Shown piece by piece: positions 1 to 38,010 of a DNA stretch of 38,010 nt (position 1 is its first letter; each line of letters begins with the position of its first letter). Under the pieces are notes generated by a model. The model was not told the origin of the DNA. It did no database searches and was given only the letters and a program-made list of their open reading frames with translations. The position numbers and the translations under genes were made by a program. Origin of the DNA: Thermoplasmata archaeon (GTDB lineage: Archaea; Thermoplasmatota; Thermoplasmata; Lutacidiplasmatales; UBA184); assembly GCA_021798195.1 (NCBI GenBank), contig JAJZYH010000019.1, forward strand, positions 1 to 38,010. The letters run 5' to 3'.

Positions 1-192
1 CGGGCGTGAGACTTCCTAGGCCATTCAACTTGACTCACCACCGATAAGCTATCCACGGGGCGTTAAGCGTTCATGACCTCTTCATCTTCGAAAGGATGCC
101 ATTTCCCATAAAATCATCGAAGCTACTTGGGACGATGTCGTAAACCGCAACCGGACATGAACCTTGCGAACACTCGTCCCCTCTAGCCGAGA

Positions 193-522
193 TTGGTTCA
201 CCGGATCGACCAACTACTCCGGCGCAGTCGCCGGCGACCCATCTTGATAGTCTGGGACGGGGGCCGGCCTCATTATTCGGACGAAACCCGGGCGTTCCGG
301 AGGAAACACCCCCACCTCGAGGTCCACCGGTTTCCGGGTTACAGCCCTGAGCTTAACCCAGACGAGTGGGTCTATCGGCACTTGAAGAACCATGAGTTGG
401 CCAGCTACGCGCCCCACGACCTGAAGGAGGTGCGCCGCGAACTCCGGTTGGCGGTGGTGCGGATGCGGCGGAGGCCCGCTCTCATTCGGGCCATAGTCTC
501 CGCCGCAGATCTTCCTGACTGA
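193..522 (+). pseudogene. IS630-family transposase, C-terminal remnant
   Basis: The 109 codons match the C-terminal half of IS630/Tc1-type DDE transposases. An IVWDGGRPHYS stretch corresponds to the second catalytic Asp region, and PGYSPELNPDEWVYRHLK is the typical block that carries the third catalytic acidic residue. The N-terminal helix-turn-helix and the first catalytic Asp are missing. An in-frame TAG lies at 184-186, just before the TTG at 193, so the rest of the gene is not present upstream in this frame. Full-length relatives are about three times longer. The surrounding 1-190 is clearly AT-richer than the rest of the window, which fits a decayed insertion. I saw no terminal inverted repeats. 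The family call is fairly sure; activity is very unlikely. Confidence 0.75.
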
Positions 523-595
523 TGAAGGAGAATCCGCGAGGAAGGGAGACCGGCCCGTCAGAAACCATCAGGCTATTTCCCGATGGTCAGAAGTG

Positions 596-730
596 ATGAG
601 GAAATGGAAGTATGACGCAAAGAAAATCAACAGCGGCATTTACGGCGACTACGTGTCTCTCTACAAGAAGGCTGCTCAGATTCACCATCTCAGCCTGAGG
701 AACATGGATAGGGCGCTTTACCTACTTTAG
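596..730 (+). pseudogene. Short orphan ORF, probable gene tail (44 codons)
   Basis: An ATG at 596 opens a 44-codon frame ending in TAG at 728-730. It encodes a Lys/Tyr-rich peptide (starts MRKWKYDAKK, ends NMDRALYLL) with lower GC than the neighbouring genes. The frame stays open upstream through 518, so this looks like the 3' end of a larger gene cut off by the transposon debris. I do not recognise the family. The protein-like composition and the AT-rich context support a remnant rather than a chance frame, but it is too short to be sure. Confidence 0.35.
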
Positions 731-843
731 CTACGGTAGCGGCGTTGCCTCCCCTTTCCGTAACCTTCGGAGCCGCTTCCACGGGACATTCAACACCTGG
801 AGATGGTGCCGGTCCCTTTTCTCCGGAACACACCCCCAGTTGG
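731..843. other. Non-coding spacer
   Basis: Between the ORF remnant and the 3' end of the tRNA I see no convincing ORF, repeat or promoter. Confidence 0.4.
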
Positions 844-919
844 TGGTGGGCGCGCCCAGATTCGAACTGGGGACCTCCTCCGTGTCAGGGAGACGTCATA
901 GCCGCTAGACCACGCGCCC
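844..919 (-). tRNA. tRNA-Val (anticodon GAC), CCA encoded
   Basis: Read on the minus strand from 919, a 7-bp acceptor stem (GGGCGCG with CGCGCCC) closes a cloverleaf. The anticodon arm is TCTCC-CTGACAC-GGAGG, with anticodon GAC (Val). The T arm is CCCAG-TTCGAAT-CTGGG, and the D arm begins GTCTAGCGGCTATGAC. The discriminator base is A at 847, and a 3' CCA is encoded at 844-846. No intron is seen. The tRNA lies downstream of the Lon-like gene on the same strand and has its own promoter-like box. Confidence 0.93.
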
Positions 920-950
920 GTTCCCGGGGGCACGGGAAGACCTCCGGGAC

Positions 951-958
951 ATAACGTT
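951..958 (-). promoter_or_regulatory. TATA-like box for tRNA-Val
   Basis: AACGTTAT on the minus strand is centred about 35 bp before the 5' end of the tRNA, between that gene and the Lon-like gene. This is a normal distance for an archaeal tRNA promoter. No experimental support. Confidence 0.35.
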
Positions 959-969
959 GCGGACGCCCC

Positions 970-2520
970 TCACCCGTAGCTCGAGGGGGATCCCGGACCC
1001 GTCCCCTCGTGCTGGTTCCAGTAGTAGTACCCCATGGCCTGGCGCTGGGCCTCCGTGCTGTCGGACCGGATCCCGCCCTGGTAGGAGCCGTAGCGCTCCC
1101 GGATCTGCTCCTCGATGGGACGGCTCCGGCGCAACGCCTCCTTGAAGTGCGCCACCTCGATGTAGGGGGAGTGGGACACCGTGGCGATGTCCCCCGCGGT
1201 CCGGAGGAGCCCCCCCATCTCCCGGAGGCGCAGGGTGAGGGCCTTGTGGACCCCTTCCACCTGCTCCGCGCGCCGGCGCGCCTCCTGGATGAAGGCGAGG
1301 ATGGTCTCCTTGGTGGCGTGGGGGATCCTCCCGTCGCTCACGATCTCCTGGGCGCAGAACTGGACGAGCTTGAGCCGGTTGGCCTCCGTGTCGGGCATCG
1401 TGGTCTCCAGGAGCACCTCGTACCCTCCCCCGGCGATCCGGGACCGCAGGGGAGCGAGGATGTGGGGGAGGTCCTGGATGTTGCAGGCCCCCACCAGGAT
1501 GAAATCGCACGGCACGTTGTCCACCCGGACGGAGGCCCCCGCGCTCTGGGGGTTCCGGCCCGAGATGGGGAAGCGCTTCTCCTGCATCGCGGTGAGGATC
1601 TGCCTCTGCAGGGGACCCAGGTGGGGAAGCTCGTCGATGAAGAGGACGCCCTCGTGGGCTTCGTGGATGGCCCCGGCCACGACGCGTTCGTATGGAGGGG
1701 TCCCGAGCTGCGGATGGCCCCCGTAGGGGTCGTGCCGGACGTCCCCCAGGAGCTCCGTGTCGCTGGCCCCGGTGGCCATGACGAAGCCGGTCCGATCCAG
1801 TTTCACCAGGACCTTGTGGGGGCTCTCCCGTTGCTGCTGCCGTCGGCGCTCCAGGGCACGCTGGTCGAGGAGCTTGATCATGTCGCCCGCCCGCTCGTAC
1901 GCCACCACCTCCTCCACGCCGTCCCGGAGGCGGGTGGTCCGGACCGACTCGGAGGGATTCCCCCCAGGGCTCACGGTGAGCTCCAGGAGGCCGCCCACCA
2001 GGTCCCGGAACGGGTTGCCCGAACCGCTCGCCCCGCCCGGAAGCGGTTGCTTCAGGTTGCTGCAGCTGGGGCAGTAGCGCTCCGCGGGGGTGGAATAGAA
2101 GCCGCACCGGGCGCACCGGTACCCCAGGCGCTCCGCCACCGAAGCGGGTACGTCCTGCGGGCGGAGGAGCTCCCCCTCGAGGCCCCGGGCCTTCTCCCTC
2201 TCCACCAGGACCTCGTCACGTCCCTTGACCTCCACGCTGGGCCGCTCGGGGTTCTCGGGGTTGTGCACCACGCGGATCTCCTGGCGGGGCCGCTCCAGAT
2301 GGAGCGCCAGCGCCTGGGCGGTCATGGATTTGCCGATGCCCGGCGGGCCCACCAGGAGGAGGTGCCGGCGCTGGTAGGCCGCGATCCGCGCGAGCTCCAC
2401 CGCGCGGTCCTGGCCGATCACCCGGTCCAATGGATCCGACGGAATGGGTACCTCCTCGGTGGTGGAGATGCTGTCCAGGGATGTGAGGGCCGGACGGTTG
2501 GGCGAGACGGTTGCGTTCAT
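970..2520 (-). CDS. LonB-like AAA+ ATPase without protease domain, with inserted zinc ribbon
   Basis: This 516-residue protein matches the ATPase part of archaeal LonB. It has Walker A GPPGIGKS at 58-65, Walker B VLFIDE at about 292-297, a typical TAMQEKRFPISG segment near 310-321 and LRSRI arginines at 358-362. A four-Cys zinc-ribbon-like insertion (C136, C139, C150, C153) lies between Walker A and Walker B. The chain ends at residue 516 in a Gly/Ser/Tyr tail, so the C-terminal Lon peptidase domain with its Ser-Lys dyad is absent. Only a tRNA follows downstream. The start is ATG 2520, with GAGGT just upstream; an in-frame ATG at 2586 would add 22 residues with no family similarity. It probably unfolds or remodels proteins or recruits a separate peptidase. 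It lies 96 bp after dnaG on the same strand. Confidence 0.85.
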   Translation of the reverse strand: MNATVSPNRPALTSLDSISTTEEVPIPSDPLDRVIGQDRAVELARIAAYQRRHLLLVGPPGIGKSMTAQALALHLERPRQEIRVVHNPENPERPSVEVKGRDEVLVEREKARGLEGELLRPQDVPASVAERLGYRCARCGFYSTPAERYCPSCSNLKQPLPGGASGSGNPFRDLVGGLLELTVSPGGNPSESVRTTRLRDGVEEVVAYERAGDMIKLLDQRALERRRQQQRESPHKVLVKLDRTGFVMATGASDTELLGDVRHDPYGGHPQLGTPPYERVVAGAIHEAHEGVLFIDELPHLGPLQRQILTAMQEKRFPISGRNPQSAGASVRVDNVPCDFILVGACNIQDLPHILAPLRSRIAGGGYEVLLETTMPDTEANRLKLVQFCAQEIVSDGRIPHATKETILAFIQEARRRAEQVEGVHKALTLRLREMGGLLRTAGDIATVSHSPYIEVAHFKEALRRSRPIEEQIRERYGSYQGGIRSDSTEAQRQAMGYYYWNQHEGTGPGSPSSYG

Positions 2521-2616
2521 GGACCTCTTCTCGATGCTCGTCTGACGGATGGGGTTGGAAAGGGTTGGATGGGTTCCCGGAAACACGGTCCGGAGATCGA
2601 CGGCGGTCTCGTCCCT

Positions 2617-3981
2617 TCAGCCGGCGGTCGGGGTCTCCCCCAGATCGGCCTTGGTGTAGACCCGGATCCCATCCGGCATCTTCCCGATGGCTCCCAGGCG
2701 GACGGCCACCACTTCCTGGATGCCCCGCTCATGGGCCACATCCAGGAGGCGCTGGCTCACCACACCATCGAAGACCAGGGTCCGGGGGGCGGGTTCGCCC
2801 CCCTTGGAGAGGGCCTCCACCACGTCCTTCGCGGGGACTTCCGCCTGCACCGCGTCCCCTTCCCCCAGGATCCGGGCCCGGGATGGGTTCTCCAGTTCCG
2901 AAAGGTCCTGGAAGAGCTTCGCGAGCCGCGGAGGGAGCGGAGGGGGTGCCGGAGGAGGCGGCGGCGCGGCCCGGGGTCCGCTCCTGGGTCCGTTCCAACC
3001 GCCCCCCGACCCGGACGGGGGAGGAGGCGGAGGAGATCCGGACGGTTCGTTCCCGGAATCCCGCGGCGGGCGGGATCCCCGGTCGCGGGATCCGCCGGAG
3101 GGTTCGTCGCCCCGTTCCTCCATGGGGGGGCGGCTCGCCCCCGAGGCCTCGAACCCGCTCATCTCCAGGTACTGCTGGATGGGGATCTTGTTCCGCAGGC
3201 ACTTCATGATCTGCTTCTGCGTGAGCTCTTCCACCTCGCTGCCGCGCGGCGCCCGGGCCACGAAATCGAGGTCCATGGTCTGGAGCATCTCCCGGAGGAT
3301 GAGCTCCCCCGAGCGGTCGCCGTCGGTGAACGCCGTGATGGTCTTGCCCCGGCTCAGATCCTTCACCGTCTGGGGGACGCTGGTCCCTTCCACGGCGATG
3401 ACGTTCTTGATGCCGGCGCGCAGCAGGTTCAGCACGTCGCTGCGCCCCTCCACCACGATGATGGCATCCGAGTTGTCGATGTTGGGCCCCGCGGGGAGGT
3501 GCTCCTTGCCGTAGGAGGTGATCTCCTCCACCTGCACCGCGCGCCGGACCGAATCGGTGAGGTCGATCCCCACTCCCTTGGATTCCTCGGTCATGCGCTC
3601 CAGGAGCTGCTTCGCCCGCTCCACGATCTTGGTGCGCTTCACCATCCGGACGTCCTCGACCCCGGTGACCTCGATCCGGGCCCGGCACGGCCCGATCCGG
3701 TCCACGGTCTCGAGGCCGCTCGCGAGGATCGCGGTCTCGATCTGGTCGAGGGAGCTCGGGATGAGGATCTCCCCCTCGCTCTTCCCCTTCTTGGAGTCGA
3801 TCTCCACCTCGATGCGTCCCACGCGGCCGCTCTTCTGCAGGTCCCGCAGGTCCAGTTCGTCGCCCAGGAGCCCTTCGGTCTGGCCGAAGACGGCTCCCAC
3901 CACGTCCGGTTTCTCCACCACTCCGTCGGCGGAGATTCGGGCGCGGATCATGTATTTCGTCGCGGTCGGATCAATGTTCAT
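2617..3981 (-). CDS. dnaG: Archaeal DnaG (TOPRIM primase-like, exosome-associated)
   Basis: The protein has 454 residues. The N-terminal 165 residues are typical of archaeal DnaG, followed by a TOPRIM domain with catalytic Glu at 178 (VVEGRSD) and the Asp-rich motif FTDGDRSG with D220 and D222. In known archaea DnaG associates with the RNA exosome as a poly(A)-binding subunit and has weak primase activity. Residues 279-352 form a long Gly/Ser/Pro linker with several proline runs, then a C-terminal domain of about 100 residues. This linker is unusually long and low in complexity. The start ATG 3981 is preceded by GGAAGG. The Lon-like gene follows 96 bp downstream and may be co-transcribed. Confidence 0.93.
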
Positions 3982-4009
3982 GGTTCGGTTCCTTCCTTTG
4001 TTGCGTCCT

Positions 4010-4027
4010 CCCGCCGCTCACGGCGGG
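4010..4027 (-). other. GC-rich hairpin in dnaG leader
   Basis: CCCGCCG and CGGCGGG form a perfect 7-bp stem with a 4-nt loop, about 30 nt before the dnaG start codon. It would sit in the 5' leader if transcription starts upstream of it. Its function is unknown. Confidence 0.4.
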
Positions 4028-4192
4028 TGGGTCGACTCACCAAAATGCCGAGGCTAGAACCCATCCGGGCGCAGACCGAAGCCGTTGGGGGGCCACACAC
4101 GAAGCATGAGTAGGATCTCCCTGGATCGGAGTGCGGAGGGACACGTTCCCTCCTCGTCCTTTGGCGTGTCAACCGCGACCAGCCAGCCCCAG

Positions 4193-4202
4193 TATTTAAA
4201 TA
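4193..4202 (+). promoter_or_regulatory. Strong TATA-like box TATTTAAATA
   Basis: This AT island in very GC-rich DNA lies between the divergent dnaG and 4345 genes. The core is symmetric and could serve either strand. On the plus strand it is about 147 bp before ATG 4345, so a leader of about 120 nt is implied. A weaker CCTATTACG box at 4299-4307 is nearer. Confidence 0.45.
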
Positions 4203-4344
4203 TGCCCGGTGCCGGAGCGGCGCACGGCGTCCCTTCCCCCCCGGCGGGTTCCGGATGCGCGGCGGGATCCGACGCACCGCTGCCGCTGGAGGAAAAGACC
4301 TATTACGCGCCCAGCGTACCCCGCCCCCGACGAAGGGTTCCAAC

Positions 4345-5031
4345 ATGCCACGACGCTCGGAGAAGAACGAAGTCCCCCCGGCCGACGACGCGCAGTCCAC
4401 CACCAGCATGGCGATGGCATTGCCGGATGACGACTGGCTCTCGTCGTTGCGCAGCGAGCTCGCCAAGGTCCAGAAGGAGACCATCGCCCGCACCGGGGAG
4501 GATCTCCAGACCCGGGCGGAGATGAACCGCCGCCTCCTCCAGGACCTCTGGGAGATCCACAATCTCTTCGAGGACATCTCGGTGCACCTCACCATGGAGC
4601 CCTCCCAGACCATCTTCGCCACCTTCACCGAGTTCCCCCACCAGTGGCAGTTCAAGGAGACCTTCGACTTCGCGTCGGTGAAGAACTTCGAGCTCAAGGA
4701 CCGGGCGCCGGGCTGGCTGGGCCAGGCCCTCAAGATCTGGTACTACACCAACAAGGAGGGGGATCCCCACCTCCGGATGATCTACGAGTGGTGCGAAGGG
4801 GAGACCTACCACCGCTATTCGGGCTGGATGCGGGTGATCACACAGGCCGTCCTCTACGACGAGGTGGTGGACAAGGTGAGCCTCACCCAGTTCCACCACA
4901 TCCTCAAGGACCTCGTGACCACGTGGTACGCAAGCCACCTGAACCACGACCCGAACCATCTCACCAACCACCTCCGGGAGCGCTACCCCAAGGGGACCAC
5001 CCAGACGAAGGAGAGCTTCCGAGCGGCGTGA
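4345..5031 (+). CDS. Conserved-looking protein of unknown function
   Basis: This is a 228-residue soluble protein with no membrane segment, metal motif or nucleotide-binding motif that I recognise. Residues 1-30 are charged and low in complexity. Residues 35-75 look helical, and the rest is rich in Trp, Tyr and His with mixed helix/strand character, like a compact folded domain. I chose ATG 4345; an upstream in-frame start at 4255 only adds an Arg/Gly-rich extension. The stop overlaps the GTG start of the next gene by 4 bp, so translation with the DNA glycosylase is probably coupled. That hints at an informational or repair role, but no function can be claimed. Confidence 0.8.
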   Translation: MPRRSEKNEVPPADDAQSTTSMAMALPDDDWLSSLRSELAKVQKETIARTGEDLQTRAEMNRRLLQDLWEIHNLFEDISVHLTMEPSQTIFATFTEFPHQWQFKETFDFASVKNFELKDRAPGWLGQALKIWYYTNKEGDPHLRMIYEWCEGETYHRYSGWMRVITQAVLYDEVVDKVSLTQFHHILKDLVTTWYASHLNHDPNHLTNHLRERYPKGTTQTKESFRAA

Positions 5032-5810
5032 CCCCACGGACCCGATCCCCGGATCCATCCCCCCTGGGTCCTCCCGCGGGCCCCCCGTCATCCGCCCCGA
5101 AGGCATCGTCGGAGAATTTCCCATCCCTGGCGCACATCGCCACCCAGCTTTCCCGCAGCGACCCGATCCTGGCGGCCCTGATTCATCGGCAGGGCCTGCC
5201 AGGGATTCCCCGGGGGCCCCGGGGATTCCCGGCGCTCGCCCAGTCCATCATCTACCAGCAGATCCATGGGCGCGCGGGAGATGCCATCGTCCGGCGGATC
5301 CGCGCCCGGGCGGGAGGCCGCTTCCCCCCTCCCGCGTGGTTCGCCGAGGCCTCCTCCACGCTCCTCGGCGAGGTGGGGCTCTCCCCCCAGAAGAAGGCCT
5401 ATCTCAAGGACCTCTCCACCCGGATCCTCCGGGGGGACCTTTCCCTCCGCACACTCTGCCGCCGTTCCGACGAAGAGGTGATCCGGGCGCTCGACGAGGT
5501 GCACGGGATCGGCCGTTGGACGGCGCAGATGTACCTCATCTTCTCATTGCGTCGGCCCGACGTTCTCCCCACCGGGGACCTCGGGATCCGGAAGGCCTTG
5601 ATGAAGGCCTACCGGTTGCCCAAGCTCCCCTCGGAGACCACTGTCGCCCGCCGGGGCGAGCCATGGCGCCCGTTCCGGAGCTATGCCACGTGCCTCCTCT
5701 GGGAGAGCCTCGAGGAGCCCACGGACGTGGCAGGGCCACGTCCCCTGGAAAGGGTTCCGGCGCCATCACGACGCGATATTGAAATACGGCTCCCCCGTAA
5801 GCGACGTTGA
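5028..5810 (+). CDS. HhH-GPD DNA glycosylase, AlkA / 3-methyladenine type
   Basis: This 260-residue base-excision repair glycosylase is predicted to remove alkylated bases from DNA. It has the core helix-hairpin-helix LDEVHGIGRWTAQMYL at 155-170 and the catalytic Asp at 184 in PTGDLGIR. Near 213-228 is the WRPFRSYATCLLWESL block, which corresponds to the W-P-R-S-x-A-x-x-Y-L-W motif of AlkA-type enzymes. I see no Cys cluster, so it is not an EndoIII/MutY type. The GTG start at 5028 overlaps the preceding stop (GTGA). The first 30 residues are Pro/Ser-rich and probably disordered. DNA polymerase D subunit DP1 follows on the same strand, consistent with a replication/repair cluster. Confidence 0.87.
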   Translation: MTPRTRSPDPSPLGPPAGPPSSAPKASSENFPSLAHIATQLSRSDPILAALIHRQGLPGIPRGPRGFPALAQSIIYQQIHGRAGDAIVRRIRARAGGRFPPPAWFAEASSTLLGEVGLSPQKKAYLKDLSTRILRGDLSLRTLCRRSDEEVIRALDEVHGIGRWTAQMYLIFSLRRPDVLPTGDLGIRKALMKAYRLPKLPSETTVARRGEPWRPFRSYATCLLWESLEEPTDVAGPRPLERVPAPSRRDIEIRLPRKRR

Positions 5811-5903
5811 GGTGGAACTTGTCCACGTTCTCGGGCCGACCCCACGATCCCTTCGCCTGCCACGGACCGTAGGCGGAGGCCCACGCGTCGGCAAGCCTCG
5901 GCG

Positions 5904-7424
5904 GTGCGGGAACAGATACTCGCCTTCTTCCAGGCCCAGAACCTCCTCGTGGTCCCCGAGGCGCTGGACCTCATCCTCGCCTCCCCGGCCCCGCTCGAGG
6001 TCTCCCGGACCGTGGTCCACGCCCACAAGGGGATCCTCTTCATCACGCCGGATCTGGTCACCCCCCACTTATCTTCGCCCGCCCCGGAAGGCGGGAACGG
6101 GAACGGGGAGGGTCCCCCCGCTCCCGCGGGAGACCTCCTTGGCCCCCGTGCGGGAAGATCGGGACCGGGGGATGGCTTCCAGCTCCTCCGGCAGGGCTAC
6201 GGGGAGCCCGGTGTGTCCGCCACTCCCCTCGAGGCGTACACCGAGCTCTTCCGGGACCGGTTCCGTTCCCTCTCCCGCTTCCTGCGAGGCCGCCCCGACC
6301 TGGCGGACCAGGTCCCCGTGAAGGAGCTTCCCCGGGCCTCGGGGGACGTCTCCCTGGTGGTCATGCTCCGGGACGTGGAGACGTCCGCGAAGCAGCATCA
6401 TCTCATCCTCACGGTGGAGGATGAGTCCGGGACCGCGCGGGTCCTGGTCCCCAAGGACTCCCGGCCCAGCAAGGTCCCCTTCCTTCCCGACGAGGCCCTG
6501 GGCCTCCGGGTGCACCTTCCTCGGGAACCGGGAGGACTTCCCCTGGTCCGGGAGGTGCTCCGGCCCGACACCCCCGCCACCCGGGAGCCGCACCGGAGCT
6601 CCCGTCCGTCCCGGGTCCTCTTCCTGTCGGATACCCACATCGGCTCCCGGATGTTCCTCGAGGACGCCTGGGGGGAGCTCATGGATTTCCTGCGCGGGTC
6701 CTCCGTCCGGCCCGACCTCGCCCGGGAGATCCGGCACGTGGTGATCGCGGGCGACCTCGTGGACGGGATCGGGATCTATCCGCGCCAGGAGAACGACCTC
6801 GCCATCCCGGACGTGGTGGAGCAGTACGCGGAGCTGGGGCGACGGCTCCGGGAGATGCCCTCCGGCGTCCAGGTCGTGGCGGTGCCGGGGAACCACGACG
6901 CCGTCTGCCCGGCGGAGCCGCAGCCCCCCCTGTCCCCGGAGCTCCTGCGGCTCCTCCCCCCCTCGGTCCGGATCCTGGGGAACCCCAGCACCTTCTCCCT
7001 GGAGGGCGTGGTGATCGAGGCCTACCACGGGCGGAGCTTCGACGACCTCATCCCCAGCCTTCCCGGGGCCCGGTACGAGCGCCCCACGGAGGTCATGCGG
7101 CGGATGCTCCTCATGCGGCACCTCTCGCCCTCCTACGGGGGGAAGACCCCCCTCGCCCCGCTCCCCCACGACGGGCTGGTCATGGACCCCCTCCCCGACA
7201 TCTTCGTCACGGGACACACCCACACCTATGGGGTGGAGCGGTGGCGGGGGATCCTGCTCCTCAATGCGTCCACGTGGCTCGCGGAGACGGAGTACCAGCG
7301 TATGCGCAACGTGAAGCCCGTCCCCGCCCGCGCCGCGGTGGTGAACCTGGAGAGCTACGCCGTGGATGCCCTCGACTTCTCGGGCGGCCCCGCGGAGAAG
7401 GGACCTCCGGAGGCGGCCGGGTGA
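5904..7424 (+). CDS. polB: DNA polymerase D (Pol II) small subunit DP1
   Basis: At 506 residues this is the small subunit of the archaeal replicative polymerase PolD, carrying the Mre11-like 3'-5' exonuclease. The N-terminus (1-55) is a helical domain, 56-105 is a Gly/Pro linker and 145-220 an OB-like fold. The calcineurin-type phosphoesterase motifs are intact: DTH at 243-245, GDLVDG at 283-288, GNHD at 329-332, H375 and GHTH at 437-440. GTG 5904 is the only usable start after the upstream in-frame stop at 5808-5810. It has no clear ribosome-binding site. The stop overlaps the next GTG start (cutA) by 4 bp. The large subunit DP2 is not in the window. Confidence 0.94.
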   Translation: MREQILAFFQAQNLLVVPEALDLILASPAPLEVSRTVVHAHKGILFITPDLVTPHLSSPAPEGGNGNGEGPPAPAGDLLGPRAGRSGPGDGFQLLRQGYGEPGVSATPLEAYTELFRDRFRSLSRFLRGRPDLADQVPVKELPRASGDVSLVVMLRDVETSAKQHHLILTVEDESGTARVLVPKDSRPSKVPFLPDEALGLRVHLPREPGGLPLVREVLRPDTPATREPHRSSRPSRVLFLSDTHIGSRMFLEDAWGELMDFLRGSSVRPDLAREIRHVVIAGDLVDGIGIYPRQENDLAIPDVVEQYAELGRRLREMPSGVQVVAVPGNHDAVCPAEPQPPLSPELLRLLPPSVRILGNPSTFSLEGVVIEAYHGRSFDDLIPSLPGARYERPTEVMRRMLLMRHLSPSYGGKTPLAPLPHDGLVMDPLPDIFVTGHTHTYGVERWRGILLLNASTWLAETEYQRMRNVKPVPARAAVVNLESYAVDALDFSGGPAEKGPPEAAG

Positions 7425-7921
7425 CCGGGTTCCCCGTGGGGGAGGAGGGGGCCCACGGACCCCTGCGCCTGGTCCTCTCCACCTTTCCGGACGAGGAGAG
7501 CGCCCGGGAGGCAAGCCGACGGGCGGTCCGGGACCGCCTCGCTGCCTGCGCCTCGCGCTGGCGCGTCCAGAGCGCCTACCTCTGGAAGGGTCGGCTCCAG
7601 GACACGCAGGAGGTCGCGGTCCTCTTCAAGACGTCCCCCAAGAAGGTGGGGGCGCTCTTCGAGGCTCTCCGGAAGGGCCATCCCTACGAGGTCCCCGAGA
7701 TCCTGGAGGTGGACCTCCCCCGCGTCCACGCCCCGTACCTCCGCTGGGCCCTCGCGGCCATGGACCCGGACCCCCGGTCCGCCCTCCTCGCCGCCTCGGT
7801 CCCGCCCTCCGCCTCCGAAAGGCCCCCGGGGGGCCGTCAGGCTTCCGGGAGGACCCGCAGGCCCGGAAGGTCCCGGCCCTCGAGGAATTCCAGGGCCGCG
7901 CCACCCCCGGTACTCACGTAG
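7421..7921 (+). CDS. cutA: CutA1-like protein with extended C-terminus
   Basis: Residues 15-115 match CutA, a small trimeric ferredoxin-like-fold protein linked in bacteria to divalent metal tolerance. The YLWKGRLQDTQEVAVLFKT stretch (53-71), HPYEVPEI (87-94) and the ending YLRWAL (106-111) are characteristic. The family is usually about 100-115 residues. This frame runs to 166, and its last 28 codons or so lie on the opposite strand of the pgk 3' end (85-bp convergent overlap), giving a Pro/Arg-rich tail. GTG 7421 overlaps the DP1 stop by 4 bp. The core call is good; whether the tail is functional is unclear. Confidence 0.85.
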   Translation: MTGFPVGEEGAHGPLRLVLSTFPDEESAREASRRAVRDRLAACASRWRVQSAYLWKGRLQDTQEVAVLFKTSPKKVGALFEALRKGHPYEVPEILEVDLPRVHAPYLRWALAAMDPDPRSALLAASVPPSASERPPGGRQASGRTRRPGRSRPSRNSRAAPPPVLT

Positions 7922-9015
7922 TGGAAGGACCCCTCGGCGCCCAGCTCCCGGAGCGCCCGGCCGGAGTCCCCTCCCGCGGAGACGTGCACCCCGGGGATCC
8001 CGGCGAGAGCACGCAGCACCTCCTGCGTGCCCCCCCGGAAGCGGGGATCCTCCACGCGTCCCAGGGGACCGTTCCAGAACACCGTGCCGCTCTTTTGCAA
8101 GGTGGCGATGAAGAGTTCCCGGGTCCGGGGGCCGATGTCGAAGATCCGATGGCCGGCCGGGACCTTCCGGGAGGGGACCTGGTGCACCTCCCCGGAGGCG
8201 GTCTCCTCGGCGAGGAAGTCCACCGGAAGGGTGACCGAGACCTGGCGGGACCGGGTCCGGGCGAAGAACTCCCGGCAACTGGGGCCCAGGGAACCCTCCA
8301 CGGGCTGATCCCCCAGGTCGGCGCCCGCCTCGCGCAGGAACGGGAAGGCGAGCGCGCCCCCCAGGAGGATGCCATCGGCGCGGGAGCTGAGCTGCGTGAG
8401 GAGGGGGAGCTTGTCCACCACCTTGGCGCCTCCCAGGAGGACCATGAAGGGCCGGGCGGGGGCATCCAGGAGACGGCTCAGCTCGGTCACCTCCCGGCTC
8501 ACCAGGAAGCCGGCGTAGGAAGGGAGGCGCTGGGGGACCCCCACGGTGCTGGCGTGGGCCCGGTGGACCGTCCCGAAGGCCTCCTCCACGAAGAGCTCCC
8601 CCAGCGACGCGAGCTCCGCCGCGAACGCGGGGTCGTTCTTCTCCTCCCCGGGATGGAACCGGAGGTTCTCCAGGTAGAGGAGCCCGCCGTCGCGGAGCTC
8701 CCGCGCGGCCCGCTCCACCTCCGGACCCACCACGCCGGGCGCCATGGCCACGGGGTGACCCAGGAGCTCCGAGAGCCTCCGGGCCACGGGCCGGAGGGAG
8801 AACCGCGGGTCGGGTGCCCCCTGGGGGCGGCCCAGGTGGCTCAGGAGGATGATCCGCGCCCCTTCCTTCCGGAGGAACTCAAGGGTCTCCAGGGATTCCA
8901 CGATCCTCATGTCGTCGGCCACCCGGCCGTCCTCCGTGAGGGGCACGTTGTGATCCACGCGGACCAAGACCCGCTTTCCCGCGGCCGGGGCGTCCCGGAC
9001 CGATCTCTTGGCCAT
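7837..9015 (-). CDS. pgk: Phosphoglycerate kinase
   Basis: This 392-residue enzyme converts 1,3-bisphosphoglycerate and ADP to 3-phosphoglycerate and ATP in glycolysis, and the reverse in gluconeogenesis. Hallmarks are RVDHNVP at 19-25 (the usual form is RVDFNVP), SHLGRP at 59-64, ENLRFH at 116-121, FGTVHRAHAST at 147-157, LGGAKVVDK at 194-202, then WNGPLG and GGDS near the C-terminus. I chose ATG 9015. The reading frame upstream to 9141 only adds a low-complexity Pro/Arg segment. The 3' end overlaps cutA by 85 bp on the opposite strand. Confidence 0.95.
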   Translation of the reverse strand: MAKRSVRDAPAAGKRVLVRVDHNVPLTEDGRVADDMRIVESLETLEFLRKEGARIILLSHLGRPQGAPDPRFSLRPVARRLSELLGHPVAMAPGVVGPEVERAARELRDGGLLYLENLRFHPGEEKNDPAFAAELASLGELFVEEAFGTVHRAHASTVGVPQRLPSYAGFLVSREVTELSRLLDAPARPFMVLLGGAKVVDKLPLLTQLSSRADGILLGGALAFPFLREAGADLGDQPVEGSLGPSCREFFARTRSRQVSVTLPVDFLAEETASGEVHQVPSRKVPAGHRIFDIGPRTRELFIATLQKSGTVFWNGPLGRVEDPRFRGGTQEVLRALAGIPGVHVSAGGDSGRALRELGAEGSFHYVSTGGGAALEFLEGRDLPGLRVLPEA

Positions 9016-9143
9016 GCCGAGGCGAGGGGAAGGGGGCCAAGAGCTTTTTCCCGAGGTCCCTCGAGGGCAACGGGGTGGGTCCTCTCCGAGCTCTCCGGCC
9101 ACGGGCCCGCCGGGAGGGGAGCGCACCCGCCTGAGAAGCACGT

Positions 9144-10064
9144 TCAGGAGTTGGATGCCGTGCGGGCCCGGAGGCGCTTCACGATCCGCTCCGTGTAGGG
9201 GAGGCGCATCCCGTGCTTCGCCCCCAGCTCCAGGATCCGACCGTTCAACGCGTCCAGTTCCAGCTTCTTGGAGCGCAGGAGGTCCTGGAGCATGCTGGAG
9301 CGGTTCTCCGCCGTCAGGCGGAGGACCCGGAAGAGCTCCTCCTCCACCTCGTGCTCGGCGAATCGGTAGCCTTCCGCCGCCGCCACTTCGAGGGCCTCGC
9401 GCATGAGCGCCACCGCCTGTCCCCGCAGGGGGTCGGTGAGGAGTTCGCCGTTCAGGACCCGGTGGTCCGCGGTCACCGGGTTGATGGCCGAGTTGATGAT
9501 CACCTTCTTCCAGACGGCCCGGAGGATGTCGTCGGTGTACTGCGTGGGGATGCCCACGCCCTCGAAGAGCGACGCGAACCGCTTCGCCGCACGACCCCCG
9601 GCCAGGTCTCCCAGGACGAGGCTCCCCGCTCCCGCATGGCGCACATGGCCGTAGTTCACGAAGGTGACGCCCCAGCTCAGGACCCCCAGGGCGATGTTCA
9701 GGCGGGGGGAGGCCCAGCCCCCCTCCCCCAGCCCCCGCTCCAGGGCCTCGAGGTTCCCCAGTCCGTTCTGGAGGGACAGGATGGGCCGGGGGCTCATGGC
9801 CCGGGCGATGGCCCGGGCCGCCTCCTGGGTGTCGTAGCTCTTCACCGTGAGGAGCACCATCGTGGCGCGCTCTCCCGGCCGAAGGCTCTCCGCCACCCGG
9901 GGGCGGACGGTCATGTTGGTGAGCCCCTCGATCCGGAGGCCGTCCCGCTCCACGGCCATGACCTGCGGCCTCCGCCCGATCAGGAGGACGTCATGGCCCG
10001 CCCGGGCGAGATGAGCCCCGAAGATGCTCCCCACTGCTCCAGCTCCGAACACCACGAGACGCAC
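9144..10064 (-). CDS. panE: Ketopantoate reductase (2-dehydropantoate 2-reductase, ApbA/PanE)
   Basis: The 306-residue NADPH-dependent enzyme reduces ketopantoate to pantoate for coenzyme A synthesis. The N-terminal Rossmann motif is GAGAVG, and the Arg pair in LIGRRPQV fits NADPH preference. VWKKVIINSAINPVTA holds the catalytic Lys and the conserved Asn. The GTG start at 10064 is favoured because a strong GGAGGAGGT lies 9 nt upstream; the ATG at 10094 lies upstream of that site. The pgk start codon is about 130 bp downstream on the same strand. A 520-bp gap precedes the gene. Confidence 0.92.
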   Translation of the reverse strand: MRLVVFGAGAVGSIFGAHLARAGHDVLLIGRRPQVMAVERDGLRIEGLTNMTVRPRVAESLRPGERATMVLLTVKSYDTQEAARAIARAMSPRPILSLQNGLGNLEALERGLGEGGWASPRLNIALGVLSWGVTFVNYGHVRHAGAGSLVLGDLAGGRAAKRFASLFEGVGIPTQYTDDILRAVWKKVIINSAINPVTADHRVLNGELLTDPLRGQAVALMREALEVAAAEGYRFAEHEVEEELFRVLRLTAENRSSMLQDLLRSKKLELDALNGRILELGAKHGMRLPYTERIVKRLRARTASNS

Positions 10065-10076
10065 GATGGACCGACC

Positions 10077-10083
10077 TCCTCCC
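10077..10083 (-). promoter_or_regulatory. Strong ribosome-binding site for panE
   Basis: GGAGGAGGT on the minus strand ends 9 nt before the GTG at 10064-10062. It is one of the clearest Shine-Dalgarno matches in the window and decides the panE start. Confidence 0.6.
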
Positions 10084-10094
10084 GGCATGGGCAT

Positions 10095-10582
10095 GGAGGA
10101 CTATCTCCTTTCCGACCCACGGAAGGGGGACCGCGTCGCGCCGGCCCACGGCATGACCCGGTGGGCGCGGAACGCCTTGCAGATGGGTGGGGGATGGGGT
10201 GCCCGCACCGCTCCCGGAAAGCCCGAAGCCGCGAGGAGGGTCCTCCTTCACTGGGGGGACGGTTTCGCCATTTCCCGGGGGCTCCCGGTGTCGTAGGGTT
10301 CGGGTTCCAATACGGAGTCCCCCGGATCTCCCAGAGACCGGTGCACCCCCAAATTGCGCGGTGGGCGTGCCGAGTGGACTTTCCGACGGCCGGCAGCAGC
10401 CCAATGGAGGGGCGAAGGAACGCTGGGCCAGGATAGAGATCCGATCCGGTCGCGCCTCCGTGCATCCCGGGGGGCATCCCCGGAAGGGGTCCTTCCCACG
10501 TATTGGGCTGCCTCGGGTCCTCTTCGTCGGCTCCGGGTCTCTGGAACCCCTCCCTCCGCGCCCGACGGCGCCCATGCGTCGG
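10095..10582. other. Long gene-free gap with hairpins; possible structured RNA
   Basis: About 490 bp between panE and the coiled-coil genes carry no credible ORF on either strand; the open frames have biased, shadow-like composition. The minus strand contains a strong hairpin at 10322-10341 (CCGG-TCTC, 3-nt loop, GAGA-T-CCGG, one bulge) and a GGAAAGTCC string near 10377-10385. I could not fit it to tRNA, SRP RNA or RNase P RNA. It could be an unknown non-coding RNA, a long leader or a decayed gene. Confidence 0.35.
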
Positions 10583-10816
10583 TCAGGCCATGCGACGGAG
10601 GATCTCCGTCACCCCTTGCTCCCGACCGACCTCCTTCTTGAGGTCCCGAAGGAGCCGCTCGTAGTATCCCAGCTGCTCCCGGGCCTTCCGGACCTGTTCG
10701 CCCAGGTACTCCTCCTCCCGGGAGAGGCGCCGGATCTCCGCCTCCAACTCCTCCCGGAGATTCCGGAGATGGAGGATCCTATCGAGGAGGGACGAGGGAA
10801 GACGTCGAGCTCCCAA
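10583..10816 (-). CDS. Small coiled-coil protein, second of a pair
   Basis: About 77 residues, almost entirely a charged amphipathic helix. The heptad-like Leu/Glu/Arg pattern runs through the LREELEAEIRRLSREEEYL segment and continues to VTEILRRMA at the end. I favour TTG 10816 because GGAAGGAGGT lies just upstream; the alternative GTG at 10822 is embedded in that Shine-Dalgarno sequence. The gene overlaps the 3' end of the preceding coiled-coil gene by about 38 bp, so the two are likely translationally coupled and may form a hetero-oligomer. No family is recognised. Confidence 0.65.
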   Translation of the reverse strand: MGARRLPSSLLDRILHLRNLREELEAEIRRLSREEEYLGEQVRKAREQLGYYERLLRDLKKEVGREQGVTEILRRMA

Positions 10817-11039
10817 TGACACCTCCTTCCCGTCGCGACCCGGTGGATCGCGGCTGGCCCACGGACTCTGCCACCGTCTCCAGCCGTTTCACCTCCCGCA
10901 GGATGCGTCGCCGGCGGGCCTCGGCCTTCCGGCGCTGGCTCCGGATCTCCGCGAGAGAGGTCTGGAGAGCCAAGAGCCGGTCCCTCCACTTGTCCCTCTC
11001 CTCGAGACTTCGGAGGACGCTCTGAAGATCCATGGCCAT
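10779..11039 (-). CDS. Small coiled-coil protein, first of a pair
   Basis: About 86 residues. The first 60 (from MAMDLQSVLRSLEERDKW) form a long charged helix with coiled-coil character, and the last 25 are Ser/Gly-rich and disordered. ATG 11039 or 11033 can start it. A T-rich box (CATTTTTACG on the minus strand, about 11069-11078) lies 35 bp upstream. The second coiled-coil gene starts inside its 3' end. No catalytic or metal motif is visible. A structural or adaptor role is possible, but nothing specific can be claimed. Confidence 0.6.
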   Translation of the reverse strand: MAMDLQSVLRSLEERDKWRDRLLALQTSLAEIRSQRRKAEARRRRILREVKRLETVAESVGQPRSTGSRREGGVIGSSTSSLVPPR

Positions 11040-11208
11040 CGGGACGGGGGGGGAGGGAACCGGGAGCGTAAAAATGCTCGCGCCGGACGGCGCACAGGGG
11101 TGCGGCGCACGCCCCGCCCCGGGGCAAGGGGAAGTGCGCGGGGAGGCCCCCCCGAAGGATCCTTCTTCCTTCCGCGGGCTCGCGGCGAGCGGCTCGGGGG
11201 GAGACGGG

Positions 11209-11226
11209 CCGTCCCGTACGGGACGG
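11209..11226 (+). promoter_or_regulatory. Perfect 18-bp palindrome upstream of mdh
   Basis: CCGTCCCGTACGGGACGG is its own reverse complement. It lies just upstream of a TATA-like GTTAAACA at 11241-11248 and about 60 bp before the mdh start. It is a good operator candidate and shares the GTAC centre with sites at the respiratory promoters. Confidence 0.5.
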
Positions 11227-11240
11227 AACTGGTTGCAAGA

Positions 11241-11248
11241 GTTAAACA
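11241..11248 (+). promoter_or_regulatory. TATA-like box for mdh
   Basis: GTTAAACA stands out in GC-rich DNA, 38-45 bp before ATG 11287. A short leader is implied. Confidence 0.45.
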
Positions 11249-11286
11249 GGGGATTGCGGTGCCGCCCGGAAGAGGACGTGAGCAGG

Positions 11287-12231
11287 ATGACGGGTTGGTC
11301 CAAGATCGCCATCATCGGGGCCGGTAACATCGGAGGGACACTCGCCCAGCGGCTCGCCGAGGCGGACGTGAGCGAGGAATTGGTCCTCGTGGACATCGTG
11401 GAGGGGCTCCCCCAGGGGAAGGCCCTGGACATCCAGGAGTCGGCACCCATCGTCGGGTTCTCCACGCGGATCTGGGGAAGCACCAAGCTCTCCGACATCG
11501 CCCAGAGCGACCTCGTGGTCCTCACCGCGGGGCTCGCCCGGAAGCCCGGCATGAGCCGGTCGGACCTGCTGGGAAAGAACGCCCAGATCCTCAAGGCGCA
11601 TGCCGAGGCGATCCGGGACCACGCCCCCCGGGCCCTGGTCCTCGTGGTGACCAATCCCGTGGACGTGATGGCCTACTACGTGCGCAAGGTGACGGGATTC
11701 CCCCGGGAACGCGTGGTGGCCGAGAGCGGCACGCTGGACTCCACCCGGTTCCGCTGGTTCGTCGCGGAGGCCCTGGGCGTGGCGCCCCGCGACGTGGTGG
11801 GATTCGTGATGGGGACCCACGGCGACACCATGGTCCCCATCCTGTCCCATTGCTCGGTGAACGGGGTCCCGGTGACCCGTCTCCTTCCCCCCGAGAAGCT
11901 GCGGGCCATCGTGGAGCGCACCCGCAAGGGGGGCGGCGAGATCGTGGACCTCCTCAAGATGGGGAGCGCCTACTATGCCCCCGCCGCCGCCCAGGCCGAG
12001 ATGGCCATCGCCATGGCCCGGGGCCAGAACCGCCTTCTCTCGGCCTCGGTCCTTCTGAATGGGGAGTTCGGGCTCCGGGACGTCTATCTCGGGGTCCCGG
12101 TGGTCCTGGGACGTACGGGGCTCGTGCGGGTCCAGGAGATCGACCTCACTCCCGAGGAGCGGACGGCCCTCGAGACCAGCGCCAAGGCGGTCCGGACCGA
12201 TCTCAGCGTCCTCGAGAGCCTCGCCCTCTGA
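11287..12231 (+). CDS. mdh: Malate dehydrogenase (LDH/MDH superfamily)
   Basis: This 314-residue TCA-cycle enzyme interconverts malate and oxaloacetate. It has GAGNIGG at 11-17 and D36 after strand beta-2 (VLVDIVEG), which favours NAD over NADP. The mobile loop contains R85 and R91 (ARKPGMSRSDLL), the malate-type substrate arginines. N123 is in VTNPVD, D151 and R154 in LDSTRFR, and the catalytic His is H178 in MGTHGD. I chose ATG 11287; a GTG at 11278 is in frame. Citrate synthase follows after 39 bp, so the two enzymes that make and use oxaloacetate are neighbours and probably co-transcribed. Confidence 0.95.
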   Translation: MTGWSKIAIIGAGNIGGTLAQRLAEADVSEELVLVDIVEGLPQGKALDIQESAPIVGFSTRIWGSTKLSDIAQSDLVVLTAGLARKPGMSRSDLLGKNAQILKAHAEAIRDHAPRALVLVVTNPVDVMAYYVRKVTGFPRERVVAESGTLDSTRFRWFVAEALGVAPRDVVGFVMGTHGDTMVPILSHCSVNGVPVTRLLPPEKLRAIVERTRKGGGEIVDLLKMGSAYYAPAAAQAEMAIAMARGQNRLLSASVLLNGEFGLRDVYLGVPVVLGRTGLVRVQEIDLTPEERTALETSAKAVRTDLSVLESLAL

Positions 12232-12270
12232 AGACCCCCGACCGGCTTCCCGGGATATAGGAGGGGCGCC

Positions 12271-13383
12271 ATGGGGCTCGAGGGCCTCGACGGGGTCGTG
12301 GTGGGCGAGACCACGCTCAGCGACGTCCGGGGGGCCACGGGGGAACTCTACGTCCGCGGCTATCCCGCCGCGGAGCTTTCCCGGGTCCTCACCTACGAGG
12401 GGATGGTCCACCTCCTGTTCCAAGGCGAGCTCCCTCATCCCGAAGAGGCCCAATCCCTCCGGACGGAGCTCGCCCGTCACCGGGAGTGGCCCGAGGAGAG
12501 CCTTCCCTCCCTGGAGCGGCTCCCTCGGGGCATGACTCCCATGGAGACCCTCCGGACCCTGGTCTCCCTCCTGGGGGTGGGGTGGACCCGCTTCCCGCCC
12601 GCTCAAGCGGACCTGCTCCCGTTCATCGCCCGGGCTCCCGGCGGGCTCGCGCGGGCCTACCGGGCCCAGCGGGGCCTCCCTCCCGTGGCACCGGACCCGT
12701 CGCTGGGCCATGTGGCGAACTACCTCTACCAGCTGGAGGGGCGCCCGCCCGAGGACCGACGCGTCCGCGCCCTGGAGTCGTACTTTGTCCTCGTGGCGGA
12801 GCATGGGATGAACGCCAGCACCTTCGCCGCCCGGGTCACCATCTCCACCCAATCGGACCCCGCGAGCGCCCTCACCGCGGCCCTCTCCACCTTGAAGGGC
12901 CCCCTGCACGGGGGCGCGCCTTCCCTCGTCTCGGACATGCTGGACCGCGTGGGGACTCCCCAGGCCGCCCCCCAGTGGATCGCCGACGCCCTGGGGCGCA
13001 GGGAGCGTCTCATGGGGTTCGGTCACCGGGTCTACCGCACCGAGGACCCCCGCGCGGTGCGCCTCAAGGAGATCGCCCGGGAAGTGGCCTCCCCTTCGCG
13101 GTTCGCCCTGGCCGAGGCGGTGGAGCGCGCGGGCCTCGCCGCGCTCCGGGCGAGGAATCCCCAACGTCCCCTCTACCTCAACGTGGAATTCTACGCCGCC
13201 GTGGTGCTGGAGGCCGCGGGCCTCCCCCCGGAGCTCTTCACCCCCACCTTCGGCCTCGCCCGGCTCGCGGGCTACTCGGCGCACATCCTGGAGCAGGCCC
13301 GCGGGAACCGGCTCATCCGTCCCGAGGTCCGCTATGCGGGACCGGGCCCGCGCCCCGTACCGGTCGGGTATTCTCTCCGCTGA
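12271..13383 (+). CDS. gltA: Citrate synthase family enzyme
   Basis: The 370-residue enzyme condenses oxaloacetate with acetyl-CoA to citrate; 2-methylcitrate synthase activity cannot be excluded. Conserved blocks are AEHGMNAST (H178), KGPLHGGA (H213, catalytic) and MGFGHRVYR (H252, catalytic). The block that normally reads N-x-D-F-Y reads NVEFY here, so the expected catalytic Asp is Glu306. I recall similar NVEF variants in some bacterial citrate synthases, so this may be a subfamily trait. The C-terminal LEQARGNRLIRP stretch is typical. A GGAGGGG site precedes ATG 12271. It sits between mdh and the transhydrogenase genes. Confidence 0.92.
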   Translation: MGLEGLDGVVVGETTLSDVRGATGELYVRGYPAAELSRVLTYEGMVHLLFQGELPHPEEAQSLRTELARHREWPEESLPSLERLPRGMTPMETLRTLVSLLGVGWTRFPPAQADLLPFIARAPGGLARAYRAQRGLPPVAPDPSLGHVANYLYQLEGRPPEDRRVRALESYFVLVAEHGMNASTFAARVTISTQSDPASALTAALSTLKGPLHGGAPSLVSDMLDRVGTPQAAPQWIADALGRRERLMGFGHRVYRTEDPRAVRLKEIAREVASPSRFALAEAVERAGLAALRARNPQRPLYLNVEFYAAVVLEAAGLPPELFTPTFGLARLAGYSAHILEQARGNRLIRPEVRYAGPGPRPVPVGYSLR

Positions 13384-13447
13384 ATCCCCCGGTCCCGGCC
13401 TCCGGGGCTTCCCCACGCGCGTCGACCTCCTCTCGGGCCCGGCAATC

Positions 13448-13455
13448 GTTTAATT
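13448..13455 (+). promoter_or_regulatory. TATA-like box for the transhydrogenase operon
   Basis: GTTTAATT is centred about 33 bp before ATG 13485. It suggests an own promoter and a very short leader for pntAA-pntAB-pntB. Confidence 0.5.
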
Positions 13456-13484
13456 CCCCCCATGTACCCCCCGAGCGATCTCGC

Positions 13485-14624
13485 ATGTCGATCGTGGTGG
13501 CCGTTCCCAAGGAGACCGCCCCCCTGGAACGCCGAGTGGCCCTGGTCCCGGAGTCCGTGACGAGGCTCCGGAAGGCCTCCGTGGAGGTCCGGGTGGAGTC
13601 CGGCGCCGGCTCGGCCGCCTTCTTCCCGGATTCCGCCTACGCCGGCGCGGGGGCCCAGGTGGTCCCGGAAGGCTCCTCGGTCCTGGAGGGCGCCCAGGTG
13701 GTCCTCAAGGTGGCTCCCCCCGCACCGGCCGAGGCGGCCCGCCTCCCCCGGGGGAGCATCCTCGTCTCCTTCATGAACCCCTCGCGGAACCTGGACTCCG
13801 TCCGGGCGCTGGCCCGGGCCCAGGTGAGCACCTTCGCCCTGGAGCTTCTCCCCCGGATCACCCGGGCCCAGGGGATGGACGCCTTGTCCTCGCAGGCCAC
13901 CGTGGCCGGGTACCGGGCGACCCTCCTGGGCGCGGAACACTGCCCCAAGTTCTTCCCCATGCTCACCACCGCGGCGGGGACCATCCGGCCCAGCCGGGTG
14001 CTGGTCCTGGGGGCCGGCGTGGCGGGCCTCATGGCCATCGCCACGGCCAAGCGGCTGGGCGCCATGGTGGAGGCGTACGACGTGCGCCGGGCCGCGGGAG
14101 AACAGGTGCGCAGCCTGGGAGCGAAGTTCCTGGAGCTCTCCATCAACGCCGAGGGCCAGGGAGGGTATGCCCGGGAGCTCACCCCCGAAGAGAAGGCCCA
14201 GGAGCAGAAGATGGTGAGCGAGGCGGTGGCCCAGGCGGACGTGATCATCACCACGGCCAACGTCCCCGGGCGCAAGGCCCCGCGCCTCGTGTCCAAGGAG
14301 ATGGTGGCGAGCCTCCGGCCCGGGGCCGTGATCGTGGACCTCGCCGCGGAGAGCGGGGGGAACTGCGAGCTCACCCGGGCGGGGGAGACCGTCACCGTGA
14401 ACGGTGTGACCATCCTGGGTCCCCTCAACCTTCCCAGCCAGCTCCCCACCCATGCGAGCCAGATGTACTCGAAGAACCTCGAGTCGTTCCTGGCCCTCCT
14501 CGTGACCAAGGAAGGGACCCTGGTGACCCAGTTCTCCGACGAGATCCTCGCGGCGAGCCTCCTCACGCAGGGCGGAGAGGTCCGGCACGGGCCCACGCGG
14601 GAGCTCCTGGGAGGTGCCCCATGA
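13485..14624 (+). CDS. pntAA: NAD(P) transhydrogenase subunit alpha, soluble NAD-binding part
   Basis: This 379-residue protein is domain I of proton-translocating transhydrogenase, which exchanges hydride between NAD(H) and NADP(H) at the cytoplasmic face. It is related to alanine dehydrogenase. Visible features are VPKETAPLERRVALVPE at the N-terminus, the Rossmann motif GAGVAG at 176-181 with D199 for NAD, and VIVDLAAESGGNCE near 285-298. The start ATG 13485 is supported by a TATA-like box about 33 bp upstream. The stop overlaps the next start (ATGA). The split into three polypeptides is also seen in several bacteria and archaea. Confidence 0.94.
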   Translation: MSIVVAVPKETAPLERRVALVPESVTRLRKASVEVRVESGAGSAAFFPDSAYAGAGAQVVPEGSSVLEGAQVVLKVAPPAPAEAARLPRGSILVSFMNPSRNLDSVRALARAQVSTFALELLPRITRAQGMDALSSQATVAGYRATLLGAEHCPKFFPMLTTAAGTIRPSRVLVLGAGVAGLMAIATAKRLGAMVEAYDVRRAAGEQVRSLGAKFLELSINAEGQGGYARELTPEEKAQEQKMVSEAVAQADVIITTANVPGRKAPRLVSKEMVASLRPGAVIVDLAAESGGNCELTRAGETVTVNGVTILGPLNLPSQLPTHASQMYSKNLESFLALLVTKEGTLVTQFSDEILAASLLTQGGEVRHGPTRELLGGAP

Positions 14625-14947
14625 CGCTCACGGTCTTCTGGACCGACGTCTTCATCATCATGCTCGCGGCGTTCACCGGGTACGAGGTGATCAGCCGGGT
14701 CCCCGTCCTGCTCCACACCCCGCTCATGTCGGGGTCCAACTTCGTCCACGGGATCATCCTCGTGGGGGCCATGGTGGCCCTGGGCTCGGCCACGAACCTC
14801 CCGGAGCAGATCCTGGGGTTCATCGCCGTGGTACTTGCCGCCGCGAACGTCACGGGGGGCTACGCCGTGACGGAGCGCATCCTCGAGATGTTCGACCGGA
14901 CCAAGGGTCCGGGCGGGAAGGGGAACGTCCCCAAGGGAGGGCACTAG
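14621..14947 (+). CDS. pntAB: NAD(P) transhydrogenase subunit alpha, membrane part
   Basis: At 108 residues it has three hydrophobic segments (about 8-27, 40-57 and 62-82), matching the small membrane fragment of the alpha subunit (domain II N-terminal part). The block VPVLLHTPLMSGSNFVHGI is highly characteristic. It overlaps pntAA by 4 bp, and pntB starts 1 bp after its stop, so the three subunits are made from one message. Confidence 0.94.
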   Translation: MTLTVFWTDVFIIMLAAFTGYEVISRVPVLLHTPLMSGSNFVHGIILVGAMVALGSATNLPEQILGFIAVVLAAANVTGGYAVTERILEMFDRTKGPGGKGNVPKGGH

Positions 14948-14948
14948 G

Positions 14949-16355
14949 ATGAGCCTCGAGTTCCTTCCCGATGCCATCGAGGGCATCTACTTCGTCACCA
15001 TCCTCCTCTTCATCGTCGCCCTCAAGCGCATGAGCTCGCCGGCCACCGCCCGGAGCGGCATCGTGGCCGCGGGCGCGGCCATGCTCGTCGCGGCCGTGGC
15101 CACCGTGTTCACCCCTGGCCTTTCCTCGGGGAACTTCCTGTGGATGGCGGTGGCCGTGCTCGTGGGCGGGAGCCTCGCCTGGATCGCGGCCAAGAGGGTC
15201 AAGATGACCGACATGCCCCAGATGGTGGCGATCTACAACGGCCTCGGGGGCGGGGCCGCCGCGGCTGTGGCCGCGGTGGAGCTCGTGATCCATGCCGACG
15301 CCCTGGCCTACCTCTCCCTCGCCGTAGCGGGGGCCATCATCGGGAGCGTCACCTTCACCGGGAGCCTCGTGGCGTTCCTGAAGCTCCAGGGATGGATGCG
15401 CCAGAGGCCCATCGTCTACGCGGGCCAGCAGGTCACCAACATGGTGGTCCTCTCTCTCGCGGCGATCTTCGGGGTCCTCCTCCTCGCCTTCCCGGGCCTC
15501 GCGGGGTCCGTCCCGGCTCTCGCGTCGGTGGGGTTCCTTCCGTGGGTCTTCCTCTGGGCCCTCCTCTTCGGCTTCCTGGTGGCCCTCCCCATCGGGGGGG
15601 CCGACATGCCCGTGGTGATCTCCCTCTTCAACGCCATGACCGGTGTGGCGGTGGCCTTCGACGGGCTCTCCCTGCAGAACGACGCCATGATCATCGCGGG
15701 GACGCTCGTGGGGGCCGCGGGGAGCCTCCTCACCCTCCTCATGGCGAAGGCGATGAACCGGAGCGTCTCCAACGTCCTCTTCGGCGCCTTCGGGGCCGTC
15801 GAGGAGACCGGGACCCAGATGGCGGGTTCCCTCAAGCCCATCGAAGCGTCGGACGTGGCCGTGATGATGGCCTACGCGGGCAAGGTGATCATCGCCCCCG
15901 GCTACGGGATGGCGGTGGCCCAGGCCCAGCACAAGGTGAAGGAGCTCATGGACGTGCTGGAGCAGAAGGGGGTCACGGTGAAGTTCGCGATCCACCCCGT
16001 GGCCGGCCGGATGCCCGGCCACATGAACGTCCTCCTCGCGGAGGCGGGCGTGCCCTACGACCGCCTCTTCGACCGGGACGAGATCAACCCCGAGTTCGCC
16101 AGCGCCGACGTGGTCCTCGTGATCGGGGCCAACGATACGGTGAACCCCGCCGCCCGGCGGGCCGGGAGCCCCCTCCAGGGGATGCCCATCCTCGATGTGG
16201 ACCAGGCGAAGAACGTCATCGTCCTGAAACGGGGCCAGGGAAAGGGATTCGCCGGGGTGGAGAACGACCTGTTCTACAAGGACAACACGAGGATGCTCTA
16301 CGGGGACGCCCAGGAGACGGTCACGAAGCTGGTGCAGGAGCTCAAGAAGCTCTAG
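14949..16355 (+). CDS. pntB: NAD(P) transhydrogenase subunit beta
   Basis: This 468-residue integral membrane protein completes the proton channel (domain II) and carries the NADP-binding domain III. The first 270 residues hold about eight to nine membrane helices with the LPIGGADMPVVISLFNAM block. The C-terminal 180 residues contain GYGMAVAQAQ, HPVAGRMPGHMNVLLAEA and IGANDTVNPAA, the NADP-binding signature. With the preceding malate dehydrogenase it could turn NADH into NADPH using the proton gradient. A hairpin followed by a T run lies 15 bp after the stop. Confidence 0.95.
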   Translation: MSLEFLPDAIEGIYFVTILLFIVALKRMSSPATARSGIVAAGAAMLVAAVATVFTPGLSSGNFLWMAVAVLVGGSLAWIAAKRVKMTDMPQMVAIYNGLGGGAAAAVAAVELVIHADALAYLSLAVAGAIIGSVTFTGSLVAFLKLQGWMRQRPIVYAGQQVTNMVVLSLAAIFGVLLLAFPGLAGSVPALASVGFLPWVFLWALLFGFLVALPIGGADMPVVISLFNAMTGVAVAFDGLSLQNDAMIIAGTLVGAAGSLLTLLMAKAMNRSVSNVLFGAFGAVEETGTQMAGSLKPIEASDVAVMMAYAGKVIIAPGYGMAVAQAQHKVKELMDVLEQKGVTVKFAIHPVAGRMPGHMNVLLAEAGVPYDRLFDRDEINPEFASADVVLVIGANDTVNPAARRAGSPLQGMPILDVDQAKNVIVLKRGQGKGFAGVENDLFYKDNTRMLYGDAQETVTKLVQELKKL

Positions 16356-16369
16356 GGCATCCGGGCGCG

Positions 16370-16407
16370 GTGCCTCCGGTGCGCGGAGGCACTCCCGTAC
16401 GGATTTT
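16370..16407 (+). terminator. Hairpin plus T run after pntB
   Basis: GTGCCTCCG and CGGAGGCAC form a perfect 9-bp stem with a 5-nt loop (16370-16392), followed by TTTT at 16404-16407. The position right after the transhydrogenase operon fits a terminator. The T tract also resembles the intrinsic archaeal signal. Confidence 0.5.
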
Positions 16408-16479
16408 CCAACCGCGAGTTCAAGAAGGCGGATAGGTTGGGGACCCCGGGGCCGGGAGAGACCGGGAACGGAGAGGACG

Positions 16480-16671
16480 ATGGAAGGGAAGGACGGGGAC
16501 GCGGTGGCGCGGGTCGTGGGCGTGGATACCCCTCGTTGGCACCTGGTGGGCCCCCCCTCGGCCCAGCTCCACCTGCACATCCTGGCCCGGCTGTACCGGG
16601 CACAGTACCCGGGAGGCTGGGAGATCCATCCGGCCGCTCCTTCCGGGGCCGGGACCGCGCCCGCCCCCTGA
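16480..16671 (+). CDS. Possible small protein, unknown
   Basis: A 63-codon ATG frame with balanced composition. The middle (PRWHLVGPPSAQLHLHILAR) looks like folded protein, and the end is Pro/Ala-rich. There is no clear promoter or homologue that I recognise. It fills most of the gap between pntB and the small membrane protein. It could equally be a chance frame in GC-rich DNA. Confidence 0.3.
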   Translation: MEGKDGDAVARVVGVDTPRWHLVGPPSAQLHLHILARLYRAQYPGGWEIHPAAPSGAGTAPAP

Positions 16672-16708
16672 TCGCTCCCGGAGAGGGAGCCCCCACGACT
16701 TTGGAAGG

Positions 16709-16716
16709 CTTAATAT
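16709..16716 (+). promoter_or_regulatory. TATA-like box, leaderless start
   Basis: CTTAATAT is centred 26-27 bp before ATG 16739, the spacing expected for a leaderless archaeal transcript. Confidence 0.55.
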
Positions 16717-16738
16717 CTGAACCCCCCTCGCGCGGGGC

Positions 16739-16945
16739 ATGTCCGCCACCTCCACCGCCCTCATCGTGATCGGGGTCATCCTCGTGGTGGTGGGTGCAGC
16801 GAGCATGGCCCTGGATCTCAGCGGACGGGGAGACTTCGGGGGCCTCGATCCCAAGGACCTGGGAACCCTCGTGGTGGGGATCCTCCTCCTCGTGGTGGGA
16901 GGCTGGCTCCGGGGCCGAACCCCCACGCCCGGGACCGCGAGCTAA
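16739..16945 (+). CDS. Small two-helix membrane protein
   Basis: 68 residues with two hydrophobic segments (about 5-24 and 41-58) joined by a short Asp/Gly-rich loop (SGRGDFGGLDPKDLG). It ends in a Thr/Pro tail. The TATA-like box at the leaderless distance makes it a likely real gene. No family is recognised. It converges on the potassium channel gene, 19 bp away. Confidence 0.65.
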   Translation: MSATSTALIVIGVILVVVGAASMALDLSGRGDFGGLDPKDLGTLVVGILLLVVGGWLRGRTPTPGTAS

Positions 16946-16964
16946 GCAGCCCGCGCCCCTCCCT

Positions 16965-18074
16965 TCAGTCCCGGGTCCGTCCCGGGGGGACCCGGATCCA
17001 CTGGTGCAGGGCGTCGAGGGATCGCAGGGACGAGATCACCAGGGCGTAGTCTCCGTTCTCGAGGCGGACCTGAGGGGACGGGTCGAGGTCCACCTGGAAC
17101 CGGATCCGGGACCCCATCTCCGGGGGGCGCGGTTTCGCGACCCCCACCAGAAGGGCGCCCGTGGCCTTCCGGAGCCGGGGGAAGGCCTCGTCGAAGGTCA
17201 TCCCGGTGAGGGGGTTCTTCTCGTTGCAGAGGAACTGCTCCATGGTGGACCCGTAGGAGGTGGTGGTGAGATCGTCGAAGGCGAGGGCCACCTCCGGTTC
17301 GGTGGCCGCCATGGAGACCATGCGGCCCCCGAGATCCGAGGGGCTGATCACGTAGGTGACGCCCGCGGCGTTGAGGGTCTTCCGCAGTTCCTCCCGGAGC
17401 ACGGCCACCACGATGCGCAGATGGGGGGCGAGCTCCTTCAGGATGAGGGCCGTCATCACGTTGCGCGAATCGTCGGAGCTCGCCACGATGGCCTCCCGCG
17501 CCTCGGAGATGTTGAGGAGGTCGAGGGCCCCCCGCTCCGAATAGTCCCCCAGCGCCACGAAGACGTCCTCCTCGCGGCTCACCCTCTGCCTCTGCTGGGG
17601 GTCCTTCTGGGCCATCCGGATCACGCTGGCCACGTAGGGGCGGATCTCCGCCAGGAGTTCCTGCTGCCGGGTCATCACCGCGATCTTCCGCCCCTGCAGG
17701 AGGAGTTCCTGCAGGGCGGCCCGGGAGACAGGGGTCCATCCCAGGACCAGGGTGTGCCCCTTCATCCGGGTACCGTCGAGGCCCAGCGATTCCGCCTCCC
17801 GCGCCTGGAGAGCCAAGGTCGTCACGGTGGAGACGCTGTAGCCTATGACTCCTATGGTGGAGAGGGCGAGCCCCATGGTGAACGCCTTGGAGACGGGGTT
17901 CGTGGGGACGATGTCCCCGTAGCCCACCGTGGACATGGTGATGATCCCCCAGTAGATGCCATTGTAGATCGAGACCCCCTGGCTCCAGATGAAGCCGGTC
18001 ACGGTCACCCCGTAGATGGCGGCGATCACCGCGATGGGACGCCAGACCAGGCGGAGGACGCGGGAGATGCGCAC
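16965..18074 (-). CDS. Two-helix potassium channel with RCK/TrkA domains
   Basis: This 369-residue protein has TM1 (about 9-30), a pore loop with the K+ selectivity filter TVGYGD at 49-54 and TM2 (about 63-85). Then follow a TrkA-N/RCK domain starting near KGHTLVLGW and a C-terminal TrkA-C-like domain. The nucleotide-loop Gly motif is degenerate (VLGWTPVSRAA), so gating may respond to an ion rather than NAD. The architecture is MthK/Kch-like. The GTG 18074 start fits a GGTTATC box 27 bp upstream (leaderless). Upstream frame extension to 18695 is opposite-strand shadow of the helicase gene. Confidence 0.9.
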   Translation of the reverse strand: MRISRVLRLVWRPIAVIAAIYGVTVTGFIWSQGVSIYNGIYWGIITMSTVGYGDIVPTNPVSKAFTMGLALSTIGVIGYSVSTVTTLALQAREAESLGLDGTRMKGHTLVLGWTPVSRAALQELLLQGRKIAVMTRQQELLAEIRPYVASVIRMAQKDPQQRQRVSREEDVFVALGDYSERGALDLLNISEAREAIVASSDDSRNVMTALILKELAPHLRIVVAVLREELRKTLNAAGVTYVISPSDLGGRMVSMAATEPEVALAFDDLTTTSYGSTMEQFLCNEKNPLTGMTFDEAFPRLRKATGALLVGVAKPRPPEMGSRIRFQVDLDPSPQVRLENGDYALVISSLRSLDALHQWIRVPPGRTRD

Positions 18075-18097
18075 GGCCCCGGGATTGACCCTTCCCC

Positions 18098-18104
18098 GAT
18101 AACC
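18098..18104 (-). promoter_or_regulatory. TATA-like box for the K+ channel gene
   Basis: GGTTATC on the minus strand is centred 27 bp before GTG 18074, at the leaderless distance. Confidence 0.4.
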
Positions 18105-18146
18105 TTGGCGCTCTACGGAGGAGTGCCTGCCCCTGGAACCGTGCCC

Positions 18147-18154
18147 TCTTAACC
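18147..18154 (+). promoter_or_regulatory. TATA-like box for the XPD helicase gene
   Basis: TCTTAACC lies about 38 bp before GTG 18189, giving a leader of about a dozen nucleotides that would include GGAG at 18176-18179. Confidence 0.4.
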
Positions 18155-18188
18155 GTCCGGCGCGTGGCCGGGACCGGAGATCCCTCCC

Positions 18189-20282
18189 GTGGAGCCATCG
18201 GTCCGACGAGAGCCCGCCCCGGCGAGGGCCGCAGGAGTGCCCGGGCCGGGGGCGATGGACCTCATCGAGAGGATCTTCCCCTACCGGATGCGACCTGCCC
18301 AGGAGCCCATCGTCCGGGCGGCGGCGGAGCGGGGGGAGAAGGGCGGGTGCCTGCTCCTGGACGCCGCCACGGGGACCGGGAAGACGGTGAGCGTGCTCGC
18401 CCCCGTCCTCGCCCACGCGGAGGCCGCCGATCACCGCGTGCTCTATCTCGTCCGGACCCACTCCCAGGGCGCCCAGGTCATCGCCGAAGCGAAGGCCATC
18501 GCCCGGCGCCGGGGGAGCCCGATTCTCGCCACCACGCTGGAGGGTCGCCAGGGGCGCTGCCTCCTCCTGGAGGATGTGGCCGAGATGGAAGGGGGGACCG
18601 CCGAAGAGTTCGGCCGCCTCTGTGGGGATCGCAAACGCGCCACGGAACGGCTCCTGGACCCGGAGGCCGTGCCTTCCCCGCTGGCGCCTCCGCACCCTCC
18701 CTCAGGTGCCCCCGCGGACCGGGCCCCCACCCGGACCGTGGACCTCCCCGACCTCGAGGGATGCCCCTACTACGCGAAGCTCCTGGGGTCGGACCTCGTC
18801 CAACTGGAGCAGAAGATCGCCGAAGAGTCCCCCCACGCCGGACAGTTCAGCCAGTGGAGCCGGGAGCAGGCGATCTGCCCGTACGAGCTCTCCAAGCGCC
18901 TCTGCCGCCATGCCCGCCTCGTGGTGGCCCCCTATGTCTTCTTCTTCCACCCCCACATCCGCCGTTCCCTCCTGGACTGGATGGGGGTCCCCCTCTCCCA
19001 GGTGGACCTCGTGGTCGACGAGGCGCACAACCTCCCGGAGGCCCTCCGGGAGATGGGGAGCCTTCCGCTGGGGGAGGAGACCCTCCGGCGCGCCCGTCAG
19101 GAGGTGCAGGAGCGCGGGGACTTCCCCCTTCCCGGACGCACCAGCGCCCTCAGGCTCCTCGAGGCCCTCCAGAGGGTGGTCCACGGGATCATCGAGGAGT
19201 GCGCCGGAGAGGAGGAGGGCCTCCTCCCTCCGGGCCTCCTCGAGGAGAGGCTCCTCGCGGAGTTGGGCGGGACCACCCACCAATGGGAGGAGATGCTCCA
19301 GGGCCTTCTCGCCTGGGGGGAGGCCTTGCGGGAGGACCGCCGCCGGGCGCGTCGGCTTCCGCGGTCCTACGTCCGGAACGTGGCCCTGGGGCTTCTGGGC
19401 TGGCGCACCCTGGGCCCTCCGGAGCACGTGCCCCTCGCCCGCAAGACCCCGCGGCGGGAGCTCGAGGCCGCCGCCCTCGACGCGAGCGGGCTGGCCCAAC
19501 CCATCCAGGAGTGCCACCTGTCCATCCACATGTCGGGCACCCTCTCTCCGCTCGCCGAGTACAGGGATACCCTGGGACTTCCCCCCGCGAGCGCGACCCT
19601 GACCATCCCCTCCCCCTTCCCCCCGGGGAACCGGCTCCTCTTCTATTCCCCGGAAGTGAGCACCCGCCACGAGGAGCTCCGGGGAGACCCGGAGGCGATG
19701 CCGCGGTTGTACGCGGCCCTCCGGGCGGTCCTCAAGGGGCTCCCCGTGAAGACCGCCGTCTTCTTCCCCAGCTTCGGGCTCCTGGACCGGTTCCTGGGCA
19801 TGGGCCTGGGGAGGGACCTCCCCGAGGGCGCGGTGGTGGAGACCCGGGGTCTCTCCACCGGGGAACTGTGGAAGCTCGTGGAGGGATTCAAGGCGGCCCA
19901 CGGCGCCCGCGTCCTCCTCGCGGTCTGCGGAGGACGCATCGCCGAGGGGATCGACTTCCCCGACGAGGAGCTCCAGGCCGTGGTGGTGGTGGGGGTCCCG
20001 TTCCCGGCGCCCACCGCCCGGCGCCAGGCCCTGATGCGCTACCTGGACCTCACCCACGGCCGCGGGTGGGAGTACTGCATGCAGGCCCCGGCGCAGCGGG
20101 CCATCCTCCAGGCCCTGGGCCGGATGATCCGCTCCGAGAACGACCGGGGGGTGGGGGTGCTCCTCGACCGGAGGGCGGCCCAGTTCCAGGGGGTCCTTCC
20201 GGGCCTCGCGCCGCTGGACCCGGGGTTCCCCCAACGGGCCCAGGCATTCTTTTCCGGCTCGCCCCACCCTCCTTCCACCTGA
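18189..20282 (+). CDS. xpd: XPD/Rad3-family Fe-S DNA helicase
   Basis: This 697-residue superfamily 2 5'-3' helicase belongs to the XPD/Rad3/DinG group, used in nucleotide excision repair and related processes. It has Walker A ATGTGKT at 60-66 and DEAH at 277-280. Four cysteines in between fit the XPD 4Fe-4S domain: C124 (GRQGRC), C145, C192 (GCPYY) and C230 (ICPYE). Motifs SGTLSPLAEY and ILQALGRMIRSENDRG mark helicase domain 2. GTG 18189 has GGAG 9 nt upstream and a TATA-like box further up; ATG 18255 is an alternative that drops a 22-residue Pro/Arg-rich extension. It is divergent from the K+ channel. Confidence 0.92.
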   Translation: MEPSVRREPAPARAAGVPGPGAMDLIERIFPYRMRPAQEPIVRAAAERGEKGGCLLLDAATGTGKTVSVLAPVLAHAEAADHRVLYLVRTHSQGAQVIAEAKAIARRRGSPILATTLEGRQGRCLLLEDVAEMEGGTAEEFGRLCGDRKRATERLLDPEAVPSPLAPPHPPSGAPADRAPTRTVDLPDLEGCPYYAKLLGSDLVQLEQKIAEESPHAGQFSQWSREQAICPYELSKRLCRHARLVVAPYVFFFHPHIRRSLLDWMGVPLSQVDLVVDEAHNLPEALREMGSLPLGEETLRRARQEVQERGDFPLPGRTSALRLLEALQRVVHGIIEECAGEEEGLLPPGLLEERLLAELGGTTHQWEEMLQGLLAWGEALREDRRRARRLPRSYVRNVALGLLGWRTLGPPEHVPLARKTPRRELEAAALDASGLAQPIQECHLSIHMSGTLSPLAEYRDTLGLPPASATLTIPSPFPPGNRLLFYSPEVSTRHEELRGDPEAMPRLYAALRAVLKGLPVKTAVFFPSFGLLDRFLGMGLGRDLPEGAVVETRGLSTGELWKLVEGFKAAHGARVLLAVCGGRIAEGIDFPDEELQAVVVVGVPFPAPTARRQALMRYLDLTHGRGWEYCMQAPAQRAILQALGRMIRSENDRGVGVLLDRRAAQFQGVLPGLAPLDPGFPQRAQAFFSGSPHPPST

Positions 20283-20346
20283 AGGGCGCCGGGACCTCCT
20301 GCGGACCGCCGGCCCGCCCCCCGTTCCCTCTCCCGGCCCGAAACGA

Positions 20347-20354
20347 CCATAAGG
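20347..20354 (+). promoter_or_regulatory. TATA-like box for the heptose genes
   Basis: CCATAAGG is centred about 27 bp before GTG 20378, consistent with a leaderless start for the kinase gene. Confidence 0.4.
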
Positions 20355-20377
20355 ACCCCCTCCCCTCCCCGCCTCCC

Positions 20378-21358
20378 GTGATCATCAGCCGGACTCCGCT
20401 CCGGATCTCGTTCGCCGGCGGCGGGACCGACCTCCCCGCCTACTACCGGACCCACGGAGGGGGGGCCGTGGTGAGCGCCGCCATCGACCGGTACGTCTAC
20501 GTCCTGGTGAACGAGAAGTTCGACGAGGACATCCGGGTGAGCTACTCCCGGACCGCGGAGTACGTCCAGAAGCTCGACGAGATCCGGCACCCCATGGTGC
20601 GGGAGGCCATGCGCGCCACGGGGGTCACCCAGGCGGTGGAGATCGTCACGGTCTCGGACATCCCCGCCGAGGGCACGGGCCTCGGCTCCTCGAGCTCCTT
20701 CGCCGTGGGGATCCTCAACGCGCTCCACGCCTACCAGGGGCGGCTCCGGAGCGCCGCGGAGCTGGCCGAGGAGGCCTGCCGGATCGAGATCGACGTGCTG
20801 GGCGAGCCGGTGGGGAAGCAGGACCAGTACGCGGCCGCCTTCGGGGGCATCTCCTATTACGAGTTCCACCCGGATGATTCGGTGTCGGTCCACCCCCTGC
20901 CCCTGAGCCTCCCCCAGCGGACCCTCCTGGGAGACCACCTGGTGCTGTACTATTCGGGCCTCACCCGCTCCGCGGGACGGATCCTCAAGGAGCAGAACGA
21001 CCGGACCCGGGAGAACGTCGACACGCTCCGGTCCATGCGGGAGATGGCGACCGAGACGCGGGACGCCATCCTCCGGGGCGACCTGCCGCGGCTGGGGGCC
21101 CTCCTCCACGCGGGATGGGAGTCCAAGAAGCGCCTTTCCTCGGGCATCTCGAACCCGACCCTCGACGAGCTCTACTCCCGGGCCCGGGCGGCCGGCGCCT
21201 GGGGGGGGAAGGTGACCGGCGCCGGCGGGGGAGGATTCCTCCTGGTGGCCGTCCCTCCCGAGAGAAGCCTTGATGTAGCGAAGGCCATGTCCCCGGCCCG
21301 ACCGGTGCCGGTCCGCATCACCACGGCGGGTTCGCGCATCGTGTTCGTGGGGCGGTAG
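20378..21358 (+). CDS. hddA: GHMP-family sugar kinase, D-glycero-D-manno-heptose 7-phosphate kinase-like
   Basis: At 326 residues it has all the GHMP landmarks: RTPLRISFAGGGTDLP at 5-20, the ATP loop EGTGLGSSSSFAV at 98-110 and GKVTGAGGGGFLL near the C-terminus. The N-terminal block and EPVGKQDQYAAAFGG are typical of the HddA subgroup, which phosphorylates heptose 7-phosphate at C1 on the way to GDP-heptose. The next gene, 3 bp later, encodes the isomerase that makes its substrate, which supports the substrate assignment. GTG 20378 is chosen from the domain boundary and the TATA-like box. A fucokinase or galactokinase-like activity is the main alternative. Confidence 0.87.
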   Translation: MIISRTPLRISFAGGGTDLPAYYRTHGGGAVVSAAIDRYVYVLVNEKFDEDIRVSYSRTAEYVQKLDEIRHPMVREAMRATGVTQAVEIVTVSDIPAEGTGLGSSSSFAVGILNALHAYQGRLRSAAELAEEACRIEIDVLGEPVGKQDQYAAAFGGISYYEFHPDDSVSVHPLPLSLPQRTLLGDHLVLYYSGLTRSAGRILKEQNDRTRENVDTLRSMREMATETRDAILRGDLPRLGALLHAGWESKKRLSSGISNPTLDELYSRARAAGAWGGKVTGAGGGGFLLVAVPPERSLDVAKAMSPARPVPVRITTAGSRIVFVGR

Positions 21359-21361
21359 GAG

Positions 21362-21940
21362 ATGGCCGAGGACGTCCGGGCGTACACCGAGCGCTATGTG
21401 CGGGAGACCCGGGCCTGCCTCGAGGCCCCGTACCTCGCCGAGGGCCTCCAACGCATCGTGACCATCCTCGCCCAGGCCCGGAACGACGGCCGATGGATCT
21501 TCTTCTTCGGGAACGGGGGGAGCGCGTCCACCGGGAGCCACATGGCGTGCGACATCGGGAAGAGCACCATCGTGGGCTCCGCCCGCCGGATGCGCTGCCT
21601 CTCCCTCTCGGACCAGGTGCCCACCCTCCTCGCCTGGGCCAACGACGTGAGCTACGCGGAGGTCTTCGCGGAGCAGTTGAAGAGCCTGGGCTCCCGCGGG
21701 GACGTGGCGGTGGGCATCTCCGGGAGCGGGAACTCCCCCAACGTGCTGCGCGCCCTGGAGGAGGCGCGGAAGATGGGCATGACCACCGTGGGGCTCATCG
21801 GGATGGGGGGCGGGAAGATGCGGGCCCTCTGCGACGTGGCCGTGGTGGTCCCCTCCAACAACATGCAGCACATCGAGGACACGCACCTCCTGATCGGCCA
21901 CCTCCTGACCTCGTACCTGCGCGACGAGTTGGCCCACTGA
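21362..21940 (+). CDS. gmhA: Sedoheptulose 7-phosphate isomerase (GmhA-like, SIS domain)
   Basis: This 192-residue SIS-domain protein is predicted to convert sedoheptulose 7-phosphate to D-glycero-D-manno-heptose 7-phosphate. The block FFFGNGGSASTGSHMACDI (48-66), the SISGSGNSPN-like loop and the late IEDTHLLIGHLL, where GmhA has a metal/catalytic His, are characteristic. It starts 3 bp after the kinase stop, with GGTAGGAG just upstream of ATG 21362, so the pair is an operon. Heptose-phosphate synthesis is best known from bacterial LPS and S-layer glycans; here it may feed a cell-surface glycan. Confidence 0.9.
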   Translation: MAEDVRAYTERYVRETRACLEAPYLAEGLQRIVTILAQARNDGRWIFFFGNGGSASTGSHMACDIGKSTIVGSARRMRCLSLSDQVPTLLAWANDVSYAEVFAEQLKSLGSRGDVAVGISGSGNSPNVLRALEEARKMGMTTVGLIGMGGGKMRALCDVAVVVPSNNMQHIEDTHLLIGHLLTSYLRDELAH

Positions 21941-21990
21941 CGGGGCTCCGGGCGGACGGGGCCGATCCACCGAGGCACCGGAGAGATGAG

Positions 21991-22848
21991 ATGGCGGAGC
22001 GCGTGAGGGACTACATGGTGCTCCAGGTGGAGCATCTGCCCGAGACCGCCCGCGTCTCGGAGGCGATCCGCCAGCTCACCCGGAGCCGGCATCACGGGCT
22101 CCCGGTGACCGGCGAGGGAGGCCGGCTCCTGGGCTTCGTGAGCGCCAAGGAGCTCCTGCGGCATGCGAACCAGCCGGACCTGCACCTGCGGAACATCATC
22201 CGCCCGGGGACCTACACCGCCACCCCGGACATGTCCATGGACGATGCCGCCCGGATCATGTTCCGCTACGGCCTCCGGGATCTCCCCATCATCAACGACC
22301 GGGGGATCCTCGTGGGCATCCTGAGCAATCTCGACGTGGTCCGGAGCCACTTCGAACGCGCCACCCCCATGAAGGCGGAGACCATGAAGCGGCTCCTCAA
22401 CGACCGGTACGGGTTCACCTTCCGGCTCCGCCGGGGCCTCGTCCCCATCGAGGGCCTCAAGCCCACCCAGTGGAAGGTCTACGAGGACGAGCTCGAGGGG
22501 CGCCGGTACGAACTGGAACGCGGGTTCGCGGAACCGGTGCTGGTGATCCACAAGGGCGGGGATTGGATCCTGGTGGATGGCCACCATCGCGCCCTGGCCG
22601 CCCGGGAGATGGGACTGCGCCAGCTCCAGGCCTTCATCCTGGATTGCGATGCCCCCGCCGACTTTGCCAAGGTGGAGATCGGCCTGGAGCGCCTCGCCCG
22701 GGAGCACCACCTGAACCGCCTGGAGGACATCCAGGTGGACCGGTCCGGGCACCACCCCCTCATCGAGGTCACCACGCAGCTCATCCGGCGGTTCGAAGCG
22801 GAGGATCCCCACCACCGGCCCGCCCCCACGTCGGAGCGCAGCGACTGA
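21991..22848 (+). CDS. CBS-pair protein fused to a ParB-like domain
   Basis: At 285 residues it starts with two CBS domains (about 5-55 and 68-120), each with the G-x-x-x-x-K/R-x-hydrophobic pattern and a GILSNLDVVRS end, likely binding an adenine nucleotide. Residues 150-230 resemble a ParB/sulfiredoxin-type fold, with PVLVIHKGGDWILVDGHHRA recalling the ParB-N motif (D-G-x-x-R-x-x-A). The role is unknown; nucleotide-regulated DNA binding or a phosphotransfer activity as in some ParB-N relatives are possibilities. It lies 50 bp after gmhA on the same strand. ATG 21991 was chosen because the CBS domain begins immediately. Confidence 0.8.
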   Translation: MAERVRDYMVLQVEHLPETARVSEAIRQLTRSRHHGLPVTGEGGRLLGFVSAKELLRHANQPDLHLRNIIRPGTYTATPDMSMDDAARIMFRYGLRDLPIINDRGILVGILSNLDVVRSHFERATPMKAETMKRLLNDRYGFTFRLRRGLVPIEGLKPTQWKVYEDELEGRRYELERGFAEPVLVIHKGGDWILVDGHHRALAAREMGLRQLQAFILDCDAPADFAKVEIGLERLAREHHLNRLEDIQVDRSGHHPLIEVTTQLIRRFEAEDPHHRPAPTSERSD

Positions 22849-22874
22849 AGGGGGGTCCGTGGACCGGGAGAGGG

Positions 22875-22888
22875 ACGGTACGTACCGT
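22875..22888 (+). promoter_or_regulatory. Perfect 14-bp palindrome with GTAC core
   Basis: ACGGTACGTACCGT is a perfect palindrome centred 14.5 bp upstream of the TATA-like TTATCAA box of the double-cupredoxin gene. It sits at the position of an archaeal activator site just upstream of BRE. Confidence 0.5.
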
Positions 22889-22892
22889 ACCG

Positions 22893-22899
22893 TTATCAA
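22893..22899 (+). promoter_or_regulatory. TATA-like box for the double-cupredoxin gene
   Basis: TTATCAA is centred 28 bp before ATG 22924, consistent with a leaderless transcript. Confidence 0.5.
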
Positions 22900-22923
22900 G
22901 CGACCCTTCGTCGGGATGACCTG

Positions 22924-23958
22924 ATGCAACGGAGCGCGGCAGGATCCCGGTGGCACCGTCTGGATCGCCGGAGGGTCCTCAAGGGGGGGGTTCTCCTCGT
23001 GGCCGGGATCGTCTGGCTCGCCGTCCTCCTTCCCCAGGTCCCCTCGGTCACCGCCCAGGGGGTCCGGAACGAGATCGGCTACGCCGAGCTCACCAGCGTC
23101 GTGACCCGATTCTCGGTGAACACCACGGCCCTGGGATACGCTCCGTCCTCCCTTGCGGTCCCCACGGACCGGAGCATCACCCTCACGATCCACAACCTGG
23201 ACGCCAACGCCACGCACACCTTCACGGTCTATGCGAAGGCGAACACCACCATCCCCACCAACACCACCCCGGGGGCTCTCGCCGCCCTCTTCGCCCCCGC
23301 GAACTCGAGCCTCGTGAACGTGTCCCTGGCCCCCGGTGCCTGGGCCAACTGGACCTACAACTTCTCCCAGCCCGCGTCCTACGAGTTCCTCTCCCTGGTG
23401 CCCTACCAGTTCCAGGCCGGCTTCTACGGGTTCCTCAACGCGAGCTCCGGGGCGGGGAGCGTCTACAGCCTCAACACCAGCGCCTATGACTCGCTCCGGT
23501 TCATCCCCAACACCCTCGTGGCCCCTCCCGGGGCGACGGTGGTCTTCCACGTCACGGATCGGGGGACCGTGCACACCTTCACCATCGATTCCATCAGCAA
23601 CGACACCAACCTCACCGTGGGGCAGGCCCTCCCCACCTCCGATCCCGGGCTCCAGAACCCCCTCGTGGACCTGCACCTCTCCACCACCGGGACAACCTAC
23701 ACCTCTGCCCCGGTCACCTTCCCCAAGCACGGAGTCTTCTGGTTCGTATGCACCATCCCCGGGCACTTCCAGGCGGGGATGTACGGCTTCCTCTACGTGG
23801 GGGCCACCCCGACCCCGCCCACCACCATCCCCACCCAGGTGAACGTGCTGCAGGTGGGGATCATCGCCGTGTCGGCGGTGATCCTCGGGGTGGCGGCGTT
23901 CGTGCTCCTGGCCGGCATGGGGGAGAGAGTCCGGGTCCCACCTCCCCGCCGGAGCTGA
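22924..23958 (+). CDS. Membrane-anchored double cupredoxin (one intact, one ligand-less domain)
   Basis: This 344-residue exported protein has an N-terminal RRRVLK followed by a hydrophobic stretch (15-39), close to a Tat signal. Two cupredoxin-like domains follow (about 55-172 and 185-293), then a C-terminal membrane helix (about 309-332). Domain 2 has the full type-1 copper set H217, C276, H281 and M286 in FVCTIPGHFQAGMYGF. Domain 1 keeps H98, but the aligned positions are S157, Q162 and F167 (FLSLVPYQFQAGFYGF), so it probably binds no copper. Many N-x-S/T sequons suggest surface glycosylation. It is probably an electron carrier or oxidase-associated copper protein. Confidence 0.88.
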   Translation: MQRSAAGSRWHRLDRRRVLKGGVLLVAGIVWLAVLLPQVPSVTAQGVRNEIGYAELTSVVTRFSVNTTALGYAPSSLAVPTDRSITLTIHNLDANATHTFTVYAKANTTIPTNTTPGALAALFAPANSSLVNVSLAPGAWANWTYNFSQPASYEFLSLVPYQFQAGFYGFLNASSGAGSVYSLNTSAYDSLRFIPNTLVAPPGATVVFHVTDRGTVHTFTIDSISNDTNLTVGQALPTSDPGLQNPLVDLHLSTTGTTYTSAPVTFPKHGVFWFVCTIPGHFQAGMYGFLYVGATPTPPTTIPTQVNVLQVGIIAVSAVILGVAAFVLLAGMGERVRVPPPRRS

Positions 23959-23998
23959 CGGGCCCCCTCCGCGGGGCGAGCCTCCCCCGTCCCTTCCC

Positions 23999-24448
23999 TC
24001 ACAGCCGGGCGATGAGAGGACCCACCACGAAGAGCCCCAGGAGGAGCATGGTCATCACCGTGAGGGTCACGGCCGCCATCTCCACCTCCTTCTCCTCCAC
24101 GAAATAGAGCCACCCGGTAAACACCCGGGCCACCGGGGTCCCCACCAGGAAGAGGACGCCCAGGGTGAGGAGCGCGGTGGACCGGGCCGCGGCGAGGGCC
24201 AGGCCGAACGCCACCGGATCCGTGAGGTAGTGGACCAGCGTGGCGGACTGGAAGACGTCGAGAATGCTCGACGAAGGATGGCGGGCGAAAAAGAGGACCG
24301 TCCCGAGGACGAGGAACCCCACGGCGATCACCAGCCCGATCCGCAGCACCAGGGCCATCACCTCGTAGGCGTGCAGGGGAAGATCGTGCAGGTCCGACGC
24401 TCCGGTGGGCGAGGGATCCCTTGGCCCCGGGCCCGTGGGGTCGGTCAT
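23999..24448 (-). CDS. DUF1634 membrane protein
   Basis: 149 residues with three predicted membrane helices (about 29-50, 76-96 and 122-145) and a hydrophilic N-terminus. The LRIGLVIAVGFLVLG and VFTGWLYFVEEKE segments are typical of DUF1634, a family often next to TauE/SafE exporters. Here its start overlaps the TauE/SafE stop by 4 bp, so it may be an accessory subunit. The gene converges on the double cupredoxin, 40 bp away. Confidence 0.82.
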   Translation of the reverse strand: MTDPTGPGPRDPSPTGASDLHDLPLHAYEVMALVLRIGLVIAVGFLVLGTVLFFARHPSSSILDVFQSATLVHYLTDPVAFGLALAAARSTALLTLGVLFLVGTPVARVFTGWLYFVEEKEVEMAAVTLTVMTMLLLGLFVVGPLIARL

Positions 24449-25302
24449 CCGATCCCCAGCCCCCGGAGGATGAGCTCCACGGCCAGCGCCACGAGGAGGG
24501 CCTGGAAGACGTATCGGACCACCCGGTTGCTGAGGCCGGGCAGGATGCGGCTCCCCAGGAAGGAACCCATGGTGGTCCCCAGCGCCACGGGGGCCGCGAT
24601 CACCGGCTGCACGTAGCCCGCCGCGAGGAGGACGGAGGCACCGGCGGCCGCCGTGACGCCGATCATGAAGTTGCTGGTGGCCGTGGAGACCTTCATGGGG
24701 AGGCGCAGCGCCCGGTCCAGGGCGAGGACCTTGAGCACGCCGCTTCCGATCCCGAACATGCCCGCCACGAGGCCCGCGCCGAACATGACCTGCAGGGCCC
24801 GGTTCGTGTTGGCCGCCCGGTAGGTCACCGGGCGGCCCAGCTTCCGGTCGAAGTAGGTGCCTCCCAGGTGGAGCTTCCGGGAACGCGCGTCGGGGACGAC
24901 CCCCGTGGGGATGTCCTCCTTGTGGATCATCCCGCTGGGGAGGGTGGAGAGGAGCACCGCCCCCAGGAGGATGAGGAGGATGGGGACCAGGTCGGCCTTC
25001 GCGAGGACGATGGTGATGGCCGCGCCCACGAGCGCCCCCGGGACGGTGGCGATCTCGAGGAACATCCCGATGCGGATGTCGGTGAGATGGTCGTGCACGT
25101 AGGCCGCTCCGGCGGTGGTGGACGTGGCGAGCACGCTGATGGCGCTCGCTCCCACCGCCAGGATGAAGGGGACGTGGAAGGCGATCACCATCACGGGGAC
25201 CAGGATCACGCCTCCCCCCAGTCCCGCGAGCGATCCCAGGAATCCCGCCCCGATGGCGAAGAGGAGGAGGAGCAGGACGAAGGTGAGCAGTTGGAGCGCC
25301 AC
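24445..25302 (-). CDS. TauE/SafE-family (sulfite/organic anion) exporter
   Basis: This 285-residue protein has about eight membrane helices in two homologous halves. The Gly-rich GSLAGLGGGVILVP near the N-terminus and the matching GMFGIGSGVLKVLAL in the second half are the duplicated family signature, along with MKVSTATSNFMIGVTA. Members move sulfite, sulfoacetate or related anions; the substrate here cannot be told. A hydrophilic loop of about 45 residues separates the halves. It starts with GTG 25302 and overlaps DUF1634 by 4 bp. CoxII ends 76 bp upstream on the same strand. Confidence 0.87.
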   Translation of the reverse strand: MALQLLTFVLLLLLFAIGAGFLGSLAGLGGGVILVPVMVIAFHVPFILAVGASAISVLATSTTAGAAYVHDHLTDIRIGMFLEIATVPGALVGAAITIVLAKADLVPILLILLGAVLLSTLPSGMIHKEDIPTGVVPDARSRKLHLGGTYFDRKLGRPVTYRAANTNRALQVMFGAGLVAGMFGIGSGVLKVLALDRALRLPMKVSTATSNFMIGVTAAAGASVLLAAGYVQPVIAAPVALGTTMGSFLGSRILPGLSNRVVRYVFQALLVALAVELILRGLGIG

Positions 25303-25378
25303 GGGGGCGGCTCAACCCCCGGAGGTACTTGGCTTCGACGTCCCCAATACGCCGGCCGGGGCCGGATCCGCCCGCATC

Positions 25379-26035
25379 TCACGTGGGGCGCCAGACCGCC
25401 ACCGCCGGTGCGAACGCAACCCCGGAGGTGGTGAAGCTGGGGAGCCACGGGGCATCGGCGGTGACGATGAGCGTCGCCCGCATGTACGCGTGGCCGGCAC
25501 CGCAGAACTCGGTGCACTGGATGAGGTAGGTGGTCCCGTTGGTGGCTCCGGCGGGGATGCTGAACCAGTAGTGGTTGATGCGGCCCGGGATCGCGTCGAT
25601 GCGCACGCCCAGCGCGGGGATGTTCAGGCTGTGCACCACGTCGGCGCTGGTGACGTTCATCTCCACCACCCCGTTCGAGGGGACGTAGAGCACCCCCTGG
25701 GTCTGATTGGACAAGGAACTGTTCCCCATGCAGTCGTGGACGCTGGGGTTCGCGAGGCACGCACCATACGGATCGTTGTAGAAGAACACCCAGTACCACT
25801 GGTGTCCCACCACGGTGATGTGGACGTTCGCCTGATAGCCGGCGGGAGGGCCGGAGTCCAGGGAATAGAGGATGTTGGTGGAGAGGACCGCCACCGCGAT
25901 GAGCATGATGGCCGGGATGATGGTCCAGGACCACTCCAGGTTCTTCCAGCGGCGATGGTTGTAGTTCGGGGGGTAGCGCTTCCGCCAGTCCCGATCCGCC
26001 TTCAATGCGTCCGCCTTGGAAGAGGATCCCGTCAT
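25379..26035 (-). CDS. coxB: Cytochrome c oxidase subunit II, CuA domain (lacks TM1)
   Basis: This 218-residue subunit accepts electrons at the binuclear CuA centre. All ligands are present: H135, then C174, E176, C178, H182 and M185 in QCTEFCGAGHAYM. Only one membrane helix is seen (about 34-57, LEWSWTIIPAIMLIAVAVLS), and that sequence corresponds to the second helix of normal CoxII. The first helix is missing and is probably supplied by the 86-residue protein encoded 6 bp upstream. A Cys pair (C93, C102) sits in an insertion before the His ligand. The catalytic subunit I gene is about 8 kb away on the other strand. Confidence 0.92.
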   Translation of the reverse strand: MTGSSSKADALKADRDWRKRYPPNYNHRRWKNLEWSWTIIPAIMLIAVAVLSTNILYSLDSGPPAGYQANVHITVVGHQWYWVFFYNDPYGACLANPSVHDCMGNSSLSNQTQGVLYVPSNGVVEMNVTSADVVHSLNIPALGVRIDAIPGRINHYWFSIPAGATNGTTYLIQCTEFCGAGHAYMRATLIVTADAPWLPSFTTSGVAFAPAVAVWRPT

Positions 26036-26041
26036 CCCGGC

Positions 26042-26302
26042 TCACTCCTTGGGAGGGGAGGAACCCCCTTCGGTCTCCAGGTCGAAGCTCGCCGCGTACG
26101 GTTCCCGGGCCCGGCCCTTCATGAGCGCCCGGAGCAGGAGGAGGACGTAGAAGACCCCCACGGCAAAGGCCAGGAGGAACACGATCCAGTAGAGGCCGCA
26201 GGTCTCGTCGAACGGCGTCGGGACGTATCCGGGAGAGGGGCAGACGTTCAGGGAGAACCCCGCGAGTGAGGGAAGAGGCACCGGGGCCCAATAGCCACCC
26301 AT
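26042..26302 (-). CDS. Single-helix membrane protein, probable CoxII TM1 fragment
   Basis: 86 residues: an N-terminal outside segment with two Cys (C21, C35) and the PTPFDET stretch, one membrane helix (about 37-60, LYWIVFLLAFAVGVFYVLLL), then a charged tail. Hydropathy and position (6 bp before the CuA gene) match the missing first helix of subunit II, so CoxII looks split in two. That is inference from topology; the sequence alone is not diagnostic. ATG 26302 lies 27-28 bp after a TATA-like box, so the mRNA is probably leaderless. A GTAC palindrome lies directly upstream. Confidence 0.72.
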   Translation of the reverse strand: MGGYWAPVPLPSLAGFSLNVCPSPGYVPTPFDETCGLYWIVFLLAFAVGVFYVLLLLRALMKGRAREPYAASFDLETEGGSSPPKE

Positions 26303-26325
26303 GCGAGGAACCCACCGGGGGGCGG

Positions 26326-26333
26326 TTCTTATC
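26326..26333 (-). promoter_or_regulatory. TATA-like box for the oxidase subunit II operon
   Basis: GATAAGAA on the minus strand is centred about 27.5 bp before ATG 26302, the leaderless distance. Confidence 0.5.
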
Positions 26334-26337
26334 TGCA

Positions 26338-26349
26338 CCGTACGTACGG
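26338..26349 (-). promoter_or_regulatory. Perfect 12-bp palindrome with GTAC core
   Basis: CCGTACGTACGG is centred 14 bp upstream of the TATA-like box of the subunit II operon, nearly the same spacing as at 22875-22888. Confidence 0.5.
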
Positions 26350-26480
26350 CGAGAGGGCCCTCCGCGCACCCCGGGCATCTCCCTGGGATCCGGCCGGTGG
26401 CGTAGTCGTTCCTCCTCCTTCCCCCTCTGGTGCGCTCCCTTCCGGCCCGATGGCGGAGCCACCGCCTTCGCCCGAGGTTC

Positions 26481-26484
26481 GTAC
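26481..26484 (+). promoter_or_regulatory. GTAC half-site upstream of the second cupredoxin
   Basis: TTCGTAC before the CAATAAGAA box is centred 13.5 bp upstream of it, matching the spacing at the other two respiratory promoters. It is not a long palindrome, so it is weaker. Confidence 0.3.
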
Positions 26485-26491
26485 ACAATGC

Positions 26492-26500
26492 CAATAAGAA
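26492..26500 (+). promoter_or_regulatory. TATA-like box for the second cupredoxin
   Basis: CAATAAGAA is centred 28 bp before ATG 26524 and decides that start over ATG 26488, which lies inside or before the box. Confidence 0.5.
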
Positions 26501-26523
26501 CCTGCATGGTCGGCGGGCCATTT

Positions 26524-27324
26524 ATGGCGCGGACGTCGGGGGCCCATGGGAGGATCTTCCATTCCGGATTGGTGGCGGGGGTCGTGCTCGTCTTCCTCGT
26601 GGCGATGACGACCTATTCGCTGGCGGCGGCGCGGGCCACCCCATCCCCCGTTTCCCATGGTCAGGACTCCCTCCTCTACAACAATACCACAGTGGTGAAC
26701 CTGGCGGGGACCGACCAGTTCGCCTGGGTGCCCAGCGTCCTCTCGGCGCAATCCCTCCACGTGGAGTTCGTGGTGACCAACGCCGGCACCATCTCCCACA
26801 CCTTCACCCTCTCGGACCGGGTGAATGCCACGGCGCCTCCCAACGCGACCAGCTCCACCGCCCCGGGGCAGTGGTTCGAGACGAGCCACCTGTACGTCAA
26901 CGTGCCGCTCAACGCGTCCACCTCGGCAGGGCCCACGGTCCTCCACGTCTTCGTGAACTTCACGGCCATCGGCTTCTACCAGTTCATCTGCATCCCCCAC
27001 TACGCCCTGGGGATGAAGGGGATCATCTACGTGGGGGTCCCCGTCCCCTCCACCACCGCCCCCGTGGCCCCTCCCATCGAGGGGTTCTGGGTCATCGTGA
27101 TCGTCATCGCGGCATTGGCCTCTCTCACCGTGATCCTGGGCTTCGTGGTGGGGAAGCGCAGCGCTCCCCACGCCGGCCGGACCCACGACAAGACCCCGGA
27201 GACCGCCATCACGAGCACCGTGGAATACTACAACGATTCGCGCCCCACCCCCATGGAATCTCCGGACGCGCCGCAATCCGGCGGATCGGACGGGGAGACC
27301 GCTTCCCCTCCCCGTACGCCGTGA
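26524..27324 (+). CDS. Membrane-anchored cupredoxin (blue copper protein)
   Basis: 266 residues: N-terminal signal/anchor (about 15-36), a cupredoxin domain with copper ligands H92 (ISHTFTLS), C156, H159 and M164 (FICIPHYALGMKG), a C-terminal membrane helix (about 186-210) and a hydrophilic tail of about 55 residues. The C-x-x-H spacing is shorter than in the double cupredoxin (C-x4-H). Several N-x-S/T sequons suggest glycosylation. It diverges from the subunit II operon, so a role as electron carrier to CuA, or in copper delivery, is likely. I chose ATG 26524 from the leaderless promoter; ATG 26488 and 26506 are in frame upstream. Confidence 0.88.
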   Translation: MARTSGAHGRIFHSGLVAGVVLVFLVAMTTYSLAAARATPSPVSHGQDSLLYNNTTVVNLAGTDQFAWVPSVLSAQSLHVEFVVTNAGTISHTFTLSDRVNATAPPNATSSTAPGQWFETSHLYVNVPLNASTSAGPTVLHVFVNFTAIGFYQFICIPHYALGMKGIIYVGVPVPSTTAPVAPPIEGFWVIVIVIAALASLTVILGFVVGKRSAPHAGRTHDKTPETAITSTVEYYNDSRPTPMESPDAPQSGGSDGETASPPRTP

Positions 27325-27435
27325 AGGGGAGCGACCCGAGCACCGTTTCCCCGGGGAGGAGAGTTCGTCCCCCCTCCCGGGGCCCCTGCCGGGATCGCCC
27401 CCGGCGCCCGGAGGCCGTCCGCGCAATATGCACCC

Positions 27436-27457
27436 GTCCATACCAGTACGTATGGAC
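27436..27457 (+). repeat. Inverted repeat, 8-bp arms, GTAC-containing
   Basis: Arms GTCCATAC and GTATGGAC are perfect complements separated by CAGTAC. It is a possible operator or 3' signal between the cupredoxin and the PhoU-like gene. Confidence 0.4.
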
Positions 27458-27550
27458 CTCGGCAGGGAGCAGGAACCTACTACGTTCGTAAGCGTCCCGC
27501 CGCCGATAGGACCGGTGGGCGATGGACGGGCCGGAACGTTCGGGTGGGGG

Positions 27551-27558
27551 ATTAAATA
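27551..27558 (+). promoter_or_regulatory. TATA-like box for the AbrB-PhoU gene
   Basis: ATTAAATA, a strong AT island, lies 51-58 bp before ATG 27609; a leader of about 30 nt would contain the GGAGG at 27590-27595. The palindrome GAACGTTC (27534-27541) is centred 17 bp upstream. Confidence 0.55.
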
Positions 27559-27608
27559 CTGAGGGACCTTACGCACCGTCGAACCTTGTAGGAGGTTCGG
27601 GGGAGAAC

Positions 27609-28658
27609 ATGGCGTGGGGAGGGGGACCGGCTCGGGAGCGGCGCGTCCTGAAGGCAGGGCATTCATCCATCGCGGTGACCCTTCCCAAACCGTGGGCGGA
27701 GGCGATGCACCTGCGCCCGGGGGACGTGGTGGTATTCGACCAGAACGACGACGGGACCCTTTACCTCAAGCCCTCCCCGGGGGGGAACCACCCCCACGTG
27801 GTCCCCCCCTTCGCGGTGCATGCTGCCATGTTCCAGGAGCCGGGCCAGTTGGAACGGCTCGTGGCCGGGGCCTACCGCGCAGGGCACGACTCCATCGAGA
27901 TCCATTCCGATGAGCCGCTCAATACCGAACGGCTGGAGGAGGTCCAGGGGGTGGCCCGGCGCCTCTTGGGGTTGAGCGTCGTGGCGCAGGAGCCGTACCG
28001 GGTGGTCCTGCAGAGCTTCATCGATCCCTCGAAGTACGCGCTGCCGCAGCTGGTCCAGCGCATGAAGATGATCCTGGTGGCGCTGGTGGAGGAATCCGAG
28101 AGGAGCCTCGAACGGACGGGGAGCGCACGGACCCTCCGCCATACTTCCCTCGCCGAGGAGACGGAGAAGGTGCACGCCCTCCTGGTCCGGCAACTCCTCC
28201 TGGCGAGCCGGGACTGGTCCCTCGCGAAGCAGATCGGGAGCCCCGACCCGCGGCAGCTCTTGGTCTGGCGCGTGGTGGTCCAATCCCTGGAGGAGGTGGG
28301 CCACCTCCTGGAGGACCTTTCCCGTTCCCTCCAGGACCACCCATCCGAGGCCCGGGGGATCGGGTTCCTCCAGGCGCTCCGGGATTTCAAGCAGGTCCTG
28401 CAGGACGTGGTGGAGGCCCTGGTCCACCCCAGCCTCCCCAAGGCCTGCGCCGCCTACGACGCCGCGGCCGACCTGGGGAGCCGCGTGGAAGCGCTCCCGT
28501 TCCCGTCGCGGCGGGCCGGCCGCCGCAATGCCCCGCCCCGGCTCCCGCCCCAGGGAACCCTTCGCCGCGCCTCCGAGAAGCTCCGGACCCTCGCGGAGGT
28601 CGCGGTGGATCGCGCCGTGGCGGGGACGGCCCCCCTCACGGCCGAACCCCGCCCCTAG
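27609..28658 (+). CDS. AbrB-like / PhoU-like regulatory protein
   Basis: 349 residues. The N-terminal 50 form a SpoVT/AbrB-type DNA-binding domain (VLKAGHSSIAVTLPKPWAE, then LRPGDVVVF). Residues 90-310 are almost all helical and resemble PhoU in archaeal AbrB-PhoU proteins annotated as phosphate uptake regulators. The Pro/Arg-rich tail is disordered. No phosphate transporter is nearby; instead the gene sits between a cupredoxin and the Tat/respiratory operon, so it might control those genes. GGAGG and GGGGGAG sites precede ATG 27609. Confidence 0.82.
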   Translation: MAWGGGPARERRVLKAGHSSIAVTLPKPWAEAMHLRPGDVVVFDQNDDGTLYLKPSPGGNHPHVVPPFAVHAAMFQEPGQLERLVAGAYRAGHDSIEIHSDEPLNTERLEEVQGVARRLLGLSVVAQEPYRVVLQSFIDPSKYALPQLVQRMKMILVALVEESERSLERTGSARTLRHTSLAEETEKVHALLVRQLLLASRDWSLAKQIGSPDPRQLLVWRVVVQSLEEVGHLLEDLSRSLQDHPSEARGIGFLQALRDFKQVLQDVVEALVHPSLPKACAAYDAAADLGSRVEALPFPSRRAGRRNAPPRLPPQGTLRRASEKLRTLAEVAVDRAVAGTAPLTAEPRP

Positions 28659-28689
28659 AGCGGCGGGAAGCCCCCTTTTAAGGGCGGAA

Positions 28690-28704
28690 TACGAACAGTT
28701 CGTA
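28690..28704 (+). promoter_or_regulatory. 15-bp palindrome upstream of tatA
   Basis: TACGAACAGTTCGTA is perfect around the central A. It lies between the AbrB-PhoU gene and the Tat/respiratory operon, flanked by AT boxes CTTTTAAG (28675-28682) and CATAAGG (28731-28737). It is a candidate operator for the whole operon. Confidence 0.5.
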
Positions 28705-28730
28705 CGGACTCCTACCTCTTGTACGAGACC

Positions 28731-28737
28731 CATAAGG
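28731..28737 (+). promoter_or_regulatory. TATA-like box for the Tat/respiratory operon
   Basis: CATAAGG lies about 42 bp before ATG 28776. The alternative CTTTTAAG at 28675-28682 would place the start site at the palindrome. Which one is used cannot be told. Confidence 0.3.
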
Positions 28738-28775
28738 GGGTCGGGATGGTCCCACGCCGCTGGAGCCTCGTGCCC

Positions 28776-28979
28776 ATGTTCGATAGCATCGACGATTGGA
28801 TCATCTTGGCCGTGGCCTTCGGCATCCTCTTCTGGGGGTCCGCGAAGATCCCCCAGCTGGCCCACAGCTTCGGACGGGCCGTGGGAGAGTTCAAGAAGGG
28901 CCGCATGGAATCCGAACGGGAGCTTGCGCAGGACCAGAACACGCCCCGCGTCGTTCGGGAACCCGGACTGATCCGCTGA
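28776..28979 (+). CDS. tatA: Sec-independent translocase protein TatA
   Basis: 67 residues with the canonical TatA layout: a short N-terminal membrane helix (about 6-22), then FWGSAKIPQLAHSFGRAVGEF, the hinge and amphipathic helix, then a charged tail. TatA forms the pore or membrane-weakening assembly for export of folded proteins. Starting at ATG 28776 gives the usual short N-terminus; an upstream TTG at 28719 would add 19 residues. The next gene's ATG directly abuts its stop. It is the first of ten closely packed respiratory and Tat genes. Confidence 0.9.
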   Translation: MFDSIDDWIILAVAFGILFWGSAKIPQLAHSFGRAVGEFKKGRMESERELAQDQNTPRVVREPGLIR

Positions 28980-29663
28980 ATGCCGTCCCTGCGTAGTCCC
29001 CTCAGGGAAAGATCCCCGGGTCCTGCCGCGTCCGACGACGGGCCTACGGGTACGGGAGTGGCCCGGGGTTCCCCGCTCCAACGGGAAGACCTCCGGTGGC
29101 TGGCCGGCGCCTCCCTTGCCGGTGGGGTCCTCCTCGTACCGGGGTTGGCGCCGGTGTTCGACCCCCTTCCCCCGGCCCACGTTCCTCCCCTCCCCACGTC
29201 CCTCTATCCCGAGGTGCCTGCGGCCCCGCGTCCCATGGAGCCCCCTTCTCCCTTCCTCGTGGACGCCCAATGGTGGGTCGTCCGCCATGGGCGCTACGTC
29301 ACCCGGGGAGAACTCATGGCCGAACTGGAGCGTGGCCCCATCCACATGGCATGGATGGGGAGCCAGGTGGGGGCCCCCTTCTACCAGACCGGGCCGTTCG
29401 TGACCCCTCTGGAGATCCGTCTGCGGCCCCCGGGCGAGGTGCGGGCCGGGAGCCGGGAGTGCCCGGAGGACCGGGGCCTTCTCGAGTACGATCCCGGGGG
29501 GGACCGATGGCGCTGCCCCACCTGCGGGAGCGAGTACTCCGCCCGGGACGGCCGACCGCTCCATCCCCCTTCCCGTAGACCCCTCGTCACCTTCCGGCTG
29601 GAGGTCTCTCCCCAGGGCGCCCGCGTGGCCCTGGTACCCCCCCTGTCGCGGTCTCCCCTATGA
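28980..29663 (+). CDS. Rieske-like protein with substituted cluster ligands
   Basis: 227 residues: a disordered N-terminus, a weak hydrophobic anchor (about 40-60) and a C-terminal domain that aligns with Rieske proteins. The first ligand loop, normally C-x-H, reads C161-P-E163. The second, normally C-P-C-H-G-S, reads C179-P-T-C182-G-S, followed by the typical EYSARDGRPLHPPSRRPL. Both His ligands are therefore replaced (by Glu and Cys). It cannot hold a normal Rieske 2Fe-2S centre; it might hold another metal or be structural. It lies between tatA and tatC and overlaps tatC by 4 bp, in an operon that also has a normal Rieske protein. Confidence 0.68.
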   Translation: MPSLRSPLRERSPGPAASDDGPTGTGVARGSPLQREDLRWLAGASLAGGVLLVPGLAPVFDPLPPAHVPPLPTSLYPEVPAAPRPMEPPSPFLVDAQWWVVRHGRYVTRGELMAELERGPIHMAWMGSQVGAPFYQTGPFVTPLEIRLRPPGEVRAGSRECPEDRGLLEYDPGGDRWRCPTCGSEYSARDGRPLHPPSRRPLVTFRLEVSPQGARVALVPPLSRSPL

Positions 29664-30490
29664 GCGAGCTACGGAAGTTCCTGGACGTCCTCGACGAGAT
29701 CCGCCATCGGCTCGTCCGGATCATGATGGTGCTCGTCCCGATCTTCGGGTTCCTCCTGGCGTTCCAGATCCGGGTGGCCCGGATCCCCGGGATCCCCCTC
29801 GGGATCCCCTACCCCTACCCGAACCTCTTCGACAACATCACGGCCCAGATCTTCCACCGGCTGGTGACCACGATGCTCCCCCCCGGGGTGGTCCTGCTCA
29901 ACCTGGGCGTGGGGGACTCCGTGGTGGCGCAGATGGAGATCGGCCTCCTGGTCACCCTGACCGTGGGCATGCCCTGGCTGGTCCACGAGGTGGGCGCCTT
30001 CCTGGTTCCCGCCCTGCGCCGGAACGAGCGGGAGCTCCTGCGGGGCCTCGCGATCCCCGCCACGGCCCTCTTCGCCGTGGGATTCCTCCTGGCCTTCTTC
30101 TGGCTCACTCCCCTCACCTTCGACTTCCTCTTCCGCTACGTGGCGGCGATGGGCCTTGCGCCCAACCTCGGGGTCCAGAGCTTCCTCACGTTCGCGCTCC
30201 TCTACACGCTGGCCTTCGGAGTGGTCTTCGAGCTCCCGGTCTTCGTCTACGCCCTCACCCGCGCGCGCCTCGTGCGCGCCGCCGCGTGGCGGAAGCACTG
30301 GCGGGCGGCAGTGATGGGGTGCCTGGTCTTCGGGATGGTCATCACGCCCGACAACTCGGGGGTCACCATGCTCCTCATCGCAGCGCCGATGATCGCCCTC
30401 TACTTCGGAGGGGTGCTGTTCGCCCAGCGCTACGAACGGCGGAGGGACGGCCCTGAGGAGGCCCTCCGATCCCTGGGGGGAACCGCGTGA
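29660..30490 (+). CDS. tatC: Sec-independent translocase protein TatC
   Basis: 276 residues with six predicted membrane helices. The N-terminus (LRKFLDVLDEIRHRLVRI) is the conserved cytoplasmic segment that recognises twin-arginine signals. LVHEVGAFLVPALRRNERE and the FGVVFELPVFVYALTRARLV block are typical. A loop of about 60 residues between helices 1 and 2 faces outside. It overlaps the Rieske-like gene by 4 bp (ATGA). TatC with two TatA-like proteins gives a complete archaeal Tat system inside the respiratory operon. Confidence 0.94.
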   Translation: MSELRKFLDVLDEIRHRLVRIMMVLVPIFGFLLAFQIRVARIPGIPLGIPYPYPNLFDNITAQIFHRLVTTMLPPGVVLLNLGVGDSVVAQMEIGLLVTLTVGMPWLVHEVGAFLVPALRRNERELLRGLAIPATALFAVGFLLAFFWLTPLTFDFLFRYVAAMGLAPNLGVQSFLTFALLYTLAFGVVFELPVFVYALTRARLVRAAAWRKHWRAAVMGCLVFGMVITPDNSGVTMLLIAAPMIALYFGGVLFAQRYERRRDGPEEALRSLGGTA

Positions 30491-30505
30491 GGAGGGCGAG
30501 GGACG

Positions 30506-30868
30506 ATGGCACTCTTCTCCGACATGGATTGGGTGATCCTCCTGGGGGCGGGCGCGCTCCTCCTCCTGGGAGGCGACAACCAGGAGCTCCTCCGGACCGC
30601 AGGACGCCTCTACGGGAAGGTCATGCGCCTGCGCAACGAGTTCCTGGCGCAGCTCCGGGACATGACGCAGGTCCCTCCGGTCTCCTATCCGGTGGTGGAG
30701 TCCCCCCCGCAACCTTCGGCCCCACCCACCCCGCTCCCCGCCCCCCGGGACGTCCAGGGCCTGGTGCTGAGGGAGGCGAGCGGCGTCACCTTCGCGGGGA
30801 CCGGGGACGCCCGGGTTTTCTCCTGGGCCGGGAGCCCCGAGGAAGGATGGCCGGGGGAGGATCCATGA
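30506..30868 (+). CDS. Second TatA/TatB-like protein
   Basis: 120 residues: a short membrane helix (about 8-22, DWVILLGAGALLLLGG), then an amphipathic helix (LLRTAGRLYGKVMRLRNEFL) and a Pro-rich tail of about 60 residues. The layout is TatA/B-like, but the conserved F-G hinge reads GGDN. It starts 15 bp after tatC and overlaps the next gene by 4 bp. TatB-like function or dedicated delivery of the Rieske or copper proteins is plausible. Confidence 0.75.
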   Translation: MALFSDMDWVILLGAGALLLLGGDNQELLRTAGRLYGKVMRLRNEFLAQLRDMTQVPPVSYPVVESPPQPSAPPTPLPAPRDVQGLVLREASGVTFAGTGDARVFSWAGSPEEGWPGEDP

Positions 30869-31332
30869 GCCGCGGTTCCCTCGTCTTCGCGGCGCTGGCG
30901 CTGGGGCTCCTCGTGCTCGGGGCCACCGTGGGCGGGCTTCCGCTCGCTGCCGGCTCCCTGGGTCCCGGGATGACCTCTCCGGGGACCCTCCTTCGGACCG
31001 CGGGCTCCTCGCCCAACGGATCCGCCCCGGCCGACCCCTCCGGGAGCACGGGGGGGATCACCTGCCCCTCCGCCGCCATCAACGTTTCCGGCATGTCCTT
31101 CAACTGCGTCACCGAGCTGGAACTCACCGAGGTGGTGGTGATCCTCCTCACGGTGATGATCACGCTCTACGTGTTCCGGGACGCCGACCGGGCGGAGCTC
31201 CCCGGGGAGGCCGAGGAGATCCCCGTGACGGCCGAAGAGGAGCTCGACTACCGTCTGCGGCTGGAGGCGGAGCACGCGGCGGACCGCGAAGCCATGGGAC
31301 CGGCGGGCGGGTCCCGGGAGGAGAAGCCATGA
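30865..31332 (+). CDS. Small two-helix membrane protein of the respiratory operon
   Basis: 155 residues: an N-terminal signal/anchor (about 6-28), a short outside segment rich in Gly/Ser/Pro with two Cys (in GITCPSAAINVSG and SFNCVTE), one membrane helix (about 93-108) and a charged Glu-rich cytoplasmic tail. No family is recognised. The 4-bp overlaps on both sides (TatA-like upstream, Rieske downstream) tie it to the bc-type complex, so it may be a small subunit or assembly factor. Confidence 0.78.
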   Translation: MSRGSLVFAALALGLLVLGATVGGLPLAAGSLGPGMTSPGTLLRTAGSSPNGSAPADPSGSTGGITCPSAAINVSGMSFNCVTELELTEVVVILLTVMITLYVFRDADRAELPGEAEEIPVTAEEELDYRLRLEAEHAADREAMGPAGGSREEKP

Positions 31333-32144
31333 CCGATGAGAAGCACGCGATGACCATGAAGGAGTTCGACCTCAAGGTGGCCACGTTCCTCGCCCTGTTC
31401 GCCAATGCCCAGCCCGGCGTGGTCCGGAAGGTGGCCCCCAAGGACCTTTCGGATCCCAAGAACCAGGCCGAGGTGGACGAGGCGAAGAGGAACCTCCTGA
31501 AGCTCATGGCCATCGGGGGCATGGCGGCCCTGGGAGGGGGGGGCGCCGTGGTGGGAGCCCTCCAGTACCTCCAACCCCCCATGGTGGGGCTCCCCGCCTA
31601 TCCCAAGGTGCAGCTCCTCTACGAGGACGGGACCCCCGTGGTGACCACGAGCTACCGGTACAACTACACCGACAAGGGCCAGATCATCTTCGATTACCCC
31701 CTCACCAACGAGCCCAACATGCTCCTCAACCTCGAGTACCCGGCCCCCAACGGGATCGGGCCCAACAAGACCATCGTCGCCTTCTCCGCCATCTGCCAGC
31801 ACCTGGGCTGCATCCCCCCCTACATCTCCTACTATCCTCCCGGGGAGTGCCCCGGGTGGAACGAAGACAAGGGGTTCATCCACTGCACCTGCCACGGGTC
31901 CACCTACAATCCCTACGTGGTGGCCACGGCCAACGGCGGCGGAGCCGCCATCATCACGGGCCCCACGGTGCTGCCCATCCCGCAGGTGATCCTGGAGGAG
32001 GACGCGAGCCACTACGTGTACGCGACCAAGCTCATCGGCCCCCCGGTGAAGGGGCACTTCAACACGCTCACCGGTGGGAACGGGGTGTCGTCCAGCGTGA
32101 AGACGAGTTCTCCCCTCACTCCGGTGCAGAGCTGCCCCACCTAA
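31329..32144 (+). CDS. Rieske iron-sulfur protein of the cytochrome bc complex
   Basis: 271 residues. A single membrane anchor at about 58-80 is preceded by AKRNLLKLM, a KR-type Tat-like signal. The 2Fe-2S ligands are intact: C156-x-H158 with disulfide Cys C161 (CQHLGC), and C186-x-C188-H189 (CTCHGS). A 20-residue insertion between the two loops holds another Cys (C174). The protein passes electrons from quinol at cytochrome b to a soluble or anchored carrier, presumably a cupredoxin. It overlaps the preceding gene by 4 bp; cytochrome b follows after 19 bp. Confidence 0.94.
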   Translation: MTDEKHAMTMKEFDLKVATFLALFANAQPGVVRKVAPKDLSDPKNQAEVDEAKRNLLKLMAIGGMAALGGGGAVVGALQYLQPPMVGLPAYPKVQLLYEDGTPVVTTSYRYNYTDKGQIIFDYPLTNEPNMLLNLEYPAPNGIGPNKTIVAFSAICQHLGCIPPYISYYPPGECPGWNEDKGFIHCTCHGSTYNPYVVATANGGGAAIITGPTVLPIPQVILEEDASHYVYATKLIGPPVKGHFNTLTGGNGVSSSVKTSSPLTPVQSCPT

Positions 32145-32163
32145 GGAGGACGAACGAGAGAGC

Positions 32164-33603
32164 ATGGTGGATCGAGAGACGCTTCCGGGGGATTCGCGGA
32201 CGGCCGGGGGGGTGCCCCCCTACCGGCCCCTCTTCAACCGGAGCCTCGACCGGATCTGGGACTTCGTCGAGGCCCGGGCCGGGACCTCCCGGTGGGAGCT
32301 GCGCCCCCAGCCGGATTTCACGTTCAACCCCTCGTACTGGACCGGGGCCTTCGTCGCCAACGCGTTCCTGGTCCAGGTGGTCACGGGCCTCCTCCTCCTG
32401 TTCTACTACATTCCCTCGGTGTCCCTCAATTCCCTGGGACAGCCGGAGGCGTGGGCTTCCACCTACTATATCGTCCACGTGGTGCCCATGGGCTGGCTCC
32501 TCCTGACCAGCCATCTCTACGGGGCGTACGCGGTCTTCTTCCTGGGGTTCGTCCACTACTTCCGGGGCTTCTACACGGGGGTCTACAAGCGCCCCCGGGA
32601 GCTTTCGTGGATGGTGGGCACCATCCTCCTGGTGGCGATGCTGGGCATGGGCTTCACCGGATACCTCCTCCCGTTCACCGCCCTCTCGGTGGGGGCCACC
32701 GACGTGGGGATCTCCCTCACGCTATCCATCCCCACGCTGGGCCAGCTCACCGCCCCCCTCCTCCTCGCCGACGGGACGTACCAGGGCCTCCTGTCCCGCA
32801 TGTTCGCGGCCCACGTGGTGCTCATCCCCCTCGCCCTGGCGGCGCTCCTCTACGCCCACGTGTCCCTCTTCGAGATCCACGGGATCGCGCCCCGGGCCAC
32901 GAGCGACCCCCGGGCCAAGCGGAACTTCTCCAAGGAGCACGACGATCCCAAGCTGGGGAAGTGGTTCCCCAAGGTCTTCTTCTACATGACCAAGTGGGGC
33001 ATCCTCTACGCCGGCCTCCTCTTCCTCATCGCGGCGGCCTTCCCCTGGACCCTTCCCCCCTACTTCGGGTCCACCAGCGCAGCGGCGGCCACACCGGAGC
33101 CGGACTGGTACTTCCTGTGGCTCTACAAGCTCATCGACTTCCAGTACGTGAGCCCCCTCGTCGCCGTGGGAACGGTCACGGTGGTCCTCCTGTTCACCCT
33201 CTTCCTTCCCTGGATCGACCGGCCCCCGCTCTTCACCTGGAAGACCCACCCCCGGGACCGTCCCGTCTTCCTCTTCCTGGCCAATTTCCTCGTGGCCTTC
33301 TTCATCCTCATGACCGTGTGGGGGGGGATCATGCCCGGGGTCCTCATCCCCGCGACGATGTACGGCCTCTACCTGGGGATGATCGCCCTGGTGAACGTCC
33401 TCCTGATCTCCCTCCTCTACTGGAGGTACCGCGTGGATTACAACCAGCGCCTCGCCGCCCGTCGCCTCCGGAAGGGGCAAGGAACTTCGCCCGGAGGCTC
33501 CCCGGTACGCCCCGCGTCCTCCGTCCGGCGGGCGCCGGCCCCTGCGTCTCCCCCCATGCCGTCCGCAGCTCCTCCCGCCCAGGAGGCCCCCCTTCATGGA
33601 TGA
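32164..33603 (+). CDS. petB: Cytochrome b (fused b6/subunit IV type)
   Basis: 479 residues with about eight membrane helices. Heme ligands are H117/H131 and H217/H232; the second pair is spaced by 15, as in b6-type proteins, not 14 as in mitochondrial cytochrome b. The Qo-site motif reads PDWYF at 313-317, rather than PEWY. Unlike b6f, the N- and C-terminal parts are one chain. The last 60 residues are Pro/Ala/Ser-rich and probably disordered. It oxidises quinol together with the Rieske protein. Its end overlaps the next gene by 8 bp. Confidence 0.94.
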   Translation: MVDRETLPGDSRTAGGVPPYRPLFNRSLDRIWDFVEARAGTSRWELRPQPDFTFNPSYWTGAFVANAFLVQVVTGLLLLFYYIPSVSLNSLGQPEAWASTYYIVHVVPMGWLLLTSHLYGAYAVFFLGFVHYFRGFYTGVYKRPRELSWMVGTILLVAMLGMGFTGYLLPFTALSVGATDVGISLTLSIPTLGQLTAPLLLADGTYQGLLSRMFAAHVVLIPLALAALLYAHVSLFEIHGIAPRATSDPRAKRNFSKEHDDPKLGKWFPKVFFYMTKWGILYAGLLFLIAAAFPWTLPPYFGSTSAAAATPEPDWYFLWLYKLIDFQYVSPLVAVGTVTVVLLFTLFLPWIDRPPLFTWKTHPRDRPVFLFLANFLVAFFILMTVWGGIMPGVLIPATMYGLYLGMIALVNVLLISLLYWRYRVDYNQRLAARRLRKGQGTSPGGSPVRPASSVRRAPAPASPPMPSAAPPAQEAPLHG

Positions 33604-33880
33604 CCATCGACGCTCTCTCCGGGTGGGGCTCCTGGGAACCAGCTCCCGCCGCCTCTGGCTCGTGCTCAGCCTCTTCGTCCTCGCGGGGATGGCATTCACG
33701 GTCCTGTTCGCATGGGCCGTGGGGGTCCTCTACAGCGGGGCGGACCTTCTCCTCGCGTCGGTGACCACCGCCGGCTCCGCAGCGGGGATCGTGGTGTGCC
33801 TGCTCTTCACCATGGGCCTCGTCTACCGTGCCGACCGCCGGCGGCACGACCTCCTGCGCCGGATCCGTTTGTTCGAGTGA
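33596..33880 (+). CDS. Small two-helix membrane protein next to cytochrome b
   Basis: 94 residues with two membrane helices (about 20-45 and 51-76), Arg-rich at both ends, no Cys/His motif. It overlaps the cytochrome b gene by 8 bp and precedes oxidase subunit I by 10 bp, so it is probably a small subunit of the bc complex or oxidase. It is too short for CoxIII. No family is recognised. Confidence 0.78.
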
Positions 33881-33890
33881 GGGAAGAAGG

Positions 33891-36110
33891 ATGCGAAGCG
33901 GGTTGCTCATCGTAGGCATCGTCCTGTTGGCCATCGGAGGCGGGCTCATGGTGGCCCCGTACCACCCCGCCCCCCTCACCGTCACGATGCCGGGGAACTC
34001 GGTGGCCGCCCCTCCCATCGGGGTGGAGGCGCCGTACAGCCTGGGGGATTCCGTCCAGTACAACGTGAGCTGGGTGGCGGCTCCCGCCGGGACCCAGGTC
34101 TCCATCTACGATTGCGGGAACAGCAGCACCTGCTCCACCACCACGGGCCTCATCGCGTTCGTCCCGTACTCGAGCGACGGGGTCTCCTTCTCCCTGGCCC
34201 CCGGACAGTACTTCGAGATCAACTCCACCACGGTGACCAACGTCACCGTGACCGAGAACCTCCCCGGCTACGACGGCCTCCTGGGCCTTCCGGTCTTCTT
34301 CGGCGGCGTCCTCCTGTCCATCGGGGGATGGGTGACCTATCCCCCCGACGCCGACGAACCCTCGGCCATGGGGCGGAAGATGGACCGCTACCTCGCCGCC
34401 GTGACCCTCCTCCTCGCGGGGCTCGGGATCGTCGTGGGCTACGTGCTGACATTGGGCCCCATCAATACACCGGGATCGGAGGAATCCTTCGGGATCGCCC
34501 TCGCCCTCATGTTCCTCGCCCTCGCGGGGCTCTTCCACACCATCGATTGGGTCTGGCGGTCCCGGGAGATCGCCACCCTGCGGGCCGCCCGGACCCGGGG
34601 GTTCCCCCCGTGGTTCCAGCGCCACGTCCTCCACTGGCTCACCACCACGGATCACAAGGAGATCGGGCTCCTCTACATCATCAGCTCGTTCACGTTCTTC
34701 ATCGTGGGGGGGATCTATGCCATCGAGGTCCGTACCACGCTCGCCCTCCCCGCCCTGGGACTGGCCCCCAACGCCCTGGGCGTCACCGCGGACATGTACA
34801 GCTCCCTGTTCACCATGCACGGGGTGGTGATGATCTTCCTCTTCATCATGCCCCTCATGGCCGGCTTCGGGAACTATCTCGTGCCCACCATGGTGGGGGC
34901 GAAGGACATGGCCATGCCCCGCCTCAACAACCTGGCCTTCTGGCTGATCCCCCCCGCGGGCGTGCTCCTGCTCTTCTCCAACGCCAACGCGGGGTGGACG
35001 GGCTATGTCCCCCTCTCCACCATCCAGCCCGGCCACGGCATCGACCTCTGGATCGCGGGCCTGCACATCCTCTCCGTCTCGTCGATGCTGGGCGCCATCA
35101 ACTTCATCGTCACCATCATCAAGCACCGCGCCCCGGGCGTGACCTACTGGAACATGCCCATCTTCGTCTGGGCCACGTTCATCAACAGCTTCCTCATCCT
35201 CGTGGCGATGCCCTCGCTGAGCATCGCGCTCAGCATGATCCTCTCGGACCGCAACTTCGGGACCCACTTCACCTCCGCCGTGAACGGGACCCCGTTGGGT
35301 GGGCCGCTCATGTATCAGAACCTGTTCTGGTTCTTCGGCCACCCGGAGGTCTACATCATGATCCTCCCGGCCTTCGGCCTCGTGAGCACCATCCTCCCCA
35401 AGATGGTGCGGCGTCAGCTCTTCGGCTACACGGCCATGGCCCTGTCCATCGCCGCCATCGGGCTCCTGGGCTTCCTCGTGTGGCAGCACCACATGTTCGT
35501 CACCGGGGAACAGACCAACATCCGATACCTGTTCATGCTCACCACCTTCGCCATCGCCATCCCCACCGGCGTGAAGATGTTCAACTGGCTCGCCACCATG
35601 TGGGGCGGGCACATCCGCCTCGAGACCCCCACGTGGTTCATCATCGCGTTCCTCACCATGTTCCTCATCGGGGGCCTCTCGGGCGTCATGCTGGCCTCCA
35701 TGCCCGTGGATTACCTCATCCACGGGACCTACTTCGTGGTGGCCCACTTCCACTACACGCTGCTGGGGGGGACGCTCATGGCCACCTTCGCGGCGATCTA
35801 CTTCTACTACCCCATCTGGACCAAGCGCTGGTACAACCAGGGACTGGCCAACGTCCACTTCGTGATGAGCTACATCGGGTCGAACCTGCTCCTGTTCCCC
35901 ATGTTCTTCCTGGGGGCCGGGGGGATGCCCCGGCGGGTCTACACCTACATCCCGGGGATCATGACCCCCATCGGGCTCGACTTCGGGACCCTGAACCTCC
36001 TTTCCACCATCGGAGCCGGGATCTTCGGCCTCGCCCAGCTGGTCTTCATCTACAACGCCGTGGTGAGCCGCTACCGGGGAAAGCCGGCCCGGGAGGACCC
36101 GTGGGCCTGA
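33891..36110 (+). CDS. coxA: Cytochrome c oxidase subunit I (A-type) with large N-terminal extension
   Basis: 739 residues. The catalytic core begins near 243 ([19 protein letters not shown]). Low-spin heme ligands are H310 and H621, and the high-spin heme ligand is H619. CuB ligands are H484, H533 and H534. E486 in GHPEVY, D339 and N328 (D-channel) and K562 (K-channel) fit the A1 subfamily. Residues 1-240 are extra: a helix (5-22), an outside domain of about 105 residues rich in N-x-T/S sequons with C75/C81, then three helices (131-148, 167-187, 200-217). Standard CoxI has none of this. It reduces O2 to water and pumps protons. Confidence 0.94.
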
Positions 36111-36739
36111 TCGGCGGCGCCCCATCCCCCCCCGACGCGCTCGCTCACCCCCGGGGGCATCTCGTCTACCGGATCCTCACCGTGGTCACCGCCGCCTGGA
36201 CCTATGGGACCATCCTCCTGGGCGCCAATGTGATGGCCACGGACTCCGGATTGGATTGCCCCTCCTGGCCCACCTGCGACGGGTCCTCCATCACGCCGCT
36301 CTCGTTCCAGGGAGGCGTGGTCCTGGAGTTCAGCCACCGGCTCGCCGCCTTCAGCCTCTCCCTCCTCATCCTGGCGCTCTTCGTGGTGGCAGTCCTCTAC
36401 GAGCGGCGCCGGCCGGCCCTCATCCGGGTGAGCGCCCTCGCATTCCTCATGGTGGTGGCCCAGGCGCTCCTGGGGGGCGCCATCATCGTGACCCAGGAGC
36501 AGAACCTGATCGTGGTGGCGCACCTGGGCCTCGCGACGCTCCTCTTCGGCCTCCTCGCGGTCCTGGCCATGCTGGTGAACCTCCCGTACTTTCCCCGGGG
36601 ATGGCTCGCCCGGTTCAGCGGTTCGGGGGAGGAGCTCACCTACCTTAAGGTCCCCGGGCCCAAGGAGCCTCCCGAGAGCGAATCGTCGGAGGCCGGTGGG
36701 AGCCATCGCGGGGAGGCTCCCTCGGCGCTCCATCCGTAG
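36101..36739 (+). CDS. ctaA: Heme A synthase, half-length (CtaA)
   Basis: 212 residues with four membrane helices, half the usual CtaA, as in several archaea. It oxidises heme O to heme A for the oxidase. Conserved parts are the [10 protein letters not shown] loop with Cys pair C53/C59, H79 in EFSHR and H141 in VVAHLGL. Half-size forms are thought to work as dimers. GTG 36101 is favoured by GGGAGGA just upstream and overlaps the coxA stop by 10 bp. A Glu/Ser-rich tail closes the protein. Confidence 0.9.
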
Positions 36740-36797
36740 GGTCCGTCCCTCCCCGAAGGGCCCTGGGGGACTCACTTCCGGTGCCTTCGTGGGCCAG

Positions 36798-36805
36798 GGT
36801 TAAAC
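36798..36805 (+). promoter_or_regulatory. TATA-like box near ctaB
   Basis: GGTTAAAC lies only about 10 bp before ATG 36812 but 25-26 bp before an in-frame GTG at 36827. It may therefore direct a leaderless transcript starting at that GTG. Confidence 0.4.
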
Positions 36806-36811
36806 GCCCGA

Positions 36812-37729
36812 ATGGATGGTGAACTCGTGGACGCCCCGGTGGACGCCGCCTCCCGGATCCGTGCGTATGTCACGCTCACCAAACCGGGGATCACCGCATT
36901 CATCCTGCTCGTGGCGGTGGCCGGCTTCTTCGCGGCAAGCCCCTATCCTCCCCCCTGGGCGCACCTGGGATGGCTCCTCGTCTCCGGAGGCGCCGCATCC
37001 GCCGGAGCGGCGGCCCTGAACCACTGGTACGATCGGGACATCGATGCCGTGATGAAGCGCACCCGGGGGCGCCCGTTGCCCACGGCGCAGATCCCCCCTT
37101 CCCACGTCGTTGCGTTCGGGATCCTGCTCACGGCGCTGGGCTGGAGCCTCTCCCTGGTGACCCTGGGCCCCCTGGTCATGGCCTGCATCGCCTCCGGGAC
37201 CCTGGTGTACGTGGTGGTCTACACCATCTGGCTGAAGCGGCGGACCCGCTGGAACATCGTGATCGGGGGATATGCGGGATCCGCCCCGGTGCTCGCGGGC
37301 AGCGCGGCGGCCCTGGGGGTCATCACTCCGGAGGCGGCACTCCTTGCGTTCCTGGTCTTCCTCTGGACCCCGCCCCACTTCTGGTCGCTGGCCATCGCCC
37401 TCAAGGATGATTTCCGGTCCCCGCACCTCCCCATGCTCCCCAACCCCGGGGACCTCTCCCGGTCCGGCCGGACCGTGGTGCTCTCGGCCGCGCTGCTCCT
37501 CCCGGTGACCCTCGCCTTCCTCCTCTTCCGGACGGATTTCCTGCCTTTCTTCGTGGGGGGGCTCATCCTGGGAGTGGCCTTCCTCATGGTGACCTGGCCC
37601 CTGCGTGCATCCACCGAAAGGAAGGTCGCGATACGGGGATTCGTGATGTCGGGGGTCTATCTCCTGGGCATCGTGGGTGCCATGGTCCTGAACTGGGCCG
37701 TGGTCCGGATCCCGTGGCTTCGAGGGTGA
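36812..37729 (+). CDS. ctaB: Protoheme IX farnesyltransferase (heme O synthase, CtaB)
   Basis: 305 residues, UbiA family with about eight to nine membrane helices. It attaches farnesyl to heme B, giving heme O, the substrate of CtaA. The Asp-rich prenyl-diphosphate site is NHWYDRDIDAVMKRTRGRP at about 71-89, and the second is LKDDFRSPHLPMLP. The N-terminal LTKPGITAFI is typical. ATG 36812 is the conventional start; the position of the TATA-like box argues for GTG 36827, five codons shorter. It ends the respiratory cluster 72 bp after ctaA, apparently with its own promoter. Confidence 0.94.
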   Translation: MDGELVDAPVDAASRIRAYVTLTKPGITAFILLVAVAGFFAASPYPPPWAHLGWLLVSGGAASAGAAALNHWYDRDIDAVMKRTRGRPLPTAQIPPSHVVAFGILLTALGWSLSLVTLGPLVMACIASGTLVYVVVYTIWLKRRTRWNIVIGGYAGSAPVLAGSAAALGVITPEAALLAFLVFLWTPPHFWSLAIALKDDFRSPHLPMLPNPGDLSRSGRTVVLSAALLLPVTLAFLLFRTDFLPFFVGGLILGVAFLMVTWPLRASTERKVAIRGFVMSGVYLLGIVGAMVLNWAVVRIPWLRG

Positions 37730-37736
37730 TGGGAAA

Positions 37737-37750
37737 GGCCGAAACCGGCC
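37737..37750 (+). terminator. Small hairpin after ctaB
   Basis: GGCCG and CGGCC flank a 4-nt loop 8 bp after the ctaB stop. There is no T run, so the terminator role is weak. Confidence 0.2.
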
Positions 37751-37806
37751 ATGGGGAGGCCCGGACCCCCGAGCCCGGGACCCACGCCGGGACATGACGG
37801 CACTCC

Positions 37807-38010
37807 TCACGTCTCGTCGGGGGGGAAACAGCAACCGAGGGCCATCCCGGCCGCCAGAGTGACTCCCCCCCTCTCCGCGGGGTTCGGGTCCCGCGGACGA
37901 GGCATCCCGTTGACATCCTCCCACGAATGAATTCGTGGGATTCCTCCCGGACTCATCGTGCTACCGCCGAATCCGAGGGGGGTTCCTGCTTCTTGGACCG
38001 GACTCGCCTG
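37807..38010 (-). CDS. Partial ORF entering from the right edge, possible TnpB tail
   Basis: A minus-strand frame is open from the window edge for 67 codons to TGA at 37807-37809. It includes GGIPRIHSWEDVN, encoded by the hairpin region typical of IS200/IS605 ends. The rest is low in complexity. It could be the C-terminal end of a TnpB-like protein reading into the element's right end, followed by a non-element tail. More sequence to the right is needed to name it. Confidence 0.35.
   Translation of the reverse strand, partial: QASPVQEAGTPLGFGGSTMSPGGIPRIHSWEDVNGMPRPRDPNPAERGGVTLAAGMALGCCFPPDET
37919..37940 (-). mobile_element. IS200/IS605-like terminal hairpin
   Basis: A perfect 9-bp stem (TCCCACGAA with TTCGTGGGA) closes a TGAA loop and is flanked by TTGACATCC on one side. 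This subterminal hairpin plus flank resembles right ends of IS200/IS605-family elements next to tnpB. The element body would lie to the right of the window. Confidence 0.45.

Follow-up and report, generated by a model that had tools for sequence, protein, structure and literature searches.

A GTAC element seven bases from the TATA box at four respiratory promoters of Thermoplasmata archaea, and a candidate AbrB-domain regulator encoded among them

The window analysed here, a stretch of 38,010 nucleotides from a Thermoplasmata archaeon (contig JAJZYH010000019.1), contains a cluster of respiratory genes. A double cupredoxin of 344 aa is encoded on the forward strand at 22924 to 23958 (PF13473 and PF00127, both over cut-off), and cytochrome c oxidase subunit II, with the CuA motif CTEFCGAGHAYM, on the reverse strand at 25379 to 26035 (PF00116, E 4.6e-22; TIGR02866, E 1.6e-37, below that profile's cut-off). 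The first gene of this COX2 operon (26042 to 26302, reverse strand) encodes a small membrane protein of 86 aa, whose ATG is 30 bp from the TATA box and whose place before COX2 is conserved, with 38-41% identity to the first-gene products of relatives. A second cupredoxin is encoded on the forward strand at 26506 to 27324 (PF00127, E 5.1e-5); its start may be the ATG at 26524, which would make it nearly leaderless. Between this gene and tatA lies the gene for an AbrB/MazE-domain protein (27609 to 28658, forward strand). The tatA gene (28776 to 28979, forward strand; PF02416, E 4.6e-7) heads a run of tatA, tatC, Rieske and cytochrome b genes, with coxA, ctaA and UbiA-type genes downstream; TatC, Rieske, cytochrome b, UbiA and CtaA were all identified in the cluster, as was COX1 (E 2.8e-146). 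A similar gene neighbourhood has been described for the same group of organisms, the Lutacidiplasmatales, in which complex IV genes adjoin complex III, haem A/O, Tat, cupredoxin and unknown genes, according to the relevant passages of that report (PMC9287336). The term 'transcription factor' was absent from a term search of that paper, and promoters and regulation do not feature in those passages.

The original prediction held that three of these promoters share GTAC-centred sites 13-15 bp upstream of the centre of the TATA box. All three sites were found in the window sequence: 22875-22888, before the double cupredoxin, is ACGGTACGTACCGT and 26338-26349, before the COX2 operon, is CCGTACGTACGG, both perfect palindromes, and 26478-26484, before the second cupredoxin, is TTCGTAC. 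GTAC is indeed present, but the dyad of the palindromes falls on the CG step of GTAC|GTAC, so that they are centred on ACGT. The shared place was confirmed, and more strongly than had been claimed, but its exact register is the TATA-proximal GTAC, exactly 7 bp, and then the TATA box, with TATA boxes assigned by sequence. At the double-cupredoxin promoter (22879 to 22899, forward strand) the GTAC of TACGTAC lies at 22882-22885 and is followed after 7 bp by TTATCAA at 22893-22899; at the COX2-operon promoter (26326 to 26346, reverse strand) the GTAC of TACGTAC lies at 26343-26340 and is followed after 7 bp by ATAAGAA at 26332-26326. The TTCGTAC of the second-cupredoxin promoter (26478 to 26500, forward strand; GTAC at 26481-26484) is in the same register, but here the 7-bp gap leads to CAATAAG (26492), which is the register of CTTTGAA in relatives, and ATAAGAA lies at 9 bp. 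A fourth site, absent from the original prediction, is found at the tatA promoter (28721 to 28736, forward strand), where the GTAC of GTACGAG (28721-28724) is followed after 7 bp by the TATA box ATAAG at 28732, 44 bp before the ATG at 28776. This promoter also carries an upstream inverted repeat, TACGAA-CAG-TTCGTA (28690 to 28704, forward strand), 19 and 32 bp upstream of the GTAC that precedes the TATA box.

The element is nearly restricted to this one cluster in its genome. GTAC-N7-WTAW has eight matches in the 1.75-Mb genome, against 26 for the reversed control pattern, and three of the eight lie in this cluster, at 22882, 26343 (minus strand) and 28721, before the double cupredoxin, the COX2 operon and tatA (in the tatA-tatC-Rieske-cytochrome b-coxA direction); the second cupredoxin provides a fourth cluster site, in the same register and outside this set of matches. 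The other five matches look intragenic, antisense or away from any credible respiratory promoter, most of them lying inside open frames. The pattern CGTACN{0,30}WTAWNWA also has eight matches in the genome, four of which, at three promoters, are the originally predicted sites, and GTACGTAC occurs twice in the window (0.03 expected in shuffles) and five times in the whole 1.75-Mb genome. The site at C70:34450 of the same genome, antisense and beside an apparent thiamine-type leader and a binding-protein gene, was taken as a chance match. A general promoter element was rejected on the basis of the eight sites in the genome.

The scan by which the original prediction proposed to be judged, a search for enrichment of the motif at this position and at respiratory genes, found both. 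Among the matches listed from 61 genomes, outside genus g3, the gap between CGTAC and a TATA-like sequence peaks at 7, with 20 sites compared with 3.6 per gap elsewhere. Fixing the gap at 7 gives 89 sites, spread over 49 of the 61 genomes, while the control pattern gives 21; most of the fixed-gap sites for which a downstream gene was identified stand before the double cupredoxin or before the small gene that opens the COX2 operon, and double-cupredoxin orthologues with the site are present in relatives. Promoters were also anchored on orthologous start codons; some genomes were present twice among the upstream-region loci, and identical upstream regions were counted once, which left between 68 and 77 distinct promoters for each gene. 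At tatA 60 of the 77 distinct promoters have a gap of 7, as do 53 of 77 at the double cupredoxin, 51 of 75 at the second cupredoxin (with the TATA-like CTTTGAA) and 49 of 68 at the COX2 operon, counts that are not independent, since most of the sampled genomes are MAGs and many of them come from a single genus (g4). Most other gaps have few or no cases at the four promoters; at the second cupredoxin, additional counts at gaps of 8, 11 and 12 probably stem from the loose box pattern used there, and at the COX2 operon the count at 11 probably stems from a downstream overlap.

Across the family the consensus is TTCGTAC or its mirror GTACGAA, and information content is concentrated on these letters and on the TATA box. 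The class consensus is GATTCGTAC-N7-ATATCAA at the double cupredoxin (GATTC-GTAC-N7-ATATCAA; 53 distinct promoters), GTTCGTAC-N7-ATATGTA at the COX2 operon (GTTC-GTAC-N7-ATATGTA; 49 distinct promoters), GTAC-N7-CTTTGAA at the second cupredoxin (GTaC-GTAC-N7-cTTTGAA; 51 distinct promoters) and GTACGAACGCC-ATATC at tatA (GTAC-GAACGCC-ATATC; 56 distinct sites). The perfect palindromes did not survive as the conserved feature: TACGTAC is a local variant. The double-cupredoxin and COX2-operon consensus corresponds to the left half of the palindrome TTCGTACGAA, and the tatA consensus to its right half; the use of left and right halves at different promoters fits a dimer with partial sites. In tatA upstream regions extra GTAC copies are found at -19 and -32, in 28 distinct regions each, a pattern to which the tatA promoter of the window conforms with GTAC at 28702 and ATAC at 28689. 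The bases between GTAC and TATA box differ among the four promoter classes (GCGGGGA, GGAGGGG, GAACGCC and AnnACnC), and no sequence is common to the four within six bases upstream of the TATA box. The BRE positions are often G/C-rich and vary with the promoter class. A short site in a fixed place just upstream of BRE and TATA box, shared by functionally linked promoters, has the appearance of an upstream-activator site.

The AbrB-domain protein encoded inside the cluster is, judging from sequence, the best candidate for the regulator. It belongs to the AbrB/MazE family by profile (PF04014, residues 17-56, E 1.5e-10, 41.3 bits against a cut-off of 24.7), and its TIGR01439 score of 26.0 is below the cut-off of 28.3. 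The domain is predicted to fold as beta-beta-helix-beta-beta, in a monomer model with pLDDT below 50. C-terminal to it is a long conserved part, predicted to be alpha/beta plus helices, which has no Pfam match; a PhoU label for the protein was rejected, with no PhoU match in Pfam or NCBIfam and no convincing fold match in the PDB. Orthologues at E<1e-90 are present in most of the 61 sampled genomes of the family, mostly on the same contig and adjoining the sites, and matches at E below 1e-50 occur in 78 of 106 genomes of the order, all 78 in the window's own family. In the alignment the N-terminal domain is nearly invariant across genera, and the invariant residues include two histidines and one cysteine (H18, H93 and C280). 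These form no recognisable copper site, and nothing was found in support of the original suggestion of copper, oxygen or redox state as the signal, though copper or redox sensing may still apply. Two points tell against this candidate: the low pLDDT of the domain model, and the upstream region of its own gene, which showed no clear N7 site.

The common regulator that had been proposed for these promoters is strongly implied by genus g2, which has neither the sites nor the AbrB gene. Its four genomes retain the order double cupredoxin, COX2, small membrane protein, second cupredoxin, tatA, tatC, Rieske and cytochrome b. What is missing is the AbrB gene between the second cupredoxin and tatA, and at all four g2 promoters the place 7 bases before the TATA box lacks GTAC. 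In the cytochrome b tree g2 groups with g1 and g7 at 100/100 and with the window at 88/89, and genera bearing motif and gene lie on both sides of the tree. This nested position among genera that carry the motif makes it probable that g2 lost gene and sites jointly, which is the simplest history. Three genomes (G056, G065 and G068) have no COX2, no AbrB orthologue and no N7 site at respiratory genes. The absence of the AbrB orthologue from G011 is not evidence of loss, because the contig ends at the second cupredoxin.

We consider it fairly probable that GTAC-N7-TATA is the site of one sequence-specific regulator, most likely the AbrB protein, which would activate the complex III/IV cluster. 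As a dimer, the AbrB protein would bind TTCGTACGAA in half or complete copies. Its contacts with the DNA would lie 8-11 bp upstream of the TATA box, directly outside the BRE, where it would help TBP or TFB to assemble, which would constitute activation. One regulator would in this way co-ordinate the two cupredoxins, COX2, the Tat translocase, Rieske/cytochrome b and probably the downstream oxidase genes. Archaeal activators usually act upstream of the BRE by recruiting TBP or TFB; the sites of repressors overlap the core promoter or come after it (PMC5937170, PMC5512572, PMC5817253). Activation is favoured here because the site is just outside the BRE and because spacing so rigid at four promoters would suit contact with the initiation complex. 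What the sequences show is the element with its fixed spacing, its conservation, its near-confinement to this cluster and its absence together with the AbrB gene in one genus; that the AbrB protein is the binder, that its effect is activation, and what signal it would read, are inferred. The fullest form of this proposal, in which an AbrB-fold protein would be the dedicated, cluster-encoded activator of a complete aerobic respiratory chain in archaea, comprising complexes III and IV, cupredoxins and Tat, through a GTAC exactly 7 bp from the TATA box, and in which one genus would have dropped the regulator and all four sites together, we would give an even chance.

The element could instead be bound by a different, unlinked transcription factor, with the AbrB protein a mere neighbour that was lost alongside the sites in g2. 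The loss in g2 is one evolutionary event in a single clade, and an unlinked factor lost simultaneously would give an identical picture; linked genes can also share fates. We nevertheless think this unlikely, if a serious alternative, as the rest of the cluster is retained in g2, with the AbrB gene the one missing between the second cupredoxin and tatA, and as the protein has a domain of DNA-binding type that is nearly invariant across genera. Somewhat less likely again is a repressor role, in which the AbrB protein would bind the element and hinder TFB at the neighbouring BRE, with oxygen, copper or redox state lifting the repression. The site is near enough to the TATA box, within about 8-11 bp, for the footprint of a dimer to extend over the BRE, the extra sites at the tatA promoter could form a repression complex, and a repressor with a footprint reaching the BRE would leave an identical sequence pattern; this has to be set against the base-exact spacing at four promoters, which suggests contact with the initiation complex, and against the usual placement of archaeal repressors over or after the core promoter and of activators upstream of the BRE (PMC5937170, PMC5817253).

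The rigid spacing to the TATA box would also suit an extended recognition site of a TFB paralogue acting as an alternative general factor, and the genome encodes about five such paralogues (10 TFIIB repeats in 5 places). However, the BRE positions differ among the four promoter classes, the bases next to the TATA box are not common to them, the site lies beyond the BRE on its upstream side, and use of the element is essentially confined to a single cluster of the genome; we judge such an element very improbable. Chance similarity of the three palindromes could be suspected with so short a motif and sites selected post hoc in the original prediction, but it is refuted by family-wide conservation of the exact gap at four promoters, and its probability is negligible.

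Activation by the AbrB protein would have partial parallels in known systems. Ptr2, EarA and TFB-RF1 of the Euryarchaeota belong to protein families other than AbrB. As in the arrangement proposed here, their sites lie just ahead of the BRE and TBP or TFB is recruited (PMC5512572, PMC5937170), but they recognise other DNA sequences and the present candidate has an AbrB-type domain. CopR of Pyrococcus furiosus has a semi-palindromic motif directly upstream of the BRE at most of its regulated promoters, and its copper-related targets are a partial likeness (PMC7830388). In contrast to TTCGTAC/GTACGAA, the CopR motif is TTNNCAWWWTGNNAA; CopR has a TRASH domain (the paper includes a CopR-delta-TRASH construct), whereas the candidate here shows PF04014 alone; and the targets of CopR belong to copper homeostasis rather than to electron carriers and oxidase (PMC7830388). 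With neither the TTNNCAWWWTGNNAA motif nor a TRASH domain found, a CopR-type copper regulator was rejected. The UV-inducible hexanucleotide A(N)TTTC of Sulfolobus acidocaldarius is similarly short and not palindromic, and it sits upstream of the BRE at positions -39 to -44 relative to the start site, its factor being unknown, but it precedes 214 genes and not one gene cluster with a candidate factor (PMC5817253). The candidate shares the PF04014 domain (E 1.5e-10) with the AbrB/MazE (SpoVT-AbrB) family and departs from it in the fusion to a long conserved C-terminal part and in its proposed target, a respiratory regulon.

Searches of the literature on AbrB with PhoU in archaea, and on archaeal terminal oxidase promoters with cupredoxins, returned no prior description of the element and little on the control of aerobic respiration genes in archaea. 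Sequence alone has here delimited a small and clean regulon and an element exact to the base, and has supplied a named candidate protein and a natural case of loss; the matching of regulator to site is directly testable in vitro, free of culture. If the proposal is true, the AbrB fold would join those archaeal proteins that are thought to work from a position close upstream of the BRE. The host group consists of uncultured acid-soil archaea (Thermoplasmata, UBA184/Lutacidiplasmatales), known here from metagenome assemblies, and nearly all the relatives found in named collections bear the title of Thermoplasmata MAGs, UBA184 and Candidatus Lutacidiplasma silvani among them.

The tatA promoter carries, besides its GTAC-N7 element, an inverted GTAC-type repeat (TACGAA-CAG-TTCGTA, 28690-28704), and within 28676-28705 a TATA-like sequence, TTTTAAG, lies shortly 5' of this repeat. 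As TTTATC occupies a comparable place in the tatA upstream regions of relatives, a second promoter that could be blocked by the repeat is conceivable. Upstream of the AbrB-domain gene (27609-28658, forward strand), the candidate regulator, the window sequence contains an interrupted palindrome, GTCCATAC-CAGTAC-GTATGGAC, at 27436-27457, which is a possible site of autoregulation of this gene.

The double cupredoxin gene is preceded by a gene for a CBS-domain protein (21991-22848, forward strand). A similar coding sequence is found 5' of the double cupredoxin in some relatives, including the genus g2, which lacks the motif, and the CBS-domain gene therefore does not track the GTAC-N7 element. 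Between COX2 and the double cupredoxin, the window encodes a TauE-type exporter and a DUF1634 protein (24002-25302), on the reverse strand as is COX2; the distance between COX2 and the double cupredoxin is shorter in the relatives examined than in the window.

General transcription factors are abundant in the window's genome, with approximately five TFB genes (contigs C61, C60, C72, C30 and C73), and in several relatives, with three to five TFB genes each. At locus L043, positions 1350-1530 resemble by eye a thiamine-pyrophosphate leader, and this putative leader precedes a binding-protein gene.
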